Shown here: positions 1-64,000 of the stretch, in pieces
How the letters are laid out: each line of letters opens with the position of its first letter
Numbering within the stretch: the stretch's first letter is position 1
Virus record (IMG/VR): IMGVR_UViG_3300042444_000045
Span: 53,769 to 117,768 of that record
Direction: 5' to 3' (one strand)
From: a virus
DNA length: 64,000 nt
Position numbers and translations under genes: made by a program
Notes under the pieces: generated by a model
The model's database searches: none
Seen by the model: the letters and a program-made list of their open reading frames with translations, nothing else
What the model was told of the DNA's origin: nothing

Positions 1-470
1 ACAATATAAGTATTCCAGTTCTCAGGATAGGCTTTAGCAACAGATCTCTTGAAGTCTCTATTAGCAACAAACTTCCATAACTCTCTATTCTTCATCTTGT
101 GTTTTATTGCAAAACTGGTAAAGAATATTTTAGCTAGTTTACCATCTGTTTCCCAATTCTTGTTTGTAACTTTTACACCATACTTTTTGGATTTAGCATA
201 ATCAATATTTTCTTTCTTACTATTTTCACACGTACCAATAAAGATCCAACCTACAGAGTTTGGTAATTGCATACCATCTCTTGTATCTATTACTTTTGTC
301 CAAACACTTTTATTAAAAGATCTAATAATCTTTTTTAGTGTGTCATTATCCACATCTTTGTATCTGGGATACTTTTTTCTAAAACTATCAAAGAACTCTT
401 TGTTCAACATAGTATGGACTTTAGGTCTATATCTTGGACCTGTTAAATCCGGGGTTTTAAATTCCTTCAA
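1..470 (-). CDS. Conserved phage protein, partial (cut by window edge)
   Basis: The open frame runs off the left edge. It reads back from a TTG at 470 (or an ATG at 410) with no stop until a TAG at 489-491. The translation contains RPKVHTMLNKEFFDSF, VDTRDG-like VIDTRDGMQLP, GWIFIGTC, YGVKVTNKNWETDGKLA and FKRSVAKAYPENW. From memory this matches a conserved protein of unknown role in crAss-like phages; no search was run. The residues before the ATG at 410 (KTPDLTGPRYRPKV) look like part of the same protein, which favours the TTG start, but this is an inference. Function unknown. Confidence 0.7.
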   Translation of the reverse strand, partial: MKEFKTPDLTGPRYRPKVHTMLNKEFFDSFRKKYPRYKDVDNDTLKKIIRSFNKSVWTKVIDTRDGMQLPNSVGWIFIGTCENSKKENIDYAKSKKYGVKVTNKNWETDGKLAKIFFTSFAIKHKMKNRELWKFVANRDFKRSVAKAYPENWNTYI

Positions 471-480
471 ACTATATAGA

Positions 481-525
481 TTAATATACTAAAAATTATG
501 CACTTTAGCAAATATACTAAAAAAC
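481..525 (-). promoter_or_regulatory. Two copies of the late promoter-like box before the left-edge gene
   Basis: On the minus strand TTTTTAGTATATTAAT and TTTTTTAGTATATTTG occur at about 481-496 and 510-525. The second contains TATATTTG, which fits the Bacteroidota -7 consensus TAnnTTTG. They sit between the terminator at 517-546 and the left-edge gene, where a new promoter would be expected. Related boxes precede other minus-strand operons in this window. Confidence 0.4.
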
Positions 526-546
526 AAAACCCCGCAAGTGCGGGGC
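517..546 (-). terminator. Rho-independent terminator after the 0.6-3.1 kb fibre genes
   Basis: CCCCGC and GCGGGG pair around an AAGT loop (530-545). On the minus strand the hairpin is followed by a T-rich run (TTTTGTTTTTT). It lies just past the stop of the 600-1463 gene and before the left-edge gene, so it should end the late fibre transcript. Confidence 0.85.
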
Positions 547-599
547 TTTGCCTTGTTGTCACAGAAACCAACAACTGTAACGTCTTGTAAATTTTTTAA

Positions 600-1463
600 T
601 TAACCAACTCTTCGGATTGCCCAATCAATATTATCACCTGATATACCAGTATAATTTATTCCAGTCATATTCTGATGTCTTAAAACAAGTTGTTCACCTG
701 CAGTTAAAGCTTTACCTTGAATACCACCTGTTAAATAAAGCCTTGTATAATACAAACCTTTTGTTATTGTAAAAGTATCTGCACAGTAAACTGTAGTTCC
801 TGTACCTGGATTTGTTACTGCAATGCTATAGGTTCCTCCAGTAGTGGCTGTATTACCCCAACCAAATCCTGTTTGATCAGGACATGTTAAATATACATTG
901 TAGTTAATATCATATTTACCAGTTTCGGGACAAGTCCAAATTCCAGTGCTAGAGTTGTACTGTGTTGTTGTAGTACCATTTACTATTTGATATTCAACGT
1001 CACCTGTAGGAAACAAAATTATTACACCACTAGAAATGTTACTGTTTGCAAGACTTGCTGTAACAGTATTTAAATTTATTGTAGGTTCAAATGCTACTCT
1101 AAATGCTGTGTCAAATAAACCTTGAGCAGCTTGTAAATTTGAAATGTTAGTATTAATGGTTGAGATGCTACCATTAATAGATGTAATACTTGCGTTAATA
1201 GTTGTTAGACTACCATTAATAGTTTGTATACTACTGCAGAAATAAGAAATAATATCATCTAGTGCATCAGCAATAACAGTATTACTTGCAACAACTGTAG
1301 TACTACCACAAACAATATTTGCACCTGTATACACTGTACATTGAGCATCAGTAACCGTATAACATGGTTCTGGATCAGGACATGCTGCTGGTGTAGGACA
1401 CGGTGCAGGACTAGTTAAAAAACTATCCTCACAACCACAATTTGAACATCTATTTATTGACAT
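600..1463 (-). CDS. Fibre/receptor-binding protein with shared N-terminal anchor and C1q-like tail domain
   Basis: 287 residues. Residues 1-75 are cysteine-rich with CPTPAACPDPEPC and YTGANI. This pattern recurs in the 2,560-residue collagen-like protein at 29419-37101, so it is probably a shared virion anchor. Residues about 78-115 are a regular repeat of INGS/INAS/INTN-type segments, likely a trimeric coiled coil. The remaining C-terminal part is rich in beta strands and Gly/Asn/Thr and resembles C1q/TNF-like fibre heads, the usual place for host-receptor binding. It is last in the late fibre cluster, 11 bases after its upstream neighbour and followed by a strong terminator. The receptor is unknown. 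Confidence 0.85.
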   Translation of the reverse strand: MSINRCSNCGCEDSFLTSPAPCPTPAACPDPEPCYTVTDAQCTVYTGANIVCGSTTVVASNTVIADALDDIISYFCSSIQTINGSLTTINASITSINGSISTINTNISNLQAAQGLFDTAFRVAFEPTINLNTVTASLANSNISSGVIILFPTGDVEYQIVNGTTTTQYNSSTGIWTCPETGKYDINYNVYLTCPDQTGFGWGNTATTGGTYSIAVTNPGTGTTVYCADTFTITKGLYYTRLYLTGGIQGKALTAGEQLVLRHQNMTGINYTGISGDNIDWAIRRVG

Positions 1464-1474
1464 AGCTTATATTA

Positions 1475-3139
1475 TTAAGGGCAAGTTGTTGAAAAACCTG
1501 TTTCAGTATTACATGGATCTACATAAGCTACTAAACCATCAATTACAAAATAAAACCCACCTATCTCATTTTCATCTCCTGCATCACAACTAAATGGCCA
1601 TGTAAGATTAAATGTATCTGATTTTAAATCAAAGTTAGCATTGCTTGGAGCATTATGAATATCTGTTCCAGTACCAATATAGTTTGGAAGATATTCTCCT
1701 GCTCTTACATTACTTGTAACTAATCTTAATGGTGAATTACCTTGTACTCCAGCACCTCTTGTAGTTGAGATCTCAATGTCATGAACTAATTGAACTGTTA
1801 ATCCTTTTGTTGCAGTAATGGAAACTCTAATAGCAGAGGTTAAACAAGTACCATAAGTTGGATCAACATCAATTGGTCTAAGTGCTACATCCCAAGCTTT
1901 AAAATAAGTATTATCTAAATTTCCAGCAGTTACTGACGGTGGAATAACAGAACCACCATTATTAAATGAAATTGCACCATTAGCATTAATACTACAACCA
2001 CCTACACCACTCCATGTTGTGCAACCTGATATTGCATTGTATGCAGAAGTTGAACTTAACACAACTACTGAACCTGGAGAAGATGGATTTTCTAATGGAA
2101 CAAATACTGTTCCTCTCAAGTGAATTTGATTACCAATTCTTCTACATTGTGGTTTATCTACTCCTGAGTAATATGTAAAACCCAGAAGATCTACCCAACC
2201 AGTATCCGTAATATTTGCTGTAATAACATTACCTGTATTATCTAAGTTTACAGTTGCTGTGTCAGCTACTGTAATTGAAAATGTACTTACATAGTTATAT
2301 ACATCACAGATTGCAATCCATAGGTTATTAATTGCCTCTGCTGCTGTATTTAAATTAGATGACGTTACCCAGGTACCTGCATATGCAACAGAAAATGCTG
2401 TGCCAAATACAAGTGATAAATCTGCATCACTAATACACTGTGATAATACTGCTGCCGTTATTGCAGAGGCTTCTCCAGTTGCTGCTTTCAGTGCACAATA
2501 ACCATAAGTGTTATCATTTATTAAAGCATTAAGAACTGTATCAATTGGGTAATTACCAGGAGATACTACTGTCCCACTTAATGTACAATCTACTGGAATA
2601 TTTGGTAATGTAAATGTAGGAGCTGGTGCAGACTCTAATGCTGTAACTCTAACATCTAAACTTGTTATGCTAGCTTCAATTGTTGCAATTTCTGTAACTA
2701 ATGCACATACTCTAGTTCCAATAGCTTGAGCATATTCTGAAACTGTCATTACAGTAACCCCATTTATTACAAAACAAGATGCTACTGTAACTAATGCATC
2801 AGCTCCTGTAGATTTAGTAGTATTTGTAATTGGACTTGTAGCTGGATCAGATACAATAGTTACTTCATTTTGCAATGCACAAATCTGTTCAATTAAAAAC
2901 TGAATAAGTGCTTGAAAATCATTTGGACCACAAGCAGTTAAGTTGAAACATGAAAGATCATAATTAGTTACATTTAGTGTATCTAATACTGTACATAATT
3001 CTGTTGCAAGTTTAAATATAACATCTGAAATTGTATCCCCTGCACACAGTTTGATACAAGGAATATCTGGTCCTTGCCAAATTACACAATTGCTTGAGAT
3101 TGGACTACAGGGTGAGTTATCATAATTTAGTGGCTTCAT
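1475..3139 (-). CDS. Large virion surface/fibre protein
   Basis: 554 residues, neutral to acidic, rich in Thr/Ser/Asn/Val. The N-terminus has CVIWQGPDIPCIKLCAGDT followed by a predicted helix (ISDVIFKLATELC). This is a diverged form of the YTGANI anchor of the two collagen/C1q-type fibre proteins in this window. A helical stretch at about 140-170 (EIATIEASITSLDVRVTALE) is probably a coiled coil. The C-terminal half is beta-rich and could be the receptor-facing head. It sits between the cysteine-rich 644-residue protein and the C1q-type fibre in one transcript. Structural role inferred from composition and position only. Confidence 0.8.
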   Translation of the reverse strand: MKPLNYDNSPCSPISSNCVIWQGPDIPCIKLCAGDTISDVIFKLATELCTVLDTLNVTNYDLSCFNLTACGPNDFQALIQFLIEQICALQNEVTIVSDPATSPITNTTKSTGADALVTVASCFVINGVTVMTVSEYAQAIGTRVCALVTEIATIEASITSLDVRVTALESAPAPTFTLPNIPVDCTLSGTVVSPGNYPIDTVLNALINDNTYGYCALKAATGEASAITAAVLSQCISDADLSLVFGTAFSVAYAGTWVTSSNLNTAAEAINNLWIAICDVYNYVSTFSITVADTATVNLDNTGNVITANITDTGWVDLLGFTYYSGVDKPQCRRIGNQIHLRGTVFVPLENPSSPGSVVVLSSTSAYNAISGCTTWSGVGGCSINANGAISFNNGGSVIPPSVTAGNLDNTYFKAWDVALRPIDVDPTYGTCLTSAIRVSITATKGLTVQLVHDIEISTTRGAGVQGNSPLRLVTSNVRAGEYLPNYIGTGTDIHNAPSNANFDLKSDTFNLTWPFSCDAGDENEIGGFYFVIDGLVAYVDPCNTETGFSTTCP

Positions 3140-3154
3140 ATTTCTTCTATTACT

Positions 3155-3168
3155 ATAATATACAAAAA
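3155..3168 (-). promoter_or_regulatory. Late promoter-like box upstream of the 554-residue fibre gene
   Basis: The minus strand reads TTTTTGTATATTAT, ending about 16 bases before the ATG at 3139. The same TTTTnGTATATT core occurs before other minus-strand genes (39109, 23752, 16003). Confidence 0.4.
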
Positions 3169-3172
3169 TTAA

Positions 3173-5107
3173 TTAAGAATGGCAAGTACTACAACTACCA
3201 CCGCAAGATCCATTACAACCACATCCTGTATTACAACCACATCCTGTATTGCATCCACATGATGGAGTTGCACATACATAGTCTGGATTAACTAATGCTT
3301 TTAAATCTATTAGTTGTTTTTGAATAAGATATTGTTGATCATCTTCTGGACAACAATTACTAATTCCATATCTGAGTTCCAGTACTTGTTTATATAATGC
3401 TTCTGCTGCTTTACATGAAATCTCTTCATATTTCCAAGTAGAACAATATGGTGTATTGTATCCTGGTTTTAAAGATCTTCTTGGATATACAGGAGGAGGA
3501 CAAGTATGCACATCATCAACTAGTGTACAGTTTCCAAAATATTCTACATAATCTGTAGGATAGGATGTAAGCCAATGAGCCATACATATTCTATCAGATC
3601 TTTGACCAGCAAGTAATGTAATTGTTTGTACATCACCTTCACAGTCTAAGTAATCATAATTATGAGATACTGTATCATGGTTCTTGATTCTTGAACATAC
3701 ACACGGAAAACTTGTAAGACAGTCTTCACATGTTTCAAATGAATCTGCTATGCCTCCAAGAATCCCTGCTCCAACACTTGTCGTTGCAACACTAACTCTC
3801 CAGCATGTGGTTGGACACCACTCAAGAACAATTATCTCTGTTACATATTCTGAAAGATCAGTAGATGTAATTATACTGGTTTCAATACCATTACAATCTG
3901 TAAGCTCATAGTAAGTTGTTTTACAAGCTTCACAATCATCAAATGCATCTTGCACAACTACTGTGACATCAGATGGAATTGGATTTGGATATTCTTCTAT
4001 AATCCAGCACCCAGGACAATCTGTTTCAATATTAATTACCTGTCCTACATATGCACTAAGATCAGATGATGAATAAATAATTGTACCTAAATCATCACAG
4101 TTAGTTAGTAAATAATTTGGTGCAGGATTACATTCTTCACATGTATCAAATGCTTGTAGTACAACTACATCAATAGCACAATCACAGTCTACAACACTAT
4201 TAACTATCCAACAATTATCATAACCATCTATTTGTACTACTTGACCTAGAATAGCATATTGACCAAGAGACTGTGCTGTTGTATAAATAGGGTCCAATAA
4301 ATCATCACAATCAGTTAATTCATAACATGGAGTTGGACATTCACCATCCACACATTCACCACCATCAGTTACAGTATAGGTAGAAGGTACTTGTGGATAT
4401 ACTAAAGAACATCCTTTCCAATAACCACTAATTGTAATAGCTACTACTACACCATTACAGTCAATATAGTATAGCTTACCTGAACCTACAATTTCATAAC
4501 AAGTACACTCACATGAACATGGTTCATCTCCATCTACTGTAACTGTTATTGGATTACTAGGATCTAAGTTAGTTTCAACAGACCAATTAACTACATAGTA
4601 GCAATCAAATGGTCCATCTGCATCTACTTGAATTGTGGCATAATCATTTACATATGCTGATAAATCTGTATCAGTTACTGTAGGTACAAGTGATTCATCA
4701 CATGGCCAAACAACATATAATGGAGTTGGGCATGTAGGACATGTAATTACTTCATCTCCACAAGGAGTTTCATATGTGGTAGTACTATCCCATGTATAAA
4801 CACCGCTTCCTGGAAAATTAGTAGGAACAACATTAAGGCTAAGATAGTTAGCTCCAGTAATTGGACTACTTGGATCTGACGTAGTACCTCTAAAAATTCT
4901 ATAACATTGATTACTTAATCCTACATAACTATCTGTTATAGGATCATAACCAACACCAGAAATTCCATTGTAAATATTTATACCTGGTGTAGGTGGATTA
5001 GTCGTACCATTAACACTAAAATATAAAATGTTTCCACCACAACATGGTTCAAATCCAATCCATGAATTTGATGCGGGTGGTGTAAATGTTGTTTTTGGTA
5101 CTGACAT
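3173..5107 (-). CDS. Cysteine-rich repeat virion protein
   Basis: 644 residues. The middle (about 150-460) is built of five or so copies of a unit reading Y-x-LT-x-C, then a DLSxYV segment, a GCW-type core, and a C-terminal DxFxxCExC pair. Units begin at YELTDCDD, YLLTNCDD and YELTDCNG. The extreme C-terminus is a Gly-Cys tract made of repeated CGCNTG units. Such regular paired cysteines suggest metal-binding or disulfide-locked modules on the virion surface. It stands among tail/fibre genes and is likely structural. I do not recognise a named family; the function is unknown. Confidence 0.8.
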   Translation of the reverse strand: MSVPKTTFTPPASNSWIGFEPCCGGNILYFSVNGTTNPPTPGINIYNGISGVGYDPITDSYVGLSNQCYRIFRGTTSDPSSPITGANYLSLNVVPTNFPGSGVYTWDSTTTYETPCGDEVITCPTCPTPLYVVWPCDESLVPTVTDTDLSAYVNDYATIQVDADGPFDCYYVVNWSVETNLDPSNPITVTVDGDEPCSCECTCYEIVGSGKLYYIDCNGVVVAITISGYWKGCSLVYPQVPSTYTVTDGGECVDGECPTPCYELTDCDDLLDPIYTTAQSLGQYAILGQVVQIDGYDNCWIVNSVVDCDCAIDVVVLQAFDTCEECNPAPNYLLTNCDDLGTIIYSSSDLSAYVGQVINIETDCPGCWIIEEYPNPIPSDVTVVVQDAFDDCEACKTTYYELTDCNGIETSIITSTDLSEYVTEIIVLEWCPTTCWRVSVATTSVGAGILGGIADSFETCEDCLTSFPCVCSRIKNHDTVSHNYDYLDCEGDVQTITLLAGQRSDRICMAHWLTSYPTDYVEYFGNCTLVDDVHTCPPPVYPRRSLKPGYNTPYCSTWKYEEISCKAAEALYKQVLELRYGISNCCPEDDQQYLIQKQLIDLKALVNPDYVCATPSCGCNTGCGCNTGCGCNGSCGGSCSTCHS

Positions 5108-5114
5108 TATTTAG

Positions 5115-5297
5115 TTATTTATATCTATCTTTTCCCCAGGTTTGATTTGTCTGAGATACTGTTGCTAATGTTTTTCTCTGTTTTAATCCTGCCTCATAAG
5201 TGGTAATACATTTTGAACATACTGATTTACCATCGGATGCTGCTCTTTTCTGGCATCCACAGGACATTTTAGTTTTGCAGTTTGAACAAGTTGCCAT
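5115..5297 (-). CDS. Small zinc-ribbon-like protein
   Basis: 60 residues with CSNC, CGC and CSKC pairs in the first 30 positions, a pattern able to bind zinc, and a basic polar tail. It lies 8 bases after the preceding stop region and before the 644-residue protein, in the late structural transcript. Its leader contains AAAACCAACA before the ATG, a string also found before several other genes here. Role unknown. Confidence 0.7.
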   Translation of the reverse strand: MATCSNCKTKMSCGCQKRAASDGKSVCSKCITTYEAGLKQRKTLATVSQTNQTWGKDRYK

Positions 5298-5318
5298 AAG
5301 TTGTTGGTTTTTAAGTTT

Positions 5319-5861
5319 TTAACAATTAATACAATCCATTTTATTGAGCAGCTTCCAAGCATAATTATAGAGTGACATACCTTTCTGAGGCTCATGACAA
5401 AACTCTACTTTAGACTTAGCAGCTTCTAAATACATTCGGATTAGACCAAGCTCTTCTAATCTTTGCTTAATCTTAAATGGCGGATCACAATCTGCCACAT
5501 CTAATCTACAAAGAATATTGTAGTATCTATTTAATGCTTTTGTAATTCTCATATGATTGTATTCTACATACACTACATCATTGGGAGAAACACTGTATTT
5601 AATAATATAAATACCATCTGGAATATCTACATATTCTGTCCCACAGTTTGATGTTTGCAGATTAAGATCACATGCTGTGATGTTTTCAATAAATCCTGCA
5701 CTTACATCTAACTGTACAGAGTGTTGAAAACCAGGAACAGTAATGTTTAACTGCTCACAAACTACAGGAATTAGATCTGTGTAAACACTAGTATCCATCA
5801 CTGTCAGGATACAAGGATTCATTACTGTAGGAACTTCTAAACTTAATACGTGATTAGCCAT
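5319..5861 (-). CDS. Conserved structural protein, likely tail or connector
   Basis: 180 residues. The N-terminal 100 are beta-rich (LSLEVPTVMNPCILTVMD, DGIYIIKYSVSP). The C-terminal 80 are helical with several cysteines (ITKALNRYYNILCRLDVADCD, MDCINC at the end). It is the first gene after the terminator that follows the abundant 544-residue protein. Position suggests a tail, ring or fibre-attachment component; no specific family is recognised. Confidence 0.75.
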   Translation of the reverse strand: MANHVLSLEVPTVMNPCILTVMDTSVYTDLIPVVCEQLNITVPGFQHSVQLDVSAGFIENITACDLNLQTSNCGTEYVDIPDGIYIIKYSVSPNDVVYVEYNHMRITKALNRYYNILCRLDVADCDPPFKIKQRLEELGLIRMYLEAAKSKVEFCHEPQKGMSLYNYAWKLLNKMDCINC

Positions 5862-5869
5862 AGGTATTT

Positions 5870-5912
5870 AATAAAAAAGGGGATAGGAGTTTGAAACTCT
5901 TCTCCCCTTTAG
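5870..5912 (-). terminator. Terminator after the 544-residue structural gene
   Basis: On the minus strand AAAGGGGA pairs with TCCCCTTT around an inner GAGTT/AACTC hairpin, followed by a T run. It lies between the stop at 5935 and the next start at 5861, so it separates a highly expressed gene from its downstream neighbours. Confidence 0.8.
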
Positions 5913-5934
5913 ATTTTTATTTTTTGTTACTTGC

Positions 5935-7569
5935 TTAGTTGCAAGAAACTACATTATAAGGGTTGTATAATGGAAGATCAGGGAAGTTCACTGGAACATC
6001 ACATGCAGTCTCACAAGCAAATGCTTCAATGTTACATTGAGTATCACAACCAGTTAACCAGTTAGTAATATCAGTAACAAATGTTGACATAGCTGCAGTA
6101 GAGAAGATAGTCAATGCATACTGATCATTATCAAACACACCAGTTGGATTATTGAAACGTGGTACATTGTGAATTAGTACGTATCTGTAGTACAAAGCAG
6201 AACGGTTAATAGCACTAACAATTTGATTTCCTTGAGTGATCTCACGGATACGGAAGTCAGTAGCTAAGAAGTTTTGTCTGTAAGATTCAGAAAGAGTAAG
6301 TTCTCTAAGAACTGTCTCACCAAGACCTTGTACTTGAAGACCAGCACACTCAGTAACAACACAAAGAGTTGTAAATGCACATGGGTCACCGTTAAGATCT
6401 ACTTCAGAAGCATAAAGTTTAACTGGCTCTTTTTCATAGAAGTCAGAAACTTGGAACGTACAGTCACCAAATCTTGTATCTACATAAGCACCATTCAAGA
6501 TTAAACCTGCACACTCACCATCTGTATGTCCTGCAGATACATAGTTATCCCAAGTATCAGCATCGTTTGCAGTTAAGAAAGAAGCTGCAGTTCCCGGAGC
6601 ATACCAAAGAGTACCGTCTTCAGCTTGAACAACTGGTTGAATAAATGGAGCAATGATTGGGTTATTTACAATTGCATTAGCCCAAGCAATCATTACAGTA
6701 GTTGAATCAACTGCAACTGGAGCAATAGCACCATCTGGGCAACATCCTGTGTAAGCATCAACAGTAGCATATGCATTGTGATTTAAGAATCTCAAAGCTG
6801 GAGAACCTTTTACATCTAAACGTAAGTAGTAAGTTTCACCACATAGAAACTCTTTGCAACACTCAGCTACAGTACCACAACCTGTTTGTGGATGAGCATC
6901 AGTTACAGTAAGAACATCAAATGTTGCATCATCATTACCAGCATCAATTGTAAGTGTGTCACCTACTGTATATCCTTTACCAGGATTAACAATAACAATT
7001 GAATCAACAGTACCACCACCAGCAACATAAGAAACAACCATACCTGTACCAGTACCACCAGTTACAGCAGCAATACCTGTTGCAGGATAACCTGTACCAG
7101 CTACTAATGTGTCAGTTGTTAATACACCACCACCTGCAGTCCAGTAAGTAGAACCTACGTGGATTACATTGTTCTGTGGAGAACATGGAGCAACTGAATA
7201 GAAACGTGATACATACTTAGGGTTGATCATTTTAGACTTGTTAGTCTCTTGGTAACCACCCGCCAATGGACCAATTTTGTCATTGTCATAAATTGCAGAT
7301 CCTGCAATGTATGCATTACAACAAGTGTCTGGTGTAATTGTCAAGTTAGTACTTGGACTAAAAATACCAAAGTAACCATTAGCTGTTTCAGAAGCAGCTG
7401 ATGCTTTCAATTGGTTCAAACCATAAGTAGGTACACCGTCAGTAGTAACATAACCTAAGTTAGTACTAGTAGAAACAGTAGTGCCATCTAATTTAGTTAC
7501 AGCAACACTTGAACGTGTAGCACCTGTACCTAAAAATGCTTTTTCAAAAGCGTGATTAAAATAAGCCAT
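5935..7569 (-). CDS. Abundant structural protein (candidate major tail protein)
   Basis: 544 residues. About residues 140-225 hold an inserted Gly/Thr/Val beta-repeat module (VTGGTGTGMVVSY, IVNPGKGYTVGDTLTI) of a type common as a decoration in phage tail proteins. The C-terminal 130 residues (LRELTLSESYRQNF, YRYVLIHNVPRF) look like a compact core. Codon choice is more C-ending (AAC, TAC, GTT/GTA mix) than in neighbours and resembles that of the capsid gene, suggesting high expression. The gene has its own terminator. The likely role is a major tail tube or sheath, or a second abundant shell protein; this is inferred, not recognised. Confidence 0.75.
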   Translation of the reverse strand: MAYFNHAFEKAFLGTGATRSSVAVTKLDGTTVSTSTNLGYVTTDGVPTYGLNQLKASAASETANGYFGIFSPSTNLTITPDTCCNAYIAGSAIYDNDKIGPLAGGYQETNKSKMINPKYVSRFYSVAPCSPQNNVIHVGSTYWTAGGGVLTTDTLVAGTGYPATGIAAVTGGTGTGMVVSYVAGGGTVDSIVIVNPGKGYTVGDTLTIDAGNDDATFDVLTVTDAHPQTGCGTVAECCKEFLCGETYYLRLDVKGSPALRFLNHNAYATVDAYTGCCPDGAIAPVAVDSTTVMIAWANAIVNNPIIAPFIQPVVQAEDGTLWYAPGTAASFLTANDADTWDNYVSAGHTDGECAGLILNGAYVDTRFGDCTFQVSDFYEKEPVKLYASEVDLNGDPCAFTTLCVVTECAGLQVQGLGETVLRELTLSESYRQNFLATDFRIREITQGNQIVSAINRSALYYRYVLIHNVPRFNNPTGVFDNDQYALTIFSTAAMSTFVTDITNWLTGCDTQCNIEAFACETACDVPVNFPDLPLYNPYNVVSCN

Positions 7570-7608
7570 TTTTTCTAAGTTTTAATTTATAAATATATAC
7601 TATAATAT

Positions 7609-7630
7609 AGTGAAAGTTTTTGAACTTTCA
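7609..7630 (-). terminator. Hairpin between the ferritin-like gene and the 544-residue gene
   Basis: TGAAAGTT and AACTTTCA form an 8-base-pair stem with a TTTG loop. The T run that follows on the minus strand is poor, so it may be a weak terminator or an RNA-end protector. An AT-rich TATATTATAG box follows it and may start transcription of the 544-residue gene. Confidence 0.45.
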
Positions 7631-7633
7631 AAA

Positions 7634-8152
7634 TTATTTTAGGAAAAGTAATTTGTACTTTGCTGAGTTAATTGAATCCTTAACAAGATCTAGATTGTTT
7701 ACTATCTCTGAGTAAGGCATCATACCCTGGAGCTTGTTCACTATGTTATATAAATCTCTAAGATATGCTACAGCATCTGCAGTAGTATCTAGAGTTCTAA
7801 TAGGCATATTAGTGTAAGTAAGAAGCTTCTCTGATACTCCTTGGTATCCTTCTATAAGTGTATCAGCTTTATCATGTAAGCCTTCATAGAATGCACCTAA
7901 TGCTTTATGGGCTGCATAGGAACCCTCGCCTTTAACTTGTAAATGTAGTCTATGAAAACTAACTGCAGCATTCATCATCTCTGTTGCACATGCTGCTGTC
8001 ATTGTATCAAGTGAACTTCCACCAACACCAGCATCTGGAGTAGGTTCTGGTTTAGCAGGTTCACTCTTAGGTTGAGTAACAATAGGCTGTGGTCTGCTAA
8101 GTGTTCTAGCTGACTCTGGATTTCTCTTTAGTAGTCTTGTTTTATTTTCCAT
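7634..8152 (-). CDS. Ferritin/Dps-like helical phage protein
   Basis: 172 residues. The first 45 are disordered and Pro/Lys-rich. From about 50 on it is helical, with AVSFHRLHLQVKGEGSYAAHKALGAFY followed by an acidic helix (EGLHDKADTLIEGYQG). His and Glu/Asp spacing in this stretch resembles the ferritin-like four-helix fold that appears in some phage proteins of unknown function (DUF5856-like, from memory). Whether it binds iron or is only a structural bundle cannot be told from sequence. It lies between a connector-like gene and the abundant 544-residue protein. Confidence 0.65.
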   Translation of the reverse strand: MENKTRLLKRNPESARTLSRPQPIVTQPKSEPAKPEPTPDAGVGGSSLDTMTAACATEMMNAAVSFHRLHLQVKGEGSYAAHKALGAFYEGLHDKADTLIEGYQGVSEKLLTYTNMPIRTLDTTADAVAYLRDLYNIVNKLQGMMPYSEIVNNLDLVKDSINSAKYKLLFLK

Positions 8153-8154
8153 GA

Positions 8155-8853
8155 TTAATTGTTACGTTCTGCTGTTTCTGTACCTCTAGAGAACTGGTTA
8201 CCTGATTCAATATCTCCAGCAATAATACTTACTGCCTCATCTATTATTACTTCTACTATATCATCTTTAAACTCACATTCTACATTCTGTATAGACTGCA
8301 CACTTGTGTATGGATCTACACAACCTTGAATCTGAATCTTAATAGGTTGTCTATAGTAAATTAAATCTGCACTCTGAATTTCAAATTCATTGTTAGTATA
8401 AATATGAGTAGTATTACCAATGAGAGTAGCAAATGTTTCACCCCACTCAAAGTTTGGCTGTTTGCCTTTGTCTCTTAGAAGAACATTAAGATCTCCTTCT
8501 TGAGCAAGATAAACTGTCATTCTTCTTTTCTCACAGCATTCTTGTTTAGCAAAAACATCTACTCTTTTCCACTGTAAATAGTCTTCAGGAAGATTGCCAA
8601 AATAGTAGTATTCTTTATTTGACAATATAAGTGGGTCTCTATTAAGTAGTACTTGTAGATCATCTTTTCTACGAGTAGAACCCTCATCACCTTCTTTAAC
8701 TAAGTTAATTCCATGCAATTGTCTTCTAGCCCACTCAACCTGTGCTTTATTAAATGCCTCAACTATTTGCCAACATTCAATGTTGTCATAGTCCTGGCTA
8801 TCTAATTTATTTAGCCGTTGCTTGATCTTTATTTCAATTGTGCTATTTAACAT
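8155..8853 (-). CDS. Probable head-tail connector or tail-stabilising protein
   Basis: 232 residues. It opens with a helical segment (IKQRLNKLDSQDYDNIECWQIVEAFNKAQVEWARRQL) typical of phage neck and adaptor proteins. A beta-rich middle and an acidic helical end (DDIVEVIIDEAVSIIAGDIESG) follow. The last residues include FSRGTETAERNN. Crassvirales genomes carry a structural protein of this size soon after the capsid genes. The specific neck/ring assignment is inferred from position and length. Confidence 0.65.
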   Translation of the reverse strand: MLNSTIEIKIKQRLNKLDSQDYDNIECWQIVEAFNKAQVEWARRQLHGINLVKEGDEGSTRRKDDLQVLLNRDPLILSNKEYYYFGNLPEDYLQWKRVDVFAKQECCEKRRMTVYLAQEGDLNVLLRDKGKQPNFEWGETFATLIGNTTHIYTNNEFEIQSADLIYYRQPIKIQIQGCVDPYTSVQSIQNVECEFKDDIVEVIIDEAVSIIAGDIESGNQFSRGTETAERNN

Positions 8854-8856
8854 TTC

Positions 8857-9216
8857 TTATCTTTTTTTAGCCATCTTTTTTAAAGTCATGGCAAGGGCTT
8901 TTCTCTTGGGTGTACAAGTTGGTTTTGACATCGGAGTACAATAACCCTTGTGTGCAGGATTAATTGCTTTCTGAATCCACTTTTTATCACCAGTAGATCC
9001 ACCTTTTTTTGCATATCTTAGAGGTTCTTCTTGAATTAATGGAGCTGTACCAGAACTAGGCTTTGCAACTTTATTAATTACACCTTTAACAGTTCTTGTT
9101 TCTTTAACTGTTTCTGGTGCACCATATCTTTTCTTAACTGTTGTTTTATAATTACCATCAGGTGAATAAAACTTTTGTTTAGACTCTCTTGGTGAAGTAC
9201 TCTTTTTAACAGGCAT
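8857..9216 (-). CDS. Small basic protein, cluster member 9
   Basis: 119 residues, strongly positive. It contains KKGGSTGDKKWIQKAI, then a Cys pair (YCTPMSKPTCTPKRK) and a lysine tail (LKKMAKKR). It is the last of nine consecutive basic genes separated by only 0-12 bases. Composition suggests nucleic-acid binding, perhaps in the virion. No enzyme motif is seen. Confidence 0.75.
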   Translation of the reverse strand: MPVKKSTSPRESKQKFYSPDGNYKTTVKKRYGAPETVKETRTVKGVINKVAKPSSGTAPLIQEEPLRYAKKGGSTGDKKWIQKAINPAHKGYCTPMSKPTCTPKRKALAMTLKKMAKKR

Positions 9217-9218
9217 GA

Positions 9219-9581
9219 CTATTTCTTTTTAATGGCAGTACGTTTTTTAACTGGACTCATTTTTTTAATAGCAGCAATTTTTTTAACCATACCACCTTTT
9301 TTCATTACATTACTTGTAATTTTTTTAGCTGTATCATCAATTTTCTTTTTTGCTTCTTTTTCTTTTTTCTTGGCATCTCTTTTACCGGCACTTAAATATG
9401 TGCCAATAGCTGCACCAGCACCACCTAAAATAGCACCTGCTACTTTAACACTTGGTCCAGAAAATGTACCTGGTGATTTTTTTTGTGGTAAACATGTTCC
9501 GCCAGGTCCACAATAGTATCCATCAGGGCAATCTCCCCCTGTCATACAATTTTGTTTTGATCCAGTTTTCTTAATAGCCAT
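9219..9581 (-). CDS. Small basic protein with Cys-knot-like N-terminus and glycine-rich helix
   Basis: 120 residues. A short cysteine-rich start (CMTGGDCPDGYYCGPGGTC, residues about 12-30) is followed by an Ala/Gly hydrophobic helix (VAGAILGGAGAAIGTYL), then a long lysine-rich tail with KKGGMVKK. The hydrophobic Gly/Ala segment may insert in membrane or pack inside the capsid. Cluster member 8. Function unknown. Confidence 0.75.
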   Translation of the reverse strand: MAIKKTGSKQNCMTGGDCPDGYYCGPGGTCLPQKKSPGTFSGPSVKVAGAILGGAGAAIGTYLSAGKRDAKKKEKEAKKKIDDTAKKITSNVMKKGGMVKKIAAIKKMSPVKKRTAIKKK

Positions 9582-9583
9582 GG

Positions 9584-9904
9584 TTATTTCTTTTTAATAG
9601 TTCCACCCATTTTCTTTTTGTTCATCTTTGCACCAGCAATTCTATCAGCAGCAGTAGGTTTAGGATTCTTATCAATACCTGCTTTAACAGATAACATTCC
9701 AAAAGTAGAACCACCTTTAGCCATTTTTTTCTTAACCATACCACCACGTTTCATTGTATCGATACCCTGGTAATTAGGACCTGTTGGACCTGTTTGAGGA
9801 ATACCATACATCTGACCACCTTGAGCCATCTTCTTTACTTTCTTAACAGCTCCACCGGATTTCATTTTACCGCAACCAGTCTTGCAAGTTTTTAATGTTT
9901 TCAT
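9584..9904 (-). CDS. Small basic KGG-motif protein
   Basis: 106 residues with repeated lysine-Gly-Gly motifs (MKSGGAVKK, KRGGMVKKKMAKGG, KMGGTIKKK) and almost no acidic residues. The repeats match those in the 294-residue protein at 11075-11959. DNA condensation or a scaffold-like role inside the head is plausible. Cluster member 7. Confidence 0.75.
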   Translation of the reverse strand: MKTLKTCKTGCGKMKSGGAVKKVKKMAQGGQMYGIPQTGPTGPNYQGIDTMKRGGMVKKKMAKGGSTFGMLSVKAGIDKNPKPTAADRIAGAKMNKKKMGGTIKKK

Positions 9905-9916
9905 CTTATATAATTT

Positions 9917-10198
9917 TTAACAGTTCCACTTTCTTAAAGACTTATTGATCCTTGAGTTAGGATCATTAGCTGTCTTAGAGCTTGTTAGTTTTTTCTTCAT
10001 ACCAGACATTCTAGCACAAAATGATTTTCTCCTATTAGCATCTTTACTATCTGGAGCAAGCTTTGAGGGTTTAGTTGTTACCGCAGTTTTTAATTTACTA
10101 CCTGGATTAGCTTTTCTATATGATGCAACACCTTTAGCATTAAGACCTCCTGCTGGATTCTTACCTTCTTTTCTTTGCCATGCTGGAGACTTTGCCAT
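9917..10198 (-). CDS. Small basic protein of a family common in aquatic phages
   Basis: 93 residues. The motifs SPAWQRKEGKNPAGGLNAKG, KRRKSF-like RRKSFCARMSGMKKKL and NDPNSRINKSLRKWNC are strongly patterned. I recall this family as recurring in environmental phage genomes (DUF6321-like, from memory, not checked). Positively charged; likely binds nucleic acid. Cluster member 6. Confidence 0.8.
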   Translation of the reverse strand: MAKSPAWQRKEGKNPAGGLNAKGVASYRKANPGSKLKTAVTTKPSKLAPDSKDANRRKSFCARMSGMKKKLTSSKTANDPNSRINKSLRKWNC

Positions 10199-10200
10199 AA

Positions 10201-10383
10201 TTATGCTTTTACACAGTTATTAACTACTTTACCATTTAGTACCTTAGTACCCTTTTTAATATAACCAGGCCAACAATTTTTACTAGAACCACCAAGTTGT
10301 GCTTTTGGAATAGATTTAGGTTTCTTTCCAGCTTTCTTCATTGAGATAGCAATAGCTGCTTGTTGAGCTCTAGTCTTAGCCAT
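10201..10383 (-). CDS. Small basic protein
   Basis: 60 residues. The N-terminal helix (KTRAQQAAIAISMKKAGKKPK) is rich in Lys/Arg/Ala, followed by CWPGYIKKGTKVLNGKVVNNC. It fits tightly between cluster neighbours (2-base gaps). Function unknown; part of the basic cluster. Confidence 0.7.
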   Translation of the reverse strand: MAKTRAQQAAIAISMKKAGKKPKSIPKAQLGGSSKNCWPGYIKKGTKVLNGKVVNNCVKA

Positions 10384-10385
10384 AA

Positions 10386-10610
10386 TTACTTACTGAATGT
10401 TTTAAGAACACTCATTTGTTGTTGAGCAAGTTTCTTAACATCATTCATCATCTTAGTATCCTTACGAATTTCATCTGCTCTTTTAAGAGTACTAAGTGCT
10501 GATTCAATTTCCCACTTTCTCATTTCTGCTTTTGGAGTAGCAACATTAGTCATACTTGTTGATGCTCTCTTTACAGGAGTTTTTTTAGTTGTTGTTTTTT
10601 TAATTGCCAT
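10386..10610 (-). CDS. Small basic helical protein
   Basis: Starting at the ATG at 10610 gives 74 residues (MAIKKTTTKKTPVKR...), which removes the overlap with the preceding gene and matches the MA(I/V)KKT opening of its neighbours. A lysine-threonine head is followed by a long helix (MRKWEIESALSTLKRADEIRKD). A longer reading from 10661 is possible but overlaps the 10612-10878 gene. Function unknown. Confidence 0.7.
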   Translation of the reverse strand: MAIKKTTTKKTPVKRASTSMTNVATPKAEMRKWEIESALSTLKRADEIRKDTKMMNDVKKLAQQQMSVLKTFSK

Positions 10611-10611
10611 C

Positions 10612-10878
10612 TTATCTAAATCTTGATGCCTTCTTTGCAATATTCTTAGGCTGTTTAACAAATTGTTTTCCTTTACTATTACCTGCAGCTTTTGCTTTAT
10701 TAGTAGCTGCTTTTTCTCCTGCAGATAATGCTGACCAAGCTGCCTCGGGCAAGTATCTTTTCTTGCCCTTGGACTTAACTTCTTTGGAAGATCCCTTCTT
10801 TTTATTAGCCGCAGTTCCAGAGGTCATCCACTTTTGTGCACCCCAATCTCTAAGACTTTGTTGAGGATCTTTTGCCAT
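10612..10878 (-). CDS. Small basic DUF5872-like protein
   Basis: 88 residues: LRDWGAQKWMTSG, then KRYLPEAAWSALSAGEKAAT, then GKQFVKQPKNIAKKASRFR. This order of motifs is one I recall from small basic proteins of aquatic phages and some large eukaryotic viruses (DUF5872-like; not verified). A nucleic-acid-binding role is probable from charge. It shares one base with the next upstream gene. Confidence 0.75.
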   Translation of the reverse strand: MAKDPQQSLRDWGAQKWMTSGTAANKKKGSSKEVKSKGKKRYLPEAAWSALSAGEKAATNKAKAAGNSKGKQFVKQPKNIAKKASRFR

Positions 10879-11075
10879 TACTTCTTCGTTTTATAGCCAC
10901 CACCTTTAGCCTTGTATTCCTTGGCCATTAGTTGTGCTTTTCTAGCTGACCACTCTCCAGGATCTCCACCTTTAGTACCGGCTTTAATTCTCTTGAATAT
11001 AGTCTCACGCATACCAGGCTTAGTGTAGACACCAGCCTGGTTTACTTTGCTTTTAGTTGTTTTCTTAACAGCCAT
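10878..11075 (-). CDS. Small basic protein with AGVYTKPGMRE motif
   Basis: 65 residues. The core AGVYTKPGMRETIFKRIKAG followed by GEWSARKAQLMAKEYKAKGGGYK is a recognisable pattern found in viral and algal small proteins linked with the DUF5872 type (from memory). Very basic. It overlaps its neighbours by single bases, consistent with tight co-translation in the basic cluster. Confidence 0.75.
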   Translation of the reverse strand: MAVKKTTKSKVNQAGVYTKPGMRETIFKRIKAGTKGGDPGEWSARKAQLMAKEYKAKGGGYKTKK

Positions 11076-11959
11076 TATTTCTTACGCATTACCATACCAT
11101 ACTTAGCTTTAGGTACAGCAGTCTTAGGAGCAGAACTTGTTCCACCAACTCTACCTCTAGCAACTTTAGATGCGGCAGCTTTAGGATTAACACCAGATTT
11201 AACACCATGTGACCCAGCAGATTTTAATGCAGAAACTTTTGCATTAGAATTTACCATACCACCAGTTTTCATTTTAACCTTTCTTACAGGTTTTAAATTA
11301 TAAACTTCTGTTCCTCCTGTTTCTTTAACTTCTTTTTTACCAGCTTTAGTATAAGGAACATATAGACCAGTATCTGTTCCACGTGCAGCTCCAGATACAT
11401 ACATACCTTTGCCTTTTTCAGCTTTTCTTTCAGCAGCTTTTTTATTCATGGTACGTCCACCATCTTGCATTTTTTTAACCATACCCCCAGTCTTCATAAT
11501 TTTTCTAGATGGTTTCATTTCATTTGAAGAAACCATTCCTGTTTCTTTTGCATCTTTTTTACCAGCTCTAGTAAATGGAACATAGGTACCTTTATTATTC
11601 TCACTACCAGGAGCATCTTTAGTACCCATTTTATAACTAGTAAAGCCTTTACCTTTTGCAGATTTTCTTTCAGCAGCTTTTGCACTAATTGCACGGCCAC
11701 CGTCTTGATATTTTTTAACAGCACCACCTTTTTTCATGCCTGGTCCACCCATACCTGATCTAGCATCTCTAACTGCACTAGCAACTTGAGCTGCACTTGC
11801 TGCAGTTTTAGCTACATTGCCTGTAATGTTAGATACTTTGTCATATGTAGAGGGTTCAGTACCAGCTTCAATTCTTTTAAGTTTAGCTGCTTTTTTAGCA
11901 TTTCTAATATCTGCACCGGTTACTTTACCACCGTCATCATATTTCTTTTTAGTTTTCAT
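11075..11959 (-). CDS. Large basic repeat protein (KGG/QDGGR repeats)
   Basis: 294 residues, the largest of the basic cluster. An internal repeat of about 75 residues occurs at least twice: KKYQDGGRAISAKAAERKSAKGKG and KKMQDGGRTMNKKAAERKAEKGKG, each followed by a YVPFT/YVPYT-RAGKK or TKAGKK segment and MKTGGMVKK. Acidic residues are few, lysine and glycine many. An extended DNA-binding or condensing virion protein is the simplest reading; enzymatic function is unlikely. First gene of the basic cluster after the 338-residue head protein. Confidence 0.75.
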   Translation of the reverse strand: MKTKKKYDDGGKVTGADIRNAKKAAKLKRIEAGTEPSTYDKVSNITGNVAKTAASAAQVASAVRDARSGMGGPGMKKGGAVKKYQDGGRAISAKAAERKSAKGKGFTSYKMGTKDAPGSENNKGTYVPFTRAGKKDAKETGMVSSNEMKPSRKIMKTGGMVKKMQDGGRTMNKKAAERKAEKGKGMYVSGAARGTDTGLYVPYTKAGKKEVKETGGTEVYNLKPVRKVKMKTGGMVNSNAKVSALKSAGSHGVKSGVNPKAAASKVARGRVGGTSSAPKTAVPKAKYGMVMRKK

Positions 11960-11971
11960 TTTATTTTAAGT

Positions 11972-12988
11972 TTAAGAATTCCAAAATTTCTCACAGGCTT
12001 TGTTGAGATCAATTAAAACATCCTCATTAAGTGGGTTCTTCAAGTACTCAATTACATCTGAAACATTTCTTCCTAACATTGAATTAGTTTTAGAATGATA
12101 GATGTAACCATCTGCCTTATTAATAATATACTTAAAAAATATGGAATCTCTTACAATTGATTTGATTTTAAGTGTTTCCATATCCATATTTACAGCTTCA
12201 AGGAAAGACTTAGCTGCTCTTTCTTTGTTGTTCTCAACACCTTCACCATTAATGTACAAGTCCATGTTCTCATACATAACATCATTAGGTGTTGATTTTC
12301 TATATTGTGTACTGTTACCATCTACTACTTTAGCTACATAGAATAGTTTAGTACTGTTTTTGTCAAATAATTTCTGAAGTTCAGAAAGTGCTTTGTTACG
12401 CATTTTCTTGTATTCAGTTCTTGCAATAACTGTCTGCTCTTGTTTGTCTAAGTAAAACTTAGGTGGAACAGCTCTTGATCTTGCATCATCAAAGCTTTTT
12501 GCTACAATAGAAAAACCTCCAGCTTCAATAGCATATAGTTTAATTCTATCATATGGATCTGTAGGATCTAAGAATAAAGGATCATTACCACATGCAATAT
12601 GAATTCTATTCCAGAAATCTTTATTGTCAGGCTTAAGTAACTTTACTTTGTTCCAGAACTGTGGATCATCAATCTCTATAACATTAGCTGCTAACTCTGT
12701 CTCAAGTTCAGCAATAGCTGTTCTAATTTCTTTTACTCTTGCTTCTTTATCATTACCTTTTAGAAGTTTAATCTCTGGTGCAAATTCATTTAGACCAGTA
12801 AGATATCTAATAACTCCGTTTTGCTCTAAGCAAGCAAGTTGTTCAAAATGCTTAACTCCGTCATACAGAGATAAGCCATAATTTTCTAGTCCCATATTAG
12901 AGACTGCATTGTCAAAGAACGGTCTTACAGCAATTGCTGTTTTCTTTACGGTACCATTGCCCGTTTCTACCATTGTGAAATTTTCCAT
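11972..12988 (-). CDS. Head-associated protein of unknown function
   Basis: 338 residues, mixed alpha/beta, no signal peptide. It lies directly after the capsid-gene terminator, with its own AT-rich leader. That leader holds two AACCAACA copies before the ATG at 12988. The N-terminal half includes a charged helix (EARVKEIRTAIAELETELAANV) and the C-terminal half an HSK/NSMLGRNVSDVIEYL segment. Position suggests a capsid accessory or internal protein; no family recognised. Confidence 0.7.
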   Translation of the reverse strand: MENFTMVETGNGTVKKTAIAVRPFFDNAVSNMGLENYGLSLYDGVKHFEQLACLEQNGVIRYLTGLNEFAPEIKLLKGNDKEARVKEIRTAIAELETELAANVIEIDDPQFWNKVKLLKPDNKDFWNRIHIACGNDPLFLDPTDPYDRIKLYAIEAGGFSIVAKSFDDARSRAVPPKFYLDKQEQTVIARTEYKKMRNKALSELQKLFDKNSTKLFYVAKVVDGNSTQYRKSTPNDVMYENMDLYINGEGVENNKERAAKSFLEAVNMDMETLKIKSIVRDSIFFKYIINKADGYIYHSKTNSMLGRNVSDVIEYLKNPLNEDVLIDLNKACEKFWNS

Positions 12989-13026
12989 GTTTTGTTGGTT
13001 TTATTTTTGTGTTGGTTAAATATAAA

Positions 13027-13056
13027 GAAAAAAAGGGAGGAGTTTCCCCCTCCCTC
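13027..13056 (-). terminator. Terminator after the major capsid gene
   Basis: GGGAGG pairs with CCTCCC (13035-13054) and is followed on the minus strand by seven T residues. It lies 17 bases past the capsid stop codon, as expected for a gene needing high, separately bounded expression. Confidence 0.85.
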
Positions 13057-13072
13057 TCCTTTCTAGTTTAGA

Positions 13073-14689
13073 TTAGAATGATCCACCTGTTACAGGGTTT
13101 CTCATAACAATTTTTAAAACTTTAGTTGGGTCTTTAACCCAGATAGCTGGCATTGTTTGGCTCATCATTACACGGTAACCATTGAACTGACCAGAAGACT
13201 GGAAGCCTTGGCTACGTCCCATGTAGTCCATAGTACCATTTTGATACCACCATTTCAATTGGTTATCCCAAGACAATTTCAACAAGAAGATGTTGTCATT
13301 AGTATTGTCAGTGATATCAAAGATAATGAATGAGTAAGAAGATAATGGGAAACCATCAATGATTGGGTTCTCAATATCATTTGTATGAACATTGTCAAAT
13401 GCTGGGTTAAGAACAAACTTAACATTTGCCAAGAATGGGATTACATATGAAGTATATGCAAAACCAAAGTTCAAGTCCATACCTTTACCAGTGATTGCAC
13501 CGATATCAGCAGCCTGGATAAGAAGACCAGAAGAGATAGCCTCTTGTTTGATAGCCTCATTAACCATTCTCATACCACCCATACCAGTTTGTACAACTAG
13601 GCTACGTTTTGGATCTGGACCTTGGAATTCAACTTTACCATTGAAGAAGTTGTAGATCTCAGAACGGAACAAGTCAAGTGTGAAGTTGTTTTTGTTGTAT
13701 ACTCTTTTGAATGAGTTATCCAACTGCTTCCAAAGACCCACAGACAATCTAACATCATCTGGACCATCTTGACGAACTCTACCACCATGTCCCCACATTA
13801 AGTAAGTCTCAATGTCAGTTGCAATTTTGCTCAAGTGAGCTGCTTCCATGTTTGTTAAGAAAGTACGTGACAAGTTACCGTTGTCAAATGCTTTTTTAAC
13901 AGAGTCTTTACCCATTACTTTAACCATGTCTTCCAAAGAAGAAATTGATGGATCCATAGTTTTGTCATATGATCTCCAGATCTCAGTTACAGGAACTGAA
14001 CCATCTGCATTCATTCCACCTTTGATCATCAAGTCAGCACGGCTAGAGATAGAGTAGTGAACGTGAGCTTCTGCACCACCTACGTAGTTGTAGAATTCAC
14101 GGAAACCTGCATTAGTAATGATGTCAGAGAATCTCTCACCATACTCACCACGTGCAGAACCTTTACGGAATACTTTAGTACCGTTAGCTAAATACTTGTC
14201 ATCAAGATATTTATAGTTGTCGTTGTTTACTAACTGAACAGTATAGATGTAACCATCACCTAAAGGAAGAATATCTTCTTGTGTAATGTACATCTCAACA
14301 CCATTGTATTTGTCATAAGTGATGATATCACCATGTCCAAATTCTCTTTTGTTAAGTTTGATACGGAATGTAGTACCATCAACACCTTTGAAGTTGTTGT
14401 CTGGTTCAATATCCTCAACAATGTAAGGAAGGTCAATAGAAACCGGAGTTTGCCATCTGTATTCCCCACGTGCGTTATCTACCATGATAACATTTTTGCC
14501 ACCAAATGAAGACATCTGATAAAGAGGCATTTCAACTTTTTGAGCCATAGCCCATAGATCCACTGGACCAAGGTCCATTGGCTCTGCATCTTTCAGCATA
14601 TTCACCAAGTGGTAAGAATCCACATGGGAACTTGCATTGTAAGCGGTATCCCTGAGGAATATACCATTGTTCATTACTGGAGTTGCCAT
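13073..14689 (-). CDS. Major capsid protein (HK97-type, by position)
   Basis: 538 residues. It follows TerL, portal and the acidic scaffold-like protein in the order used by crAss-like phages, and it is bounded by its own terminator. It has an even alpha/beta composition and long, well-ordered segments (DAEPMDLGPVDLWAMAQKVE, GGMRMVNEAIKQEAISSG). The C-terminal KIVMRNPVTGGSF is a typical capsid ending. C-ending codons are frequent (AAC, TTC, ATC), which fits strong expression. No cleaved prodomain is obvious. The HK97 fold is inferred from context, not shown by sequence motifs. Confidence 0.8.
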   Translation of the reverse strand: MATPVMNNGIFLRDTAYNASSHVDSYHLVNMLKDAEPMDLGPVDLWAMAQKVEMPLYQMSSFGGKNVIMVDNARGEYRWQTPVSIDLPYIVEDIEPDNNFKGVDGTTFRIKLNKREFGHGDIITYDKYNGVEMYITQEDILPLGDGYIYTVQLVNNDNYKYLDDKYLANGTKVFRKGSARGEYGERFSDIITNAGFREFYNYVGGAEAHVHYSISSRADLMIKGGMNADGSVPVTEIWRSYDKTMDPSISSLEDMVKVMGKDSVKKAFDNGNLSRTFLTNMEAAHLSKIATDIETYLMWGHGGRVRQDGPDDVRLSVGLWKQLDNSFKRVYNKNNFTLDLFRSEIYNFFNGKVEFQGPDPKRSLVVQTGMGGMRMVNEAIKQEAISSGLLIQAADIGAITGKGMDLNFGFAYTSYVIPFLANVKFVLNPAFDNVHTNDIENPIIDGFPLSSYSFIIFDITDNTNDNIFLLKLSWDNQLKWWYQNGTMDYMGRSQGFQSSGQFNGYRVMMSQTMPAIWVKDPTKVLKIVMRNPVTGGSF

Positions 14690-14717
14690 TGTATATATTA
14701 ATTTAAATTGTTACTAA

Positions 14718-15980
14718 TTAAAATCTCTTGAACAAATTATTTGGTCTTGAGAGTGTTCTTTGCGGTTTATTACCCGCTCTTCTTGGTTCATCAGACTCTT
14801 GTATTGAAGAAGAAGTAATTTTTCTTGCCTCTTCTGTTTTAAGTTGTCTAACTGTTTTCTCTACAGCAGCCTTAGAACCTTGTTCTTTAATCTTGCCTTT
14901 GTATCCTTCTGGATCAGAAAGTAACCAAAGAGCTTCTGAAATAAGATCATGTCTTGGTTCTACAAACTGATACTTTTCTAAAAGATGTCCTAATAAGTTA
15001 GTTTGTCTTCCAGAGATAGATGGATAACTTGGTTGTACTAATCCTGAGTATAACATACTCTGGGTTTTCTTATCAAGTTTAATTCCATTTAAGTCACCTG
15101 CAACAAGTGTGTTATACACATTCTCTGTGTATACTCTTGCTTGTTGAGCTTGTTGTTCTTTTTTGTGCTCTTGTTCTGCAAGTTTTCTAGCTACTACTTC
15201 TTCTTGCATTCTGTCTAACTGTGGTTTAAACTGTTGAGCTTTTGCTTCTAGTTTACCCATATCGGCCCAGTCATTGATTTCAGCTTCAATCTCTTCTGGA
15301 GAGCCAAATCTTTTAGCATATAAGTATTGTCTTGCAATCTCTGCTTGATCATACTCATTACTTGGATCTAGATCAATTACTTCTTCTACCTCTGCAAGAG
15401 TTCTAAAGAGAGCTTTTAAATCTGTACCACCATCAGCTACATATTTAGCTGCTACTTGAAGTTCTTCAGGAAGAGATTGAAAGAACTCTCTTGGAGTATC
15501 TTGTCTGATCTTATTCTCTCTTTCTTGGAAGTTAGCTTCAAATAATTCTCTGAAGTCTTTAGTAGTATATTCCTCTAATGGTTTGTCATCATCAAAGGGA
15601 ATAAGTGTACCTTCTTCAATCATCTTTAGGGCTAGCTCAGAAAGACCGGACTTATCTACTTTAGGTCTTCCTTTGTTACCAGTTTCTTCTTCTTGACTAA
15701 TCATGTCATCAAGTTGAGCTATTGCTTCATCAACTTGCTTTGCTGATACTGGTGCTGCTGGATCAGGATTATCATCTTTCTTGTCAAGGAACGTGGTGTC
15801 TAAATCCTGTGTTTTTGAGAACACAGACTTTGGACTGTCATTTGAACTATCAGTATCTGAGGGTAACATTACATTCTCTGCCCCAGGCATTCCAAATAGT
15901 TCATCAATGTTTACATCTACCTGACCTACCGTTGTAGAGTCTTGTACCTGATCTTCAGGCTTTTTGTTGGTTTCTTCCAT
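14718..15980 (-). CDS. Scaffold-like/head assembly protein
   Basis: 420 residues, strongly acidic and helical, low-complexity N-terminus (residues 1-130 rich in Asp/Glu/Ser/Pro). A coiled-coil stretch around 235-280 (AKAQQFKPQLDRMQEEVVARKLAEQEHKKEQ) and a basic C-terminus (RRAGNKPQRTLSRPNNLFKRF) follow. This profile and its place between portal and capsid genes match a capsid scaffold. The leader has a TTTTGTATATT box and AAAACCAACA. Confidence 0.75.
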   Translation of the reverse strand: MEETNKKPEDQVQDSTTVGQVDVNIDELFGMPGAENVMLPSDTDSSNDSPKSVFSKTQDLDTTFLDKKDDNPDPAAPVSAKQVDEAIAQLDDMISQEEETGNKGRPKVDKSGLSELALKMIEEGTLIPFDDDKPLEEYTTKDFRELFEANFQERENKIRQDTPREFFQSLPEELQVAAKYVADGGTDLKALFRTLAEVEEVIDLDPSNEYDQAEIARQYLYAKRFGSPEEIEAEINDWADMGKLEAKAQQFKPQLDRMQEEVVARKLAEQEHKKEQQAQQARVYTENVYNTLVAGDLNGIKLDKKTQSMLYSGLVQPSYPSISGRQTNLLGHLLEKYQFVEPRHDLISEALWLLSDPEGYKGKIKEQGSKAAVEKTVRQLKTEEARKITSSSIQESDEPRRAGNKPQRTLSRPNNLFKRF

Positions 15981-16002
15981 TACTGTTGGTTTTGGTTATA
16001 AT

Positions 16003-16015
16003 TTAATATACAAAA
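16003..16015 (-). promoter_or_regulatory. Late promoter-like box upstream of the scaffold gene
   Basis: The minus strand reads ATTTTGTATATTA, ending about 23 bases before the ATG at 15980. It stands between portal and scaffold genes, allowing a separate head-protein transcript. Confidence 0.4.
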
Positions 16016-16075
16016 TAAACTTCAAATATTTAAAATAGGAATGATAATTTTTTGGACTATATAGCTAGCCATTAT

Positions 16076-18820
16076 CTATTTCTTCTCAGAAGATTTTTTA
16101 TCAAATCTATTTTTATTTTCTCTAGCTACTTGTAGTTGTTTATCTGCTATTTCTCTCTGAGTTTGTAACTTCTGTCTTTCAAGATCCATCTTCTGAGATT
16201 GTCTCATGTTTTCATTAGTTTGTTTCTCTCTTTGAAGATCTGTTTGTTGTTGATACTGCTCTGTTTGTCTAATATCTTTCATGGCATCCATATAGTCAGA
16301 TTCCATGTTTTTATTTACATCAGTCATAGCACCCATACCGGCAGCTCTAATTTCAGCAACTAGAATATCTCTTTGTCTATCTTTCTCTTTCTCAGCAGCA
16401 ACAGAATCAATTTTCATTTTCTCAATTTGTTGTTGAGACTGAATTTGTTGTTGCTGCATTTCTTGCTGCTGTTGCATTTCTTGTTGTTTCTGAGCTTGTT
16501 GTTTTTCTTCAGAATCTTTAAGTGCTGTACTAAGTTCAGCTACAGATTCAGATTGAACAACTTTACCTAGATCATAGATAGATGCACCAGTAGTATTATT
16601 TTGCATAGCCATTTGCTTTAACTGTTCAAGAACAGCTCTATGGTTTGCAGTGGTACTACAGAATATGTTAAGGTCTCTCATTAGGAGATCTGTACCATTA
16701 ATCTCAAAATTTACTTTTTCATCTGCTCCACTAATATAACTTAGTCTTGCAGATGGTTTAGTTGAGTTATAGTATTGTGCTAGGTCTGTACGCATTTGAT
16801 GTACTCTAGGCATTAGATAATCACAGTGTTGGATAAAGAATATCTCTGTCTGTGCATAAGAAGCCGCAGCTGCTTGTTCTACACCTGTAGCAGTCATCTG
16901 AGATAACTGTTGTCCCATTCTCTGTGGATTGACACCAATTACTTCATATGCTTGTTGCTTAAAGTGATTAGCCAATTGAATTCTTGACATTAATCTTTCT
17001 GTCTGAGCTAGATCTAATTTTTGGAAATGGTTAAAGTTTAATGCATTCTCTGTATTTGTAATAGATGTATCAAGAGGAAGAATTTGGAAGTTCTTCATTG
17101 CTACATATGCATTAGCATAATTACCCTTACCCCAGTCTTCACCAAGTGAGTGCTTGGGTAAACTATTTTGGTCAAGCATAATTACTGTACCAAGTTCATC
17201 TACTAAGATATCTGCAATCTGATTATTTACAATGTTGTATCCAATCTGGTATGGTTTCATTAAATCAATAAGTGCAGTAGACTTAGTATTTCTATCTGAG
17301 AATACGGAGCCTTCTACTGGCAACTTACAACCATACAAACTATTGTCTCCCTTAAATTGAAACTTAAGTGGAGCAATATGGTTATTCTGTATACCAATAT
17401 AAATTGGAGAAAACCCACCAGGGTTATTCATACCCCAGAAAGAAGGTAAGTTAGGACCAATCTTAATACCACCCCAAACTTCATTTACCCAGATCCAGTC
17501 AATATGCTCTCCAAAGATTACGTTATCTCTTGTCTTGTTCTTAAAGAGTCTTGTATCATATACAGGTTTATCTGTTACCTTATAGTCTTCTGTAATAATT
17601 TCAGTAAGTACTTCTCCGGTATCAGTTACTTTAGTTAGATGACCTACTTTTCTTTGAGACTTCCAGTAACCGGTAGTTACTCTAAGTAAGAATGCTGTAC
17701 CCTGATCAAAGTAGTCTTCTCCTTGTGATAAGATTTGATTTATAATATCTCCACCATTGTATACAGAACCTGCTACAGCAGAAGTATATTGTCTATATGC
17801 AAGTGATGGCATATTAGTATTCCAGTCATGAGTTTTAGTAGCATCATAGAATGAACCATCATTCTGTAGTCCACCAATATTATAACCTGCAGATCTGATA
17901 GGATAAATTGCTTCAAGAGCCTCAAGTTGCTCTTCTGTCATGATATAACCAAACTTATCAATAACATCAGATACAGTAAGCATGTCAATTTTACCTACCC
18001 AGTTACCTTGAGAAATATATCTTGCATCTGGAGATTTATGGTAGAATGTAACTGCAGGATTCCAGAGCTCTACTTCATAATCATCTTCCATCATATGAAA
18101 ATGCCAAAACTCTCTATCTGTAATAAGCATGTCACGGAAACCTCTTTCTTCAAGTTCTTCCATTCTAAATCTCTCAACATCTACTTTATGTTGATGAGTT
18201 GCCCATTCTTCCACCATTGATCTATAACTCTTTTTAAAGAATTGTTCAATTTCGGGAAGTGTTTTGAGTTTGTCTGGAGAAAGTTCTTCTTGTGCTTCTG
18301 CAGATTCTGGATCTAGACCTTGTTCAATGAGAGAAGTAACAATCTTCATCTGAGCATCAGCCATAAGAGTCTCTTCTACCATTGCTCTTTTTTGCTCAAG
18401 CATTTCATTATATGAATGCTCATCAATAGCTCTGTATGTAAGTTTAGTAGATCTCTTAGCAAATTCAGCTACAAGAACATTAACAACATTTGGAATAATA
18501 GGATAGAACTTTAGTTCTAGTACTGAGGGGTCATCTTTGGTAAGTAGTTCTACAACATCTTTGTACTCATTGTTCTCTTCTATAATATAGTCAGTTCTAT
18601 CAATGATACCTTTTGCAAGTTTGTAGTTCTTCATTAACTTGCGGGCATTTCTACGGATTTGTTTTAGACCATTCCATTCTAACCAGTCTAAGTTCCAGGC
18701 AGCCCACTCATCATCCTTCTCTTTCTCAGGTACGAACTGAAGTGGTTGCATAACACTACCAAGTCTGTTTTGCTCAACCTTAGCACCCTTTTTTAATTGT
18801 AAAGCATTATATACCTGCAT
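16076..18820 (-). CDS. Portal protein
   Basis: 914 residues, located 5 bases after TerL. It is long for a portal but in the range of crAss-like phages. Residues about 20-120 and 470-650 have the mixed alpha/beta content of a portal core. The final 150 residues are very Gln-rich (runs of QEMQQQQ and QTDLQREKQ) and predicted coiled coil, ending in a basic KNRFDKKSSEKK. The Gln-rich tail may contact DNA or scaffold. Ring formation and DNA passage are inferred from family position rather than motifs. Confidence 0.8.
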   Translation of the reverse strand: MQVYNALQLKKGAKVEQNRLGSVMQPLQFVPEKEKDDEWAAWNLDWLEWNGLKQIRRNARKLMKNYKLAKGIIDRTDYIIEENNEYKDVVELLTKDDPSVLELKFYPIIPNVVNVLVAEFAKRSTKLTYRAIDEHSYNEMLEQKRAMVEETLMADAQMKIVTSLIEQGLDPESAEAQEELSPDKLKTLPEIEQFFKKSYRSMVEEWATHQHKVDVERFRMEELEERGFRDMLITDREFWHFHMMEDDYEVELWNPAVTFYHKSPDARYISQGNWVGKIDMLTVSDVIDKFGYIMTEEQLEALEAIYPIRSAGYNIGGLQNDGSFYDATKTHDWNTNMPSLAYRQYTSAVAGSVYNGGDIINQILSQGEDYFDQGTAFLLRVTTGYWKSQRKVGHLTKVTDTGEVLTEIITEDYKVTDKPVYDTRLFKNKTRDNVIFGEHIDWIWVNEVWGGIKIGPNLPSFWGMNNPGGFSPIYIGIQNNHIAPLKFQFKGDNSLYGCKLPVEGSVFSDRNTKSTALIDLMKPYQIGYNIVNNQIADILVDELGTVIMLDQNSLPKHSLGEDWGKGNYANAYVAMKNFQILPLDTSITNTENALNFNHFQKLDLAQTERLMSRIQLANHFKQQAYEVIGVNPQRMGQQLSQMTATGVEQAAAASYAQTEIFFIQHCDYLMPRVHQMRTDLAQYYNSTKPSARLSYISGADEKVNFEINGTDLLMRDLNIFCSTTANHRAVLEQLKQMAMQNNTTGASIYDLGKVVQSESVAELSTALKDSEEKQQAQKQQEMQQQQEMQQQQIQSQQQIEKMKIDSVAAEKEKDRQRDILVAEIRAAGMGAMTDVNKNMESDYMDAMKDIRQTEQYQQQTDLQREKQTNENMRQSQKMDLERQKLQTQREIADKQLQVARENKNRFDKKSSEKK

Positions 18821-18825
18821 ATCTA

Positions 18826-21033
18826 CTATTTAAAGTTTTTAAAAGCTGACCTATTAAAAACTTGCCCATTAATAACTTTAGACCCCTGTCCCATATGACG
18901 GAACGGGGTTCTATTTAATTTAAACAAATTATTTGACTTTTGCAAGTTTTTAGAAGCATCATCCATGATAACTCTCTTAGAGTAACCTCTGTTAGCTTGC
19001 TGTATTCTCATGAAAGCAACTAAGGCTGCAAATGAAACAAGTCTATCCACGTTGACACCATCTGCATATTCTTGCATTTCTTTAAGTAACATAGGATCTG
19101 GAATACGTTCTATTCCATATTTGGTTCTTACAATAGTACCATCTGTTTTAGTTTCTACATCTAGTTCCTCTTTACAGTACTCAATGGTATAACTTAACAA
19201 GTGTGCTTTAAATAATGTACCTGTGTTTTTCCAACCATACTCCTGGAATACGTTAGCATTTGCACCCAGATCTTTCAAGAACATGATCTGACTCTTAGGT
19301 ACAAGATATCTTTGTTTCTTTTTAGATATCATGTATTGGATAAATAGTGAAATGTTGTTCTCAATTACTGTCCAAGCATTGTACCATTCAATAATTAACT
19401 CTAGTCTCTGATGAGTTTTGTTGATATCATCAAACCTACCACACCATGCAGCTACAATCTTATCTGGTTCTATGTATGTTTCAGTTTCTCCCATAGTAAC
19501 TTTAGTTACTTCTACAGGAGCTTTCATAATATAAATAGAACAGAGTGATTCTGATGTTGTTGTTTTACCTTCTGACACGGGGTCAATAGATGCATAGTAT
19601 TGTCCAAAGGTTGGATCTTTAATAGGTCTTTCCCATACAACAAGTACTCCTGTTTTGTCTTCTAATTTCTTGGATACTGGAAACTCTTTAATAGGTTGCT
19701 TATCTGTAGATCTTACAGTAATTTTACCCATGTCATCAGTAAAGATATCTAAGAACTCATAAGCATATTCTTTCTCCTCAATTCTTCTTTGCTGTGCAGC
19801 AACCAAGTGTGTAGGAAATAAAGATACTGATCTATGTGCAAATGCTTCTCTAATATTTCTTGGGTGCTGAGATATCCTAAGCTGATAGTCTTCTGGATTA
19901 AGTTCTTTCTTCCACTGCTCAAACTGTCTATCTAAAGCTTCTAGAGCTTCAGTTACAAGAGAGTTACCAAAGTCATCAATATAGGGAGGCATTGACCATT
20001 GCTCAGGAATAAACAATCCTGACAAACCAGTAGTACCTTTTTCATCAATAAGATCAGTTTCAACTGCATAAATATCTTTTGAAAGTGGATTCAAGATCAT
20101 GTCTCTTAGTGGTTCACACTGGGACAAGTCACCCACAGATCCTGCTGCAATGAACATACCTGTAGTAACCATACCTGATCTCATGGCTGGGCGCATATAC
20201 TCATATGTCTGATCCATCTTTGGAGCAATACCTGCCTCCTCATGGAAGAAGTATTTTACCGGACCCCCTACACCATTTGTTGGATCTTTCTCAAATGACA
20301 TACCTTGTATAGTACCCTTGAGACCAACTTCTGTTTTTCTATCTCCTTTTCTAACTTCAATCTTCTGTTGCCACATCATTACCTTGTCTGGAGACATAGG
20401 TCTATACCATGCTGTATGCTCATTTAAAAATGCTGCATACTCCTGTAAGAATTTCCAGGAACCTTTCTCATTTATATAATCCTTAAGTGATGCACCAATC
20501 TTAAGAGTAACCCCGGGCTCAAACCATTGCTGATTTATAAGTTTACCCATGTGGTAGTATGAAGATGCAATCTGACGTTTCTTTAGAATACCTACATGTT
20601 TATAGTTTAACTCTGCTAGTAGTTCATAAAGAGCCATGTGATACTGAGCATCTCGAATCTTAGCAAATCCAAACTTCTGTAGTTCTTTATCAAAGATTGG
20701 TAAAAAATTTAACCACATGTAGTACTCTCTTGCAAGAAACCATGTGTTAGTACTATCTTTTACAATAATACCTTTTCTACATTTTTGCTTTTGGTCATCC
20801 CAATAGTTTACAAAGTCCTTAGACTTAAAGGGGGCTGTGCAATATACTCCATCACTTCTAAACTTGTTTGACTCTGATATAAATATCTGATTAGTAGTGT
20901 CGTTGAAGCCGTACTTACCAGGTTCCTTGAAAACTCCAAATATGAAGTTGTTGAAGTCCTCTCTGGAGTCAAAGTTTGTGGTTGTCCATTGTCCGTTATC
21001 ATAGGTTGGTATGTCTTGATAGATTTCACTCAT
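18826..21033 (-). CDS. terL: Terminase large subunit
   Basis: 735 residues. The ATPase-nuclease motor packages DNA into the head. A deviant Walker A lies at about 151-164 (KKRQIASSYYHMGK), Walker B at 258-268 (VKYFFHEEAG, catalytic Glu pair at 265-266). An RNase H-like nuclease starts at 479 (YYASIDPVSEGKT, Asp484) with a second acidic site at VIENN (Glu558) and a later acidic patch near YADGVNVDRL. Length and motif order suit the crAss-like TerL type. It lies just upstream of the portal and just after the 171-residue candidate small subunit. Confidence 0.93.
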   Translation of the reverse strand: MSEIYQDIPTYDNGQWTTTNFDSREDFNNFIFGVFKEPGKYGFNDTTNQIFISESNKFRSDGVYCTAPFKSKDFVNYWDDQKQKCRKGIIVKDSTNTWFLAREYYMWLNFLPIFDKELQKFGFAKIRDAQYHMALYELLAELNYKHVGILKKRQIASSYYHMGKLINQQWFEPGVTLKIGASLKDYINEKGSWKFLQEYAAFLNEHTAWYRPMSPDKVMMWQQKIEVRKGDRKTEVGLKGTIQGMSFEKDPTNGVGGPVKYFFHEEAGIAPKMDQTYEYMRPAMRSGMVTTGMFIAAGSVGDLSQCEPLRDMILNPLSKDIYAVETDLIDEKGTTGLSGLFIPEQWSMPPYIDDFGNSLVTEALEALDRQFEQWKKELNPEDYQLRISQHPRNIREAFAHRSVSLFPTHLVAAQQRRIEEKEYAYEFLDIFTDDMGKITVRSTDKQPIKEFPVSKKLEDKTGVLVVWERPIKDPTFGQYYASIDPVSEGKTTTSESLCSIYIMKAPVEVTKVTMGETETYIEPDKIVAAWCGRFDDINKTHQRLELIIEWYNAWTVIENNISLFIQYMISKKKQRYLVPKSQIMFLKDLGANANVFQEYGWKNTGTLFKAHLLSYTIEYCKEELDVETKTDGTIVRTKYGIERIPDPMLLKEMQEYADGVNVDRLVSFAALVAFMRIQQANRGYSKRVIMDDASKNLQKSNNLFKLNRTPFRHMGQGSKVINGQVFNRSAFKNFK

Positions 21034-21035
21034 AG

Positions 21036-21551
21036 TTACTGGTCATATGCCATTCCGATTCCACCTCTTACTTTACTAGATTGCTCATCTTGAAGATCTT
21101 TATATACTCCTTTAAATGATGCTCTAATCTGGTCAAAGTTTTTTGCTGCTGCTACAAGAGAGTTAATATTACCATCTCTACCTGCAGTAATCTGCGTAGT
21201 CTCCATATATCTAGCTAATCTATCTAACATAGATGCCATACCTTTGTATGCTCTAGATGTAGGAGTCTCATACATTCTCTGGCAGAATAAGAGAGCTGTA
21301 TGTATATCATCATCCTCTGTAGAGAATTCTGCTTCTATCTCTTTTAATATAATATGTTCTTTATCTACTTCTGGAGTATGAAAAAAAGGATTCATATCCG
21401 GGTTAGGACATGTCATATAGAAGAGATATAGATATACTTTAAGATAATCATCTGGATAGTTATCCATGACATCTTTAAGTGCTTTAAGTGTATAACAATG
21501 TTCTGTAGGAATTACTTTACCATTCTGAACATCAAATAGTCTTACAATCAT
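21036..21551 (-). CDS. Candidate small terminase subunit
   Basis: 171 residues, 2 bases before TerL and overlapping the nuclease gene upstream by 4 bases. Mostly helical. Residues 105-140 (FCQRMYETPTSRAYKGMASMLDRLARYM) could carry the DNA-recognition or oligomerisation helices. No clear helix-turn-helix signature is visible. TerS is assigned from position alone; a conserved packaging accessory is the alternative. Confidence 0.6.
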   Translation of the reverse strand: MIVRLFDVQNGKVIPTEHCYTLKALKDVMDNYPDDYLKVYLYLFYMTCPNPDMNPFFHTPEVDKEHIILKEIEAEFSTEDDDIHTALLFCQRMYETPTSRAYKGMASMLDRLARYMETTQITAGRDGNINSLVAAAKNFDQIRASFKGVYKDLQDEQSSKVRGGIGMAYDQ

Positions 21552-22384
21552 TTCTTTTTAATTAAGTGTGGGAACTCTTTCATAAAGTTAATTATTGAAA
21601 TGACTTCATCATATAAATAAGGTACCGGCATCTGAATAACTTCTTTAACAATAGGTTCACCATTTACATCTAGTTTAGATATTGGATAACCATATTTGTC
21701 TTCACCATCTACTTCAAATGTAATATGATGTATAAATATCTTTCCAGCCTGTAATTTAGGGTTATGCTTTAATATAATATACATATAAACACTGAGTTGT
21801 AATGCATAGTGATTAAAGTTGCAATCATCTAAATGCTGTACTGGATCAAGCATTTTTTCTGACATGCCCTCCCAGTTCTTAAAAGATTCTGTTTTAATCT
21901 CCTTATTAGTTTTGTAGTCAATAATATTAACTCTACCATTGACTACTTCAACTAAATCTGATTGGCCACATAAACCTGCTGACTTAAGATAGACCATATG
22001 TTCAGGATATATACCTGGATCTAGTTTTTGTAGAGGTGCTATTTTTAAACCATTCTCTCCTTCATAAGGTTTAAATACTGGAACTGTTACCCCTTCTCTT
22101 TCTATAGAAGCCAATGAACATAAGTCAGATTCTCTTTGGTTATGATAGAATGTACCAAGTGTTGTAGCTCTAGTAGCTTCATTATCCCATATCTGTACAA
22201 TGAGTTTGGGTTCTACACCATACCATTTTGATCTCTTGCTCTTAGTTACTCTCTCTGCTACTTTTTTTGCATCAAAAGGTTTCTTTAAACAAGATATCAA
22301 TGTTGTTACACTAGTCCATTTGATCTGATCATTTGGATCTACACTAACATAACTGTGGTCATCTGCATTAAATACTATGCTCAT
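21548..22384 (-). CDS. PD-(D/E)XK nuclease (RecB/Cas4-like)
   Basis: 278 residues. The catalytic pattern is visible: Glu128 (YPEHMVYL), Asp143 (GLCGQSDLVEV), then Asp156-Tyr-Lys158 (NIIDYKTNKE) with a Gln residue downstream (HYALQLSVY, QLxxY motif). This is the RecB-family exonuclease core. In crAss-like phages similar genes sit next to terminase. DNA end processing before packaging or in recombination is likely. ATG overlaps the neighbouring stop. Confidence 0.85.
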   Translation of the reverse strand: MSIVFNADDHSYVSVDPNDQIKWTSVTTLISCLKKPFDAKKVAERVTKSKRSKWYGVEPKLIVQIWDNEATRATTLGTFYHNQRESDLCSLASIEREGVTVPVFKPYEGENGLKIAPLQKLDPGIYPEHMVYLKSAGLCGQSDLVEVVNGRVNIIDYKTNKEIKTESFKNWEGMSEKMLDPVQHLDDCNFNHYALQLSVYMYIILKHNPKLQAGKIFIHHITFEVDGEDKYGYPISKLDVNGEPIVKEVIQMPVPYLYDEVISIINFMKEFPHLIKKK

Positions 22385-22674
22385 AATTGTTCTAGTTTAT
22401 CTTCTTCCTCTTCTGTAGCAATTGCTTGCCATTTACCAAGAGGACATTCTGAAGAAAGAGATCTTGTCTTAAAAGTTAATGAGCATCCACATTCATTACA
22501 ACATGGTGCTGTACCCTTTACTGCACATTTCTTTCCCTTACTTGGGCATTCATCACAGACATCATATCTCATGCGGGCAACATCTTCTACAAACTCATCT
22601 CTAATAACTGAGTTCTTAATGCCTTCAATGATCTTAGTCTTGTTCTCCCAAATTGCTCTGAGTGCTGCTTTCAT
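22381..22674 (-). CDS. Zinc-ribbon protein
   Basis: Starting at the ATG at 22674 gives 97 residues (MKAALRAIWENKTKI). The longer reading from 22722 would lie further inside the IHF-like gene. Two Cys clusters (CDECPSKGKKC and CCNECGC) and a final CPLGKW form a zinc-ribbon pattern that I recall from phage proteins beside terminase genes. It overlaps the upstream gene by 41 bases and the nuclease by 4. Function unknown; it may bind DNA or a packaging protein. Confidence 0.75.
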   Translation of the reverse strand: MKAALRAIWENKTKIIEGIKNSVIRDEFVEDVARMRYDVCDECPSKGKKCAVKGTAPCCNECGCSLTFKTRSLSSECPLGKWQAIATEEEEDKLEQL

Positions 22675-23032
22675 TATTTTTGTTTTTAGTAAATTCTTCT
22701 TTTCTCTTTTTTTCCTGTTCAATCTTTACAGACACATCATTTAATAACTGAAGCTTTTCTTGCATAGCTTTTTTATTATGGTATGCTCTAAAGGTTGATA
22801 CGTCATGAGTAGGAAGCATTTTAGTTAACTTTGATATGTAAACTTCTGCTAGTTTTTGTTTTATAACAAACTGGCCTAAACCTTCTACATTTATTCTTGG
22901 ATGCTTAAGACTACTTAACTGACTTCTAAGATCTTTATAATAAAACTCTACCATATCACCGACAAGGCTTTCTAAAACATTTAGTTCTTCTGCAACTTCC
23001 TTGTATAGAGTACTAGATTTTTTAGGATTCAT
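22634..23032 (-). CDS. HU/IHF-like DNA-bending protein
   Basis: 132 residues. The N-terminal 75 follow the HU/IHF fold: two helices (LYKEVAEELNVLESLVGDMVEFYYKDL), then RINVEGLGQFVIKQK in place of the usual GFG-F beta hairpin. The C-terminal half is a charged helix and disordered tail rich in Lys/Glu/Asn. crAss-like phages encode IHF-like subunits near the packaging genes. Likely role: shaping DNA for packaging or transcription. Moderate certainty because the DNA-binding arm is short. Confidence 0.6.
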   Translation of the reverse strand: MNPKKSSTLYKEVAEELNVLESLVGDMVEFYYKDLRSQLSSLKHPRINVEGLGQFVIKQKLAEVYISKLTKMLPTHDVSTFRAYHNKKAMQEKLQLLNDVSVKIEQEKKRKEEFTKNKNNESSTQSNLGEQD

Positions 23033-23413
23033 CTATTCAGCTTCTTGAGAATCAGTACCTAAGAACTTAAAATCTAATAAAACTGTACCCTCTGTTTGCA
23101 CCATCATATTTGGATTTAATATTATAGACTTTTTATTATCATCACTTCTTATAACAAGCCCTATCTTCTCTGCTTTATTTATAGAATTCCTTACAGTCTG
23201 TGGGGATTTAAAGATCCAACCTTCTTCTGAAGAAGCATCATAACAGAAGTCTGTTAGTTCAACTGGTTGATTAAAGCTTAATAGTGTTAAACAGTTCAAG
23301 TCAGATTCACTTAGAGAAAGTTTATTAATGTAACAATGCGTTAGGATCTGATACTTGACCAGATCCCATTTAGGCATTTTTACTCTTTTCTGTACTTGAT
23401 TAACTATAGCCAT
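23033..23413 (-). CDS. Winged-helix-like protein
   Basis: 126 residues. Residues about 65-105 (SPQTVRNSINKAEKIGLVIRSDDNKKSIILNPN) have the shape of a winged helix: recognition helix then a beta hairpin wing. The stop abuts the IHF-like gene (next base). A DNA-binding or structural adaptor is likely; no named family recognised. Confidence 0.65.
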   Translation of the reverse strand: MAIVNQVQKRVKMPKWDLVKYQILTHCYINKLSLSESDLNCLTLLSFNQPVELTDFCYDASSEEGWIFKSPQTVRNSINKAEKIGLVIRSDDNKKSIILNPNMMVQTEGTVLLDFKFLGTDSQEAE

Positions 23414-23415
23414 GA

Positions 23416-23727
23416 CTATCCTTTTCTGAGCTTTCTTTTACTCTGCTCAGGCATAGAAGGTTCTTTATCAATATCATTATCAGAACCTCTTTCTTCTAAC
23501 TCATCTTCTGGTTCTAATTCTTGTTCTTGTTGAGATTGAGCCATCATAGCATACTGCATTTGAATGTGCGTTCTCTTATATCTTACCTCATCAATCTTCA
23601 TAAGAACTTCTTCATACTTGAGTTGTGCTTCTAAGTAGGGCAAGGAATCAGTATAGAATTGAAGCATTTGTTCTTTTTGAGCAGCCAACTCTTCAGCTGT
23701 AAACTCTCTTTCTTGTTGGTTTTCCAT
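23416..23727 (-). CDS. Small acidic helical protein, first in the packaging operon
   Basis: 103 residues: an N-terminal helical Gln/Glu-rich segment (EFTAEELAAQKEQMLQFY), a second helix (KIDEVRYKRTHIQMQYAMMAQ) and an acidic tail with a basic end (QSKRKLRKG). It follows a terminator and a TTTTGTATATTTG box, so it opens the packaging transcript. Function unknown. Confidence 0.7.
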   Translation of the reverse strand: MENQQEREFTAEELAAQKEQMLQFYTDSLPYLEAQLKYEEVLMKIDEVRYKRTHIQMQYAMMAQSQQEQELEPEDELEERGSDNDIDKEPSMPEQSKRKLRKG

Positions 23728-23751
23728 AATAATTAATTTTTGGTTTAGAAC

Positions 23752-23764
23752 AAATATACAAAAT
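23752..23764 (-). promoter_or_regulatory. Late promoter-like box before the packaging operon
   Basis: The minus strand reads ATTTTGTATATTT and is followed by G, giving TATATTTG, a match to the Bacteroidota -7 box. It lies between the terminator at 23788 and the start at 23727, about 25 bases before the ATG. Confidence 0.5.
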
Positions 23765-23787
23765 AAGTTTAAATGTATATTGTTTAA

Positions 23788-23819
23788 ATAAAAAATCCAG
23801 GCACAGAAAGTACCTGGAT
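23788..23819 (-). terminator. Terminator after the lysis region
   Basis: ATCCAGG and CCTGGAT pair (23795-23819) and are followed on the minus strand by a run of T residues. It separates the lysis/basic-protein transcript from the packaging operon. Confidence 0.8.
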
Positions 23820-23838
23820 CATAGTAGTTTAAGTAATG

Positions 23839-24144
23839 TTACTTTTTCTTAGCAGTTCTTTTTACAGTACCACCTTTTTTCATACCTAATTTTTCTTTAA
23901 TAGCATCACGGTTTTTATAAACTAAAGCACCAGCAACTCCTGTTGCTAAAGCACCTACAGCTTTTTTAACTCCTTCAGGAATACTACGTTTTCCATATTT
24001 AGTTACTTTACCACAACCACTTTTGCGTCTTCTTCTTCTTTTACCGTCAGCACCTGTATATTCTTCCATACAAGAATCATCAGAAGCACCACCTGTTTGG
24101 TAACTCTTCATAGAACGGATCATTTGATTTTTACTATCTATCAT
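23839..24144 (-). CDS. Basic protein with RRRRRK stretch and KGG motif
   Basis: 101 residues. An acidic CMEEYTGADGK segment is followed by a five-arginine run and CGKVTKYGKRSIPEGVKKAVG. An Ala/Gly hydrophobic helix (ALATGVAGALVY) and MKKGGTVKRTAKKK close it. The KGG-VK tail resembles the basic cluster at 8.9-12.0 kb, so it may be a tenth member placed beside the lysis genes. Function unknown. Confidence 0.7.
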   Translation of the reverse strand: MIDSKNQMIRSMKSYQTGGASDDSCMEEYTGADGKRRRRRKSGCGKVTKYGKRSIPEGVKKAVGALATGVAGALVYKNRDAIKEKLGMKKGGTVKRTAKKK

Positions 24145-24146
24145 GA

Positions 24147-24305
24147 TTATCTGTTTTTAATTGTAAAGTTTAAGATAGTAAGTAAGTAAAAGCTTCTAGA
24201 GATATCAATTTCAACAGAGAGTACATCAATAAAAGATACTCTTAACTTAATTGCAAACTTATCCCATTGCTTTGTATAACTATCCCAGCCGTTTCTAAAC
24301 TTCAT
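24147..24305 (-). CDS. Short conserved-looking protein after the lysin
   Basis: 52 residues (MKFRNGWDSYTKQWDKFAIKLR...), beginning 7 bases after the lysin stop and ending 3 bases before the next start. Aromatic and charged at the N-terminus, then hydrophobic (VSFIDVLSVEIDI). Fits the gap exactly in the operon, which argues it is translated. Function unknown. Confidence 0.6.
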   Translation of the reverse strand: MKFRNGWDSYTKQWDKFAIKLRVSFIDVLSVEIDISRSFYLLTILNFTIKNR

Positions 24306-24311
24306 AAGTTA

Positions 24312-24779
24312 TTATTTAAGTGGAAGATATTTAGTAGCACTACCTGCCTTAACAGCTTTAAGGATTTGCTTACGTTGTGCACCATCTGAGTTGTAAGATA
24401 CATGCACCCAGTCAGGATTAGTATCTGTACCAAATTCCCAGATAAGTTGATCAAAATTAACATTTGCTTTGATAAAGTCAAATACCATTTTATTAGTTAC
24501 ACCATTTGAACTACCATCCATATCAATGTCAATAGCTTCTCCTTTACAATGTTGTGATGAAGATGCGCCACCCACAGCCTTATTCAAAGCAGCGGAACGG
24601 TATCCTGAGCTTAAATGGATAGGAACACCAAAGTGTTCACGGATTGGTTGAAATACATTTTCAGCCAATTTCTTGAAGTTCTCAATATGCTCTGGTGTAG
24701 GCATATTACTAATTCCTCTTCTTTTTGCAGTCTCACTTCTTGTTACTTCTGCAAGTGCTAAATTTTTACTTAATTGCAT
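24312..24779 (-). CDS. Endolysin, M15-type peptidase
   Basis: 155 residues. The zinc-peptidase pattern is clear: SGYRS at 58-62, then SQHCKGEAIDID with His77 and Asp84 as metal ligands, and DWVHVSYN with His126 as the third. M15 enzymes cut peptide cross-links of cell-wall peptidoglycan (D-Ala-D-Ala or L-Ala-D-Glu type). No signal peptide, so export depends on a holin. Directly downstream of the two-helix holin-like gene. Confidence 0.9.
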   Translation of the reverse strand: MQLSKNLALAEVTRSETAKRRGISNMPTPEHIENFKKLAENVFQPIREHFGVPIHLSSGYRSAALNKAVGGASSSQHCKGEAIDIDMDGSSNGVTNKMVFDFIKANVNFDQLIWEFGTDTNPDWVHVSYNSDGAQRKQILKAVKAGSATKYLPLK

Positions 24780-24798
24780 TGTGTTTTGTTTTATATGA

Positions 24799-25074
24799 TT
24801 AATCTACTACTTCTTCTGAAGTCTCTTCTTGTTTCTTTGCTTTATTCTTTAAAGCCATAATGCGTCCGGCAGTTGTAATACCAAATGCACCTAAGGTAAG
24901 TAACATAAATCCATCAAAGATAAATTCTTTGATGATTAGTTCATTACCAATAATACCTGTAATTACATCTACAAATAGTACAAATACCATTGCAAAGAAT
25001 GATATTACCCCTACAAATGCTTGCTCATTAATTTGATTATCATCACTGATCAGTTCTCTAAATAATTTTCTCAT
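24799..25074 (-). CDS. Holin-like membrane protein
   Basis: 91 residues with two transmembrane segments (about 19-42, VGVISFFAMVFVLFVDVITG; and 53-72, FDGFMLLTLGAFGITTAG) and a charged tail rich in Lys and Glu. Size, topology and placement just before the lysin gene fit a holin that opens the inner membrane. Confidence 0.75.
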   Translation of the reverse strand: MRKLFRELISDDNQINEQAFVGVISFFAMVFVLFVDVITGIIGNELIIKEFIFDGFMLLTLGAFGITTAGRIMALKNKAKKQEETSEEVVD

Positions 25075-25077
25075 AAC

Positions 25078-25626
25078 TTATAATTTAATTGGAACCTTAG
25101 TTACCTTAGGTCTCTCTGGTTTAATAATTGCTCTTTCCCATCCTTTGAGGGGATTTTCCTTTTTCTCATAAGGATCAAAAGGATCTGGACACTTATAAAA
25201 ATATAAATCTCCATTCATATTATCCTTTTGTACATAATATTGGCTCAAGTCTACAGCATACATTGTGCTGTCATCCCATGAGTAATATATCCATACATTA
25301 TTAATTGATGCATCTAATAACCAAGCTTCAAGCATATCCAGCCTTTGTGCTATCTCATCATCAAATACATGCTCAATTATTACTCTTTCCTTCTCAAGAA
25401 TTATTGTATCTAATATTGCAATAATACTATCTTTAGTAATCAGATCTTTTTTAAATGCTGCAATCTTTGCTTTCTGACTTTCAAATATATTATTAATGTC
25501 ATCAGCTTGTTGAACAGTTAAGATTACTACACTATCCCCTTTAATTACCGTCTTCAGTGGGTAGTTTGATTGGCTGAAAATCAAACTGGTCACCAGTAGA
25601 CTGCTTAACATTAACATCCTTTTCAT
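25078..25626 (-). CDS. Exported protein, candidate outer lysis partner
   Basis: 182 residues with a signal peptide (MKRMLMLSSLLVTSLIFSQS). No lipobox cysteine is seen near the cleavage site. A coiled-coil region follows (DINNIFESQKAKIAAFKKDL...DTIILEKERVIIEHVF), then a Tyr/Trp-rich globular end. Its start lies inside the 3' end of the 126-residue gene in another frame, as in Rz/Rz1-type spanin pairs. Periplasmic role in outer-membrane disruption is inferred. Confidence 0.65.
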   Translation of the reverse strand: MKRMLMLSSLLVTSLIFSQSNYPLKTVIKGDSVVILTVQQADDINNIFESQKAKIAAFKKDLITKDSIIAILDTIILEKERVIIEHVFDDEIAQRLDMLEAWLLDASINNVWIYYSWDDSTMYAVDLSQYYVQKDNMNGDLYFYKCPDPFDPYEKKENPLKGWERAIIKPERPKVTKVPIKL

Positions 25627-25921
25627 GTGCTAGTTCTTTTTTAATGTCTTTAACTATAGACTTTGTACTATCTAAATCTCCTATTACTTCTGCCACCATA
25701 TTCTCAAGATTAGCTTTATCTGTTACTAATTCTTGGTTCTCAGCCTTTAGTTGATTAACACTATTGGTAAGTTTCTTATTTGCTGTAGTAAGCTGTTTGT
25801 TTTCTCCGGTAAGTTGTATATTATCTTCTACAACAACAACGTGTTCTGTACCGCTAGAAAATATTTGTATTACCACAATTGTGATAAACAATGCTCCAAC
25901 TATAAGAAGTTTCTTTTTCAT
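25541..25921 (-). CDS. Inner-membrane coiled-coil protein, spanin-like
   Basis: 126 residues: a single transmembrane segment at 4-22 (KLLIVGALFITIVVIQIF), then a long coiled coil (about 35-100) and a Pro-containing end (FQPIKLPTEDGN). This matches an inner-membrane spanin. The final 86 bases overlap the start of the 182-residue exported gene out of frame. The two may act together to fuse membranes at lysis. Confidence 0.7.
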   Translation of the reverse strand: MKKKLLIVGALFITIVVIQIFSSGTEHVVVVEDNIQLTGENKQLTTANKKLTNSVNQLKAENQELVTDKANLENMVAEVIGDLDSTKSIVKDIKKELAHEKDVNVKQSTGDQFDFQPIKLPTEDGN

Positions 25922-26166
25922 TTTTTTGTTTTACCAAATAGCATCAACACAGTTTCTTTTAGACTTTTTGAGCTCTCAGTGCTTTCATCTAGTTTCTTTT
26001 CTAGATCATCTCTGTAATCACCTTCTAGCTCCTCTACTCTTGCTTTTAACTCTTCCTCACTCTTGAGTAGTTTGTTTAAAAACATCCAGCATAAATAACC
26101 CAGTGCTAAAACAGCAAAGCCTAATACTCCGTACTGTGTTAATACTTCAAAGGGACCGAATGACAT
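25918..26166 (-). CDS. Small membrane/coiled-coil protein
   Basis: 82 residues: one membrane segment (about 9-30, YGVLGFAVLALGYLCWMFLN), then an acidic/basic coiled coil. The membrane segment resembles that of the 66-residue neighbour (YGPLGLAVLALGYVAWLFI), so the two are tandem paralogues. Possibly holin-type or spanin-associated. It overlaps the next gene by 4 bases. Confidence 0.65.
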   Translation of the reverse strand: MSFGPFEVLTQYGVLGFAVLALGYLCWMFLNKLLKSEEELKARVEELEGDYRDDLEKKLDESTESSKSLKETVLMLFGKTKK

Positions 26167-26366
26167 TACTTCTTAGTTTTTCTCTTTACTACTTTCTTTT
26201 CTTCAAGCTCTTCTTTCATCTTCTTGTTATCATCAAGGTATCTCTTGATAAATAACCAAGCAACATATCCAAGAGCCAATACTGCTAAACCTAGCGGACC
26301 GTAGTCTGCTAGTTGTCCAAATACACCAAAATCTGGTGCAGTTGTTTCTACTGCTGTTGTATCCAT
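26166..26366 (-). CDS. Small membrane protein, paralogue of the neighbour
   Basis: 66 residues with one membrane segment (YGPLGLAVLALGYVAWLFI) and a lysine-rich tail (KRKTKK). Nearly identical spacing and LAVLALGY core to the 82-residue protein downstream, pointing to a tandem duplication. Shares single-base overlaps on both sides. Confidence 0.65.
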   Translation of the reverse strand: MDTTAVETTAPDFGVFGQLADYGPLGLAVLALGYVAWLFIKRYLDDNKKMKEELEEKKVVKRKTKK

Positions 26367-26629
26367 TATCTTTGTAATATTAATTGTTTAACTGCATCAG
26401 ATAGCTCACCTACAGTTCTTGCTAGGTTCTTAATTTCTAACTGAGTTTGTTCTTGAATTGCTTGATACTTAAGTCTTGATTCTTGTTCTACCAATTCAAT
26501 TTTACCTTTAAGTTTACCTAGGCTTTCTGTGTTATTTCTAACATCTGTGTGGATCATTCTTAAAAAGTAACCAAGTACTCCTGTTACTGCAATAAGTCCC
26601 CATTGAACTAACTGTGCTATTTCCATCAT
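26366..26629 (-). CDS. Small membrane protein with coiled coil
   Basis: 87 residues: one membrane segment (LVQWGLIAVTGVLGYFLRMI) then a heptad-like helix (ESLGKLKGKIELVEQESRLKYQAIQEQ). Holin/antiholin or spanin accessory is plausible from its place in the lysis region; no family recognised. Confidence 0.6.
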   Translation of the reverse strand: MMEIAQLVQWGLIAVTGVLGYFLRMIHTDVRNNTESLGKLKGKIELVEQESRLKYQAIQEQTQLEIKNLARTVGELSDAVKQLILQR

Positions 26630-27132
26630 TTTATAATTAATCCTGTTGTTAATAATCCATTCAGTAGAATGGAAATGTTTCTTTGCCTCTTTATTCTCTT
26701 TAAATCAAAGTCTTTAGTTGCTATAATAGTATCCTTAGCATTGATAATGTATCTCTGCGCTTGGATAATAGTATCCTGGGCTGCTATAATAACATCCTTT
26801 TCTTTATCTCTACGGTATAGTACATGGATCATTGTGTCCTGAATCTGGACAATGTTGAAGGTATCTTTAGAGTTTCTTACGTTATCTAACTGAGAATGTA
26901 AGTCTAATAAGCCAGCATTAAGTTCTGCAATAAACTCTTTACTATTGTCTATTACTTGCCCTTGCTCTTTTATTAGAGTCTCTTTACCTTCAATTCTTTT
27001 CTCAATTACTTTTTGCTTACTGACCGGATAAACCTGAGTAGGTTTTCTTAAAAGCAAAAACAGGCACATCACTATAAGACATACCTGTAATATGGTTGAA
27101 AGATTAATACGTGATATATGTATGTTCCTCAT
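26626..27132 (-). CDS. Membrane-anchored coiled-coil protein
   Basis: 168 residues from the ATG at 27132 (a start at 27147 is also open). A transmembrane segment (about 14-33, LQVCLIVMCLFLLL) is followed by a long polar coiled coil with repeated DTII/QDTII units (AAQDTIIQAQ, NAKDTIIATKD), ending in a second hydrophobic segment (ISILLNGLLTTGLII). Likely periplasmic spanning helix in the lysis or cell-envelope set. Role inferred. Confidence 0.65.
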   Translation of the reverse strand: MRNIHISRINLSTILQVCLIVMCLFLLLRKPTQVYPVSKQKVIEKRIEGKETLIKEQGQVIDNSKEFIAELNAGLLDLHSQLDNVRNSKDTFNIVQIQDTMIHVLYRRDKEKDVIIAAQDTIIQAQRYIINAKDTIIATKDFDLKRIKRQRNISILLNGLLTTGLIIK

Positions 27133-27152
27133 ACATATAATATACAAAAAAT

Positions 27153-29372
27153 TTATAACTTACCAAGCATATATTTCTCTGCATTTTTAGTTGTATCATC
27201 TGCTGCAAGCATTACCTTAATGATTTCTGCATCAACATGTTTAGGATGTACCCACCAGTCTTCATAAGGACAATCATCATTAGGAGAGATATTACTTGCA
27301 ATAAGCATATAACCTTTACTTAGTAAGAAATTTCTAGACTTTGTTCTAAAAGATTTTGTTACATCTGTATAGTAATCATGTTCATATGTAATTACTCCAA
27401 AAGTACACTGATCCCAAGGTAACATTGTAAGGATCTCATAAGTAGTTCCTGGTGGTTCACAGTCAACTTGCAAGTAGTCAATATGACCTTTAAGTATAGA
27501 GTAATCAAACTTTGTAGCGTCACATAGTATAATCTCATTCTTTCTCTGTTGTTTAAACTTGGTAACCTCATGTTCTAAGATTTCTAATGATGTACCAGTC
27601 CAACCCAATTTTTCTAGTAATGCTGTATTACTACCATGGAATGGATCTGCAGCACCAATTTCAAAATACTTACCGTCTTTTTTACCATTAAGCATACTAA
27701 GAGTAAACATATCCTGGTAAGTTTGGGAGAAGTTTTTCATAATGGTTTCTGATCCAGAAAACTTATATCTCAATTGATCATGCAAACCTTTATGATATCT
27801 TAAGAATGGATCTGGTCCAGTACCCAATGAAGTTATATTAGTCTGTACTAGTTTTCTATATTTATCAGATAGATTATCTGCATTTGCAACCAATTCTAAG
27901 AAAATTTCTCTAGCTTCTTTTCCTCTACCAATCCACCATGCAGCAACAGCTTTTTGAAAGCCAAGTTGATAACCACCTTCATATGCTAGATTAGCAGTCA
28001 TAGGTTTTGCATAAATATGATTTCTTAAACCCATTACAGCATAACTATACATTTGGTGATAGTTCTTTTGCTTTTCATAATACTCACTTAAGAATAAATA
28101 TGCTTCTGGTCTACCTGGTTCAAGATTTAATGCATTTAACCAAAGACCAAGTTCAGTAACAGGTCTTCTAGTAAGTGTACATAAAGACTTAGCAACCATT
28201 AATACTGCTTCATATGTTCTATCAGAATTTTGAGAATACTCAGCAGTTCTTAGATAATAAGACATTGCTGATGCATAATGTCCTTGTGTAAAATAGAATT
28301 CTGCAAGTTCAAATGTTTTATCAGCATTGTATGGGTCATTGATAAATGACTCTAGTTTATATGGAGTTGCTCCTTTAGAGTTTACTTTATCAACTCTATC
28401 AGTAAAATTGCATACATCTTCAATTACATCTGCAGGAACTTTTAAGATATAAGCTGTTGAATCTTGAAATCCAAATGGAATAATAAAGTTTTTACCATCA
28501 AATGCTAAACCACATGAGAATTCAATAGCACCTGTCATAAACTTAAACTCATCAGAGTAGTGTACTATTTTCCAATCTTTATCCCATACAATAAATCTGT
28601 GATAATAATGAGCATCTTTTCTTCCTTGTTCATTATACCAAAGATCTACTTCATGAGTAAGTGCAATATACATACCGCGATAGGAAATAACTTGTGATCC
28701 ACCTCTTATATCTCTTGGAAATATTATGTCTTGTTCTACTAAATGAATAGTTTCTGAAGTGCCTTTCTCAGGATCTACTTTTACTACTTCAGTAGGATTT
28801 GACCATTTCACATAATGATATGGCATATCAATAATTGGCATCCAATTCTTTTCACAATATGATCCTTTACCTGGTGGTTCAATTCTTACTCTCTTGGTCT
28901 CTGTAGCTTCTTTTTCTATTGTAGAAAGCTCCATTCTACCTTCACCATTAGTTGTAGTATCTCTACGTACTCCTGTAAGATATAATGTATCATCCCAGTA
29001 AACTACTCTAGCATCTTCAAGTCCTATAAATTCCCAAATAGGTTTTACATCTAGTTTAGATGTATCTACTCTTTGAAATTTATCTATAGAAAGTGTATTA
29101 GGATCTATCTGACATAGATAGTTAGTTGTTCTAAGAGTAACGTCATCCTCTGGATTAAGATATGCTAATGGTCCCCAGGGAGTTTGATATTTCTGTTCTC
29201 CTTCACTATGATATAGTGCGTATTGAACATGTCTTAGATTCAAAAGATAATATCCATCTACTATAAGTAGAGAAGGGTTAGTTAGTCCTAACCCTTCTGT
29301 AAGATTTGATGGTATTGTTAAGTAGTTTACAGATCCTCCATTTTGGAGGGCAAGTTGACATAAGTTATTCAT
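27153..29372 (-). CDS. Three-domain protein: beta-propeller, TPR-like, FkbM methyltransferase
   Basis: 739 residues. Residues 1-330 look like a five-bladed propeller of the glycoside phosphorylase/hydrolase type (GLEDARVVY at 117, GSYCEKNWMP, RGGSQVI, FDGKNFIIPFG). Residues about 340-530 are helical repeats (AEFYFTQGHYASAMSYYLRTAEY) like TPRs. Residues 555-739 match an FkbM-type SAM methyltransferase (KYFEIGAADPFHGSN, QVDCEPPGTTYEILTMLPWD, ITYEHDYY). The gene lies between the giant fibre and the lysis genes. A glycan-modifying enzyme acting on the phage surface or host sugars is plausible. The fusion itself is unusual. Confidence 0.7.
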   Translation of the reverse strand: MNNLCQLALQNGGSVNYLTIPSNLTEGLGLTNPSLLIVDGYYLLNLRHVQYALYHSEGEQKYQTPWGPLAYLNPEDDVTLRTTNYLCQIDPNTLSIDKFQRVDTSKLDVKPIWEFIGLEDARVVYWDDTLYLTGVRRDTTTNGEGRMELSTIEKEATETKRVRIEPPGKGSYCEKNWMPIIDMPYHYVKWSNPTEVVKVDPEKGTSETIHLVEQDIIFPRDIRGGSQVISYRGMYIALTHEVDLWYNEQGRKDAHYYHRFIVWDKDWKIVHYSDEFKFMTGAIEFSCGLAFDGKNFIIPFGFQDSTAYILKVPADVIEDVCNFTDRVDKVNSKGATPYKLESFINDPYNADKTFELAEFYFTQGHYASAMSYYLRTAEYSQNSDRTYEAVLMVAKSLCTLTRRPVTELGLWLNALNLEPGRPEAYLFLSEYYEKQKNYHQMYSYAVMGLRNHIYAKPMTANLAYEGGYQLGFQKAVAAWWIGRGKEAREIFLELVANADNLSDKYRKLVQTNITSLGTGPDPFLRYHKGLHDQLRYKFSGSETIMKNFSQTYQDMFTLSMLNGKKDGKYFEIGAADPFHGSNTALLEKLGWTGTSLEILEHEVTKFKQQRKNEIILCDATKFDYSILKGHIDYLQVDCEPPGTTYEILTMLPWDQCTFGVITYEHDYYTDVTKSFRTKSRNFLLSKGYMLIASNISPNDDCPYEDWWVHPKHVDAEIIKVMLAADDTTKNAEKYMLGKL

Positions 29373-29418
29373 CTGCTGTTGGTTTTACAACAAATATAAT
29401 ATAATTTTTCAACTCATA

Positions 29419-32400
29419 CTATACACAACTTCTTTGTACACTTAATGTCCAAGTAAGTTTTACTTGAAAATCTGGATCTGAAGCAGAAGAACCTGTAACA
29501 TTATGACCTACTGTCATAAATGTATCACATGCATCATAAGCATCAGATAATGGAACTTCTAAAGTATAACAAACATATTGATCAGTTATACTAAAACCTG
29601 TTGAACCATTAGCTAAAGATGTTTGTGGAAATACATTAGTAATAGGATTCCATGTACTACATTGAATGTACCCAATATAATACTCAATAGCAGTTGGCGG
29701 ATCTACTGTATAGTTATTTTGAATCCATGCCATTCCACATAGTGTAACAACATCACCAGATTGTAAATCATGAGGAAGAGCAATTCCACAATTAAGATTT
29801 TGAGTAAGAATTGGGTCTGTTCTTTCTCTACTAACTGTACTAACAACATTTAAGTCACAACCATTCCATCCACAATCTGCCTCACCAATATAATATTTAC
29901 CAGATCCTAAGTTTGTATCATCTGTATATGAAGTAGAGTTTGAAGCAATTATCCAGTTTTCAACAGTACAACCTCCACCTCCACCACCGGAAGGACCTTG
30001 AACACCCTGAGTTCCTTGAGTACCAGTACCAATAATACCTTGAATACCTTGCGCACCAGTACTACCCGTAGCACCTGTGGTTCCTTGTGCTCCTGTTCCA
30101 CCAGTAGCACCGGTTGCTCCTTGAGCTCCAGTTGCTCCTTGATTTCCTTGTGGTCCAGTAGATCCAACAATACCTTGAATACCCTGTGCTCCAGTAGACC
30201 CAGTACTTCCCACAATACCTTGTATACCTTGAGCTCCGGTTGATCCTACTGATCCCTGTGATCCTGTAGTACCCTGACTTCCAGTTCCTCCAGTTGCACC
30301 TGTTGTTCCTTGTGTACCCTGAGCTCCTGTATTACCTGTAGTTCCTGTAGTACCTTGTCTACCCTGGATTCCTTGAATACCCTGTAAACCTGTTGCACCA
30401 GTAGCTCCTTGTGCACCGGTACCTCCAGTTCCACCAACAGCACCTTGAGTACCAGTGGTTCCTTGATTACCAGTTGCACCAATTGCTCCTTGACTACCAA
30501 TAACACCTTGAGAACCTGTACTACCAATAGCTCCCTGAGCTCCTGTTGCACCTGTCGTACCTTGAGAGCCTACAGTTCCTTGAGCTCCTGTAGCTCCGGT
30601 TGTTCCTTGTGAGCCTGTTGCTCCTACAGTACCCTGAGTTCCAGTGGTACCCTGTGAACCAGTACTTCCTATTGCACCTTGTGCACCCGTAGCTCCTGTT
30701 GGTCCTGTATTACCTACAATACCCTGGATACCTTGAGAACCTGTGGCACCGGTTGAACCTGTGGTTCCTTGTGCACCTGTATTTCCAACAAAGCCTTGAA
30801 TACCTTGACTTCCTGTTGCACCAGTTGCACCCGTAGTACCTTGACTACCTACAGCTCCTTGCGCTCCAGTAGATCCAGTTGTACCAACAGCACCCTGTGC
30901 TCCAATTGCACCTTGTGCTCCTGTGTTACCAGTTGCTCCAGTACTGCCTTGTGAACCAATTGCACCTTGTGTACCAGTACTACCTGTAGAGCCTTGTGAG
31001 CCCGTAGCACCAATAGCACCCTGTGTTCCAGTAACACCTTGTCGGCCTTGTATACCTTGAATACCTTGTAATCCAGTAGCACCAGTATTACCTGTAATAC
31101 CTTGTATACCTTGTGTTCCTTGTGACCCAGTGGCACCAGTCGCTCCAGTTGTACCTTGACTTCCAGTTGTTCCCTGAGAACCAGTAGAACCAGTTGAACC
31201 CTGACTACCAGTAGCTCCTGTTGTACCCTGTGTTCCCACAGCTCCTTGAGATCCTGTAGATCCAATTGCTCCTTGGGCACCGGTTGCACCAGTTTGTCCT
31301 TGAAGACCTGTTAATCCTTGAAGACCTGTTGTACCTTGAGCTCCCGTAGCACCAGTAGTACCTGTAGTTCCTTGAGCCCCGGTAGTGCCTTGACTACCTA
31401 TAGCACCCTGAGAACCGGTTGCTCCAGTTGTTCCTGTAGCTCCTTGAGTTCCAGTGGTACCTTGTGCCCCTGTTGCGCCAGTAGTACCCTGTGATCCAGT
31501 TGTTCCCTGAGCTCCGGTATTTCCTGTAGCACCAGTAGATCCTTGAGAACCTGTTGTTCCTTGAGATCCTGTACTACCAGTACTTCCTTGTGATCCAGTT
31601 GCTCCGGTTGTACCTTGTGCACCAACAGGGCCTATTACACCTTGAGTACCTTGAGTACCAGTTACACCTTGAATTCCTAATGTTCCTTGTACACCTTGGA
31701 TACCTAAAGTTCCTTGAGTTCCTTGAGCTCCAGTTAAACCTGTAGTACCTTGTGTGCCGGTAGTACCTTGAGATCCTGTTGAACCAGTAGCACCTTGACT
31801 TCCTGTATTACCAGTAGTTCCTTGACTACCTACTGCGCCTTGTGTTCCTGTTGCACCAGTACTTCCCTGCGCGCCTGTAGCACCTGTGGTACCTTGGCTA
31901 CCAGTTAATCCTTGTAAACCTGTTGCACCCGTTGTTCCAGTTGTCCCTTGTGTACCAGTGGTACCCTGAGTTCCGGTTGTCCCTTGGGCTCCAGTAGTTC
32001 CTTGTGCTCCAGTATTACCTAAAGTTCCTTGGATTCCTTGAATACCTTGAAGTCCTGTTGTACCTGTAGTCCCTTGTGAACCAGTTGTGCCTTGGGCTCC
32101 AGTCGCGCCAGTGGTGCCCTGTGAGCCAGTAGCTCCGGTAGAACCTTGAGAACCTATAGCTCCTTGGCTACCAGTAGAACCTGTACTACCCTGAGATCCA
32201 GTAGCACCAACAGTACCTTGTAATCCTATTACACCCTGTATACCTTGAATACCTAATAATCCTTGAATACCCTGTGTACCAGTAGTTCCTTGGGATCCAG
32301 TTATACCTTGAGTCCCTTGTGCACCAATAGCACCTTCACGTCCTTGAATACCCTGTACTCCTTGTAATCCTGTAGTTCCTTGCGCACCTGTTGCCCCAGT

Positions 32401-35400
32401 AGTTCCTTGAGAACCAGTAGCACCTACAGTGCCTTGTGCACCTACGGTACCTTGGGCTCCAGTACTTCCGGTAGCTCCTTGTGACCCAGTTAAACCAGTT
32501 GTTCCTTGTGAACCTACAGCACCCTGAGTACCTGTTGTTCCTGTTGAACCTTGAGATCCTGTGGCTCCTGTAGTACCTTGAGAACCGGTAGTTCCCTGAA
32601 CTCCATTAGTACCCTGTGTACCAGTTAAACCTTGTAATCCTTGTATTCCTTGTAAACCCTGTAAACCTACAGCACCTTGTGTACCTATTGCTCCCTGAGT
32701 TCCTGTAATTCCTTGAGAACCAGTAGTTCCTTGAGGCCCATATGCATATAATGCAGCATCTAACCAAGTACCAGTTCCTGCTCCATTAATATCTTGAGAA
32801 GTTGGATTACCTGTAAATGCAGTTAATTCAATATAATCAGTAGTACCATTGAAATAAAGAATAGTATTAATTGACTGGAAATAACCAATTGTTGTATTTG
32901 CAATTGGATTTTGAGCAATTGCTACTTGTGTAGAACCATTTTTTCTTAATTGTATATTGTTCTGATCATTATTGACTGATCCTGCATTCCACCATACTTG
33001 AGCATTAACTAAATAATATCCTGCTGTAGTAGGTTTAAATTGATTTGATGTAAACCAGTTATTAGGATCAAAATCATCAACTAAAGTTACTACGGTATCA
33101 GTACCATTTGGTATGGTTTGAGCTGTTCCATTTTTAACAGCTTTACCTACATAAGATCCTGGTGTTAATAAACCACCATCAAATCCTTGAATACCTTGTA
33201 TTCCCTGAGTACCTTGAGTTCCCTGAGATCCAGTAGTTCCGGTGGTTCCTTGACTTCCTGTTGTACCTTGGCTACCTGTACTACCAGTTGATCCTTGGCT
33301 TCCTGTAGCACCTATAGTACCTTGCGTACCAATTTGCCCTTGAGTACCTTGAATACCTAATAGACCTTGGATTCCTTGAGTTCCTTGCACACCTTGTAAT
33401 CCAGTTGTACCTTGAATTCCTTGAATTCCCTGTGTACCAACTAAACCTTGAATACCTTGGATACCAGTTATACCTTGTAGTCCTTGGATTCCAGTTGTTC
33501 CTTGTACCCCTTGTGGACCTGTTACATTACCAACATCATCCCATTCAGTACCATCCCAAACCCATAAATGTCCAGTATCAGTAGTAATATAACCATCACC
33601 AATATTTCCTGTGTATGAGTTAGGCCATCCAGGTAATGATGTTGAGGTACTCACACTACCGATAATAGTAATTGAGTTACCTGATGTACCTTGAGAACCT
33701 AATTGTCCTTGCACACCTTGTATGCCTTGAATACCTTGTAAACCTTGAGTACCAGTTGTACCTTGAACACCTGTTTGTCCTTGAATACCTGTAGTACCTT
33801 GCACACCTTGAACTCCAAGTATACCTTGGGTACCCTGTGCACCAGTATTACCGGTTGTCCCTTGTGTTCCTTGAGATCCATTTAATCCAGATGTACCTTG
33901 TGAACCAGTTGAACCCTGTGATCCTGTAGATCCAGTGCTACCTTGTGATCCAGTAACACCTGTTGTTCCCTGATTACCAATAGTTCCCTGAGCACCAATA
34001 GTTCCTTGTGTTCCAACTTGACCTTGAACACCAACTTGACCTTGTACTCCAAGTTGTCCTTGTATACCTTGAGTACCCTGAACTCCCTGTACACCAAGAG
34101 TACCTTGTACTCCTTGAATACCTTGAGTTCCAACTGTACCCTGAGCACCAATAGTACCTTGATTACCCAATGTTCCTTGAATACCTTGAGAGCCTGTTGC
34201 TCCTTGTAAACCAATTAAACCTTGAGAACCAGTAGATCCTGTGGTACCTTGAGAACCTGTATCACCAGTAATACCTTGCAATCCTGTACTTCCTTGTGCT
34301 CCCGTACTTCCTGTAGAACCTTGGCTTCCAGTATTTCCTGTTGTACCCTGTACGCCAATTTGACCTTGAACACCTTGAATACCTTGAACTCCCTGAGGCC
34401 CAAATGTTCCCTGTGTTCCTTGAGTACCTAAAGCACCTTGGGTACCAGTAGCACCTTGTGGACCAAGTTGAGTATAAGTAACTTGGAATGTATTAATAAT
34501 TACAGAAGGAATTGCAGGATAAGGAGCTGATGCTGGATCATATTCTAATCTAATATTAGTATTATTAACAGCCCATGCAATTTCATAGTAATCTCCGGCA
34601 TCTACTGTAAATATAAAATCTAATGATGATACATTATAAGCAAGATTAGAAGGTACAAGATATTTAGTAGCTGAATCAGCTACGGAAGTTCCATTCTTTT
34701 TTAACCAAACATCAACTACATCACCTGAACCCCCTCCACCAGTATAATGGAACTGAACTGAAAAATTAAAAGCATATGTACCTGCAGCTGAATATGTTAC
34801 TTGAGTACCTCCTACAACAGATACTCCATTAGAGTAAGAAGTTGTATTGACAGTCATTATATATTCTGTATTGATAGCTGCAGCAGTTTGATCAACTGTA
34901 GAATACCATGAACCATAATACGCTACAGTACCTCCAGCACCTGTTGTACCGGTAAGACCTTGTACTCCCTGTATACCCTGAAGTCCTAAAGATCCCTGTA
35001 TACCTTGAACTCCTTGTGTTCCAGTTAGACCTGTAACACCTTGTAAACCAATAGATCCTTGCGCGCCTGTACTACCAATTGCACCCTGACTTCCGGTATT
35101 TCCAGTTGCACCTTGACTTCCTTCTAGACCTTGTGCTCCTATACCGCCTTGTAAGCCAACAGAACCTTGTGTACCAGTAGTACCTTGACTACCAGTAATT
35201 CCTTGAATTCCTTGGCTACCTTGAACTCCAATAGGACCAATTTGTCCTTGAACTCCTTGCGTTCCTTGAGAACCTAAGATACCTTGTGTACCAGTTTCTC
35301 CCTGTACACCTACATTTCCTTGAATACCTTGACTACCAGTTGAGCCTTGTGTTCCAGTTATACCCTGACTACCTGTTGATCCAGTTGTTCCTTGACTACC

Positions 35401-37101
35401 TGTATCTCCAGTTAAACCTTGTAAGCCAACCGCACCCTGAGACCCTGTACTTCCTGTAGATCCTTGAGAACCTGTATTACCAAGTGTTCCTTGTGTACCT
35501 TGTAAACCAATACTTCCTTGAATACCTTCAGTTCCTTGAGTCCCAATTGCACCCTGGCTACCAGTTGTACCTTGTACACCAAGAGATCCTTGGGTTCCTT
35601 GTGCACCTTGAGTACCTGTAAATCCAGTAGAACCCTGTGTACCTGTTGTACCCTGACTACCGGTAGAACCTGTAGAACCTTGACTGCCGGTGTTACCAGT
35701 AGAACCTTGGCTACCAACAGAACCTTGTAATCCTTCTAAACCTTGTAAACCTGTATTTCCTTGTACACCAATAGAACCTTGAGTACCTAAGATACCTTGA
35801 GTTCCTTGGGAACCTACTGTTCCCTGTACACCTTGTTGTCCTAATGTGCCTTGAACTCCCTGGATTCCTTGTGTTCCAGTAGAACCTTGCAAACCAGTTG
35901 ATCCTTGTGCACCATCATTACCTGTAGTTCCCTGTGGACCAGAAGTACCCTGAACACCTTGAGAACCAAGAGCTCCCTGTGAACCTGTAGTACCAGTTGA
36001 TCCCTGCGTACCTACTGTACCTTGTGAACCTGTGCTACCAGTACTACCCTGAGAACCAGTGTTACCAGTAGTTCCTTGAATGCCCTGAGTACCTATACTA
36101 CCTTGTGTTCCTGATGAACCTTGTGTACCATCTGTTCCTTGAGATCCTGTGGTACCTTGTACTCCTAATGAGCCTTGAATACCCTGTGAACCTTGTAAAC
36201 CTGTAAATCCTGTTGATCCTTGTGTACCAACAGCACCTTGTGAGCCAGTAGATCCTGTAGATCCCTGACTACCAGTATTTCCTACAGTACCCTGTGGACC
36301 GATTACACCTTGCAATCCTATGATACCCTGAGTACCAATTTGCCCTTGGGTTCCTGTAGTACCCTGTTGTCCTAAACTTCCTTGGACACCTTGAGTTCCT
36401 ATTTGACCTTGAATTCCCTGAATACCTTGAGCTCCAAGGTCACCTCTCTCACCTTGTATTCCTTGAGATCCCTGAAGACCTGTAATACCTTGTGAACCAG
36501 TATTTCCAGTTGTTCCTTGTGGTCCTGTAGTTCCTTGTACACCCTGAGATCCTAATGCACCTTGAGAACCAGTAGTTCCGGTTTGTCCTTGAGCACCAAT
36601 TCCTCCTTGTGCTCCTGTAGAACCTACGGCTCCTTGAGAACCAGTGTCTCCCTTAAGACCTTGAGCACCAACCGTACCTTGAGCACCGGTTGATCCAATA
36701 GCACCTTGAGATCCTGTTACACCAATTTGTCCTTGTGCACCAGTTAAACCTTGTATGCCTTGAATCCCAGTAGAACCTTGACTTCCGCGGATACCTTGAA
36801 TACCTTGGCTTCCTACAGCTCCACCACCATCTACCCAGTTTACTATATCTTGTAAACTTTGAGATACTGTTGAATCTGTAGCAATAACTGTTTGGGATCC
36901 AGCTGTAATATTTGCACCTGTATATATTACGCAATCTGCATTGGTTACTTCTGCACACTGTTCTTCTTCAGGACAAGCATCAGGAGTAGGACAAGCTGGT
37001 GGAGTTGTTAAACCAGTTGTACACACAGCACATTTCCCACAATTATTACAACCTGTGTTAGTAAAAATACTTTCTAACTGACCGGATCTTTTAGGTATCA
37101 T
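29419..37101 (-). CDS. Giant collagen-like fibre protein
   Basis: 2,560 residues. A cysteine-rich N-terminal anchor (1-90: [30 protein letters not shown]) is shared with the 287-residue fibre at 600-1463. Most of residues 95-2370 are Gly-X-Y triplets of the type GTQGxxG, with Gln very common and proline and charged residues rare. Three breaks interrupt them: C1q-like inserts at about 722-882 and 1307-1455, and a short segment at 1137-1195 ([17 protein letters not shown]). The last 190 residues are a beta-rich head. A very long trimeric triple helix is likely. Its length may vary by recombination. Confidence 0.9.
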
Positions 37102-37331
37102 TATATCTCTTCTTCTAAGTTAACATCAAATTCAATTGGCTCTCCTAATATAGGTAAGAGAGATTCATCAAATAAGATGAAATAAATATTATCATTCTGT
37201 GAGTATTCAAAACCTGCCCAATGTTGTGTAACATCATCAGGGCTTTTTGGAATACTATAATATGTATCGCATTGTTGTACAGCAGCTTCTGCATCTGCAA
37301 CATTAATATATGTATAGCCTCTAAAAACCAT
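37101..37331 (-). CDS. Small protein upstream of the giant fibre
   Basis: 76 residues. Contains [29 protein letters not shown] and a mostly beta/aromatic middle, then an acidic end. It overlaps the start of the giant fibre by 1 base and the LamG-like gene by 11. The tight linkage suggests a fibre assembly or chaperone role; function unknown. Confidence 0.65.
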
Positions 37332-38208
37332 AGTAGTTTCTTATGTTTTGTTCAATTGCTGCTCTTGTAGTTGTTTGGTCTAAAGGATACATTACTACTT
37401 CTGACATTAATCCTGCTAATGCTTCTGTAGCTCTTCTACCAACATATACTGTAGCTGCTGCATTAAATATAGGAGTTCCTGTAGTTGCTACAGAACCACC
37501 AGTAGTACCATTTACATAACTCTGTACATTTGCAGGTCTTCTAATTGAAGTATATACGTAAGGTACTGAGTTAGTAACAGTGGTACCATTACTTGTAAAA
37601 TTATTTTGTGCTGTATTAAAAGTAATAGATTGACTTATTCCTGAACTAAATCTAGCCCATTGTCCAATACGAGAATTAACTGTTTGATCTTGATGCAAGA
37701 ATACAGCTGTACTTAATGTTGACATTGCAGCTAGTGCAACAGTAAATGTACTTACTACACCAGCATTTGTTGGATCAAATCCAGCATTAACCAATCTATC
37801 ATTTATACCATCTAGTCTTAGATAAGGTGCTCCGTTAAAAATAACGGGTCCACTAGCATATACTAGTGGTTGTTCTATGGCTGTAGCATTAATCAAATTT
37901 CTTCCGTTACCACTTTGATCATACCAAATACTTACTGCACCAGCATTAACACCAAGAAAAGTAGTTAATGCAGTTAAGTCAAGTACATTGTTTACAAAAC
38001 CAATATCTTGAGTTGCATTATCTGTGGTTCTTCTTACTTGAATTGCAGATCCTGCATATGTTGTGTCTAGCTTTCTAAGTGAGTATGCTGCTGATGCACC
38101 GGGAAATAAATTCAAGAGCAAAGGTGGGACATTAACATTCTGGGTAGAAATATAATTTCCACCATTGAAACCAATGTTCTTTTTGTTTAAAAATATTTTC
38201 GTTGGCAT
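37321..38208 (-). CDS. Concanavalin/LamG-like fibre protein
   Basis: 295 residues. The opening FPGASAAYSLRKLDTTYAGSA followed by IQVRRTTDN and DIGF, then AVSIWYDQSGNGRNLINAT, is the typical start of an alpha-L-arabinofuranosidase/lectin-type beta sandwich in phage surface proteins. LRLDGINDRLV and VYVGRRATEALAGLMSEVVMYP mark later strands. Probable sugar-binding fibre domain contacting host polysaccharide. Enzymatic activity cannot be claimed. Confidence 0.75.
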   Translation of the reverse strand: MPTKIFLNKKNIGFNGGNYISTQNVNVPPLLLNLFPGASAAYSLRKLDTTYAGSAIQVRRTTDNATQDIGFVNNVLDLTALTTFLGVNAGAVSIWYDQSGNGRNLINATAIEQPLVYASGPVIFNGAPYLRLDGINDRLVNAGFDPTNAGVVSTFTVALAAMSTLSTAVFLHQDQTVNSRIGQWARFSSGISQSITFNTAQNNFTSNGTTVTNSVPYVYTSIRRPANVQSYVNGTTGGSVATTGTPIFNAAATVYVGRRATEALAGLMSEVVMYPLDQTTTRAAIEQNIRNYYGF

Positions 38209-38209
38209 A

Positions 38210-38554
38210 CTATGAAATAAAAATAATCAATAACTCACCACCTGTTGCATCATATGCAATAGCATCCAGTGTGTTATTAATTGCTCCTGCATCAAAGTTA
38301 ACAGTTTCTCCTGGCTTAAGTATTACACCTTTAATTGTAACATCCGCTGTACCTACATTAGAAAAAGATGCTGATCTTTTACCTGCAGTAATAGTACCAC
38401 TTGTAGTAGGTCTTAAGATATTTGTGGTTCTTGAAGCCCCAGCAGTAACACCAGTTAATGAGTTAATTACATCTGTAATACCCTGTAATACTTTAAGTTG
38501 AAAGGGAAAGTTATTTCCTTTATTTCCGTATGTCTTTAAATTTCCTATTGACAT
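38210..38554 (-). CDS. Small beta-rich virion protein
   Basis: 114 residues: TNILRPTTSGTITAGKRSASFSNVGTADVTIKGVILKPGETVNFDAG resembles short beta-sandwich decoration domains of phage proteins. One base from the LamG-like gene. Likely virion decoration; no specific family. Confidence 0.65.
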   Translation of the reverse strand: MSIGNLKTYGNKGNNFPFQLKVLQGITDVINSLTGVTAGASRTTNILRPTTSGTITAGKRSASFSNVGTADVTIKGVILKPGETVNFDAGAINNTLDAIAYDATGGELLIIFIS

Positions 38555-38579
38555 TTTAAATAAGTTTAAGTGAATACAA

Positions 38580-38605
38580 TAACTGGGATATCACTACCCC
38601 AGTAT
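38580..38605 (-). terminator. Weak hairpin between two small fibre genes
   Basis: ACTGGG and CCCAGT pair across 38585-38604. The T run afterwards is short. It may slow or partly end the transcript between the 157- and 114-residue genes. Confidence 0.35.
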
Positions 38606-38608
38606 GTA

Positions 38609-39082
38609 TTAATTAAGAATAATATAGTGTACTTTAACTATATTGTTTAATGCAGCTGAACCAGCACCATTACTAAGAACTACTTTGAAAGAACCTGCTG
38701 CAATGTCTGCTACTCCCAATACTGGAATACCAGTTGCTGCTTCATCATATTCTGCAGATACTAAAATTCTTGATCCTGCAGCAACCAAAGCGTTGTTTAC
38801 AGTAAAAGAAGTTTTAGCATTAGCTGCTAATGTAGATGATACAGTTGTAATAACACCGTTAAGTGCTTCTACAGTAACTGCAGTGGTAATACTAGTACCT
38901 TGAGTTACATTAGCTGTACGGTACAATGTCTGCAAAGGAGCAGCATTAACAGCAAGTGAAAGATACTGATCATCACGAGATGGATCTTTTGCACCTACTG
39001 CAATTAAGTTAGTAACGTCTGTTGGAAGAGTGGCTCTATAATTCCCAGCCTTAATCCAAGAAATAAAATTTAAAATGTCCAT
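38609..39082 (-). CDS. Small beta-rich virion protein
   Basis: 157 residues from the ATG at 39082, chosen because the longer reading (to 39139) covers the promoter-like box and is hydrophobic in a way unlike a signal peptide. The body (AALNNIVKVHYI, TVEALNGVITTVSSTLAANAKTSFTVNNAL) is beta-sandwich-like. It heads the fibre transcript. Decoration or fibre protein by position. Confidence 0.7.
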   Translation of the reverse strand: MDILNFISWIKAGNYRATLPTDVTNLIAVGAKDPSRDDQYLSLAVNAAPLQTLYRTANVTQGTSITTAVTVEALNGVITTVSSTLAANAKTSFTVNNALVAAGSRILVSAEYDEAATGIPVLGVADIAAGSFKVVLSNGAGSAALNNIVKVHYIILN

Positions 39083-39108
39083 GGTTATAAATATTAAATG
39101 TATACAGT

Positions 39109-39125
39109 ATAATATACAAAAAAAA
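39109..39125 (-). promoter_or_regulatory. Late promoter-like box before the fibre operon
   Basis: The minus strand reads TTTTTTTTGTATATTAT, about 26 bases before the ATG at 39082 and just past the terminator at 39134-39164. It is the clearest copy of the TTTTnGTATATT element. Confidence 0.5.
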
Positions 39126-39133
39126 TCTTTAAT

Positions 39134-39164
39134 AAACAAAAATCCCCAGTATAAACCGGGGACT
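39134..39164 (-). terminator. Terminator after the accessory gene block
   Basis: TCCCC pairs with GGGGA around a TTTATAC-type loop, followed on the minus strand by TTTTTGTTT. It follows the stop of the 67-residue membrane gene at 39190. Confidence 0.75.
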
Positions 39165-39189
39165 TTCTTGACAGGGTAGGAAACTTGCC

Positions 39190-39393
39190 TTATCCAAGCA
39201 TATATCCAAGTAGAAAAGAAACTATTATAAGGGCTGCTATAGTATAGTTTGCTATTGCACGACCTTTCTCATCCTCTATATACATATTGTACATTTTGTT
39301 ATAAATAGGTCTTGTCATAGCATTTATAACAATCCAAAACATTGCAATACATCCTACTGCAAAAGCTGCTAATAATATTTTCAACCAGATCAT
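39190..39393 (-). CDS. Small membrane protein
   Basis: 67 residues with two membrane segments (WLKILLAAFAVGCIAMFWIVI and IANYTIAALIIVSFLLGYM) joined by a charged loop (NKMYNMYIEDEKGRA). Its ATG overlaps the stop of the DUF3310-like gene by four bases. Role unknown. Confidence 0.65.
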   Translation of the reverse strand: MIWLKILLAAFAVGCIAMFWIVINAMTRPIYNKMYNMYIEDEKGRAIANYTIAALIIVSFLLGYMLG

Positions 39394-39707
39394 AGTGTGT
39401 CTATTCTTCTTTGTAAATATACTAAAGCTTTTTGTAAATCTTCTTTTTCAGTAGTTCTACTTTTCTTTCCGGCTCTAGCCACATACTTAATTACGTTACC
39501 AAGATAGAAATCTTTATCTAATCCCCAAGCTTCTAGTACATTAAATACTTCATATACAGAATCTTTACCGCCATAATGACTTGGCCTAGTAGCATCATTA
39601 ACAATAATGATACGGCCAGAAACATCAACCGGGGAACCAGAGATCTCCTCTTTAGAGCAAATAACTTTTTCATACGGTTGCTCTAACTTTTTATTAAAAG
39701 TTACCAT
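39390..39707 (-). CDS. DUF3310-like protein
   Basis: 105 residues. The motif RPSHYGG (41-47) followed by YEVFNVLEAWGLDKDFYLGN, then VIKYVARAGKK and EKEDLQKALVYLQR, is the DUF3310 signature. Phage members of this family (for example T7 gp1.7, a nucleotide kinase) have been linked to nucleotide metabolism, but catalysis here is unproved. It overlaps the GroES-like gene by seven bases. Confidence 0.8.
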   Translation of the reverse strand: MVTFNKKLEQPYEKVICSKEEISGSPVDVSGRIIIVNDATRPSHYGGKDSVYEVFNVLEAWGLDKDFYLGNVIKYVARAGKKSRTTEKEDLQKALVYLQRRIDTL

Positions 39708-39976
39708 GTAATAGCAATATCATGCTCTCGCACCATAAGCTTGAGAGCTCCATCAATATCTACTACTTCTGAAGTATTTAGAGCATTCATCTGAAGATAT
39801 ACTTTATCTCCTACTGCAAATCTTTCTACTTCATCACCTACTGCAAACACATCAAGTGCTGTCCATTTAGTTCTCATGTCTGCTTCTAGTAATGCTTTAT
39901 CTTTCTCAGACAATTCAAATGCTGATTCCTTTACTTCAGGTTTATTTACTAGTATTCTTTTTCCGTGTAATTTCAT
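39701..39976 (-). CDS. GroES-like co-chaperonin
   Basis: 91 residues. The start GKRILVNKPEVKESAFELSEKD, the middle AVGDEVERFAVGDKVYLQM and the end DGALKLMVREHDIAITW follow the small co-chaperonin plan (RVLV.., VGDKV, ..DI.A). Phages carry such proteins to direct host GroEL toward capsid folding. The usual mobile loop (GGI-type) is not recognisable; the EADMRTKWTALD stretch may replace it. Moderately sure. Confidence 0.55.
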   Translation of the reverse strand: MKLHGKRILVNKPEVKESAFELSEKDKALLEADMRTKWTALDVFAVGDEVERFAVGDKVYLQMNALNTSEVVDIDGALKLMVREHDIAITW

Positions 39977-39980
39977 TGGT

Positions 39981-40328
39981 TTATTTTAGTGTTATAACTT
40001 TTACTACTGCCATTTGAGCATTCAGTATCTCACCTACTGCATGATCAAACAACAAACTTTTTACTGGAGTCTTTTCATCCACAGAGTATCTACGTTTAAG
40101 AATCTCAGCCATCTCTGCTGCTAATTCTTTTACTCTATGTACATCCTCGTCACCGCTTGGGTTAAAACTTAGACCTACTAACTGTTCTCCAAAACTTGGT
40201 AATCTTACTTCCTGAATACCGGTTTGTACTTGCTCTTCCATATACTTATCAAATTTAATCCTTGCTTCTAGGTTGGTTTCTGACTCAGCTGTCAGCTTCT
40301 GCCATATGTCCAACTGATGTTGGGTCAT
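39981..40328 (-). CDS. Acb2/Tad1-like protein (candidate anti-CBASS sponge)
   Basis: 115 residues. The C-terminal half reads GEQLVGLSFNPSGDEDVHRV, KELAAEMAEIL and ILNAQMAVVKVITLK. This resembles the helical-hairpin domain of Acb2/Tad1, phage proteins that bind cyclic nucleotide signals of CBASS and Thoeris defences. The N-terminal 45 residues are an added helical piece. The key residue contacts cannot be judged from this sequence alone, and many relatives are uncharacterised. Regard as a candidate. Confidence 0.5.
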   Translation of the reverse strand: MTQHQLDIWQKLTAESETNLEARIKFDKYMEEQVQTGIQEVRLPSFGEQLVGLSFNPSGDEDVHRVKELAAEMAEILKRRYSVDEKTPVKSLLFDHAVGEILNAQMAVVKVITLK

Positions 40329-40576
40329 ACATTCTCATATGTAAGAGCAAAGATTTCTGGCTTGCATGCGTAGAATTCTCCGGCTACTCCTTTGATAATG
40401 TAATCATCAACATTGGCTAACATGTCTCCTTCTAAGGTATCAATGTATAGATCTTTCACTACACCATGGCTTGTGAAGTAACATGTCTTGCAAAAGTTTA
40501 AAACCTCAAATTGATTCTTGCCGTCCCACTGAACTGCTTCAATTACCACTGGTTTCTTTTTAAACTTCTGTGCCAT
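40325..40576 (-). CDS. Small conserved phage protein (KKPVVIEAVQW family)
   Basis: 83 residues from the ATG at 40576. The motifs KKKPVVIEAVQWDG, TLEGDMLAN, YIIKGVAGEFYACKPEIFALTYENV belong to a short phage protein family common across many phages whose function is not known to me. It overlaps the Acb2-like gene by four bases. Confidence 0.75.
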   Translation of the reverse strand: MAQKFKKKPVVIEAVQWDGKNQFEVLNFCKTCYFTSHGVVKDLYIDTLEGDMLANVDDYIIKGVAGEFYACKPEIFALTYENV

Positions 40577-40601
40577 GTACAAATATAAAAAACTTTTCTA
40601 A

Positions 40602-40636
40602 ATAAAAAAGCCCAGACTTTTGATCTGAGCTTTTTC
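40602..40636 (-). terminator. Terminator after the 45-residue basic gene
   Basis: AGCTCAGA pairs with TCTGGGCT (one G-T pair), then TTTTTT on the minus strand. It lies between the 40703 stop and the 40576 start. Confidence 0.8.
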
Positions 40637-40702
40637 ATAGTTTTTAACTTTTAAACACAAACATTATGAACAAATGTGTAAACAAATATATAAAATATTT
40701 TA

Positions 40703-40840
40703 TTACCTACCTTGTGCCCTATAACTTTTTTTGTAGTTCTTGCTTTTTTTCAACTTGCTTGTCTTTGCTTTAGCATGAACACCTGGCCTGGACACTCTTA
40801 CCTTAGCCAACTTTGTAGTACCTTCTTTTATCTTTGCCAT
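40703..40840 (-). CDS. Very short basic protein of a common phage family
   Basis: 45 residues (MAKIKEGTTKLAKVRVSRPG, then KAKTSKLKKSKNYKKSYRAQGR). This MA-GTTKL-KVRVSRPGVHAK-KTSKLKKSKNY pattern recurs in many phage genomes, from memory. Lysine-rich and likely nucleic-acid-binding. It has its own AT-rich leader (TTTTAGTATATTAG) and terminator. Confidence 0.75.
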   Translation of the reverse strand: MAKIKEGTTKLAKVRVSRPGVHAKAKTSKLKKSKNYKKSYRAQGR

Positions 40841-40859
40841 TGTTATTAATTTATAAGAC

Positions 40860-40874
40860 TAATATACTAAAATT
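40860..40874 (-). promoter_or_regulatory. Late promoter-like box before the 45-residue gene
   Basis: The minus strand reads TTTTAGTATATTAG about 20 bases before the ATG at 40840. It overlaps the tail of the SET-domain gene. Confidence 0.35.
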
Positions 40875-41253
40875 ATATATACTCATCTTTATATTCATTA
40901 AAGTCATCATCAAATTCAGAATAATTTGAAAACAATTCTTCTCCGGGTTCAATGTCTCTAAGTGCAATTGTAACATCTGTAATGTTATCAAGGTTGTTTT
41001 GATAACTGTGATTAATAAAATTATTTATATCACATGAAGCCAAATAGTATTCTCCTTCTATCCAGCCATATCTGTTAAAATATTCTTGCTGGACTACAGA
41101 CATTTCTTTTACTTTAGCTATAGGAACTTTAATATCTACACCCTCTATAAACTCCCATACTATAGAACCCTTAGGAATAAATTCTGTAGCAAATAAACCT
41201 AAGCCCATTCTTGGGTCCGTAGCCACTTTAACCTCTGCTCTAAATAGAAACAT
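40873..41253 (-). CDS. SET-domain protein
   Basis: 126 residues. GLGLFATEFIPKGSIVWEF (17-35) is the SET motif I area, NNFINHSYQNN (77-87) matches the NHSC-type motif, and DIEPGEELFSNY (100-111) the final GEE-L-x-x-Y motif. SET proteins transfer methyl groups from SAM to lysine or similar residues. The domain is compact, with no pre-SET cysteines. Substrate could be host or phage proteins. It is in the first minus-strand genes next to the divergent region. Confidence 0.75.
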   Translation of the reverse strand: MFLFRAEVKVATDPRMGLGLFATEFIPKGSIVWEFIEGVDIKVPIAKVKEMSVVQQEYFNRYGWIEGEYYLASCDINNFINHSYQNNLDNITDVTIALRDIEPGEELFSNYSEFDDDFNEYKDEYI

Positions 41254-41255
41254 AA

Positions 41256-41888
41256 TTATTCTGTATCATAGAACATTCTGTCAGAATCTTCTGTATGCCA
41301 CTTATCAAATCCTTCGCAATTATAACTATCTGTATTGACTAGATAATCTGGTTTCTCTGGAAAAGGTTTAGTAACAAAGCTAGGCTCAGACCATTTAATT
41401 CTGTTATTAGGTTGCAACGCTATCTGTCCGTTATCAAGTAAAATGATATGATGGCTTTTATGCTCTAGTGGATCTTCTGCTAATGATAAGTCTGTATTTA
41501 AATCATTGGCTCCCCAGTTAATGGTAGCATAGTAACTACCAGGATAGAACTTGTGATCCTTCATGTATACTTCAACTTTTGTATCATACACGTAAGACAA
41601 ATGCAGTAAAGTAAAGTTATAAGAGAAACAGTTCCATATCTGCAAGAAGTGAAATGGTAGATCTGTGTCCGGTAGCTTAGGTTCATGCAGTAAAGCATGG
41701 GATGGTAACTTGTCCCGCATAACTCCATTCTCCAAGAGTACTTGAAATAATGCTGCTTGTCCCGGCATACACCTTACTGACATTATAACCCCCGGGGTCA
41801 ATTCTCCATGACCTTTCTTATGTTGGTACATGTACTCATTTCTAACAAATACCTTAAGGGGAAAAAAGTTGTGTTCTATATATGCCAT
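41256..41888 (-). CDS. Protein of unknown function, first minus-strand gene
   Basis: 210 residues, no recognisable domain. The N-terminus (YIEHNFFPLKVFVRNEYMYQHK) and the middle (LPFHFLQIWNCFSYNFTLLHL) are aromatic-rich; His and Trp are frequent (QPNNRIKWSEPSF). No signal or membrane segment. Its start faces the GC-rich divergent region. Function unknown. Confidence 0.65.
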   Translation of the reverse strand: MAYIEHNFFPLKVFVRNEYMYQHKKGHGELTPGVIMSVRCMPGQAALFQVLLENGVMRDKLPSHALLHEPKLPDTDLPFHFLQIWNCFSYNFTLLHLSYVYDTKVEVYMKDHKFYPGSYYATINWGANDLNTDLSLAEDPLEHKSHHIILLDNGQIALQPNNRIKWSEPSFVTKPFPEKPDYLVNTDSYNCEGFDKWHTEDSDRMFYDTE

Positions 41889-41909
41889 ATGTAAATTATT
41901 ATAAGACTA

Positions 41910-41945
41910 CCCAGGGGTAAACGAATGAAGAATAAACCCCCCGGG
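41910..41945. repeat. GC-rich inverted repeat at the divergent point
   Basis: CCCAGGGG and CCCCCGGG can pair with one mismatch around a 17-base AT-rich loop. It sits just upstream of the minus-strand gene start and may act as a terminator for stray plus-strand reading or as an RNA/replication element. Confidence 0.5.
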
Positions 41946-41965
41946 CAATCTGTTTCATCTGTAGC

Positions 41966-42024
41966 ATGGTAAAGGTAGAAAGTCTGAAGGAAATATACAA
42001 CTACGGGGAGGGGTTTTTTACCAT
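41966..42024. repeat. Inverted repeat in the divergent region
   Basis: ATGGTAAA (41966-41973) and TTTACCAT (42017-42024) form an 8-base inverted repeat separated by 43 bases. Together with a perfect GGTGGCCACC palindrome at 42078-42087, they make the 41.9-42.1 kb gap the most structured non-coding DNA in the window. No gene is supported here; an ATG at 41966 opens a short frame that lacks gene-like composition. Confidence 0.4.
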
Positions 42025-42103
42025 ACAAGAGTATGTGGTGGGGCATTGCTACAACACCCCCCGGCCCCTGGCGGAGAGGTGGCCACCCCCCTTTGTTTCA
42101 GAG

Positions 42104-42116
42104 AACATCTTACTAC
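42104..42116 (+). promoter_or_regulatory. Cassette box 1
   Basis: AACATCTTACTAC, one base off the consensus AACATCTTWTTAC, 41 bases before the ATG of the first plus-strand gene. Confidence 0.7.
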
Positions 42117-42144
42117 ACAGGTTACTAACACTAAATTTTTTACC

Positions 42145-42342
42145 ATGGAAAAAGTTTTTCACCCAGACTGCAGCTGCGGTCAACCTGTACTGTATCATAT
42201 TGATCAGATACCTGTGTTTGAGAACAATGTTCTGATTGCTATGCAACCAGGTGATGTATGGTTTCACACAAGGTGTGAAGATTGTGATTATGCCATCCTT
42301 GTTGCTAATTCACCAGAAGAAGAAGATGAGTTGCCCTTTTAG
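42145..42342 (+). CDS. Small cysteine-rich early protein
   Basis: 65 residues from the ATG at 42145, which follows the cassette box; an upstream ATG would cross it. C-x-C (CSCG) and CEDC pairs with nearby histidines suggest a zinc site. The acidic end is EEEDELPF. It is the first gene of the early plus-strand cassette array. Function unknown. Confidence 0.75.
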   Translation: MEKVFHPDCSCGQPVLYHIDQIPVFENNVLIAMQPGDVWFHTRCEDCDYAILVANSPEEEDELPF

Positions 42343-42358
42343 GGCATCTCATTTTTCT
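42326..42358 (+). terminator. Cassette 1 terminator overlapping the stop codon
   Basis: ATGAGTTGCCC and GGGCATCTCAT pair with a single mismatch around a TTTTA loop holding part of the TAG stop, followed by TTTTTC. Box 2 begins two bases later. Confidence 0.8.
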
Positions 42359-42360
42359 TG

Positions 42361-42373
42361 AACATCTTTTTAC
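42361..42373 (+). promoter_or_regulatory. Cassette box 2
   Basis: AACATCTTTTTAC, 33 bases before the ATG at 42394. Confidence 0.7.
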
Positions 42374-42393
42374 TTAATCTTAAATTATATATT

Positions 42394-42564
42394 ATGAAGA
42401 TTAAGAAAGGAATGAAGTTAGTATTTAATAATAGAAGTGAAGTTATTATTAAAGGAAGTAATGATAGAGTTAATGGTATGATTGTTACTGATGGTAATGA
42501 ATATAGTGTTGATTTTATTATGAGATGGTTAGAGTTTGGTTTTGTTAAATTAGAAGGGGGTTAA
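42394..42564 (+). CDS. Small early protein
   Basis: 56 residues from the ATG at 42394 (MKIKKGMKLVFNNRSEVIIKG...). The start at 42358 would lie upstream of and across the box, so it is less likely. Beta-rich (SEVIIKGSNDRVNGMIVTD) and ends EGG. It looks like a small SH3/OB-type barrel; function unknown. Confidence 0.7.
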   Translation: MKIKKGMKLVFNNRSEVIIKGSNDRVNGMIVTDGNEYSVDFIMRWLEFGFVKLEGG

Positions 42565-42575
42565 TACCCCTTTTC
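42554..42575 (+). terminator. Cassette 2 terminator with stop in the loop
   Basis: AAGGGG and CCCCTT pair, and the TAA stop lies in the GTTAATA loop. A TTTT run follows, then box 3. Confidence 0.75.
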
Positions 42576-42578
42576 TAA

Positions 42579-42591
42579 AACATCTTATTAC
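42579..42591 (+). promoter_or_regulatory. Cassette box 3
   Basis: AACATCTTATTAC, 32 bases before the ATG at 42611. Confidence 0.7.
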
Positions 42592-42610
42592 TCTATCTAA
42601 ACTAACACTT

Positions 42611-42811
42611 ATGAAAACACTTAAACAAGTGCAATACTGTGCTATTGCCATTATTTCTTTAGTATTCTTTGAGGCTATGCTAACTATGGGTACTGTATTC
42701 CGCTTTGAGGATTACAACTGGTTTGCCTGGTTTATGCAGTCTGTAGCATTTGCATTTGCAATAACTACAGCCTTGAGAGTAGAACATGAAACAAGTAAGG
42801 AGGGTCAATGA
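42611..42811 (+). CDS. Small two-segment membrane protein
   Basis: 66 residues with two hydrophobic segments (YCAIAIISLVFFEAML and WFMQSVAFAFAITTAL) and a polar end (EHETSKEGQ). Probably inserts in the host inner membrane early in infection. Role unknown. Confidence 0.7.
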   Translation: MKTLKQVQYCAIAIISLVFFEAMLTMGTVFRFEDYNWFAWFMQSVAFAFAITTALRVEHETSKEGQ

Positions 42812-42822
42812 TCCTCTTTACT
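42799..42822 (+). terminator. Cassette 3 terminator with stop in the loop
   Basis: GAGGG pairs with TCCTC, with the TGA stop inside the loop, then TTTACTT. The stem is short; the position fits the series. Confidence 0.6.
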
Positions 42823-42827
42823 TATTG

Positions 42828-42840
42828 AACATCTTTTTAC
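42828..42840 (+). promoter_or_regulatory. Cassette box 4
   Basis: AACATCTTTTTAC, 32 bases before the ATG at 42860. Confidence 0.7.
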
Positions 42841-42859
42841 TTATCTTAAAACTAATAAC

Positions 42860-43096
42860 ATGGAAAAGAGAAATGCATTATTTGTAGTAACCTATTTTGC
42901 TATAGGTTTATTTGGTGGTTGGTTATTAGGAGCTATGACTTCTAATGATAGACCAAGAGCACAGAATATTAAGGCTGAATATTATCTTGAGTTAAAGAAA
43001 GATGGTTCTGCTGTATTAGAAGACATTGGCGGCAATACTTATCATTGCCCAAAGCTAGAAGACATTGCTTCTGTGTTAGAAAGAGACAACCTGTAA
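42860..43096 (+). CDS. Small membrane-anchored protein
   Basis: 78 residues: a single N-terminal membrane segment (ALFVVTYFAIGLFGGWLLGAM), then a polar domain (AEYYLELKKDGSAVLEDIGG). Type II anchor with a soluble outer or periplasmic part. Function unknown. Confidence 0.7.
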   Translation: MEKRNALFVVTYFAIGLFGGWLLGAMTSNDRPRAQNIKAEYYLELKKDGSAVLEDIGGNTYHCPKLEDIASVLERDNL

Positions 43097-43110
43097 TGGG
43101 TTGTCTTTTA
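43085..43110 (+). terminator. Cassette 4 terminator with stop in the loop
   Basis: GACAACC and GGTTGTC form a perfect 7-base stem; the TAA stop lies in the 7-base loop; TTTT follows. Confidence 0.85.
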
Positions 43111-43118
43111 CACACAAG

Positions 43119-43131
43119 AACATCTTATTAC
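43119..43131 (+). promoter_or_regulatory. Cassette box 5, before a non-coding RNA
   Basis: AACATCTTATTAC, 20 bases before the base of the RNA stem at 43139; no open frame of note follows until box 6. Confidence 0.7.
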
Positions 43132-43138
43132 TTATATT

Positions 43139-43235
43139 GATATAACAAGGAATGTTTCCAGGGGGAGCAGGGCCAGCCGTGGCTACTGCTTAATATACCT
43201 ACGAGAGGAATCCTATGGGGAACACTTGTTATATC
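43139..43235 (+). ncRNA. Candidate structured RNA 1 (about 97 nt)
   Basis: GATATAACAAG (43139-43149) and CTTGTTATATC (43225-43235) are perfectly complementary, closing the RNA. Inside, TGTTTCC pairs with GGGGAACA (one G-T pair and a bulge), and AGCAGG-GCCA/TGGC-CTGCT forms a second hairpin with a GCCG loop. The inside is much richer in G and C than flanking DNA and has no long frame. It takes the place of a gene in the cassette series. Confidence 0.7.
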
Positions 43236-43247
43236 TTTTTATATAAT

Positions 43248-43260
43248 AACATCTTATTAC
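43248..43260 (+). promoter_or_regulatory. Cassette box 6
   Basis: AACATCTTATTAC, 38 bases before the ATG at 43286. The leader also holds AAAACCAACA. Confidence 0.7.
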
Positions 43261-43285
43261 ATAAGATAACTTAAAACCAACAATT

Positions 43286-43489
43286 ATGATTACAGCATTT
43301 TTATTAGAAGGTAGAACAGCAAGTCTACTTGAAGAACTAAACGGCATCTTCATCCTTGCAAGAGGAGAAGGATTAGACAACACAGAAGTTGAGGACTTAT
43401 TGCTCCTGCACACTGATGACTTAGAGCATTATGTTGTGCAGTGCAGAAGAGATGAAGAAGTTGGTTTAGTGCAGTTAGGGGGACAATAG
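43286..43489 (+). CDS. Small early protein, acidic helix-rich
   Basis: 67 residues: TAFLLEGRTASLLEELNGIF, then DNTEVEDLLLLHTDDLEHYVV. Acidic, helical, with no membrane segment. Possibly binds a host protein; this is a guess from size and timing. Function unknown. Confidence 0.7.
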   Translation: MITAFLLEGRTASLLEELNGIFILARGEGLDNTEVEDLLLLHTDDLEHYVVQCRRDEEVGLVQLGGQ

Positions 43490-43505
43490 TTCCCCTTTAT
43501 TTTTT
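43477..43505 (+). terminator. Cassette 6 terminator with stop in the loop
   Basis: GGGGA pairs with TCCCC around a loop containing the TAG stop. TTTATTTTTT follows and runs into box 7. Confidence 0.75.
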
Positions 43506-43518
43506 AACATCTTATTAC
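43506..43518 (+). promoter_or_regulatory. Cassette box 7, before a second RNA
   Basis: AACATCTTATTAC, 7 bases before the stem of the second structured RNA. Confidence 0.7.
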
Positions 43519-43524
43519 TCAATC

Positions 43525-43597
43525 TGATATTGAGGTAAAGTGGTAGTCCCATCCACATTTAAAGCTGGGCATAGTTAGGTAGTACACTTATATCATT
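43525..43597 (+). ncRNA. Candidate structured RNA 2 (about 73 nt plus terminator)
   Basis: TGATAT (43525-43530) pairs with ATATCA (43590-43595) and AAGTG (43538-43542) with CACTT (43585-43589), with a bulge on the 5' side. GTGG/CCAC or CCCA/TGGG hairpins can form inside. There is no usable open frame. A strong terminator follows directly, so box, RNA and terminator form a complete unit. Confidence 0.6.
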
Positions 43598-43628
43598 AGG
43601 GGGCTTAGGCTCCCTTTTTTCTTTTTTT
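43598..43628 (+). terminator. Terminator of structured RNA 2
   Basis: AGGGGGC and GCTCCCT pair (one G-T) with a TTAG loop, then TTTTTTCTTTTTTT. Confidence 0.9.
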
Positions 43629-43641
43629 AACATCTTTTTAC
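43629..43641 (+). promoter_or_regulatory. Cassette box 8
   Basis: AACATCTTTTTAC, 46 bases before the ATG at 43675. Confidence 0.7.
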
Positions 43642-43674
43642 TTAACCTGTATTAATCCCTTAAATTATTTTATT

Positions 43675-44070
43675 ATGAAAAGTTCAGAGAAATTGAAAGC
43701 CTACAAGCAATCACAAGCAGATTACAATGATGCAAGTGCTGTGATTGATGGAATCCGCAAGCAAAGTAGTGAGATCCGTGACATTAGTGTCAGTTCTAAC
43801 TTGGTCATTGACAGAGCTTCAACAGAGAGACAGTTCTTGTTTGCTCTTGGCATCTTGTCTCAGCAGATTACAAGTTGTCCACTACTGAATCTTCCTGATG
43901 CGGAGTATATAGAGAAACGTGATAAGATCACTGCTCTATGGAAACTTATGCAGGAAGAAAAGGCTTGGGTTCAGTATGCTAGTGAACTGCGTAGGTATAC
44001 CTATGAGCTGGAAGACTTGCTTGATAGTGATGACAAGTTTCAGCTGTTGGAATATCCGAAGAAGAAATAG
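43675..44070 (+). CDS. Early helical protein
   Basis: 131 residues, mostly helical and polar. An N-terminal coiled-coil-like stretch (EKLKAYKQSQADYNDASAVIDGIRKQ) and a C-terminal helix (ELRRYTYELEDLLDSDDKF) flank a central CPLLNLPDAEY. No family recognised; may be a host-takeover factor given the early cassette. Confidence 0.75.
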   Translation: MKSSEKLKAYKQSQADYNDASAVIDGIRKQSSEIRDISVSSNLVIDRASTERQFLFALGILSQQITSCPLLNLPDAEYIEKRDKITALWKLMQEEKAWVQYASELRRYTYELEDLLDSDDKFQLLEYPKKK

Positions 44071-44100
44071 GGAAAGGGAGCTTCGGCTCCTTCCCTTTTT
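44069..44100 (+). terminator. Cassette 8 terminator with TTCG loop
   Basis: GGGAAAGGGAGC pairs with GCTCCTTCCC (one bulge) around a stable TTCG loop, followed by TTTTT. The stop TAG is at the base of the stem. Confidence 0.92.
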
Positions 44101-44105
44101 ATTTG

Positions 44106-44118
44106 AACATCTTATAAC
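44106..44118 (+). promoter_or_regulatory. Cassette box 9
   Basis: AACATCTTATAAC, 31 bases before the ATG at 44137; one base off consensus. Confidence 0.65.
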
Positions 44119-44136
44119 TTAAACATAAACTATACT

Positions 44137-44334
44137 ATGGACACAGAAACTGTATTTAAAGTTATTACTATGCTTGATGCAAGAATAGGAATATGTGAGG
44201 GATTACTCAATGGAACAATTGATGAAGACTTTGACATAGCTTACGTATGTGGTGAACAAAATGCTCTCACAGATTTAAGAGATCACTTGCAAGGGTATAT
44301 TGAGCTACAAGTAGCACAAGTAGAAGGGACCTAG
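44137..44334 (+). CDS. Small early acidic protein
   Basis: 65 residues: VFKVITMLDARIGICEGLLNG then DFDIAYVCGEQNALTDLRDHLQGYIELQ. Two helices joined by an acidic turn. The last motif resembles small helical dimer-type proteins. Function unknown. Confidence 0.7.
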   Translation: MDTETVFKVITMLDARIGICEGLLNGTIDEDFDIAYVCGEQNALTDLRDHLQGYIELQVAQVEGT

Positions 44335-44343
44335 TCCCTTTTA
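44324..44343 (+). terminator. Cassette 9 terminator with stop in the loop
   Basis: AAGGGA and TCCCTT pair around CCTAG, which contains the stop. TTTT follows just before box 10. Confidence 0.75.
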
Positions 44344-44348
44344 CTTAT

Positions 44349-44361
44349 AACATCTTTTTAC
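44349..44361 (+). promoter_or_regulatory. Cassette box 10
   Basis: AACATCTTTTTAC, 30 bases before the ATG at 44379. Confidence 0.7.
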
Positions 44362-44378
44362 TTAAACTAAACTAAACT

Positions 44379-44519
44379 ATGGAAGAGGTACAAATACAGC
44401 TCACATGGGATGAGCTACAAGTGGTGTTAGCTGCAGTTAGGCATGTCAAGAACCAAGTGGACAGTGACAAGCTTGACACAGCATATGTGAAATTAAGCAC
44501 AAAGTATAAGGGGGTATAA
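44379..44519 (+). CDS. Very small early protein
   Basis: 46 residues (MEEVQIQLTWDELQVVLAAV, then a polar helix ending TKYKGV). Box 10 precedes it by 30 bases. Helix-rich; function unknown. Confidence 0.65.
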   Translation: MEEVQIQLTWDELQVVLAAVRHVKNQVDSDKLDTAYVKLSTKYKGV

Positions 44520-44535
44520 TGCCCTCTTATTCTTC

Positions 44536-44546
44536 TGCCTGCGGCA
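44536..44546 (+). other. Small hairpin preceding box 11
   Basis: TGCC-TGC-GGCA. The same hairpin appears before box 12 (44997-45007) as TGGC-TGC-GCCA: the middle base pair changes from C-G to G-C while pairing is kept. Confidence 0.6.
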
Positions 44547-44555
44547 CCTTTTAAT

Positions 44556-44568
44556 AACATCTTATTAC
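44556..44568 (+). promoter_or_regulatory. Cassette box 11
   Basis: AACATCTTATTAC, 52 bases before the ATG at 44608, the longest leader in the series. Confidence 0.7.
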
Positions 44569-44607
44569 ATAGATAGTATATTGTTTAACCCTTTAATTCT
44601 TTTTATT

Positions 44608-44958
44608 ATGTCAGATTTCTCTGAAACTCGTTCTTTAGTTGCTTATATGCAAGCAGTACAGTCTCCTAACCTTAACATTGTCAAGGGCAAGGAAAAGACA
44701 AACCCTAAAACTGGGGAGCTCTACACACCACGTTATGTGCAGTTCCTCAAGCCTGATGGTGGTGTTCTTGGTACTGCTATGCTTGCAAGCAAGATTGAAA
44801 ACATTACTGCGGCAAATGCACGTGACTTGGACGTGTCGTGGGTAGAGGGTGTAACCGAGGGAGGTTCACCTGTAAAAGGCTATATGGTACACGGACGTAG
44901 CACTGCTGAGGTTATCAGCACGTTCAGTGTTGCAGACTTGGCTACTATTGGTGCCTAG
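44608..44958 (+). CDS. Early protein, tandem paralogue A
   Basis: 116 residues from the ATG at 44608, chosen because the 44581 start lies within the leader shared with its paralogue. The core matches the next cassette: SLVAYMQAVQSPNLNIVKG against SALDFMKSIGATNLNIQQG, and VSWVEG...PVKGYMVHGR...EVISTFSVADLATI in the same order. C-ending codons are more common than in neighbours, which may mean higher expression. Function unknown; likely soluble. Confidence 0.75.
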   Translation: MSDFSETRSLVAYMQAVQSPNLNIVKGKEKTNPKTGELYTPRYVQFLKPDGGVLGTAMLASKIENITAANARDLDVSWVEGVTEGGSPVKGYMVHGRSTAEVISTFSVADLATIGA

Positions 44959-44964
44959 TGAAAC

Positions 44965-44995
44965 AGAGTGCGGAGAAATCCGTACTCTTTTTTTT
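44965..44995 (+). terminator. Cassette 11 terminator
   Basis: AGAGTGCGGA and TCCGTACTCT pair over ten bases (one G-T) with a GAAA loop, followed by eight T residues. Confidence 0.93.
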
Positions 44996-44996
44996 C

Positions 44997-45007
44997 TGGC
45001 TGCGCCA
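44997..45007 (+). other. Small hairpin preceding box 12
   Basis: TGGC-TGC-GCCA, the compensated twin of the element at 44536-44546. Both are flanked by TCTG... and ...CCTT in the same frame relative to the box. Confidence 0.6.
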
Positions 45008-45015
45008 CCTTAGTT

Positions 45016-45028
45016 AACATCTTTTTAC
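45016..45028 (+). promoter_or_regulatory. Cassette box 12
   Basis: AACATCTTTTTAC, 53 bases before the ATG at 45069. Confidence 0.7.
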
Positions 45029-45068
45029 CTACTATGTATTATTGTTTAACCTTTAAAAAACACAAAAC

Positions 45069-45389
45069 ATGAACAACAATTCTGTAGAGTTTATTGAAAC
45101 TAAGTCTGCTCTTGACTTTATGAAGAGCATTGGGGCCACTAATCTTAACATCCAGCAGGGTGATAAGAAAGTCCCATATATAGGCTTCAATAACAGTAGC
45201 AAGACAACTGCTATGTTGTCAAGTAAAGTAACTGCGGTAACTGCCCATAACATTCACGAATTACAGGTGAGTTGGGTAGAAGGTACCAATGAAAACGGTA
45301 AAGCTGTGAAAGGCTATTTACTACACCGTGTTGGTAAGCCTGCTGAGATCCTATCCACGTTCAGTGTGGCGGATATGGCTACCATTTAA
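45069..45389 (+). CDS. Early protein, tandem paralogue B
   Basis: 106 residues, paralogue of the previous gene, with VSWVEGTNENGKAVKGYLLHR and STFSVADMATI at matching places. The middle (PYIGFNNSSKTTAMLSSKVTAV) is shortened relative to paralogue A. The duplicated unit includes the upstream hairpin and box. Function unknown. Confidence 0.75.
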   Translation: MNNNSVEFIETKSALDFMKSIGATNLNIQQGDKKVPYIGFNNSSKTTAMLSSKVTAVTAHNIHELQVSWVEGTNENGKAVKGYLLHRVGKPAEILSTFSVADMATI

Positions 45390-45396
45390 GGTACAT

Positions 45397-45430
45397 AAGG
45401 GAGTGTTCTTAGGAGCATTCCCTTTATCTT
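45397..45430 (+). terminator. Cassette 12 terminator
   Basis: AAGGGAGTGTTC pairs with GAGCATTCCCTT (two G-T pairs) around a TTAG loop, then TTATCTTTC. The last terminator of the cassette array. Confidence 0.88.
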
Positions 45431-45438
45431 TCTCTATA

Positions 45439-45517
45439 TATAGGGAGATGAGACTTAACGGTCTGTTATCTCTCTATATATATAGAGAAGAGAGACTCTT
45501 GTGTGTGGGAGAACCAC
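45439..45517 (+). ncRNA. Structured non-coding stretch after the cassette array
   Basis: TATAGGGAGAT (45439-45449) pairs with ATCTCTCTATA (45468-45478) around AGAC/GTCT. An 18-base palindrome centred on TATATA lies at 45471-45488, and GTGTGG/CCACAC forms a hairpin near 45503-45519. There is no long frame between 45,430 and 45,608. It could be a small RNA or an operator-type region; not assignable further. Confidence 0.45.
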
Positions 45518-45607
45518 ACTTCATGATAATACAGCTCTTGAAACATGAGTAAATTCAGTAGTTTCTACTACAGATATAGTAATATATAGCTAAACATAAG
45601 CACATAC

Positions 45608-45808
45608 ATGAGTAACATACTACATGTATTACTATTAGCTCTATATATATTAGTCTTATTACTATATATACTATTCCTATATAAAGGAACAGAGTATAAG
45701 ACTCCGGAATTGTATTTATTCACCCCTAATTATATTTACTATGCATTTAGTTATTGCAAACATTATGTTTGTTCTACAACTACATTCAGGTGTTATTATA
45801 CCTACTGA
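45608..45808 (+). CDS. Small membrane protein
   Basis: 66 residues: one long hydrophobic segment (LHVLLLALYILVLLLYILFLY), then aromatic residues (YYAFSYCKHYVCSTTTFRCYY) in the region that overlaps the next gene. Real start likely at 45608. Overlap of 68 bases with the next frame is large, so one of the two may be shorter. Function unknown. Confidence 0.5.
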   Translation: MSNILHVLLLALYILVLLLYILFLYKGTEYKTPELYLFTPNYIYYAFSYCKHYVCSTTTFRCYYTY

Positions 45809-45962
45809 TGATGTTGATGGTAGAACTATATATTCTATTCCTTCTGCAGGAATAGAGTATGCTTACAAAGCAGAGATTGTCCAGTATCTTGAAACTGGAG
45901 TATTTATGTATGATGAAACTATAGATGATCCGGTTGATCCATCTATGTTTAAAAACAAATAG
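45741..45962 (+). CDS. Small protein, moderately acidic
   Basis: 73 residues: PTDDVDGRTIYSIPSAGIEYAYKAEIVQYLETGV. Beta/alpha, no membrane segment after the first 12 residues. The start may lie at an internal position (45768, ATGTTT) given the overlap with the previous gene. Function unknown. Confidence 0.55.
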   Translation: MHLVIANIMFVLQLHSGVIIPTDDVDGRTIYSIPSAGIEYAYKAEIVQYLETGVFMYDETIDDPVDPSMFKNK

Positions 45963-45965
45963 GCT

Positions 45966-46151
45966 ATGATGTTTGAAGATGCAAGAGATATGTTTATGTT
46001 ATACAGCATATCTCCGGAATTAACCTGCACTTGTGATGAGTTTCATGAGTGCCAACAGTGCTATGAAGAAAGGCAATCAGCCAGCCGTAATAGCAAGAAG
46101 ATGACCTATGGTACTTCTTATGACATGAGTACTGATAGTTTTACTGATTAA
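45966..46151 (+). CDS. Small cysteine-rich protein
   Basis: 61 residues with CTCDEFHECQQC, a possible zinc-binding cluster, and a Ser/Thr/Asp-rich tail. Starts 3 bases past the previous stop. Function unknown. Confidence 0.6.
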   Translation: MMFEDARDMFMLYSISPELTCTCDEFHECQQCYEERQSASRNSKKMTYGTSYDMSTDSFTD

Positions 46152-46154
46152 AAC

Positions 46155-46424
46155 ATGTATATGAAAAAGTCAAGGAAAGCAGAGATTCAGAAATTAGAGA
46201 GAGAATTGTATTCATTACAATGGGAGAAAGCAGATGTATATGCATCTAAAATAGACCCAGATATGAAGGCAATCTATCTTAATGACATTGACTACAAGGC
46301 ATATTGTATTCAACAAAAGATTGAAGATATAGAACATGAGGAGGGTATGTTCCCGCTTAAGCTTATGCTGGCATGTTTTGTTATCTTTGCACTTGTATTG
46401 GTTATTTATAGAATAAGCCATTAA
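46155..46424 (+). CDS. Small tail-anchored membrane protein
   Basis: 89 residues (an in-frame ATG two codons later is equally possible). A polar helix (RKAEIQKLERELYSLQWEKADVY) is followed by a C-terminal membrane segment (LKLMLACFVIFALVLVIYRIS). Tail-anchored topology. It ends 7 bases before the tRNA. Confidence 0.65.
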   Translation: MYMKKSRKAEIQKLERELYSLQWEKADVYASKIDPDMKAIYLNDIDYKAYCIQQKIEDIEHEEGMFPLKLMLACFVIFALVLVIYRISH

Positions 46425-46431
46425 CAAGAAT

Positions 46432-46505
46432 GGTTTCATAGCTCAATTGGATAGAGCAACACACTTCTAATGTGTAGGTTTCTGGTTCGAGTCCAGATGG
46501 AATCA
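46432..46505 (+). tRNA. tRNA-Arg (anticodon TCT)
   Basis: 74 bases. The acceptor arm GGTTTCA/TGGAATC pairs with two G-T pairs; the D arm has GCTC/GAGC; the anticodon stem ACACA/TGTGT frames CTTCTAA, giving TCT (reads AGA). The T arm is TCTGG/CCAGA with TTCGAGT. No CCA is encoded. AGA is the dominant arginine codon in this AT-rich genome, so the tRNA would help phage translation. Confidence 0.92.
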
Positions 46506-46508
46506 CTA

Positions 46509-46536
46509 AGCCTCTGATTACTCAGGGGCTTTTTTG
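46509..46536 (+). terminator. Terminator after the tRNA
   Basis: AGCCTCTGA and TCAGGGGCT pair over nine bases (one G-T) around TTAC, followed by TTTTTT. Confidence 0.9.
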
Positions 46537-46556
46537 TTACACTTAAAATTTTACTT

Positions 46557-46706
46557 ATGAAAAAACTTATTTTATTGATTACAGTATTTACTGTATTAGT
46601 GTCTTGTAAGAGTACAAAGTATTCTTCAGCTGATTGTTATAAAACACAATACAAGCCACTTAAAGCTGAAAAGCATAAGCACGTACAATGTGATGCATAT
46701 AATTAA
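46557..46706 (+). CDS. Small lipoprotein
   Basis: 49 residues. MKKLILLITVFTVLVSC is a lipoprotein signal with the lipobox LVSC (Cys17), leaving a 32-residue basic mature part with two more cysteines and His-Lys repeats (KAEKHKHVQC). It begins 20 bases after the tRNA terminator. Possibly a superinfection-exclusion-type outer-layer protein; function unproved. Confidence 0.7.
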   Translation: MKKLILLITVFTVLVSCKSTKYSSADCYKTQYKPLKAEKHKHVQCDAYN

Positions 46707-46724
46707 TTACTTAAAATTCTGATT

Positions 46725-47042
46725 ATGAAAGTGTTAGGAAAACTATTTAACAGAGGGAAGAGTTACAAAGCAGACCAAAAGTTTGAGGTACTGCTTATTG
46801 AAGAAGATTCGTGCTTATTGAATGAAGCACTGGGAATCTCTGAAGAAAGGCACAAAGAGATTATTACATTCTCTGTAGATGCATTTAAAGAAGGTGAGAG
46901 ATATACTGACTCCTGCAAGATTGCAATAGAAAAGTGTAACCACATTAATGAGGTTATTCTTGCTATGACTACGTTGGCTAAAGTGAAGACAATGGCTGAT
47001 GATCCACTTGCTTATTTGCTTTCTAAACTTGAGGAAGAATGA
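46725..47042 (+). CDS. Early protein of unknown function
   Basis: 105 residues. A basic start (GKLFNRGKSYKADQ) is followed by helices (EALGISEERHKEIITFSVDAFKEG, KIAIEKCNHINEVILAMTTLAKV). Its stop overlaps the next ATG by four bases. No family recognised. Confidence 0.65.
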   Translation: MKVLGKLFNRGKSYKADQKFEVLLIEEDSCLLNEALGISEERHKEIITFSVDAFKEGERYTDSCKIAIEKCNHINEVILAMTTLAKVKTMADDPLAYLLSKLEEE

Positions 47043-47251
47043 AAATCTTTACATCAGTACTAGGGTTTAACTTTAATGTTACCATAGTAGATAATGAGGG
47101 CAATCCATTGAGAACAGGCGCAAGAGTTATTGTGCCTGTAAATATGGACCCTCCCAATGTAGGAACAAAGATTGGTGGCCAAAGTTGGTTCACCAATTAT
47201 GATGAGCAGTTGTTAAACAAAATTAGAGATTATAGGAGGAGAAATGACTAA
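47039..47251 (+). CDS. Small beta-rich protein
   Basis: 70 residues: SVLGFNFNVTIVDNEGNPLRTGARVIVPVN and GGQSWFTNYDEQLLNKIRDYRRR. Compact beta barrel-like, with a basic end. Overlaps both neighbours by 4-8 bases in one transcript. Function unknown. Confidence 0.6.
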   Translation: MKIFTSVLGFNFNVTIVDNEGNPLRTGARVIVPVNMDPPNVGTKIGGQSWFTNYDEQLLNKIRDYRRRND

Positions 47252-47672
47252 GATTCACTTACAATTAGATGAAACTGATTTGTATAATGCTCTAAGGGGT
47301 ATTATCAAACATGCAAATGCAGATGAGATAGCCAGAGTACTAGCCCATTGTATTGGTTACTCTGATAATGCATCAAATATATTCTTCAAGACCTATCTTG
47401 GTGATGTTGCACCTAGAGTATTACCGGAGGGTACTATGATCAAGGTATTTGCTTCTGGTATTAGTTACAAGACCAAGGTAGAGCAAATGAAAGAAAAGGG
47501 TCTCATTGATGGAGCCGGTAATTGTACTGCATTCATTAAGGAGTTTAGAGGCTTTCACGATAGTACTACATACTATATAACATTTACCAATGTTAATGAA
47601 GATGGTAATACATACCAAGACACTGGTTTTATTAGTTATAAGGATGTAATAGAAGTTATTGAAGAGTTTTAA
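47244..47672 (+). CDS. Protein of unknown function
   Basis: 142 residues: an N-terminal helical part (LRGIIKHANADEIARVLAHCIGY), then a beta-rich region with GVMIKV-like GTMIKVFASGISYKTKVEQM and YITFTNVNEDGNTYQDTGFISYKDVIEV. A strong terminator follows. No family recognised. Confidence 0.65.
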   Translation: MTKIHLQLDETDLYNALRGIIKHANADEIARVLAHCIGYSDNASNIFFKTYLGDVAPRVLPEGTMIKVFASGISYKTKVEQMKEKGLIDGAGNCTAFIKEFRGFHDSTTYYITFTNVNEDGNTYQDTGFISYKDVIEVIEEF

Positions 47673-47715
47673 GATAGTATATCTGTTGATATGCTTTTCC
47701 TAACCAAAGAATACC

Positions 47716-47737
47716 AGGGGCTTTCGGGCCCCTTTAT
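47716..47737 (+). terminator. Terminator after 47672
   Basis: AGGGGC and GCCCCT pair around a TTTCGG loop, then TTTATT. Confidence 0.8.
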
Positions 47738-47825
47738 TCTTGTTTAGCTATATAGTACAACTTTTCTGCATCTAGTTGATATACAATAGAATATTATTCA
47801 TGTATATTTACTAAAGATATAGAAG

Positions 47826-48098
47826 ATGTATTACCAGTTATCAAATGGAAAAGTAGTTAAACTGTCTCTAGAGGAGTTTCTAGAGCTAACTGATGCTGAT
47901 GTACAGTTCTTAATGTCTATTGACTATGGTGACCACATAATTGACCCGTTCCATGGGTCTGCTGTAGAGAAAACCTCACACAAAGAATATGATTTTTCAT
48001 TCTTATCAAGTGATGATGATATTTCTCTAGACAGCATTGCCTCAGATGATACACCATTTGATGATCTTATAGATCTATCTGAGGACACAGATTTGTAA
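47826..48098 (+). CDS. Small acidic protein
   Basis: 90 residues, very acidic, with Asp-rich stretches (DDDISLDSIASDDTPFDDLIDLSEDTDL). The N-terminus is LSNGKVVKLSLEEFLELT. DNA-mimic or binding-partner roles are possible for such acidity, but nothing specific is seen. Function unknown. Confidence 0.65.
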   Translation: MYYQLSNGKVVKLSLEEFLELTDADVQFLMSIDYGDHIIDPFHGSAVEKTSHKEYDFSFLSSDDDISLDSIASDDTPFDDLIDLSEDTDL

Positions 48099-48125
48099 TT
48101 TTTTTATTTATTTAATGTTTACTAT

Positions 48126-48599
48126 ATGGATTCTAAAGTCTATGTTGTAGGAGATCCTACGACCAAAGCTGTTGTTGAACAGTCTAAAAACAACCCTGAT
48201 TATGGATATGTAAAAGTTGTCCAATCAAGATCAATGGTAGGTGCAGATGGTTTCTACCGTAAGATGGAAGTGCCTGCACTTATTCATGGTTTTACATCTG
48301 ATCTAGTGCATGCAGGATACTATGCAGGTCAAGAACTCCCTGGTAGAGTTGTAATTAAAGAGTCATTGACTCCATTTAATGTAGCTGAACCACACAGAGA
48401 TCTTAAGATTGCTGGTACATCCGGTGTTACATGTACAGTGAATAGTCAGCCTATTTATAGAAAGACTATTTATACTGAGGTAGCTTCAGTAGAAGAGACT
48501 CTGATTGCTCATGATAATATTGATGAGATACGTGCTGCAAATCAGAGAGCAAGTAGTAATAAAACATTGAAACCCCAAGAAGATTTTGATCTGAAGTAG
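48126..48599 (+). CDS. Conserved crAss-like protein
   Basis: 157 residues: PDYGYVKVVQSRSMVGADGFYRK, LPGRVVIKESLTPFN, RDLKIAGTSGVTC, QPIYRKTIYTEV. I recall this motif order from Bacteroidota phages. A well-ordered alpha/beta protein, probably in nucleic-acid handling given its neighbours, but no function can be assigned. Confidence 0.7.
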   Translation: MDSKVYVVGDPTTKAVVEQSKNNPDYGYVKVVQSRSMVGADGFYRKMEVPALIHGFTSDLVHAGYYAGQELPGRVVIKESLTPFNVAEPHRDLKIAGTSGVTCTVNSQPIYRKTIYTEVASVEETLIAHDNIDEIRAANQRASSNKTLKPQEDFDLK

Positions 48600-48621
48600 T
48601 TTCAATTTATTGATTGATAAG

Positions 48622-48649
48622 ATGGGGGGTCAATAGCTCCCCATTTTTT
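48622..48649 (+). terminator. Terminator after 48599
   Basis: ATGGGGGG pairs with CTCCCCAT (one G-T) around TCAATAG, followed by TTTTTT. Confidence 0.85.
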
Positions 48650-48672
48650 GTATGATTAAACCAATGTATATT

Positions 48673-49155
48673 ATGGAAAAGCTTAAAAAACAGGTGAGAA
48701 ATTACCAATTGTACGCAGGTAAAACCTATGTACAGTATGAATCTGATGGCTACTCAGCCTATCAGAACTATCTCTATAAGAGAGCACTCTATGGTTTAGA
48801 TGCTCTTACAGAGAAAGAACTTGCTACTATGTGTAGTAAGAAGAAACAAAGAATAATTAATGTTTACAAGCGTGCACAGGTTACACTTAATAAGTTTAAG
48901 CAGCAGCTGACCATTAGATATTCTAACTTAATCTTTGAAACTCTGTTTCCAAACAGTCCAATGACACAGTTCTTATTGGCTGATACTGAGACAGATGAGA
49001 AGTTTAAGAACACTTTAACTTTTAAAGATTTAGGTATTGAGAAGCAAGATATTATTGCTATCTTTATTGCTGAAGGTATTCTTCCAAAGAACTTTTTGGA
49101 CCTAAAAGATGCCCCAGTCACCTTACCTAGATTGAAGAATGAAGTCAAAGCTTAA
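48673..49155 (+). CDS. Helical protein of unknown function
   Basis: 160 residues from the ATG at 48673, chosen to clear the terminator. Basic and helical in the first half (KKKQRIINVYKRAQVTLNKFKQQLTIR), mixed in the second (FKDLGIEKQDIIAIFIAEGILPKNFLDL). It overlaps the HNH gene by 17 bases. Function unknown. Confidence 0.65.
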   Translation: MEKLKKQVRNYQLYAGKTYVQYESDGYSAYQNYLYKRALYGLDALTEKELATMCSKKKQRIINVYKRAQVTLNKFKQQLTIRYSNLIFETLFPNSPMTQFLLADTETDEKFKNTLTFKDLGIEKQDIIAIFIAEGILPKNFLDLKDAPVTLPRLKNEVKA

Positions 49156-49549
49156 AGAATGTGATGCCTGTGGTAAACAGAGTGTCATATGGAAGAACCA
49201 TGAGGGATTTAAGTACTGTAAATATTGTTGGAGTTGCCAAAAAGCCATTAATAGTGACAGTTCACAGAAACCAAATGATTATAAGATCCCTCAGGTCTCT
49301 TCTAAAAGGAAAAAGCAAGATGCAGAGTATCTCAAGCTGAGAGAAAGGTTTCTTACTGAGAATCCAATATGTCAAATCTCTGTGGCCGGCTGTGGTAATG
49401 GTGCAACTGATGTTCACCACACCTATGCCGGATCCAACAGGGAAGCATTTTATTTAATTCAATCCACTTGGAAAGCAACATGCAGAAATTGCCATGACTG
49501 GGTCCACAGCCACCCGTCAGAAGCTAGAATACTAGGCTGGTTAAAATGA
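49139..49549 (+). CDS. HNH-type nuclease/recombination protein
   Basis: 136 residues. A zinc ribbon at 8-30 (CDACG ... CKYC) is followed by a basic linker. The core then reads ENPICQISVAGCGNGATDVHH (Cys78, Cys85, DVHH at 91-94) and CRNCHDWVH (115-123). This is the HNH/NinG-like arrangement of structural zinc plus a metal-dependent active site. Likely acts on DNA in recombination or cleavage of host DNA. Confidence 0.75.
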   Translation: MKSKLKECDACGKQSVIWKNHEGFKYCKYCWSCQKAINSDSSQKPNDYKIPQVSSKRKKQDAEYLKLRERFLTENPICQISVAGCGNGATDVHHTYAGSNREAFYLIQSTWKATCRNCHDWVHSHPSEARILGWLK

Positions 49550-49571
49550 TTTATTTACTGATTTAAAACTT

Positions 49572-50318
49572 ATGATTATGAATATGATTGGAAAAGAACT
49601 TAAAGTTAAGCACACAAACACTTATGCAAAATTCTCTATTCTACCTATGAACAGAGGTATTGACAGTAAGCATGTGCAGAAGATGATTACTAGTATCCGC
49701 AAGATGGGTGTTATTAGATGTGTTATTGCATGTACTACAAACATTATTGAGGGAGAAGAGAAAACTTACATTATTGATGGTCAGCATTTAGCTACTGCAT
49801 TAGAGAGAGAAGGTCAACCAATTCCTTACATTGAGATTACTGTTAACTCTGAAGAAGACTTAATTGAGAAGATGGCATATCTTAATAATTCATCTAAGTC
49901 TTGGGACTTGATGAACTATATCAATGCCTGGAAAATGATCCGTCCGGATTATATGAAGTTGTTCAAGTGGAAGAACATGTATGACATTGAGATTTCTATG
50001 TTAGCATGTATTGCTACTAACATGCCTTCAATTAGATTTGGTACACAACCTATTAAGAATGGTACATTTCAGATCAGCAATCCAAAAGCAGAAGATATGT
50101 GTAAAGCATTCAATGATATCTTCTTAAAAATTGGTATGGCTGATAGAGGTGTTAAGTTTCAGTTCTTGAATGCATTTATGCAGGCTTATAATCCAACTTA
50201 CAGTCATTCTAAAGTTATGGCTGCTATTGATAAGCACATGAAGACTGTTAAACTCATGTCCAGTGGAGATGAAACTGGTGTATATATTAGAAAACAAATA
50301 TTTAAACTTCCAAAGTAA
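49572..50318 (+). CDS. ParB/Srx-like domain protein
   Basis: 248 residues. FSILPMNRGIDSKHVQKMITSIRKMGVIRCVIAC and YIIDGQHLATALEREGQPIPYIEI show the ParB-N domain with its DGQH loop, a fold that binds nucleotides and, in phage members, can nick DNA or modify proteins. The second half is helical. The stop shares a base with the helicase start, so they may act together. Start could be 49572 or the next ATG. Confidence 0.75.
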   Translation: MIMNMIGKELKVKHTNTYAKFSILPMNRGIDSKHVQKMITSIRKMGVIRCVIACTTNIIEGEEKTYIIDGQHLATALEREGQPIPYIEITVNSEEDLIEKMAYLNNSSKSWDLMNYINAWKMIRPDYMKLFKWKNMYDIEISMLACIATNMPSIRFGTQPIKNGTFQISNPKAEDMCKAFNDIFLKIGMADRGVKFQFLNAFMQAYNPTYSHSKVMAAIDKHMKTVKLMSSGDETGVYIRKQIFKLPK

Positions 50319-51409
50319 TGACAAGAGAAGAGATTCAAGAAGAAGCATTAAAAGCAACAGAAGGGAGGCGGAAATGTTCCGTAGTATTAGGCACAGGGGT
50401 CGGTAAGACCCTTGTTGGCCTATTACATATTGAGAAGAATACTAGTGAGCTACATAATGTACTAGTAATAGCTCCTAAGAAATCTATCTTTCAGTCTTGG
50501 TCTGATGATGCTGTAAAGTTTGGTAAACAAGATTTGTTAAAGAGAATTACTTTCTCTACATACATTGGTCTACCTAAGCGTGATCCAAATGAGTATGACT
50601 ACATCTATCTTGACGAGTGCCATTCACTTCTTGACTCTCATAGAGTTTTCCTTGATGTGTATAAAGGTGGAATCCTGGGTTTAACTGGGACTCCACCCAA
50701 GCACAGGAGTTCTGAGAAGGGTATGATGGTATCACAGTTCTGTCCTGTAGTTTATACTTTTAAAGCTGATGATGCAATTGATAATGGTATTATTAATGAT
50801 TACCAAATCATTGTACATGAGCTCAAATTAGATGAGTGTAAGAATTATCAGGTACAGATGAAGACTAAGTCTTTTGTTACCTCAGAGAAACAAAACTATC
50901 AGTACTGGGGTAATAGAATAGATATTGGAGCTGGGCCTATTCAGATGCTCAGAGTTATGCGGATGAAGGCTATGATGGAGTATCCAAGTAAGGAGAAGTA
51001 TACTAAGAAGTTAATGGAAAGCATTAACACTAAGTGTATTGTCTTTGCTAATACTCAAGAACAGGCCGACAGACTTTGTAGGTTTAGTTATCACAGTGGT
51101 AATCCTAACTCTGAGGAAAATCTAAATGCTTTTAAGGAGGGTAGGATGAATAAACTATCATGTGTACTGCAGTTGAATGAGGGTATTAACATACCAGAAC
51201 TGAGACAAGGTATTATCATGCATGCTTATGGTAATGAAAGAAAGGCCAGCCAGAGAATTGGTAGGTTACTCCGTTTGAATCCTGATGAGAAGGCTATTGT
51301 ACATATACTGTGTTACATGAACACAGTAGATGAGAAATGGGTAAAAGATGCATTAGAGTCCTTTGACCAGAGCAAGATAGTGTGGAGAGAATATGATGTA
51401 AAATCTTAA
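50318..51409 (+). CDS. SF2 helicase (SNF2/DEAD-like)
   Basis: 363 residues, all superfamily 2 motifs in order: Walker A VLGTGVGKT (residues 23-31), DECH (99-102), TGTPP (123-127), CIVFANTQEQADRL (240-253) and SQRIGRLLR (311-319) for motif VI. Short for an SF2 helicase, so it has only the motor core. Likely unwinds or moves along DNA or RNA in replication or late gene control. Close relatives are known in crAss-like phages. Confidence 0.9.
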   Translation: MTREEIQEEALKATEGRRKCSVVLGTGVGKTLVGLLHIEKNTSELHNVLVIAPKKSIFQSWSDDAVKFGKQDLLKRITFSTYIGLPKRDPNEYDYIYLDECHSLLDSHRVFLDVYKGGILGLTGTPPKHRSSEKGMMVSQFCPVVYTFKADDAIDNGIINDYQIIVHELKLDECKNYQVQMKTKSFVTSEKQNYQYWGNRIDIGAGPIQMLRVMRMKAMMEYPSKEKYTKKLMESINTKCIVFANTQEQADRLCRFSYHSGNPNSEENLNAFKEGRMNKLSCVLQLNEGINIPELRQGIIMHAYGNERKASQRIGRLLRLNPDEKAIVHILCYMNTVDEKWVKDALESFDQSKIVWREYDVKS

Positions 51410-51418
51410 TTTAGTAGA

Positions 51419-51673
51419 ATGGAACTACCTGATGATCATAAGTTGATATTATTTAATGATGATGAGCATAGCTTTGCATATGTTATGGCTTGTCTCATAA
51501 AGTTCTGTGGTCATGAGCCACAACAAGCTGAACAATGTGCTTTAGTAGCTGATCTAGCAGGTCAATGTACCATAAAGCACGGTTGTTGGGCACAGATTTC
51601 TACAATGCTAGAGTTTCTACAGGGTGTAGGTCTAAATGTCAAAATGGAATCACATGAAGGTGATATGCATTGA
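51419..51673 (+). CDS. ClpS-like N-degron adaptor
   Basis: 84 residues with the ClpS plan: KLILFNDDEHSFAYVMACLIKF, NDD at 13-15, followed by helices and a conserved-looking end (LEFLQGVGLNVKMES). In cellular ClpS the Asn-Asp pair and a later His bind the N-degron amino group. Here the His position (in the xLxG turn) reads Asp45, so specificity may be changed. It might redirect the host ClpAP/ClpCP protease. Moderately confident; no structural check made. Confidence 0.65.
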   Translation: MELPDDHKLILFNDDEHSFAYVMACLIKFCGHEPQQAEQCALVADLAGQCTIKHGCWAQISTMLEFLQGVGLNVKMESHEGDMH

Positions 51674-51923
51674 TAGCAGTAATAGACCTGCTAAGATTCC
51701 AATTGAACAGTGGATCAAACAAGGAGAAACTTATACTATTATCAAAATAGTAAAAATGGGACTACAGGATGGCAGATATGGTGTGCTTCTTAAAGAAGTA
51801 CAAATGTCTGCTGACTGTTTTCCATATGAGTACTATGATGCTGATAGATTTATTCCTCTAGATACCAGAGTTCTTAATATGGAAGAAGAAACAGTTAAAG
51901 AAGCTGACTTAGAATTAATTTAA
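51654..51923 (+). CDS. Small protein of unknown function
   Basis: 89 residues from the ATG at 51654, which overlaps the ClpS-like stop by 20 bases. The core (AKIPIEQWIKQGETYTIIKIVKM) is SH3-like and followed by ADCFPYEYYDADRFIPLD. Function unknown. Confidence 0.65.
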   Translation: MKVICIDSSNRPAKIPIEQWIKQGETYTIIKIVKMGLQDGRYGVLLKEVQMSADCFPYEYYDADRFIPLDTRVLNMEEETVKEADLELI

Positions 51924-51925
51924 TT

Positions 51926-52360
51926 ATGGAAGATTATACAAAGGAGGAAGTTCTAAAAGAACTTAGTTCTTTAGACCAAAAGACCCGTAAGAGAAATGTT
52001 GTTGACCAAAGAAGCTACTTAATTGGTATTCTACACCAAAAATTTGGTCTATCAGAACATGCAATTGCAAAATTAACAGGACTTAAAAGAGAAAAAGTAA
52101 ACTACAATAGAAGGTTACCGGTTCAATTTAAAGATGATGCTGCATATAAAAAAAATGTATATGTATATGCTCAATTGTTTCCTTTTGACTTTAGTAAAAG
52201 TTATGCTATTAAATCACAAAGACAGAAAACAATACAAATAACTGTTGATGATAAACTATTTAAAAAGTTGACTCTAGTTAGAGACTTATTTGGGCACAAA
52301 GATGTTAGAACTACAGTTGCACATTTACTTGAAAAATCTATGAAATTATGGGCAGAATGA
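51926..52360 (+). CDS. Helix-turn-helix DNA-binding protein
   Basis: 144 residues. Residues about 28-52 (RSYLIGILHQKFGLSEHAIAKLTGLKREKVNYN) form a helix-turn-helix, the second helix a sigma/LuxR-like reader. A later QKTIQITVDDKLFKKLTLVRDLFG segment may be a ribbon-helix-helix dimer arm. Candidate regulator of early or middle genes. Overlaps its neighbour by 4 bases. Confidence 0.7.
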   Translation: MEDYTKEEVLKELSSLDQKTRKRNVVDQRSYLIGILHQKFGLSEHAIAKLTGLKREKVNYNRRLPVQFKDDAAYKKNVYVYAQLFPFDFSKSYAIKSQRQKTIQITVDDKLFKKLTLVRDLFGHKDVRTTVAHLLEKSMKLWAE

Positions 52361-52611
52361 AAGAAATATACATGCGTGTCATGCATGAAAATAATGGTCA
52401 GGTTCCAGAAGAAATGACTATTGCAGATATGGCTCACATGAAAGAATTAGAAATTTATAATTGGGAAGAGTATGAAAGAGAACAAGAGAAAATTAGAGTA
52501 TTCAGAAGTAAACAAGAGAATTCAAGAGAGATTGTCAAAGTTGCACAAACAAGAGAATACTGGGAAAAAGAACTCTATGCGGGTAAAATTAGGAGACTTA
52601 AAAAGGATTAA
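52357..52611 (+). CDS. Small charged helical protein
   Basis: 84 residues from the ATG at 52357 (ATGA overlap with the regulator). Very rich in Glu, Lys and Arg (EEYEREQEKIRVFRSKQENSRE). May be a coiled coil. Function unknown. Confidence 0.6.
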   Translation: MKEIYMRVMHENNGQVPEEMTIADMAHMKELEIYNWEEYEREQEKIRVFRSKQENSREIVKVAQTREYWEKELYAGKIRRLKKD

Positions 52612-52613
52612 CA

Positions 52614-52811
52614 ATGAAGAAGGTGACTAGTAGAAGTTTGAATAATATGGTTGTGCTCTCCATGGGTATGATTATAGGTATGTTTGTAATAGGTCTTACA
52701 AAGCCTAGGTACAACAAAGTTAAGACTGTTTATACTTATGTAAAGGTTCCGGATTGGAGTTCTGAGAAGAATCCTAGAAAGATTGCATACTATGAGCACC
52801 TGGCAAGATGA
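52614..52811 (+). CDS. Small membrane protein
   Basis: 65 residues: one membrane segment (MVVLSMGMIIGMFVIGL) and a basic polar end (KVPDWSSEKNPRKIAYY). First of several membrane genes at 52.6-53.8 kb. Confidence 0.6.
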   Translation: MKKVTSRSLNNMVVLSMGMIIGMFVIGLTKPRYNKVKTVYTYVKVPDWSSEKNPRKIAYYEHLAR

Positions 52812-53008
52812 AACACTTTATTAAATATACCTTGGTATGGATAAGCCAAAACTTGTCCATACCTTTTTGGATGGTGGGTCATGTACACTTAAGTGTAAAT
52901 GTCTATCAAGACATACATGAAATACTTATGTCCTTGGGTATGAATATAATTGTGGCAGTAGGATTTATTATTGATTATAAAGATTCAAAAAATGATAACA
53001 ATATTTAG
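52808..53008 (+). CDS. Small membrane protein
   Basis: 66 residues with two weak hydrophobic regions (YTLVWISQNLSIPFWMV and ILMSLGMNIIVAVGFII). It overlaps the preceding gene by 4 bases. Function unknown. Confidence 0.6.
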   Translation: MKHFIKYTLVWISQNLSIPFWMVGHVHLSVNVYQDIHEILMSLGMNIIVAVGFIIDYKDSKNDNNI

Positions 53009-53024
53009 AGGAGCATATTTGCTT

Positions 53025-53381
53025 ATGTTAAGTTACAATCCCTGTGATGTATTTACTTACTTTAATGTAGAAGGAACTCATGGTCTTAATATTATAGACT
53101 GTGAAGCACACCCAAACACAACAGATAGTGCATACATAGCAGGTTGGAGTAATTTTATACCTAAAGAATCTGGTGAGTATACAGATGATGACCCAAGATT
53201 TGTGTTTATTAATCTTTCAAGATGTACAGATTCAGTCAGTACTTTTGGATTGATAATGCATGAGTTAATGCATCAATCATTTGCATTACATAACTTTGAT
53301 GTAGATAAAGAAGAAGAAATTATTACATGGGCAGAAGAAGAAGCTTATGAAGTATTTAAAATTGTTCAAAATGAAAAATAA
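53025..53381 (+). CDS. Small HExxH metallopeptidase-like protein
   Basis: 118 residues from the ATG at 53025, which follows a GAGGAG purine run; upstream starts would overlap the previous gene. HELMHQSFALH (79-89) is an HExxH zinc motif with a third His six residues on, where metzincins keep Gly and His. An acidic helix (EEEIITWAEEEAYEV) follows and might give an alternative ligand. A small zinc peptidase is plausible; substrate unknown. Confidence 0.6.
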   Translation: MLSYNPCDVFTYFNVEGTHGLNIIDCEAHPNTTDSAYIAGWSNFIPKESGEYTDDDPRFVFINLSRCTDSVSTFGLIMHELMHQSFALHNFDVDKEEEIITWAEEEAYEVFKIVQNEK

Positions 53382-53574
53382 AGCAGGAGTAGTTCTAATA
53401 ACATTACTACCAATTATATTATGGGGATTAGCCCTTTTTGGAGAAATTAGATGCATATACAAAATGTGTACATGCAATTGGGAACCGGTTGGTAAAGCTG
53501 AGATAGTTTATACTGTAGGTACATTTACAGGTGCAGGCGTTGTAATTGGATATCTTAATATTGAAGATAAGTGA
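53371..53574 (+). CDS. Small membrane protein
   Basis: 67 residues from the ATG at 53371 (overlaps the preceding stop by 11 bases). Segment AGVVLITLLPIILWGLALFG, then IRCIYKMCTCNW, then a second hydrophobic part (TVGTFTGAGVVIGYL). Function unknown. Confidence 0.6.
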   Translation: MKNKAGVVLITLLPIILWGLALFGEIRCIYKMCTCNWEPVGKAEIVYTVGTFTGAGVVIGYLNIEDK

Positions 53575-53596
53575 AAACCTTTAAACAACAAGAACA

Positions 53597-53719
53597 ATGA
53601 AACTAAACAAAGACGACCGTAGAGAGGAGATGAATGGTTATGGAACTATAATCCTAGCAGGAGTATTATCATTAGTATTTATTGGTGTGCTACTATGTGC
53701 ACTTTTTAATTTATTTTAA
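53597..53719 (+). CDS. Very small membrane protein
   Basis: 40 residues: polar start (MKLNKDDRREEMNGYG) and one membrane segment (TIILAGVLSLVFIGVLLCALF). Sits between two other tiny membrane genes with one-base spacing. Confidence 0.6.
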   Translation: MKLNKDDRREEMNGYGTIILAGVLSLVFIGVLLCALFNLF

Positions 53720-53720
53720 C

Positions 53721-53810
53721 ATGGAAAACTATCCAAAATGGGTAAACAATCTTGTTTACTTTTTAGCCGGAATTGGCTTTGGTCATATTTTATTTAATTT
53801 TATACTCTAA
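53721..53810 (+). CDS. Very small membrane protein
   Basis: 29 residues (MENYPKWVNNLVYFLAGIGF, GHILFNFIL). A single hydrophobic segment. The one-base gap after the previous stop and the close spacing after it support translation; too short for certainty. Confidence 0.5.
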   Translation: MENYPKWVNNLVYFLAGIGFGHILFNFIL

Positions 53811-53813
53811 GTT

Positions 53814-54005
53814 ATGCCTGATTTAACAATGTGTGAGGGTGCTGATTGTCCATTAAGGGAGACATGCTATAGATATAAAGCTACAGAAAGTGAATTTAGA
53901 CAGTCATATTTCTCTGATCTGCCTTATAATAAAGAAGAAGAGAAATGTGATTATTATTTTCCAACTAAACTTATGGACAATGGGAAAAATAATACTAGAA
54001 TTTGA
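53814..54005 (+). CDS. Small cysteine-rich protein
   Basis: 63 residues: CEGADCPLRETC near the start, then CDYYF. A cysteine cluster of this spacing fits a zinc or iron site. It overlaps the next gene by 26 bases. Function unknown. Confidence 0.65.
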   Translation: MPDLTMCEGADCPLRETCYRYKATESEFRQSYFSDLPYNKEEEKCDYYFPTKLMDNGKNNTRI

Positions 54006-54216
54006 CTCTTCTGAGGAAAAAGATGATGCTAGAACAGCACTAGATGCCTATAAATGGAGAGGTGTTGCTTGGGATCTTGATCAAGAACTTAGAAAGGTTG
54101 TTAAGTATGGACGTATTGATAACAGAGAAGCTACTACAGAAGAAATTGAAGCTGCTGAAAAAATGAGAGAAGAATTAAGAAGGATCTTAGAAGATTATAA
54201 CCTAAACCTAGAATGA
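53980..54216 (+). CDS. Small acidic/basic helical protein
   Basis: 78 residues from the ATG at 53980 (MGKIILEFDSSEEKDDAR), far better placed than longer readings that run through the previous gene. Contains RTALDAYKWRGVAWDLDQELRK and a helical Glu-rich end. Function unknown. Confidence 0.65.
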   Translation: MGKIILEFDSSEEKDDARTALDAYKWRGVAWDLDQELRKVVKYGRIDNREATTEEIEAAEKMREELRRILEDYNLNLE

Positions 54217-54395
54217 TGAGTGTAAATAAGAAAGACTACAAGATTGTAGAAGTAACACATGGTTTTCAAACCAAGTATGCTGTAAAGAAGAAAGTTTTCT
54301 GGATCTTCTGGAAAACAGTAAAGAACAATGCAGGATTTGATATAGAGTATGATACTAAGAGAGCAGCTCAGTCATATATCAATTTCCTAAAGTGA
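54213..54395 (+). CDS. Small basic protein
   Basis: 60 residues, Lys-rich, with KKKVFWIFWKTVKNNAGFD. The ATG overlaps the preceding stop. Possibly membrane-peripheral. Function unknown. Confidence 0.6.
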   Translation: MMSVNKKDYKIVEVTHGFQTKYAVKKKVFWIFWKTVKNNAGFDIEYDTKRAAQSYINFLK

Positions 54396-54441
54396 CCAAT
54401 TCTACAGAAATGTTAGGAAAAGTGCAGCGGATTAAGAAATT

Positions 54442-55311
54442 ATGAGTGTTGTAGAAGAAGTCACTAGAAAAAGTATGATTATTAGACCAAGTGGGAGGAG
54501 CACTGATTACATTGCTCCTTCTTTTGGTCATGGCTGTTTGTATAACTGTACTTACTGTTATATGAAGAGACATAAGCCGGAAGGATTGACCATAGCTAAG
54601 AATACTATGGATATCCTGACAGAAATCAATTCCCATGCATTCTTTGCAGATGTAGAGAAACCAAATCAAACTGGAGATTACATTACATATGATATCAGTT
54701 GTAATGAGGACTTTGCTCTACATGCTAAGTATCATGACTGGGAAACAATCTTTAAGTTCTTTAGAGATCATCCACTTGCTATGGGTTCATTTGCTACTAA
54801 GTATGTGAATAGAGATCTACTTGCACTTAATCCTGAGGGTAAAGTTAGAATTAGATTTAGTCTAATGCCAGTTGATTTGCAGAGGGTTCTTGAACCTCAT
54901 ACAAGTAGTATTATTGAAAGACTCATGGCTATACCAATGTTTTTAAATGCTGGTTATGATGTGCACTTAAACTTTAGTCCTGTTATTGTACATGATAATT
55001 GGTTACAGCATTATATGAGCTTGTTTAACACTGTAGACAGAATAGCCAAAACACACGGCTGGGCTGATGATAGAGTTAAAGCTGAAGTAATCTTTTTAAC
55101 TCATAATGAAGAGAAGCATAGATACAATGTGGAACACAAGTTGCCAGGTGAAGAGTTTCTTTGGACACCTAAGATACAAGAAGGTAAGATATCTCAGTAT
55201 GGTGGTAGAAATGTAAGGTATGAGCATAATAGAAAGGCAGACTACATAAAACAGCTTATTCAAATACATGATGGAATCATTCCTTGGAATACCGTCAGAT
55301 ACATCTTTTAA
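54442..55311 (+). CDS. Spore-photoproduct-lyase-like radical SAM protein
   Basis: 289 residues. The radical-SAM cluster site C-x3-C-x2-C is at 32-39 (GCLYNCTYCY). After a spacer comes YDISCNED with Cys87, followed by a stretch ending FATKY. This order matches spore photoproduct lyase, in which a Cys some 45 residues after the cluster passes hydrogen to the repaired thymine. Members of this family occur in phages. It probably repairs UV-made thymine lesions in phage DNA. No C-terminal extension typical of bacterial enzymes is present. Confidence 0.75.
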   Translation: MSVVEEVTRKSMIIRPSGRSTDYIAPSFGHGCLYNCTYCYMKRHKPEGLTIAKNTMDILTEINSHAFFADVEKPNQTGDYITYDISCNEDFALHAKYHDWETIFKFFRDHPLAMGSFATKYVNRDLLALNPEGKVRIRFSLMPVDLQRVLEPHTSSIIERLMAIPMFLNAGYDVHLNFSPVIVHDNWLQHYMSLFNTVDRIAKTHGWADDRVKAEVIFLTHNEEKHRYNVEHKLPGEEFLWTPKIQEGKISQYGGRNVRYEHNRKADYIKQLIQIHDGIIPWNTVRYIF

Positions 55312-55312
55312 A

Positions 55313-55726
55313 ATGGAAAAGAAAATAATGGATGAAATGCTGGCATTGTCAGCAGATATTGCAAAAGAGCATTATGAATTGACAGATAATGTAGATAGAA
55401 ACTTAAACTATCTGTGGTATATGTACCATAAGGGTAGTAAAGTTGGGACATTCCGTCCTTTTGTATACATGGCAGAGTTACAACTGCTGAAGAGAATGGG
55501 CTACATTAATGATGCTGAGATAAAGAACATGATTGCAATGTTAGAATCTTCAGATGAAGAGAACCTACATATGGTTACTCTATCAATTAAGAGCTTTAGA
55601 GATCTAAGAATTCTAGAACATGGTGAGTATAGTAAGGTGAACCAGGTCTATTGGAAGATTGCCAAGGACTATCCACATGAAATACTTAACCATGAAGTAT
55701 TTATGCAGACAATGGCAGCTAAGTAA
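55313..55726 (+). CDS. Protein of unknown function
   Basis: 137 residues from the ATG at 55313, one base after the radical-SAM stop. Helical: EMLALSADIAKEHYELTDNVDRNLNYLWYMYHKG, and a second helix pair (MAELQLLKRMGYINDAEIKNMIAML). Its pairing with the repair-like gene is by position. Function unknown. Confidence 0.65.
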   Translation: MEKKIMDEMLALSADIAKEHYELTDNVDRNLNYLWYMYHKGSKVGTFRPFVYMAELQLLKRMGYINDAEIKNMIAMLESSDEENLHMVTLSIKSFRDLRILEHGEYSKVNQVYWKIAKDYPHEILNHEVFMQTMAAK

Positions 55727-55893
55727 TGGCAAATGTAGTAGTAGAACACATAGTAAAGGAAATAAGATTGGATAATAAGGACATAGAAATTATGAGTCCA
55801 AAAATTATAGCCGGTTATGTGATGTATAAGTACAAGTGTAGTCCTTATTTAGCTAAACAAATTGCTAAAAAATTAACAGATGACAGAAGGTGA
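55726..55893 (+). CDS. Very small protein
   Basis: 55 residues (MANVVVEHIVKEIRLDNKDI, then KIIAGYVMYKYKCSPYLAKQ). Its ATG overlaps the previous stop; its end overlaps the next start by 14 bases. The chain of overlaps supports translation. Function unknown. Confidence 0.55.
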   Translation: MANVVVEHIVKEIRLDNKDIEIMSPKIIAGYVMYKYKCSPYLAKQIAKKLTDDRR

Positions 55894-56131
55894 TTTAACA
55901 AGTCTTGGGTTTAATAAAGTAGAAATTAAACATGAAGACAGTCAAAATGGATATGATTACTACTATTATACCCTTGAGGTATTTAATGGTCTAACTCTTT
56001 GTTCAGTAGACAGTGACAGGATAGATGATGATGGTTGGGTTGTTACCAATATGGAGTGGCCCGAACAGTTTAAACTTCAAACTCCACTTGAGATTGTAAG
56101 TTTTCTTGAAAGTGTAGGCTACCAGAAGTAA
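55880..56131 (+). CDS. Small acidic protein
   Basis: 83 residues: IKHEDSQNGYDYYYYTLEVFNGLTLC and WPEQFKLQTPLEIVSFLESVG. Mixed alpha/beta; no family recognised. Confidence 0.6.
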   Translation: MTEGDLTSLGFNKVEIKHEDSQNGYDYYYYTLEVFNGLTLCSVDSDRIDDDGWVVTNMEWPEQFKLQTPLEIVSFLESVGYQK

Positions 56132-56153
56132 TAACACATTAAAGAATGAGAAT

Positions 56154-56525
56154 ATGTTTACTGTAAAATTAATTAAACGTGATGGTAAGTTAGTTTACCC
56201 TGATGATAAATCAAAATTGAACTATCAGATTTTCTTAGATAAACTATCTGATGGACAACAAGTTGAGGTGTTTATGGGACTCACATCAGATGATGGTTCT
56301 GTAGCACAATTAGCTAAAGTCCATGCTTGTATACGTGAGTTAGCCAAAGAATCCGGCTACACATTTGATGAAATGAAAACTATTATAAAGCAGCACTCTG
56401 GTCTGTGTTATGACGCAGATGGTGCTGAATACTGTAAGTCTTTTGCAGACTGTAGTAAAATGGAATTAGTACTAGCTATTGAAGCTTGTATACAAATAGG
56501 AAAGGAATTTAACATCAGTTTTTAG
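56154..56525 (+). CDS. Protein of unknown function
   Basis: 123 residues. LAKVHACIRELAKESGYTFDEMKTIIKQHSGLC and KSFADCSKMELVLAIEACIQIGKEF look like a paired helical domain seen in phage recombination accessory proteins; I cannot name it with confidence. It converges with a minus-strand gene over 11 bases. Confidence 0.6.
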   Translation: MFTVKLIKRDGKLVYPDDKSKLNYQIFLDKLSDGQQVEVFMGLTSDDGSVAQLAKVHACIRELAKESGYTFDEMKTIIKQHSGLCYDADGAEYCKSFADCSKMELVLAIEACIQIGKEFNISF

Positions 56526-56820
56526 TCTGATCATCAGGTACATCTACCTCTACATCAGCAAACTGATTATTTTCCACGGCTTGTCTTTCTATCTCTGCTA
56601 GTAAAAGAGTTAGTGTATAGAAAGACTGCTCCCAATGAGTCATATCTTTATAGTCTTTGTCCATCAGGCCCTTAAGAACTTCTTCTTTCTTATTATCAGG
56701 GTTATCAGACACTTTAAATAAGTAGAAGAGCACACTTTTTACCATGAAGTAAAAAGACTTATTAACCTGAACTGATACAAGAGCATCATCTTTGAGCTCC
56801 TTGACTGTAATTTTAGCCAT
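56515..56820 (-). CDS. Lone minus-strand gene in the plus block
   Basis: 101 residues from the ATG at 56820 (MAKITVKELKDDALVSV). Helical, with acidic end (FADVEVDVPDDQTKN). It overlaps the plus-strand gene end by 11 bases. The only minus-strand gene found right of 41.9 kb, so its control must differ from its neighbours. Function unknown. Confidence 0.65.
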   Translation of the reverse strand: MAKITVKELKDDALVSVQVNKSFYFMVKSVLFYLFKVSDNPDNKKEEVLKGLMDKDYKDMTHWEQSFYTLTLLLAEIERQAVENNQFADVEVDVPDDQTKN

Positions 56821-56844
56821 TGTAATACTTTTTAACAAATATAC

Positions 56845-57552
56845 ATGATTATGAGTAATATACTAGATATTGATGATTATAAACAAAAAATATTTAATAA
56901 ACTTGAACCTAGTGGTTGGGGTAGAGTTCTTAAACCTTTTATATTTAGTTTAGAATTTGAGAAGATTCTAACTGAACTATATAGTATGTCCAATAATGGA
57001 CAAAGGTTTACTCCTGTACTAAAAGATGTGTTTAGAGCATTTGAAGAATGCCCTTATGACGAATTGAAGGTTGTAATGGTTGGACAAGATCCTTATCCTA
57101 CACTAGGTGTAGCAGATGGTATTGCATTTAGTTGTGGTAAATCTGAAAAAGAACAACCCTCTCTAAGGTTTATGCTTGATGAAGTACAAAAGATGTACCC
57201 ATTCTATGATAGACCCTTAGACTTGAAAGTATGGGCTAATCAGGGCATACTCTTGCTTAATACAGCTCTTACAACTGAAGTTGGTAAGATTGGTAAACAC
57301 TATGAAATATGGGCTCCATTTACCGCATACTTATTTGATTACTTTAAGAACTTTCACCCGGGATTAGTTTATGTCTACATGGGTAAAAAATCTCAAGAGT
57401 GGGCAGACATGTGTGGAGAAAATTGTACTAAATTTATGGTTTCACATCCTGCAAGTGCTGCATATAACGGTAGCAAGTGGGATTCTAAAGGTGTCTTTCA
57501 AGAAGTATGGACCACAGTTAAACATTTATATAATTATTCAATTCACTGGTAA
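56845..57552 (+). CDS. ung: Uracil-DNA glycosylase (family 1)
   Basis: 235 residues. GQDPYP (80-85, catalytic Asp82), the short strand AFSCGKSEKEQPS, and the end motif HPASAAY (201-207, catalytic His201 in place of HPSP) define family 1 UDG. It removes uracil from DNA. Uracil glycosylase is a hallmark gene of many crAss-like phages. Start may be 56845 or two codons later. Confidence 0.93.
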   Translation: MIMSNILDIDDYKQKIFNKLEPSGWGRVLKPFIFSLEFEKILTELYSMSNNGQRFTPVLKDVFRAFEECPYDELKVVMVGQDPYPTLGVADGIAFSCGKSEKEQPSLRFMLDEVQKMYPFYDRPLDLKVWANQGILLLNTALTTEVGKIGKHYEIWAPFTAYLFDYFKNFHPGLVYVYMGKKSQEWADMCGENCTKFMVSHPASAAYNGSKWDSKGVFQEVWTTVKHLYNYSIHW

Positions 57553-58139
57553 TGCAAGAAGTATTTAACAAACTAATAAAAGCAGGACTTAGTCCTAATG
57601 CATTCTATGTATTGTATTGTATACATAATAAGATTGTACCTAGTGATTTGGTAAATGCATCTATTGAAGTTGCCAGATTGAAATCAGGTAACTATATTAC
57701 TGATGACTTGCAATTGTCAAGTAATAGTCTTATATTTATACAAGAAATTGAGAGCTATTTCAAGAAGTCTAAGAAGAAAACATCTAAAAATCTCATGGGT
57801 GATGATTTTCTAGATAACATTAAAACTTACAATGAGTGCTTCCCGGCAAGTAAATTGCCAAGTGGTGTTTATGCAAGAGTTAACGTAAAGAGTCTAGAAA
57901 ATGCATTTAGATGGTTCTTTGAAACATTTGACTATTCTTGGGAGACAGTTATTCAAGCTACTGAAAAGTATGTAGAAGAGTATTCTATTAATAGGTACAA
58001 CTACATGCGCAACTCACAGTATTTTATTAGAAAACAGAATACAGATAAAACCTGGGATTCTACTCTAGCAACTTATTGTGATATGATTTCACAAGATGAT
58101 TATGAAGCACCTGTATTCTTTAAAGAAAAGATAGTATGA
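57552..58139 (+). CDS. Replication-associated protein, likely primosome or loader
   Basis: 195 residues. An N-terminal helix-turn-helix-like part (KLIKAGLSPNAFYVLYCIHNKIV) is followed by polar helices and a C-terminal NYMRNSQYFIRKQNTDKTWDSTLATYCD. Position before a DnaB-type helicase suggests a helicase loader or replisome adaptor. No definite motif; the assignment is inferred. Confidence 0.65.
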   Translation: MQEVFNKLIKAGLSPNAFYVLYCIHNKIVPSDLVNASIEVARLKSGNYITDDLQLSSNSLIFIQEIESYFKKSKKKTSKNLMGDDFLDNIKTYNECFPASKLPSGVYARVNVKSLENAFRWFFETFDYSWETVIQATEKYVEEYSINRYNYMRNSQYFIRKQNTDKTWDSTLATYCDMISQDDYEAPVFFKEKIV

Positions 58140-58306
58140 TTAGATTTAAATTGTTCTTTGTTGCATTAACAGGAAGTCTTGTTTCCTGGCTGTTAGTTTA
58201 TACTCTACTTATAGAAATGAACTTTGTACAGTTTTTAGCAATAGAGTTTATAGTGGGATTATCTCACTACATCTATAATGATGTAAAAGGTAAATTAACA
58301 ACATAA
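58136..58306 (+). CDS. Small membrane protein
   Basis: 56 residues with two membrane segments (FKLFFVALTGSLVSWLLVY and FVQFLAIEFIVGLSHYI). Its ATG overlaps the preceding stop by four bases. Function unknown. Confidence 0.6.
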   Translation: MIRFKLFFVALTGSLVSWLLVYTLLIEMNFVQFLAIEFIVGLSHYIYNDVKGKLTT

Positions 58307-58315
58307 TCCAAATGT

Positions 58316-59311
58316 ATGGCAGAATTATTTAACGGTGCCCGGGCTCTGAAGCCTGTGAGTGAGAGAGACGCTCTTAGAAAAGCCCTTCTTAAAATGAAGG
58401 CTAGAAGATCTGGTGAGCTTAAGTCACTCAAAAGTTCATGGCCCAAATTTAATGATGCCTTCTGTGATGGATTGGAATGGAGAACTATCACCGTAGTTGG
58501 TGCTAGACCGGGAACAGGTAAAACTTTATTTATGGAACAGTTGATCTCTGATATTATTGAGGAAAATAAAGATCATAAGTTTAGAGTACTTAAGTTCCAG
58601 TTTGAAATGCTTGATGAGACCAATGGTATTAGAAAGCTGAGTCTGAATACTGCTTCTGATTACAATACATTAATGAGCAAGGGGGAACCCGTGGATAAGG
58701 ATCTATACTTAAGATGCGTACAGTACTATGAGCAAACTGCCGAGACTGATGTCATAGATGTAGTATATGATCCGTGTACCGTTGATGAGATGTGTGCTAC
58801 CATACATTACTATATGGAAAAACACAAGGATGAAAATGGTAACTACACAAATGCTCTGGTTACTATTGACCACTCAGCTTTACTTAAAGTAGGAAAAGGT
58901 CAGAGAGATAAGTTTGAAGTATTATATGCTCTAGGGGAAGCTCTAACATATATGAAGAAGCATTATCCTGTGGCATTTCTTGTCTTGAGTCAGTTGAACA
59001 GGAATATAGATAATCCAGACAGATCCAAAGATGGTGACTATGGGAATTATGTATTAGATTCTGATTTATTTGGAGCAGATGCTCTATTACAACATGCTGA
59101 TGTAGTACTTGGTATTAACAAACCTTCTATCAGAAAGATTAGGTTCTATGGTCCTGAAAGATTTATAGTGAATGATGAAGATTTACTTGCATTTCACTTC
59201 TTAAAGTCTAGGAACGGAACAACTAGGTTAAGCTTCTTTAAGCTAGATAGAGAGAACATGAGGATTATTGAAATAGAAACACCTCCACAAGCAACAAAAC
59301 TTAAATTATAA
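58316..59311 (+). CDS. DnaB-type replicative helicase core
   Basis: 331 residues. Walker A GARPGTGKT (62-70), Walker B TIDHSALL (183-190) and LSQLNRN (224-230, DnaB motif H4). No N-terminal DnaB domain, so it is the RecA-like motor with a short lead. It should unwind DNA ahead of replication. A C-terminal QATKLKL ends it. Confidence 0.88.
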   Translation: MAELFNGARALKPVSERDALRKALLKMKARRSGELKSLKSSWPKFNDAFCDGLEWRTITVVGARPGTGKTLFMEQLISDIIEENKDHKFRVLKFQFEMLDETNGIRKLSLNTASDYNTLMSKGEPVDKDLYLRCVQYYEQTAETDVIDVVYDPCTVDEMCATIHYYMEKHKDENGNYTNALVTIDHSALLKVGKGQRDKFEVLYALGEALTYMKKHYPVAFLVLSQLNRNIDNPDRSKDGDYGNYVLDSDLFGADALLQHADVVLGINKPSIRKIRFYGPERFIVNDEDLLAFHFLKSRNGTTRLSFFKLDRENMRIIEIETPPQATKLKL

Positions 59312-59313
59312 TT

Positions 59314-59895
59314 ATGAGTAGAAAAGAAAGAGAAAGAGAATTCTTTGCTTATCAGACGGATAAGTTTAGAAAAGCTCAAGTAGCTGACCCATTCTTTGTC
59401 TTAAAGACTGCCTTCTTTCAGAAGGGTAAGTATGGTAGACAAGTACAGCTATTTGAAAGTGAACTCAAGAGGGGTGAAGACATCTATATTGAGTTTATTG
59501 ACATTATCAGAGATGAATCTGGTAAAGAACAGGGTATTGAACCGGCATATGCTGACAGAGCTCTGTTTAAGTGTAAAGCCAACCCCTACTATGCTGAAGA
59601 GTATGATGTAAAAGAGGGTACTAATCTTAATGGTGATAACTATTTTGCTTATACGATTCCATTGTCTGAGTTGATGGTCTTAATGCCTGATGGTTCTGAG
59701 ATTACTTACAACTTGTATGAGAAGAGAAAAGCAGAAGCTCCTAAGGAACAACAGAGCTTATCTGTATTTCCAGATTTTGAAGATGAGTTTATTCCAAAAC
59801 TTAAAGAAGTTAAAGAGGAATTAGAAACCACTTCAGATATTCTCTTAAGAATTGCAGCAGATTTTCAAAAACTAGCAGTAAAATTAGGATCATGA
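59314..59895 (+). CDS. Replication-region protein of unknown function
   Basis: 193 residues. The first half is basic-aromatic (KEREREFFAYQTDKFRKAQ, YGRQVQLFESELKRGE), the end a helix (EELETTSDILLRIAADFQKLAVKL). It overlaps the Sak4-like gene by four bases. Function unknown; may act with it. Confidence 0.65.
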   Translation: MSRKEREREFFAYQTDKFRKAQVADPFFVLKTAFFQKGKYGRQVQLFESELKRGEDIYIEFIDIIRDESGKEQGIEPAYADRALFKCKANPYYAEEYDVKEGTNLNGDNYFAYTIPLSELMVLMPDGSEITYNLYEKRKAEAPKEQQSLSVFPDFEDEFIPKLKEVKEELETTSDILLRIAADFQKLAVKLGS

Positions 59896-60614
59896 GTATA
59901 GTACTTCCAACTAAAAAGGTCAAGGCTGAGAGAGTCAATCCCAAGAGATTGATTATCTATTCTAAGCCGAAAACTGGAAAGACCACAGCATTTGCTGGTC
60001 TTGAAAACAATTTATTAATTGATTTAGAAAATGGTGCTGATTATGTAGAAGCACTCAAAGTAAAGATTACTTCTTTACAAGAGTTGCTTGAAGCAGGAAA
60101 AGCAATCAAAGAAGCAGGTAAGCCATACAAGTATGTTACAATAGATACTGTAACTGCATTAGAAGATATGGTTATGCCGTTAGCTATCAAACTATACCGT
60201 GCTACAAGCATGGGTAAAAGCTATGATGGAGATAATGTCTTATCCTTGCCTAATGGTGCTGGATATTTATATTTAAGACAAGCTTTCTTTCAGGTTTTAG
60301 ATTTTATTGATACATTAGCCCCCCATATTATTTTATCTGGTCATATTAAAGACAAACAGGTGGATGATAAGGGAGAGATGGTTCTTGCAGCAAATATAGA
60401 TTTGACAGGTAAGATTAAGTCTCTCATCTGTGCTAATGCAGATGCAATTGGCTACATGTATAGAAAGGGTAACAAAACTATTTTATCATTTAAAACAAGT
60501 GAAGAGGTTACTTGCGGTGCAAGACCTGAGCACCTGAGAAATGAGGAAATAGTGGTAACAGAGATGAATGAATCTGGTGAATTAGAGTTTCACTGGGACA
60601 AAGTTTTTATTTAA
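59892..60614 (+). CDS. Sak4-like ATPase (recombination)
   Basis: 240 residues. Walker A SKPKTGKT (24-31), Walker B YVTIDTVT (81-88), and a HIILSGHIK segment. This matches the AAA/RecA-type Sak4 group of phage annealing/recombination ATPases. It stands before the SSB-like gene, as in other recombination sets. Confidence 0.8.
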   Translation: MSIVLPTKKVKAERVNPKRLIIYSKPKTGKTTAFAGLENNLLIDLENGADYVEALKVKITSLQELLEAGKAIKEAGKPYKYVTIDTVTALEDMVMPLAIKLYRATSMGKSYDGDNVLSLPNGAGYLYLRQAFFQVLDFIDTLAPHIILSGHIKDKQVDDKGEMVLAANIDLTGKIKSLICANADAIGYMYRKGNKTILSFKTSEEVTCGARPEHLRNEEIVVTEMNESGELEFHWDKVFI

Positions 60615-60633
60615 CAATTTAATTTTAAGAAAA

Positions 60634-61317
60634 ATGGCATTAAGCACAACTGATTTGGGCAAAGAAGGCTCAGGACTAGCAAAAACAATTACACCAGGTA
60701 ATCATGTACTAAAGATTAATAATATTGAGCTTGAGGATTTCAAGTTCATTCCCGGTGCATTTCATCTTATGTTACATGTGGAGACTGCACCTATTGAGGG
60801 TTTTGAGGGTTTCCTAGTTGACAAAGAAGATGAGAGCAAAGGAAGATATCAGGGTCAGATTGGTAGGATTAAAGCAAGTCAATATGCATTTGCAGATGGT
60901 GAAACTAAATCTGGAGTTAAAATTCAGAGAGATAGATCTATCTTGATTTTCTTGAGAACTTTGGCTCATACTCTACAACTTGATTCTTGGTTTCTTGAGC
61001 AAGATGGCCAGCATGATACTATTGAAGACTTTGTTAAAGCATTTAACAAGACTGCAGACTTTAGAGAAAAGTATCTTGAGTTCTGTGTAGCTGGTAAGGA
61101 GTATGAAGGTAAAACAGGTTATACAAACTATGACTTATGGTTACCAAAAGCTGAAGGTAAGAAATATGCATTTGGTGAAGAAGAATCTGGTTCTGTAATT
61201 AGATTTGACGAGACTAAGCATGTTAAGAAACTAGAAGTTAAAGAAGTTAAATCCTTTGGGGATGATGAAGATGTATTTGAAAAACCTAAGACATCATCTG
61301 ATTTCAGTCTAGACTAA
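60634..61317 (+). CDS. SSB-like DNA-binding protein
   Basis: 227 residues. A beta-rich N-terminal domain (MLHVETAPIEGFEGFLVD, YEGKTGYTNYDLWLP) is followed by a Lys/Glu linker (KKLEVKEVKSFGDDEDVFEK) and an acidic end with SDFSLD, typical of single-strand binding proteins. Placed right after the Sak4-like gene. OB-fold by analogy; not proven. Confidence 0.7.
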   Translation: MALSTTDLGKEGSGLAKTITPGNHVLKINNIELEDFKFIPGAFHLMLHVETAPIEGFEGFLVDKEDESKGRYQGQIGRIKASQYAFADGETKSGVKIQRDRSILIFLRTLAHTLQLDSWFLEQDGQHDTIEDFVKAFNKTADFREKYLEFCVAGKEYEGKTGYTNYDLWLPKAEGKKYAFGEEESGSVIRFDETKHVKKLEVKEVKSFGDDEDVFEKPKTSSDFSLD

Positions 61318-61330
61318 CCATTCACTCATT

Positions 61331-61398
61331 AAAGGGGGAGGTTAGTATTAATTATTGTATAACAGAGATTTTTAGACTAAATCAGGGACTCCCCCTTT
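61331..61398 (+). ncRNA. Structured leader before the primase gene
   Basis: AAAGGGGGAG (61331-61340) and CTCCCCCTTT (61389-61398) form a perfect 10-base stem. Inside, GTTA/TAAC and GATTT/AAATC pair. It fills most of the only sizeable gap in this block. It may be a terminator with a long loop or a regulatory leader of the primase gene. Confidence 0.5.
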
Positions 61399-61407
61399 AT
61401 ATTTTTA

Positions 61408-62391
61408 TTGGTTATGATTTCAACAAAGAATTTAATATCTGATTTGGAGGAAGTACCCAGAGAATGGGTATTTGAGTATTATCTGAACTTAAGAGAAAAG
61501 CTTACCGGACAGAATATTAAGATGCTCTCTGCATTTAATGTTAGAGATAAGGTGCCAAGTATGTTTATCTATCAGGACGGTGGTAAGTATAAGTTCAAAG
61601 ATTTTTCTTCAGGATTTCAAGGTGACCAAGTAGAACTTGTTAGGTATCTATTTAACTATGATGCTAGATTTAAGGCCACTAACCGGATAATTACCGATTA
61701 TCAGGAGTATTTAAAACACAATGCACCTGCAGTAAGGGGTCCTATACAGTTTCATGATAAGTTTAAGGTTGTAGATTTTGAAATGAGACACTGGAACACA
61801 CTTGATCAGAAATACTGGACACAATTTAAAATTAGTTCTAGTATCTTAAGTCAGTATAATGTAGTTCCATTGGAATTTTTTACAATGTCTAAGACTGAGA
61901 TTGATGATTCTGTAACAAGCTATAGATTTTCTAGGCCCTATGTTTATGGTTATTTCCGTAATGATGGTGAGCTCTATAAGATTTATATGCCAAAGATTCC
62001 TGAGAAAAAGTTCATTAAGATCCAGAACTACACACAAGGTATGGATCAACTGCAATATGATTCCAAGTATCTACTGATTGTTTCTTCACTTAAAGACCTT
62101 TTGTCTTTTAAGAAACTAGGTATTGGTAATATAGAATGTATTGCTCCAGACAGTGAGAATACAATGATTGGAGAATCTGTTATAAATAAACTTAGAGAAA
62201 AGTATTCTAAGATTATTGTACTGTTTGATAATGATGAGCCCGGTATGAAAGCTGCTCAGAGATATCAGGATAAGTATAATATTCCGCATGTAATACTTGA
62301 GATGTCTAAGGATTTATCAGACTCTGTCAAAGATCATGGTATTGAACCTGTGAGAGATAAGTTATTATCTTTACTAAAACAGATAGTATGA
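61408..62391 (+). CDS. DNA primase (DnaG-type TOPRIM)
   Basis: 327 residues. An N-terminal RNA-polymerase-like half (VPSMFIYQDGGKYKFKDFSSGFQG) and a TOPRIM half with LLIVSSLKDLLSFKKLG (222-238), where the usual catalytic-area Glu reads Ser226. FDNDEPGMKAA (273-283) is the DxD site. No zinc-finger start is seen. It lays down primers for the replisome; stop overlaps the endonuclease start. Confidence 0.85.
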   Translation: MVMISTKNLISDLEEVPREWVFEYYLNLREKLTGQNIKMLSAFNVRDKVPSMFIYQDGGKYKFKDFSSGFQGDQVELVRYLFNYDARFKATNRIITDYQEYLKHNAPAVRGPIQFHDKFKVVDFEMRHWNTLDQKYWTQFKISSSILSQYNVVPLEFFTMSKTEIDDSVTSYRFSRPYVYGYFRNDGELYKIYMPKIPEKKFIKIQNYTQGMDQLQYDSKYLLIVSSLKDLLSFKKLGIGNIECIAPDSENTMIGESVINKLREKYSKIIVLFDNDEPGMKAAQRYQDKYNIPHVILEMSKDLSDSVKDHGIEPVRDKLLSLLKQIV

Positions 62392-62813
62392 GTTGGTTAT
62401 ATAAAGGTGAAGTATTTAGTGACAGCAAAATTCCAGATGGTGCTGTAGGTTTCATTTATGAAATGGAAGCAATCATTGATGGTAAAGCAGTCCGTTATAT
62501 TGGCAAGAAGAATTTTCATTCTACAGTTAAGAAAAGACTGGGAAAGAAAGCTATTGCTGCAATGACAGATAAAAGAGCATCTAAATACACTCTTGTTAGT
62601 AAAACTAACTATCAAAATTATTACAGCAGTAATGCAGTGCTACAGAATGCACATAAAGCAGGAATTCCTATAAAGAGATTTATGGTTAGGATATGTTTCT
62701 CAAAGACAGAGCTGACATATCATGAGACTAAATCACAATTTGTAAGAGAAGTGCTTGAGAAAGAAGAATATCTAAATGCCAATATCCTTGGCAGGTTTTA
62801 CAAAATCAAATAG
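62388..62813 (+). CDS. GIY-YIG endonuclease, SegE-like
   Basis: 141 residues: GFIYEMEAIIDGKAVRYIGKKNF at 22-44 carries the GIY...YIG signature, followed by KTNYQNYYSSNAVLQNAHKAG and ETKSQFVREVLEKEEYLNANILGRF. Order and spacing match SegE-type phage endonucleases. It may cut host or competing DNA or mediate its own spread. Confidence 0.8.
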   Translation: MSWLYKGEVFSDSKIPDGAVGFIYEMEAIIDGKAVRYIGKKNFHSTVKKRLGKKAIAAMTDKRASKYTLVSKTNYQNYYSSNAVLQNAHKAGIPIKRFMVRICFSKTELTYHETKSQFVREVLEKEEYLNANILGRFYKIK

Positions 62814-62814
62814 T

Positions 62815-63231
62815 ATGAAAGAAATGGATATGATTGGAACCCTTGTCAGATTAGCTGACTTGGGAGTAACCGGTATTAAGGTACAATATGAAGGTGGAGG
62901 AGACTCTGGTGCGATTGAAGGTGTAGTTTATACTATACAAAAATTACATGAAGATGAAGAATCTGCATTTGATCTTATTGATGAATTGTATATATGGGGT
63001 ACTGAAGCAATGAAATTAGAAGATCTTGATTCTGGTCTTGCTTCTGATATTGAACATTTTGTTGAGGAGAAATTACTCAATGATATTGAAGATTGGTGGA
63101 ACAATGATGGAGGTTCAGGATCAGTATGTATCATAGTTGCTTCTGGTAAGTATAAAATCATTAATGATGTTAGATATACTCAAACAGAAACTTACATTCA
63201 TGAAGGTGCACTAGTAGACAAAACTTTGTAA
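62815..63231 (+). CDS. Protein of unknown function (GGGDSG motif)
   Basis: 138 residues from the ATG at 62815, which follows the previous stop by one base. Contains KVQYEGGGDSGAIEG and an acidic/aromatic middle with WWNNDGGSGSVCIIVASGKYKI. This motif order recalls small phage proteins of the DUF6878 type, unverified. Function unknown. Confidence 0.65.
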   Translation: MKEMDMIGTLVRLADLGVTGIKVQYEGGGDSGAIEGVVYTIQKLHEDEESAFDLIDELYIWGTEAMKLEDLDSGLASDIEHFVEEKLLNDIEDWWNNDGGSGSVCIIVASGKYKIINDVRYTQTETYIHEGALVDKTL

Positions 63232-63232
63232 C

Positions 63233-63580
63233 ATGGCACATCCGTATCAACATGCTGTATCATCAGCTAGAAAGTTTGGGGGTATTCCAGAAGATTATAT
63301 TAAGATTCATAATTGGTTTGATGAAACTAAAGCATGGATAGGACATAGTAAACATAGAATATTCCGTCACCACAGTGAAGGTATATTTGAATGTGAACAA
63401 GTCTTTGGAGATCACATGTATAATTCTGAAGGTAAAAGAGTGTATATAAGATATGTTGGTGAACAACATGTAAAAGAAGACTGTAACAATTACATTCCTT
63501 CAGCTAAAGAATGGTTAGATATGATTGCATCTGGTGAATTAAAAGAATGGGCAATTAAAACCTTAAAAATTGAAGACTAA
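63233..63580 (+). CDS. Conserved protein beginning MAHPYQHAVSS
   Basis: 115 residues. MAHPYQHAVSSARKFGG, HNWFDETKAWIGHSKHRIFRHH, GIFECEQVFG and RYVGEQHVKEDC are characteristic, His-rich, and shared with a widespread protein family (DUF6915-like, from memory). The His/Asp content hints at metal-dependent hydrolysis. Function unknown. Confidence 0.75.
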   Translation: MAHPYQHAVSSARKFGGIPEDYIKIHNWFDETKAWIGHSKHRIFRHHSEGIFECEQVFGDHMYNSEGKRVYIRYVGEQHVKEDCNNYIPSAKEWLDMIASGELKEWAIKTLKIED

Positions 63581-63981
63581 TGACAAGAGATGAATTAAAA
63601 AATCTGATTAACATGTTTCAGTCAAGTGATGCTGATAACCACATAGTTGCATTTCATGCAATTGAGAACAGTACACTTGATAACAATGAGCTAGTATTAT
63701 TGTATAAATTTTCGGGACAACCATTTGGACAATGGAAGAAAGAAGTTCCAAAAACTGCACAGAGAATTGCTGATGTAATTGGTGATGAAGCCATAGCATT
63801 ATCATCTGCACGTGTGCTTGGTATTATTACTAATAATAAAGCAGCCAAGCATGTAATAGAAACGTTCCTGGAATTTTTCATCCGGGATTTGACCAGTATG
63901 TTAGGAAGCATAGGGTATCCAATGGACAAAGTAGACATCAATGTAAAAATAAGAGATGATGGACAAAGCACAGAGTCTTAG
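63580..63981 (+). CDS. Protein of unknown function
   Basis: 133 residues. TRDELKNLINMFQSSDADNH, ELVLLYKFSGQPFGQWKKEV and IETFLEFFIRDLTSMLGSIGYPM. Helical, soluble. Its ATG overlaps the stop of the preceding gene. The window ends shortly after. Function unknown. Confidence 0.65.
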   Translation: MTRDELKNLINMFQSSDADNHIVAFHAIENSTLDNNELVLLYKFSGQPFGQWKKEVPKTAQRIADVIGDEAIALSSARVLGIITNNKAAKHVIETFLEFFIRDLTSMLGSIGYPMDKVDINVKIRDDGQSTES

Positions 63982-64000
63982 TAAAATAAGTAAAGATTTA

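What the first reader, a model, noticed from the sequence alone, without database searches (positions are those of the whole stretch)
43139..43235. Candidate small RNA 1 in the early array
A 97-base element closed by a perfect 11-base stem, with inner hairpins and high GC, replaces a coding gene after box 5. No frame of any length is present. A dedicated promoter-like box upstream suggests it is made as a separate RNA.
Basis: partly seen in the sequence, partly recalled or inferred. Interest (0 to 1): 0.72.

Follow-up and report, generated by a model that had tools for sequence, protein, structure and literature searches.

The report
Conserved early RNA of crAss-like phages
This crAss-like virus of Bacteroidota carries a roughly 100-letter RNA gene behind its own early promoter-like box, and the RNA's folded core is nearly unchanged across virus lineages whose proteins have diverged to about a quarter identity, so it is very probably a real functional RNA whose target is not yet known.

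Summary
At 43139-43235 a perfect 11-bp stem closes an element that folds far better than shuffles (z -4.6, 0/200). It follows the fifth copy of an early-array box and ends in TTTTT. In a sequence-only alignment 15 of 23 pairs change on both sides (41 compensatory cells vs 11.9 in shuffles, 0/500). The one long frame is broken by stops in several members. No Rfam 15 family matches; pattern and BLAST searches found no true copy in bacterial genomes, plasmids or sequenced phages. Every RNA-positive record with a detectable large terminase has the crAss-like type. Cores are 90-96% identical between phages whose terminases are about 25% identical, yet near relatives lack the RNA: an accessory gene exchanged among crAss-like phages. 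In five phages it follows the local box at the same distance although box sequences differ. Best explanation: an early, trans-acting structured RNA that binds a conserved partner for host takeover or counter-defence. The RNA family is near certain; transcription and mechanism are inferred.

The parts
43119..43131 (+). early-array promoter-like box (AACATCTTATTAC) serving the RNA
   Evidence: 12 array copies on the + strand 42104-45016; same box-to-core spacing with different boxes in L043, L017, L118, L178
43139..43240 (+). proposed small RNA transcript: structured RNA plus T run
   Evidence: fold z -4.58; covariance model match 97 bits and 85 bits, the sequence being itself a member of the models' alignments
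43139..43149 (+). 5' arm of the outer closing helix (11 bp), pairs with 43225-43235
   Evidence: sequence; 8 of 9 modelled outer pairs have both-side changes but only 69% of cells pair, so the outer helix is variable or lost in some members
43153..43159 (+). P1 5' arm TGTTTCC, pairs with 43218-43224 GGGAACA
   Evidence: all 7 pairs covary in the model-fitted alignment, 6 of 7 in the sequence-only alignment
43163..43166 (+). P2 5' arm GGGA, pairs with 43211-43214 TCCT
   Evidence: all 4 pairs covary: GGGA/TCCT, GGAT/ATCT, TTGT/ACAA
43167..43189 (+). P3 hairpin GCAG-GGCCA[GCCG]TGGCT-A-CTGC
   Evidence: 5 of 9 pairs with both-side changes, e.g. GCA/TGC to GCG/CGC, GTA/TAC, GTG/CAC, GAC/GTC
43190..43197 (+). 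junction strand TTAATATA (consensus TTAATNNA)
   Evidence: near-invariant across 17 sequences; partly by search design
43198..43208 (+). P4 hairpin CCT[ACGAG]AGG
   Evidence: invariant in 17 sequences, including L109 and L110, found with a pattern that did not ask for it; never varies, so the pairing itself is untested
43225..43240 (+). 3' arm of the outer helix plus TTTTT (terminator-like end)
   Evidence: sequence; T runs also follow in L043, L017, L113, not in all members

Best explanation
The element is a small RNA gene of crAss-like phages. It is probably transcribed early from its own array box (presumably by the injected virion RNA polymerase), folds into a three-way junction (P1/P2, P3, P4) and ends at its own closing stem plus U run. 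P1, P2 and lower P3 are scaffold, conserved in pairing only. The near-invariant P3 tip, TTAATNNA junction and CCTACGAGAGG hairpin form a fixed recognition surface that binds a conserved partner, most likely a host protein or RNP, and antagonises it as a decoy or inhibitor in host takeover or counter-defence. Shown computationally: a conserved, covarying, non-coding structure; promoter-box context; accessory distribution; exchange between lineages. Inferred: transcription, partner and the antagonist role.
For: Fold z -4.58. Covariation on an alignment made by sequence alone: 15 of 23 pairs change on both sides, 41 cells vs 11.9 shuffled (0/500), score 0.321 vs 0.04-0.12 when slid. Homologues in 29 IMG/VR contigs. 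Frame broken by stops where P3 reads GCTAGYCGTAGC (L090, L017, L096, L178). All RNA-positive records with a detectable large terminase carry phrog_6681: 14 of 19 and 3 of 3, the rest being fragments. L043 shares 94-96% of the RNA core with L077, L084, L090 and L093, whose terminases are 25-26% identical to its own, but only 87% with L178 of its own lineage (terminase 74%): horizontal exchange. Absent from near relatives G005, G010, G011 and L004/G028. L043 and L057 share 104/104 RNA bases while the flanking slots are about 70-94% identical. No neighbouring gene is common to all lineages. Blocks of short early genes in crAss-like phages have been suggested to be defence-related, without proof (PMC10136315).
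Against: No transcript data and no partner identified. No association with a defence or counter-defence gene was found. P4 never varies, so its pairing is unproven. Some members lack the outer helix or a T run, so self-termination is not universal; L096 alone does not fold better than shuffles (z 0.53). Conservation of the core is inflated because collection searches used patterns from it. Restriction to crAss-like phages could equally mean a phage partner.
Confidence: 0.42

Rival explanations
1. Regulator of transcription: the RNA binds the crAss-like virion RNA polymerase (or host RNAP), comparable in role to 6S RNA, and tunes or shuts off early transcription.
For: RNA found only in records with crAss-like terminases; a homologue of the giant virion polymerase is reported in all crAss-like phages (PMC8375218); the RNA sits in the early array.
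Against: Missing from close relatives that should have the same polymerase (G011 terminase is 93% identical to G009); promoter boxes diverge while the RNA does not; no 6S-type Rfam match.
Confidence: 0.15
2. Antisense regulator that base-pairs with a host or phage mRNA through the TTAATNNA junction and hairpin loops.
For: Single-stranded junction and loops are among the most conserved parts; many described phage sRNAs act by base pairing (review PMC12197685).
Against: Invariant bases include paired positions of P3 and probably P4, which antisense action does not need; one mRNA site is unlikely to stay fixed across hosts of such divergent phages. No target search was made.
Confidence: 0.14
3. 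RNA-based anti-CRISPR (Racr) or another mimic of a defence RNA.
For: Solitary RNA unit just downstream of a promoter-like box in a phage accessory region, as reported for Racrs (PMC10651486).
Against: A pattern for junction plus P4 gave only two matches, both apparently inside coding sequence, in genomes of 84,980 species, so no bacterial repeat there shares that part; the three-way junction is unlike a single repeat; no CRISPR repeat library was available.
Confidence: 0.1
4. Mimic of the 23S rRNA sarcin-ricin loop (UACGAGAGG is shared), sequestering a ribosome-targeting toxin or a translation factor.
For: Nine-base identity to the SRL core (own knowledge) in an invariant hairpin.
Against: The position matching SRL A2665 is A, T, C or G among members and the bulged G is a C, so the SRL fold is not conserved; plain CCT/AGG pairing explains the invariance as well; the resemblance was noticed after the fact.
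Confidence: 0.06
5. Phage Y RNA: scaffold for a phage Ro60/TROVE-like protein.
For: crAss001 expresses a TROVE-annotated protein early (PMC8375218), which falls in phrog_850; RNA-positive G027 encodes a phrog_850 protein 3 kb from the RNA.
Against: Only 1 of 19 RNA-positive records searched has phrog_850; G000 (118 kb) and G009 (113 kb) lack it; none has PF05731; crAss001 lacks the RNA.
Confidence: 0.05
6. Self-cleaving ribozyme, packaging RNA or cis-acting riboswitch.
For: A conserved unpaired core with covarying stems resembles aptamer or ribozyme conservation.
Against: No constant downstream gene, and in the array phages a new box follows; absent from near relatives, so not a core packaging part; no Rfam ribozyme or riboswitch match.
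Confidence: 0.06

Closest known systems
RNA anti-CRISPRs (Racr; PMC10651486)
   Same: small non-coding RNA, solitary unit with its own promoter in a phage genome
   Different: no bacterial repeat with the junction/P4 part found; three-way junction of about 72 nt with covarying scaffold; shared by divergent phages almost unchanged
Y RNA / bacterial Yrl RNA with Ro60 (TROVE)
   Same: about 100 nt, ends paired in a closing stem; crAss-like phages encode Ro-like (phrog_850) proteins
   Different: only 1 of 19 RNA-positive records has a phrog_850 protein; no Rfam Y RNA match
6S RNA, including 6S-Flavo
   Same: closing stem, similar size, possible RNAP partner
   Different: three-way junction with two hairpins instead of one hairpin with an open bubble; no Rfam match
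phi29 packaging RNA (pRNA)
   Same: phage-encoded structured RNA with a three-way junction and closing stem (own knowledge)
   Different: accessory here: absent in near relatives with the same terminase type
Rfam 15 families in general
   Same: none above gathering score over the RNA
   Different: sub-threshold matches over the RNA are noise

Membership tests
Structured non-coding RNA family (generic) | compensatory base changes beyond chance | tested here: met
   0/500 shuffles reach the observed covariation
Structured non-coding RNA family (generic) | no conserved reading frame | tested here: met
   stops in the only long frame in L090, L017, L096, L178 (sequences)
Structured non-coding RNA family (generic) | detected transcript | not testable with these tools
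   metagenomic record, no RNA data
Any Rfam 15 family | match at gathering score | tested here: not met
Racr (RNA anti-CRISPR) | similarity to a CRISPR repeat | tested here: inconclusive
   no bacterial copy of the junction/P4 part; no repeat library available
Racr (RNA anti-CRISPR) | solitary unit with own promoter in a phage | tested here: met
   promoter activity itself not tested
Y RNA | Ro60/TROVE partner encoded by the same virus | tested here: not met
   0 of 39 records with PF05731, 1 with phrog_850
6S RNA | single long hairpin with central open bubble; Rfam model match | tested here: not met
   three-way junction; no Rfam hit
Sarcin-ricin loop mimic | conserved bulged G and A2665 equivalent | tested here: not met
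   C at the bulged-G position; A/T/C/G at the A2665 position in A5
Riboswitch | constant gene type directly downstream in the same transcript | tested here: not met
   different downstream genes; in array phages a new box follows
phi29-type pRNA | needed for packaging, so present in all close relatives | tested here: not met
   absent from G005, G010, G011, G028
Self-cleaving ribozyme | cleavage in vitro | not testable with these tools
   no assay; no Rfam ribozyme match

The most novel reading that the evidence does not exclude
A previously undescribed RNA family, exchanged as a single gene among crAss-like phages, works as an RNA-only counter-defence or host-takeover effector: its invariant junction surface inhibits a conserved Bacteroidota machine, a mode unlike repeat-mimicking Racrs.
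Probability: 0.3. Interest if true: 0.9.

Novelty: new variant of a known kind. Interest (0 to 1): 0.72.

Why it matters
CrAss-like phages are among the most abundant viruses of Bacteroidota, and the function of most of their early accessory genes is unknown. I found no description of a conserved RNA among them in the papers searched. An RNA whose core stays 90-96% identical where the terminase has dropped to about 25% must touch something very constant. It comes with a tested structure model, clear invariant bases to mutate and natural presence/absence pairs of close relatives, so its function is directly testable.

Tried and rejected
Rfam at gathering and E-value thresholds: nothing over the RNA. 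BLASTN in sequenced phages and plasmids: only short chance-level matches; Bacteroides phage BI-TP1 (L100:3000-3014) shares only the P3 tip and a following TTAATATA (10-12 bits; BLAST E about 2), left as unproven. Genome-wide pattern: two matches, both apparently within coding sequence. Weak model hits in G009/G011 (L111, L112) lie in a primase-like gene and the one in L180 in a coding frame; hits in cr55_1/cr1_1 are 13.6 bits and treated as noise. Fourteen Crassvirales or related records, including crAss001 and phi14:2, gave no convincing hit. Y RNA idea tested through TROVE, DUF7788 and phrog_850: no association. Sarcin-ricin and Cas12a-handle-like resemblances examined by eye in the alignment and dropped because key positions vary. 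Coding alternative dropped because of stops. Search for a partner gene shared by all lineages near the RNA: none.

Full report
What is there. The window belongs to a 117,768-base virus record. Its terminase, portal and major head protein match phrog_6681, phrog_6547 and phrog_11589, and the terminase is closest to Crassvirales phages at 22-26% identity. Between 42104 and 45016 a box AACATCTT(A/T)T(A/T)AC recurs 12 times on the + strand; most slots hold one small gene followed by a terminator-like hairpin. The slot after the fifth box holds no coding gene but the element 43139-43235: outer helix of 11 bp, 3-nt bulge, P1 (7 bp), P2 (4 bp), hairpin P3, an 8-nt strand TTAATATA, hairpin P4, then TTTTT. 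It folds at -38 kcal/mol, z -4.58.

Relatives. The first nearby IMG/VR contigs were identical, or, in L004, mostly 82-93% identical at the DNA level with a protein gene in place of the RNA. A wider set found through the ParB-like neighbour contained L043, whose own early array, with a different box, carries the RNA at 93% identity. A 23-base core then found 21 contigs and looser patterns brought more: in all 29 contigs besides the window's own record, with 17 distinct cores. The bacterial collection gave two matches that look like coding sequence.

Covariation. On the model-fitted alignments covariation is far above both controls. To avoid fitting bias I also counted on A5, aligned by MAFFT on sequence only: 91.5% of cells paired (79.9 in shuffles), 15 of 23 pairs with both-side changes (6.5), 41 such cells (11.9), score 0.321 (0.125); 0/500 shuffles reach any of these, and sliding partners by 1-3 columns gives 0.04-0.12. 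RNAalifold on the same alignment returns essentially the same three-way junction unprompted. Telling examples: P2 is GGGA/TCCT, GGAT/ATCT or TTGT/ACAA; lower P3 is GCA/TGC, GCG/CGC, GTA/TAC, GTG/CAC or GAC/GTC; P1 is TGTTTCC/GGAAACA, TGTATCC/GGATACA or CACACA/TGTGTG. P4 never varies, so its pairing is neither supported nor refuted. Caveat: sequences were collected with patterns from the core, so invariance of the core is partly by design; however the patterns did not ask for P4, and every hit has it.

Not a protein. The only long + frame (GEQGQSWLLLNIPTRG...) is interrupted by stops where P3 reads GCTAGYCGTAGC (L090, L017, L096, L178).

A gene of its own. In the window, L043, L118, L017 and L178 a repeated local box lies about 67 nt before the conserved core although the boxes differ: AACATCTTATTAC, TACTTCTTCTTAC, CATCTTTATACTTA, TACAACTCATTAC, CATCTTTATACTAT. 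L115 and L179 also have a recurring upstream element, at slightly different distance. In the marine-type contigs (L077, L090, L087) no repeated box was seen and in L077 and L090 the RNA follows a lipoprotein-like gene, so there it may be cotranscribed.

Spread. All RNA-positive records with a detectable large terminase have the crAss-like family (14 of 19, 3 of 3; the others are fragments). Terminases of the four lineages (window type, marine type, G026, G038) are mostly 22-33% identical to one another, yet L043 shares 94-96% of the RNA core with the marine types L077, L084, L090 and L093 and 100% with L083 (a fragment without terminase), but only 87% with L178 of its own lineage and 83% with L017. 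Near relatives lack it: G011, whose terminase is 93% identical to that of RNA-positive G009, as well as G005, G010 and L004/G028. This is best read as an accessory gene passed between crAss-like phages under strong constraint. G038 (L177) and G026 (L096) hold the most divergent members (58-83% of the core).

Function. An accessory, presumably early, structured RNA with covarying scaffold and a fixed junction surface most likely binds one conserved partner. Because it comes and goes between close relatives, I favour a host-directed role (takeover or counter-defence) over a core phage function; restriction to crAss-like phages keeps a virion-RNAP partner alive. CrAss-like early genes are transcribed by an injected virion RNAP and include a TROVE protein (PMC8375218; PMC10136315). 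I tested the Y RNA idea: that protein is phrog_850, and one RNA-positive record encodes a member, but the other 18 do not. The sarcin-ricin resemblance fails at the diagnostic positions. Partner, direction of effect and even transcription remain to be shown by experiment.

Noticed in passing
window 43524-43626: Second non-coding slot of the array (box 43506): apart from a terminator hairpin it does not fold better than shuffles (z -0.41); non-coding slots also occur in L004:2828-2975 (z -0.99) and L043:5424-5545 (z -0.73).
   Followed up: partly
L118:11072-12535 (G027): Phage gene of phrog_850 with DUF2828/DUF7788, same family as the TROVE-annotated early protein gp96 of crAss001; a phage Ro-like protein about 3 kb from the RNA.
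   Followed up: partly
L100:2950-3060 (Bacteroides phage BI-TP1): Intergenic stretch sharing AGCCAGTCGTGGCTA and TTAATATA with the RNA and closed by GGGAAGG/CCTTCCC (fold z -2.81); possibly a distant relative, possibly chance.
   Followed up: partly
window 42104-45016 and arrays in L043, L118, L017, L178: Related crAss-like phages use different promoter-like boxes in otherwise similar early arrays; a whole set of boxes seems to have turned over together, which suggests co-evolution with the phage polymerase.
   Followed up: partly
L177:2890-3120: In L177 a second long outer stem (TGTATAACATTGTATT / AATACAATGTTATATACA) encloses the RNA core, much larger than in other members.
   Followed up: no
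MH675552 (crAss001) 95965-96869: About 0.9 kb with no annotated gene next to the TROVE-like gene gp96 in the early region; no match to the RNA model.
   Followed up: no
L116:6883-8460 (G026): GroEL-like chaperonin gene (phrog_5725) in a crAss-like RNA-positive contig.
   Followed up: no
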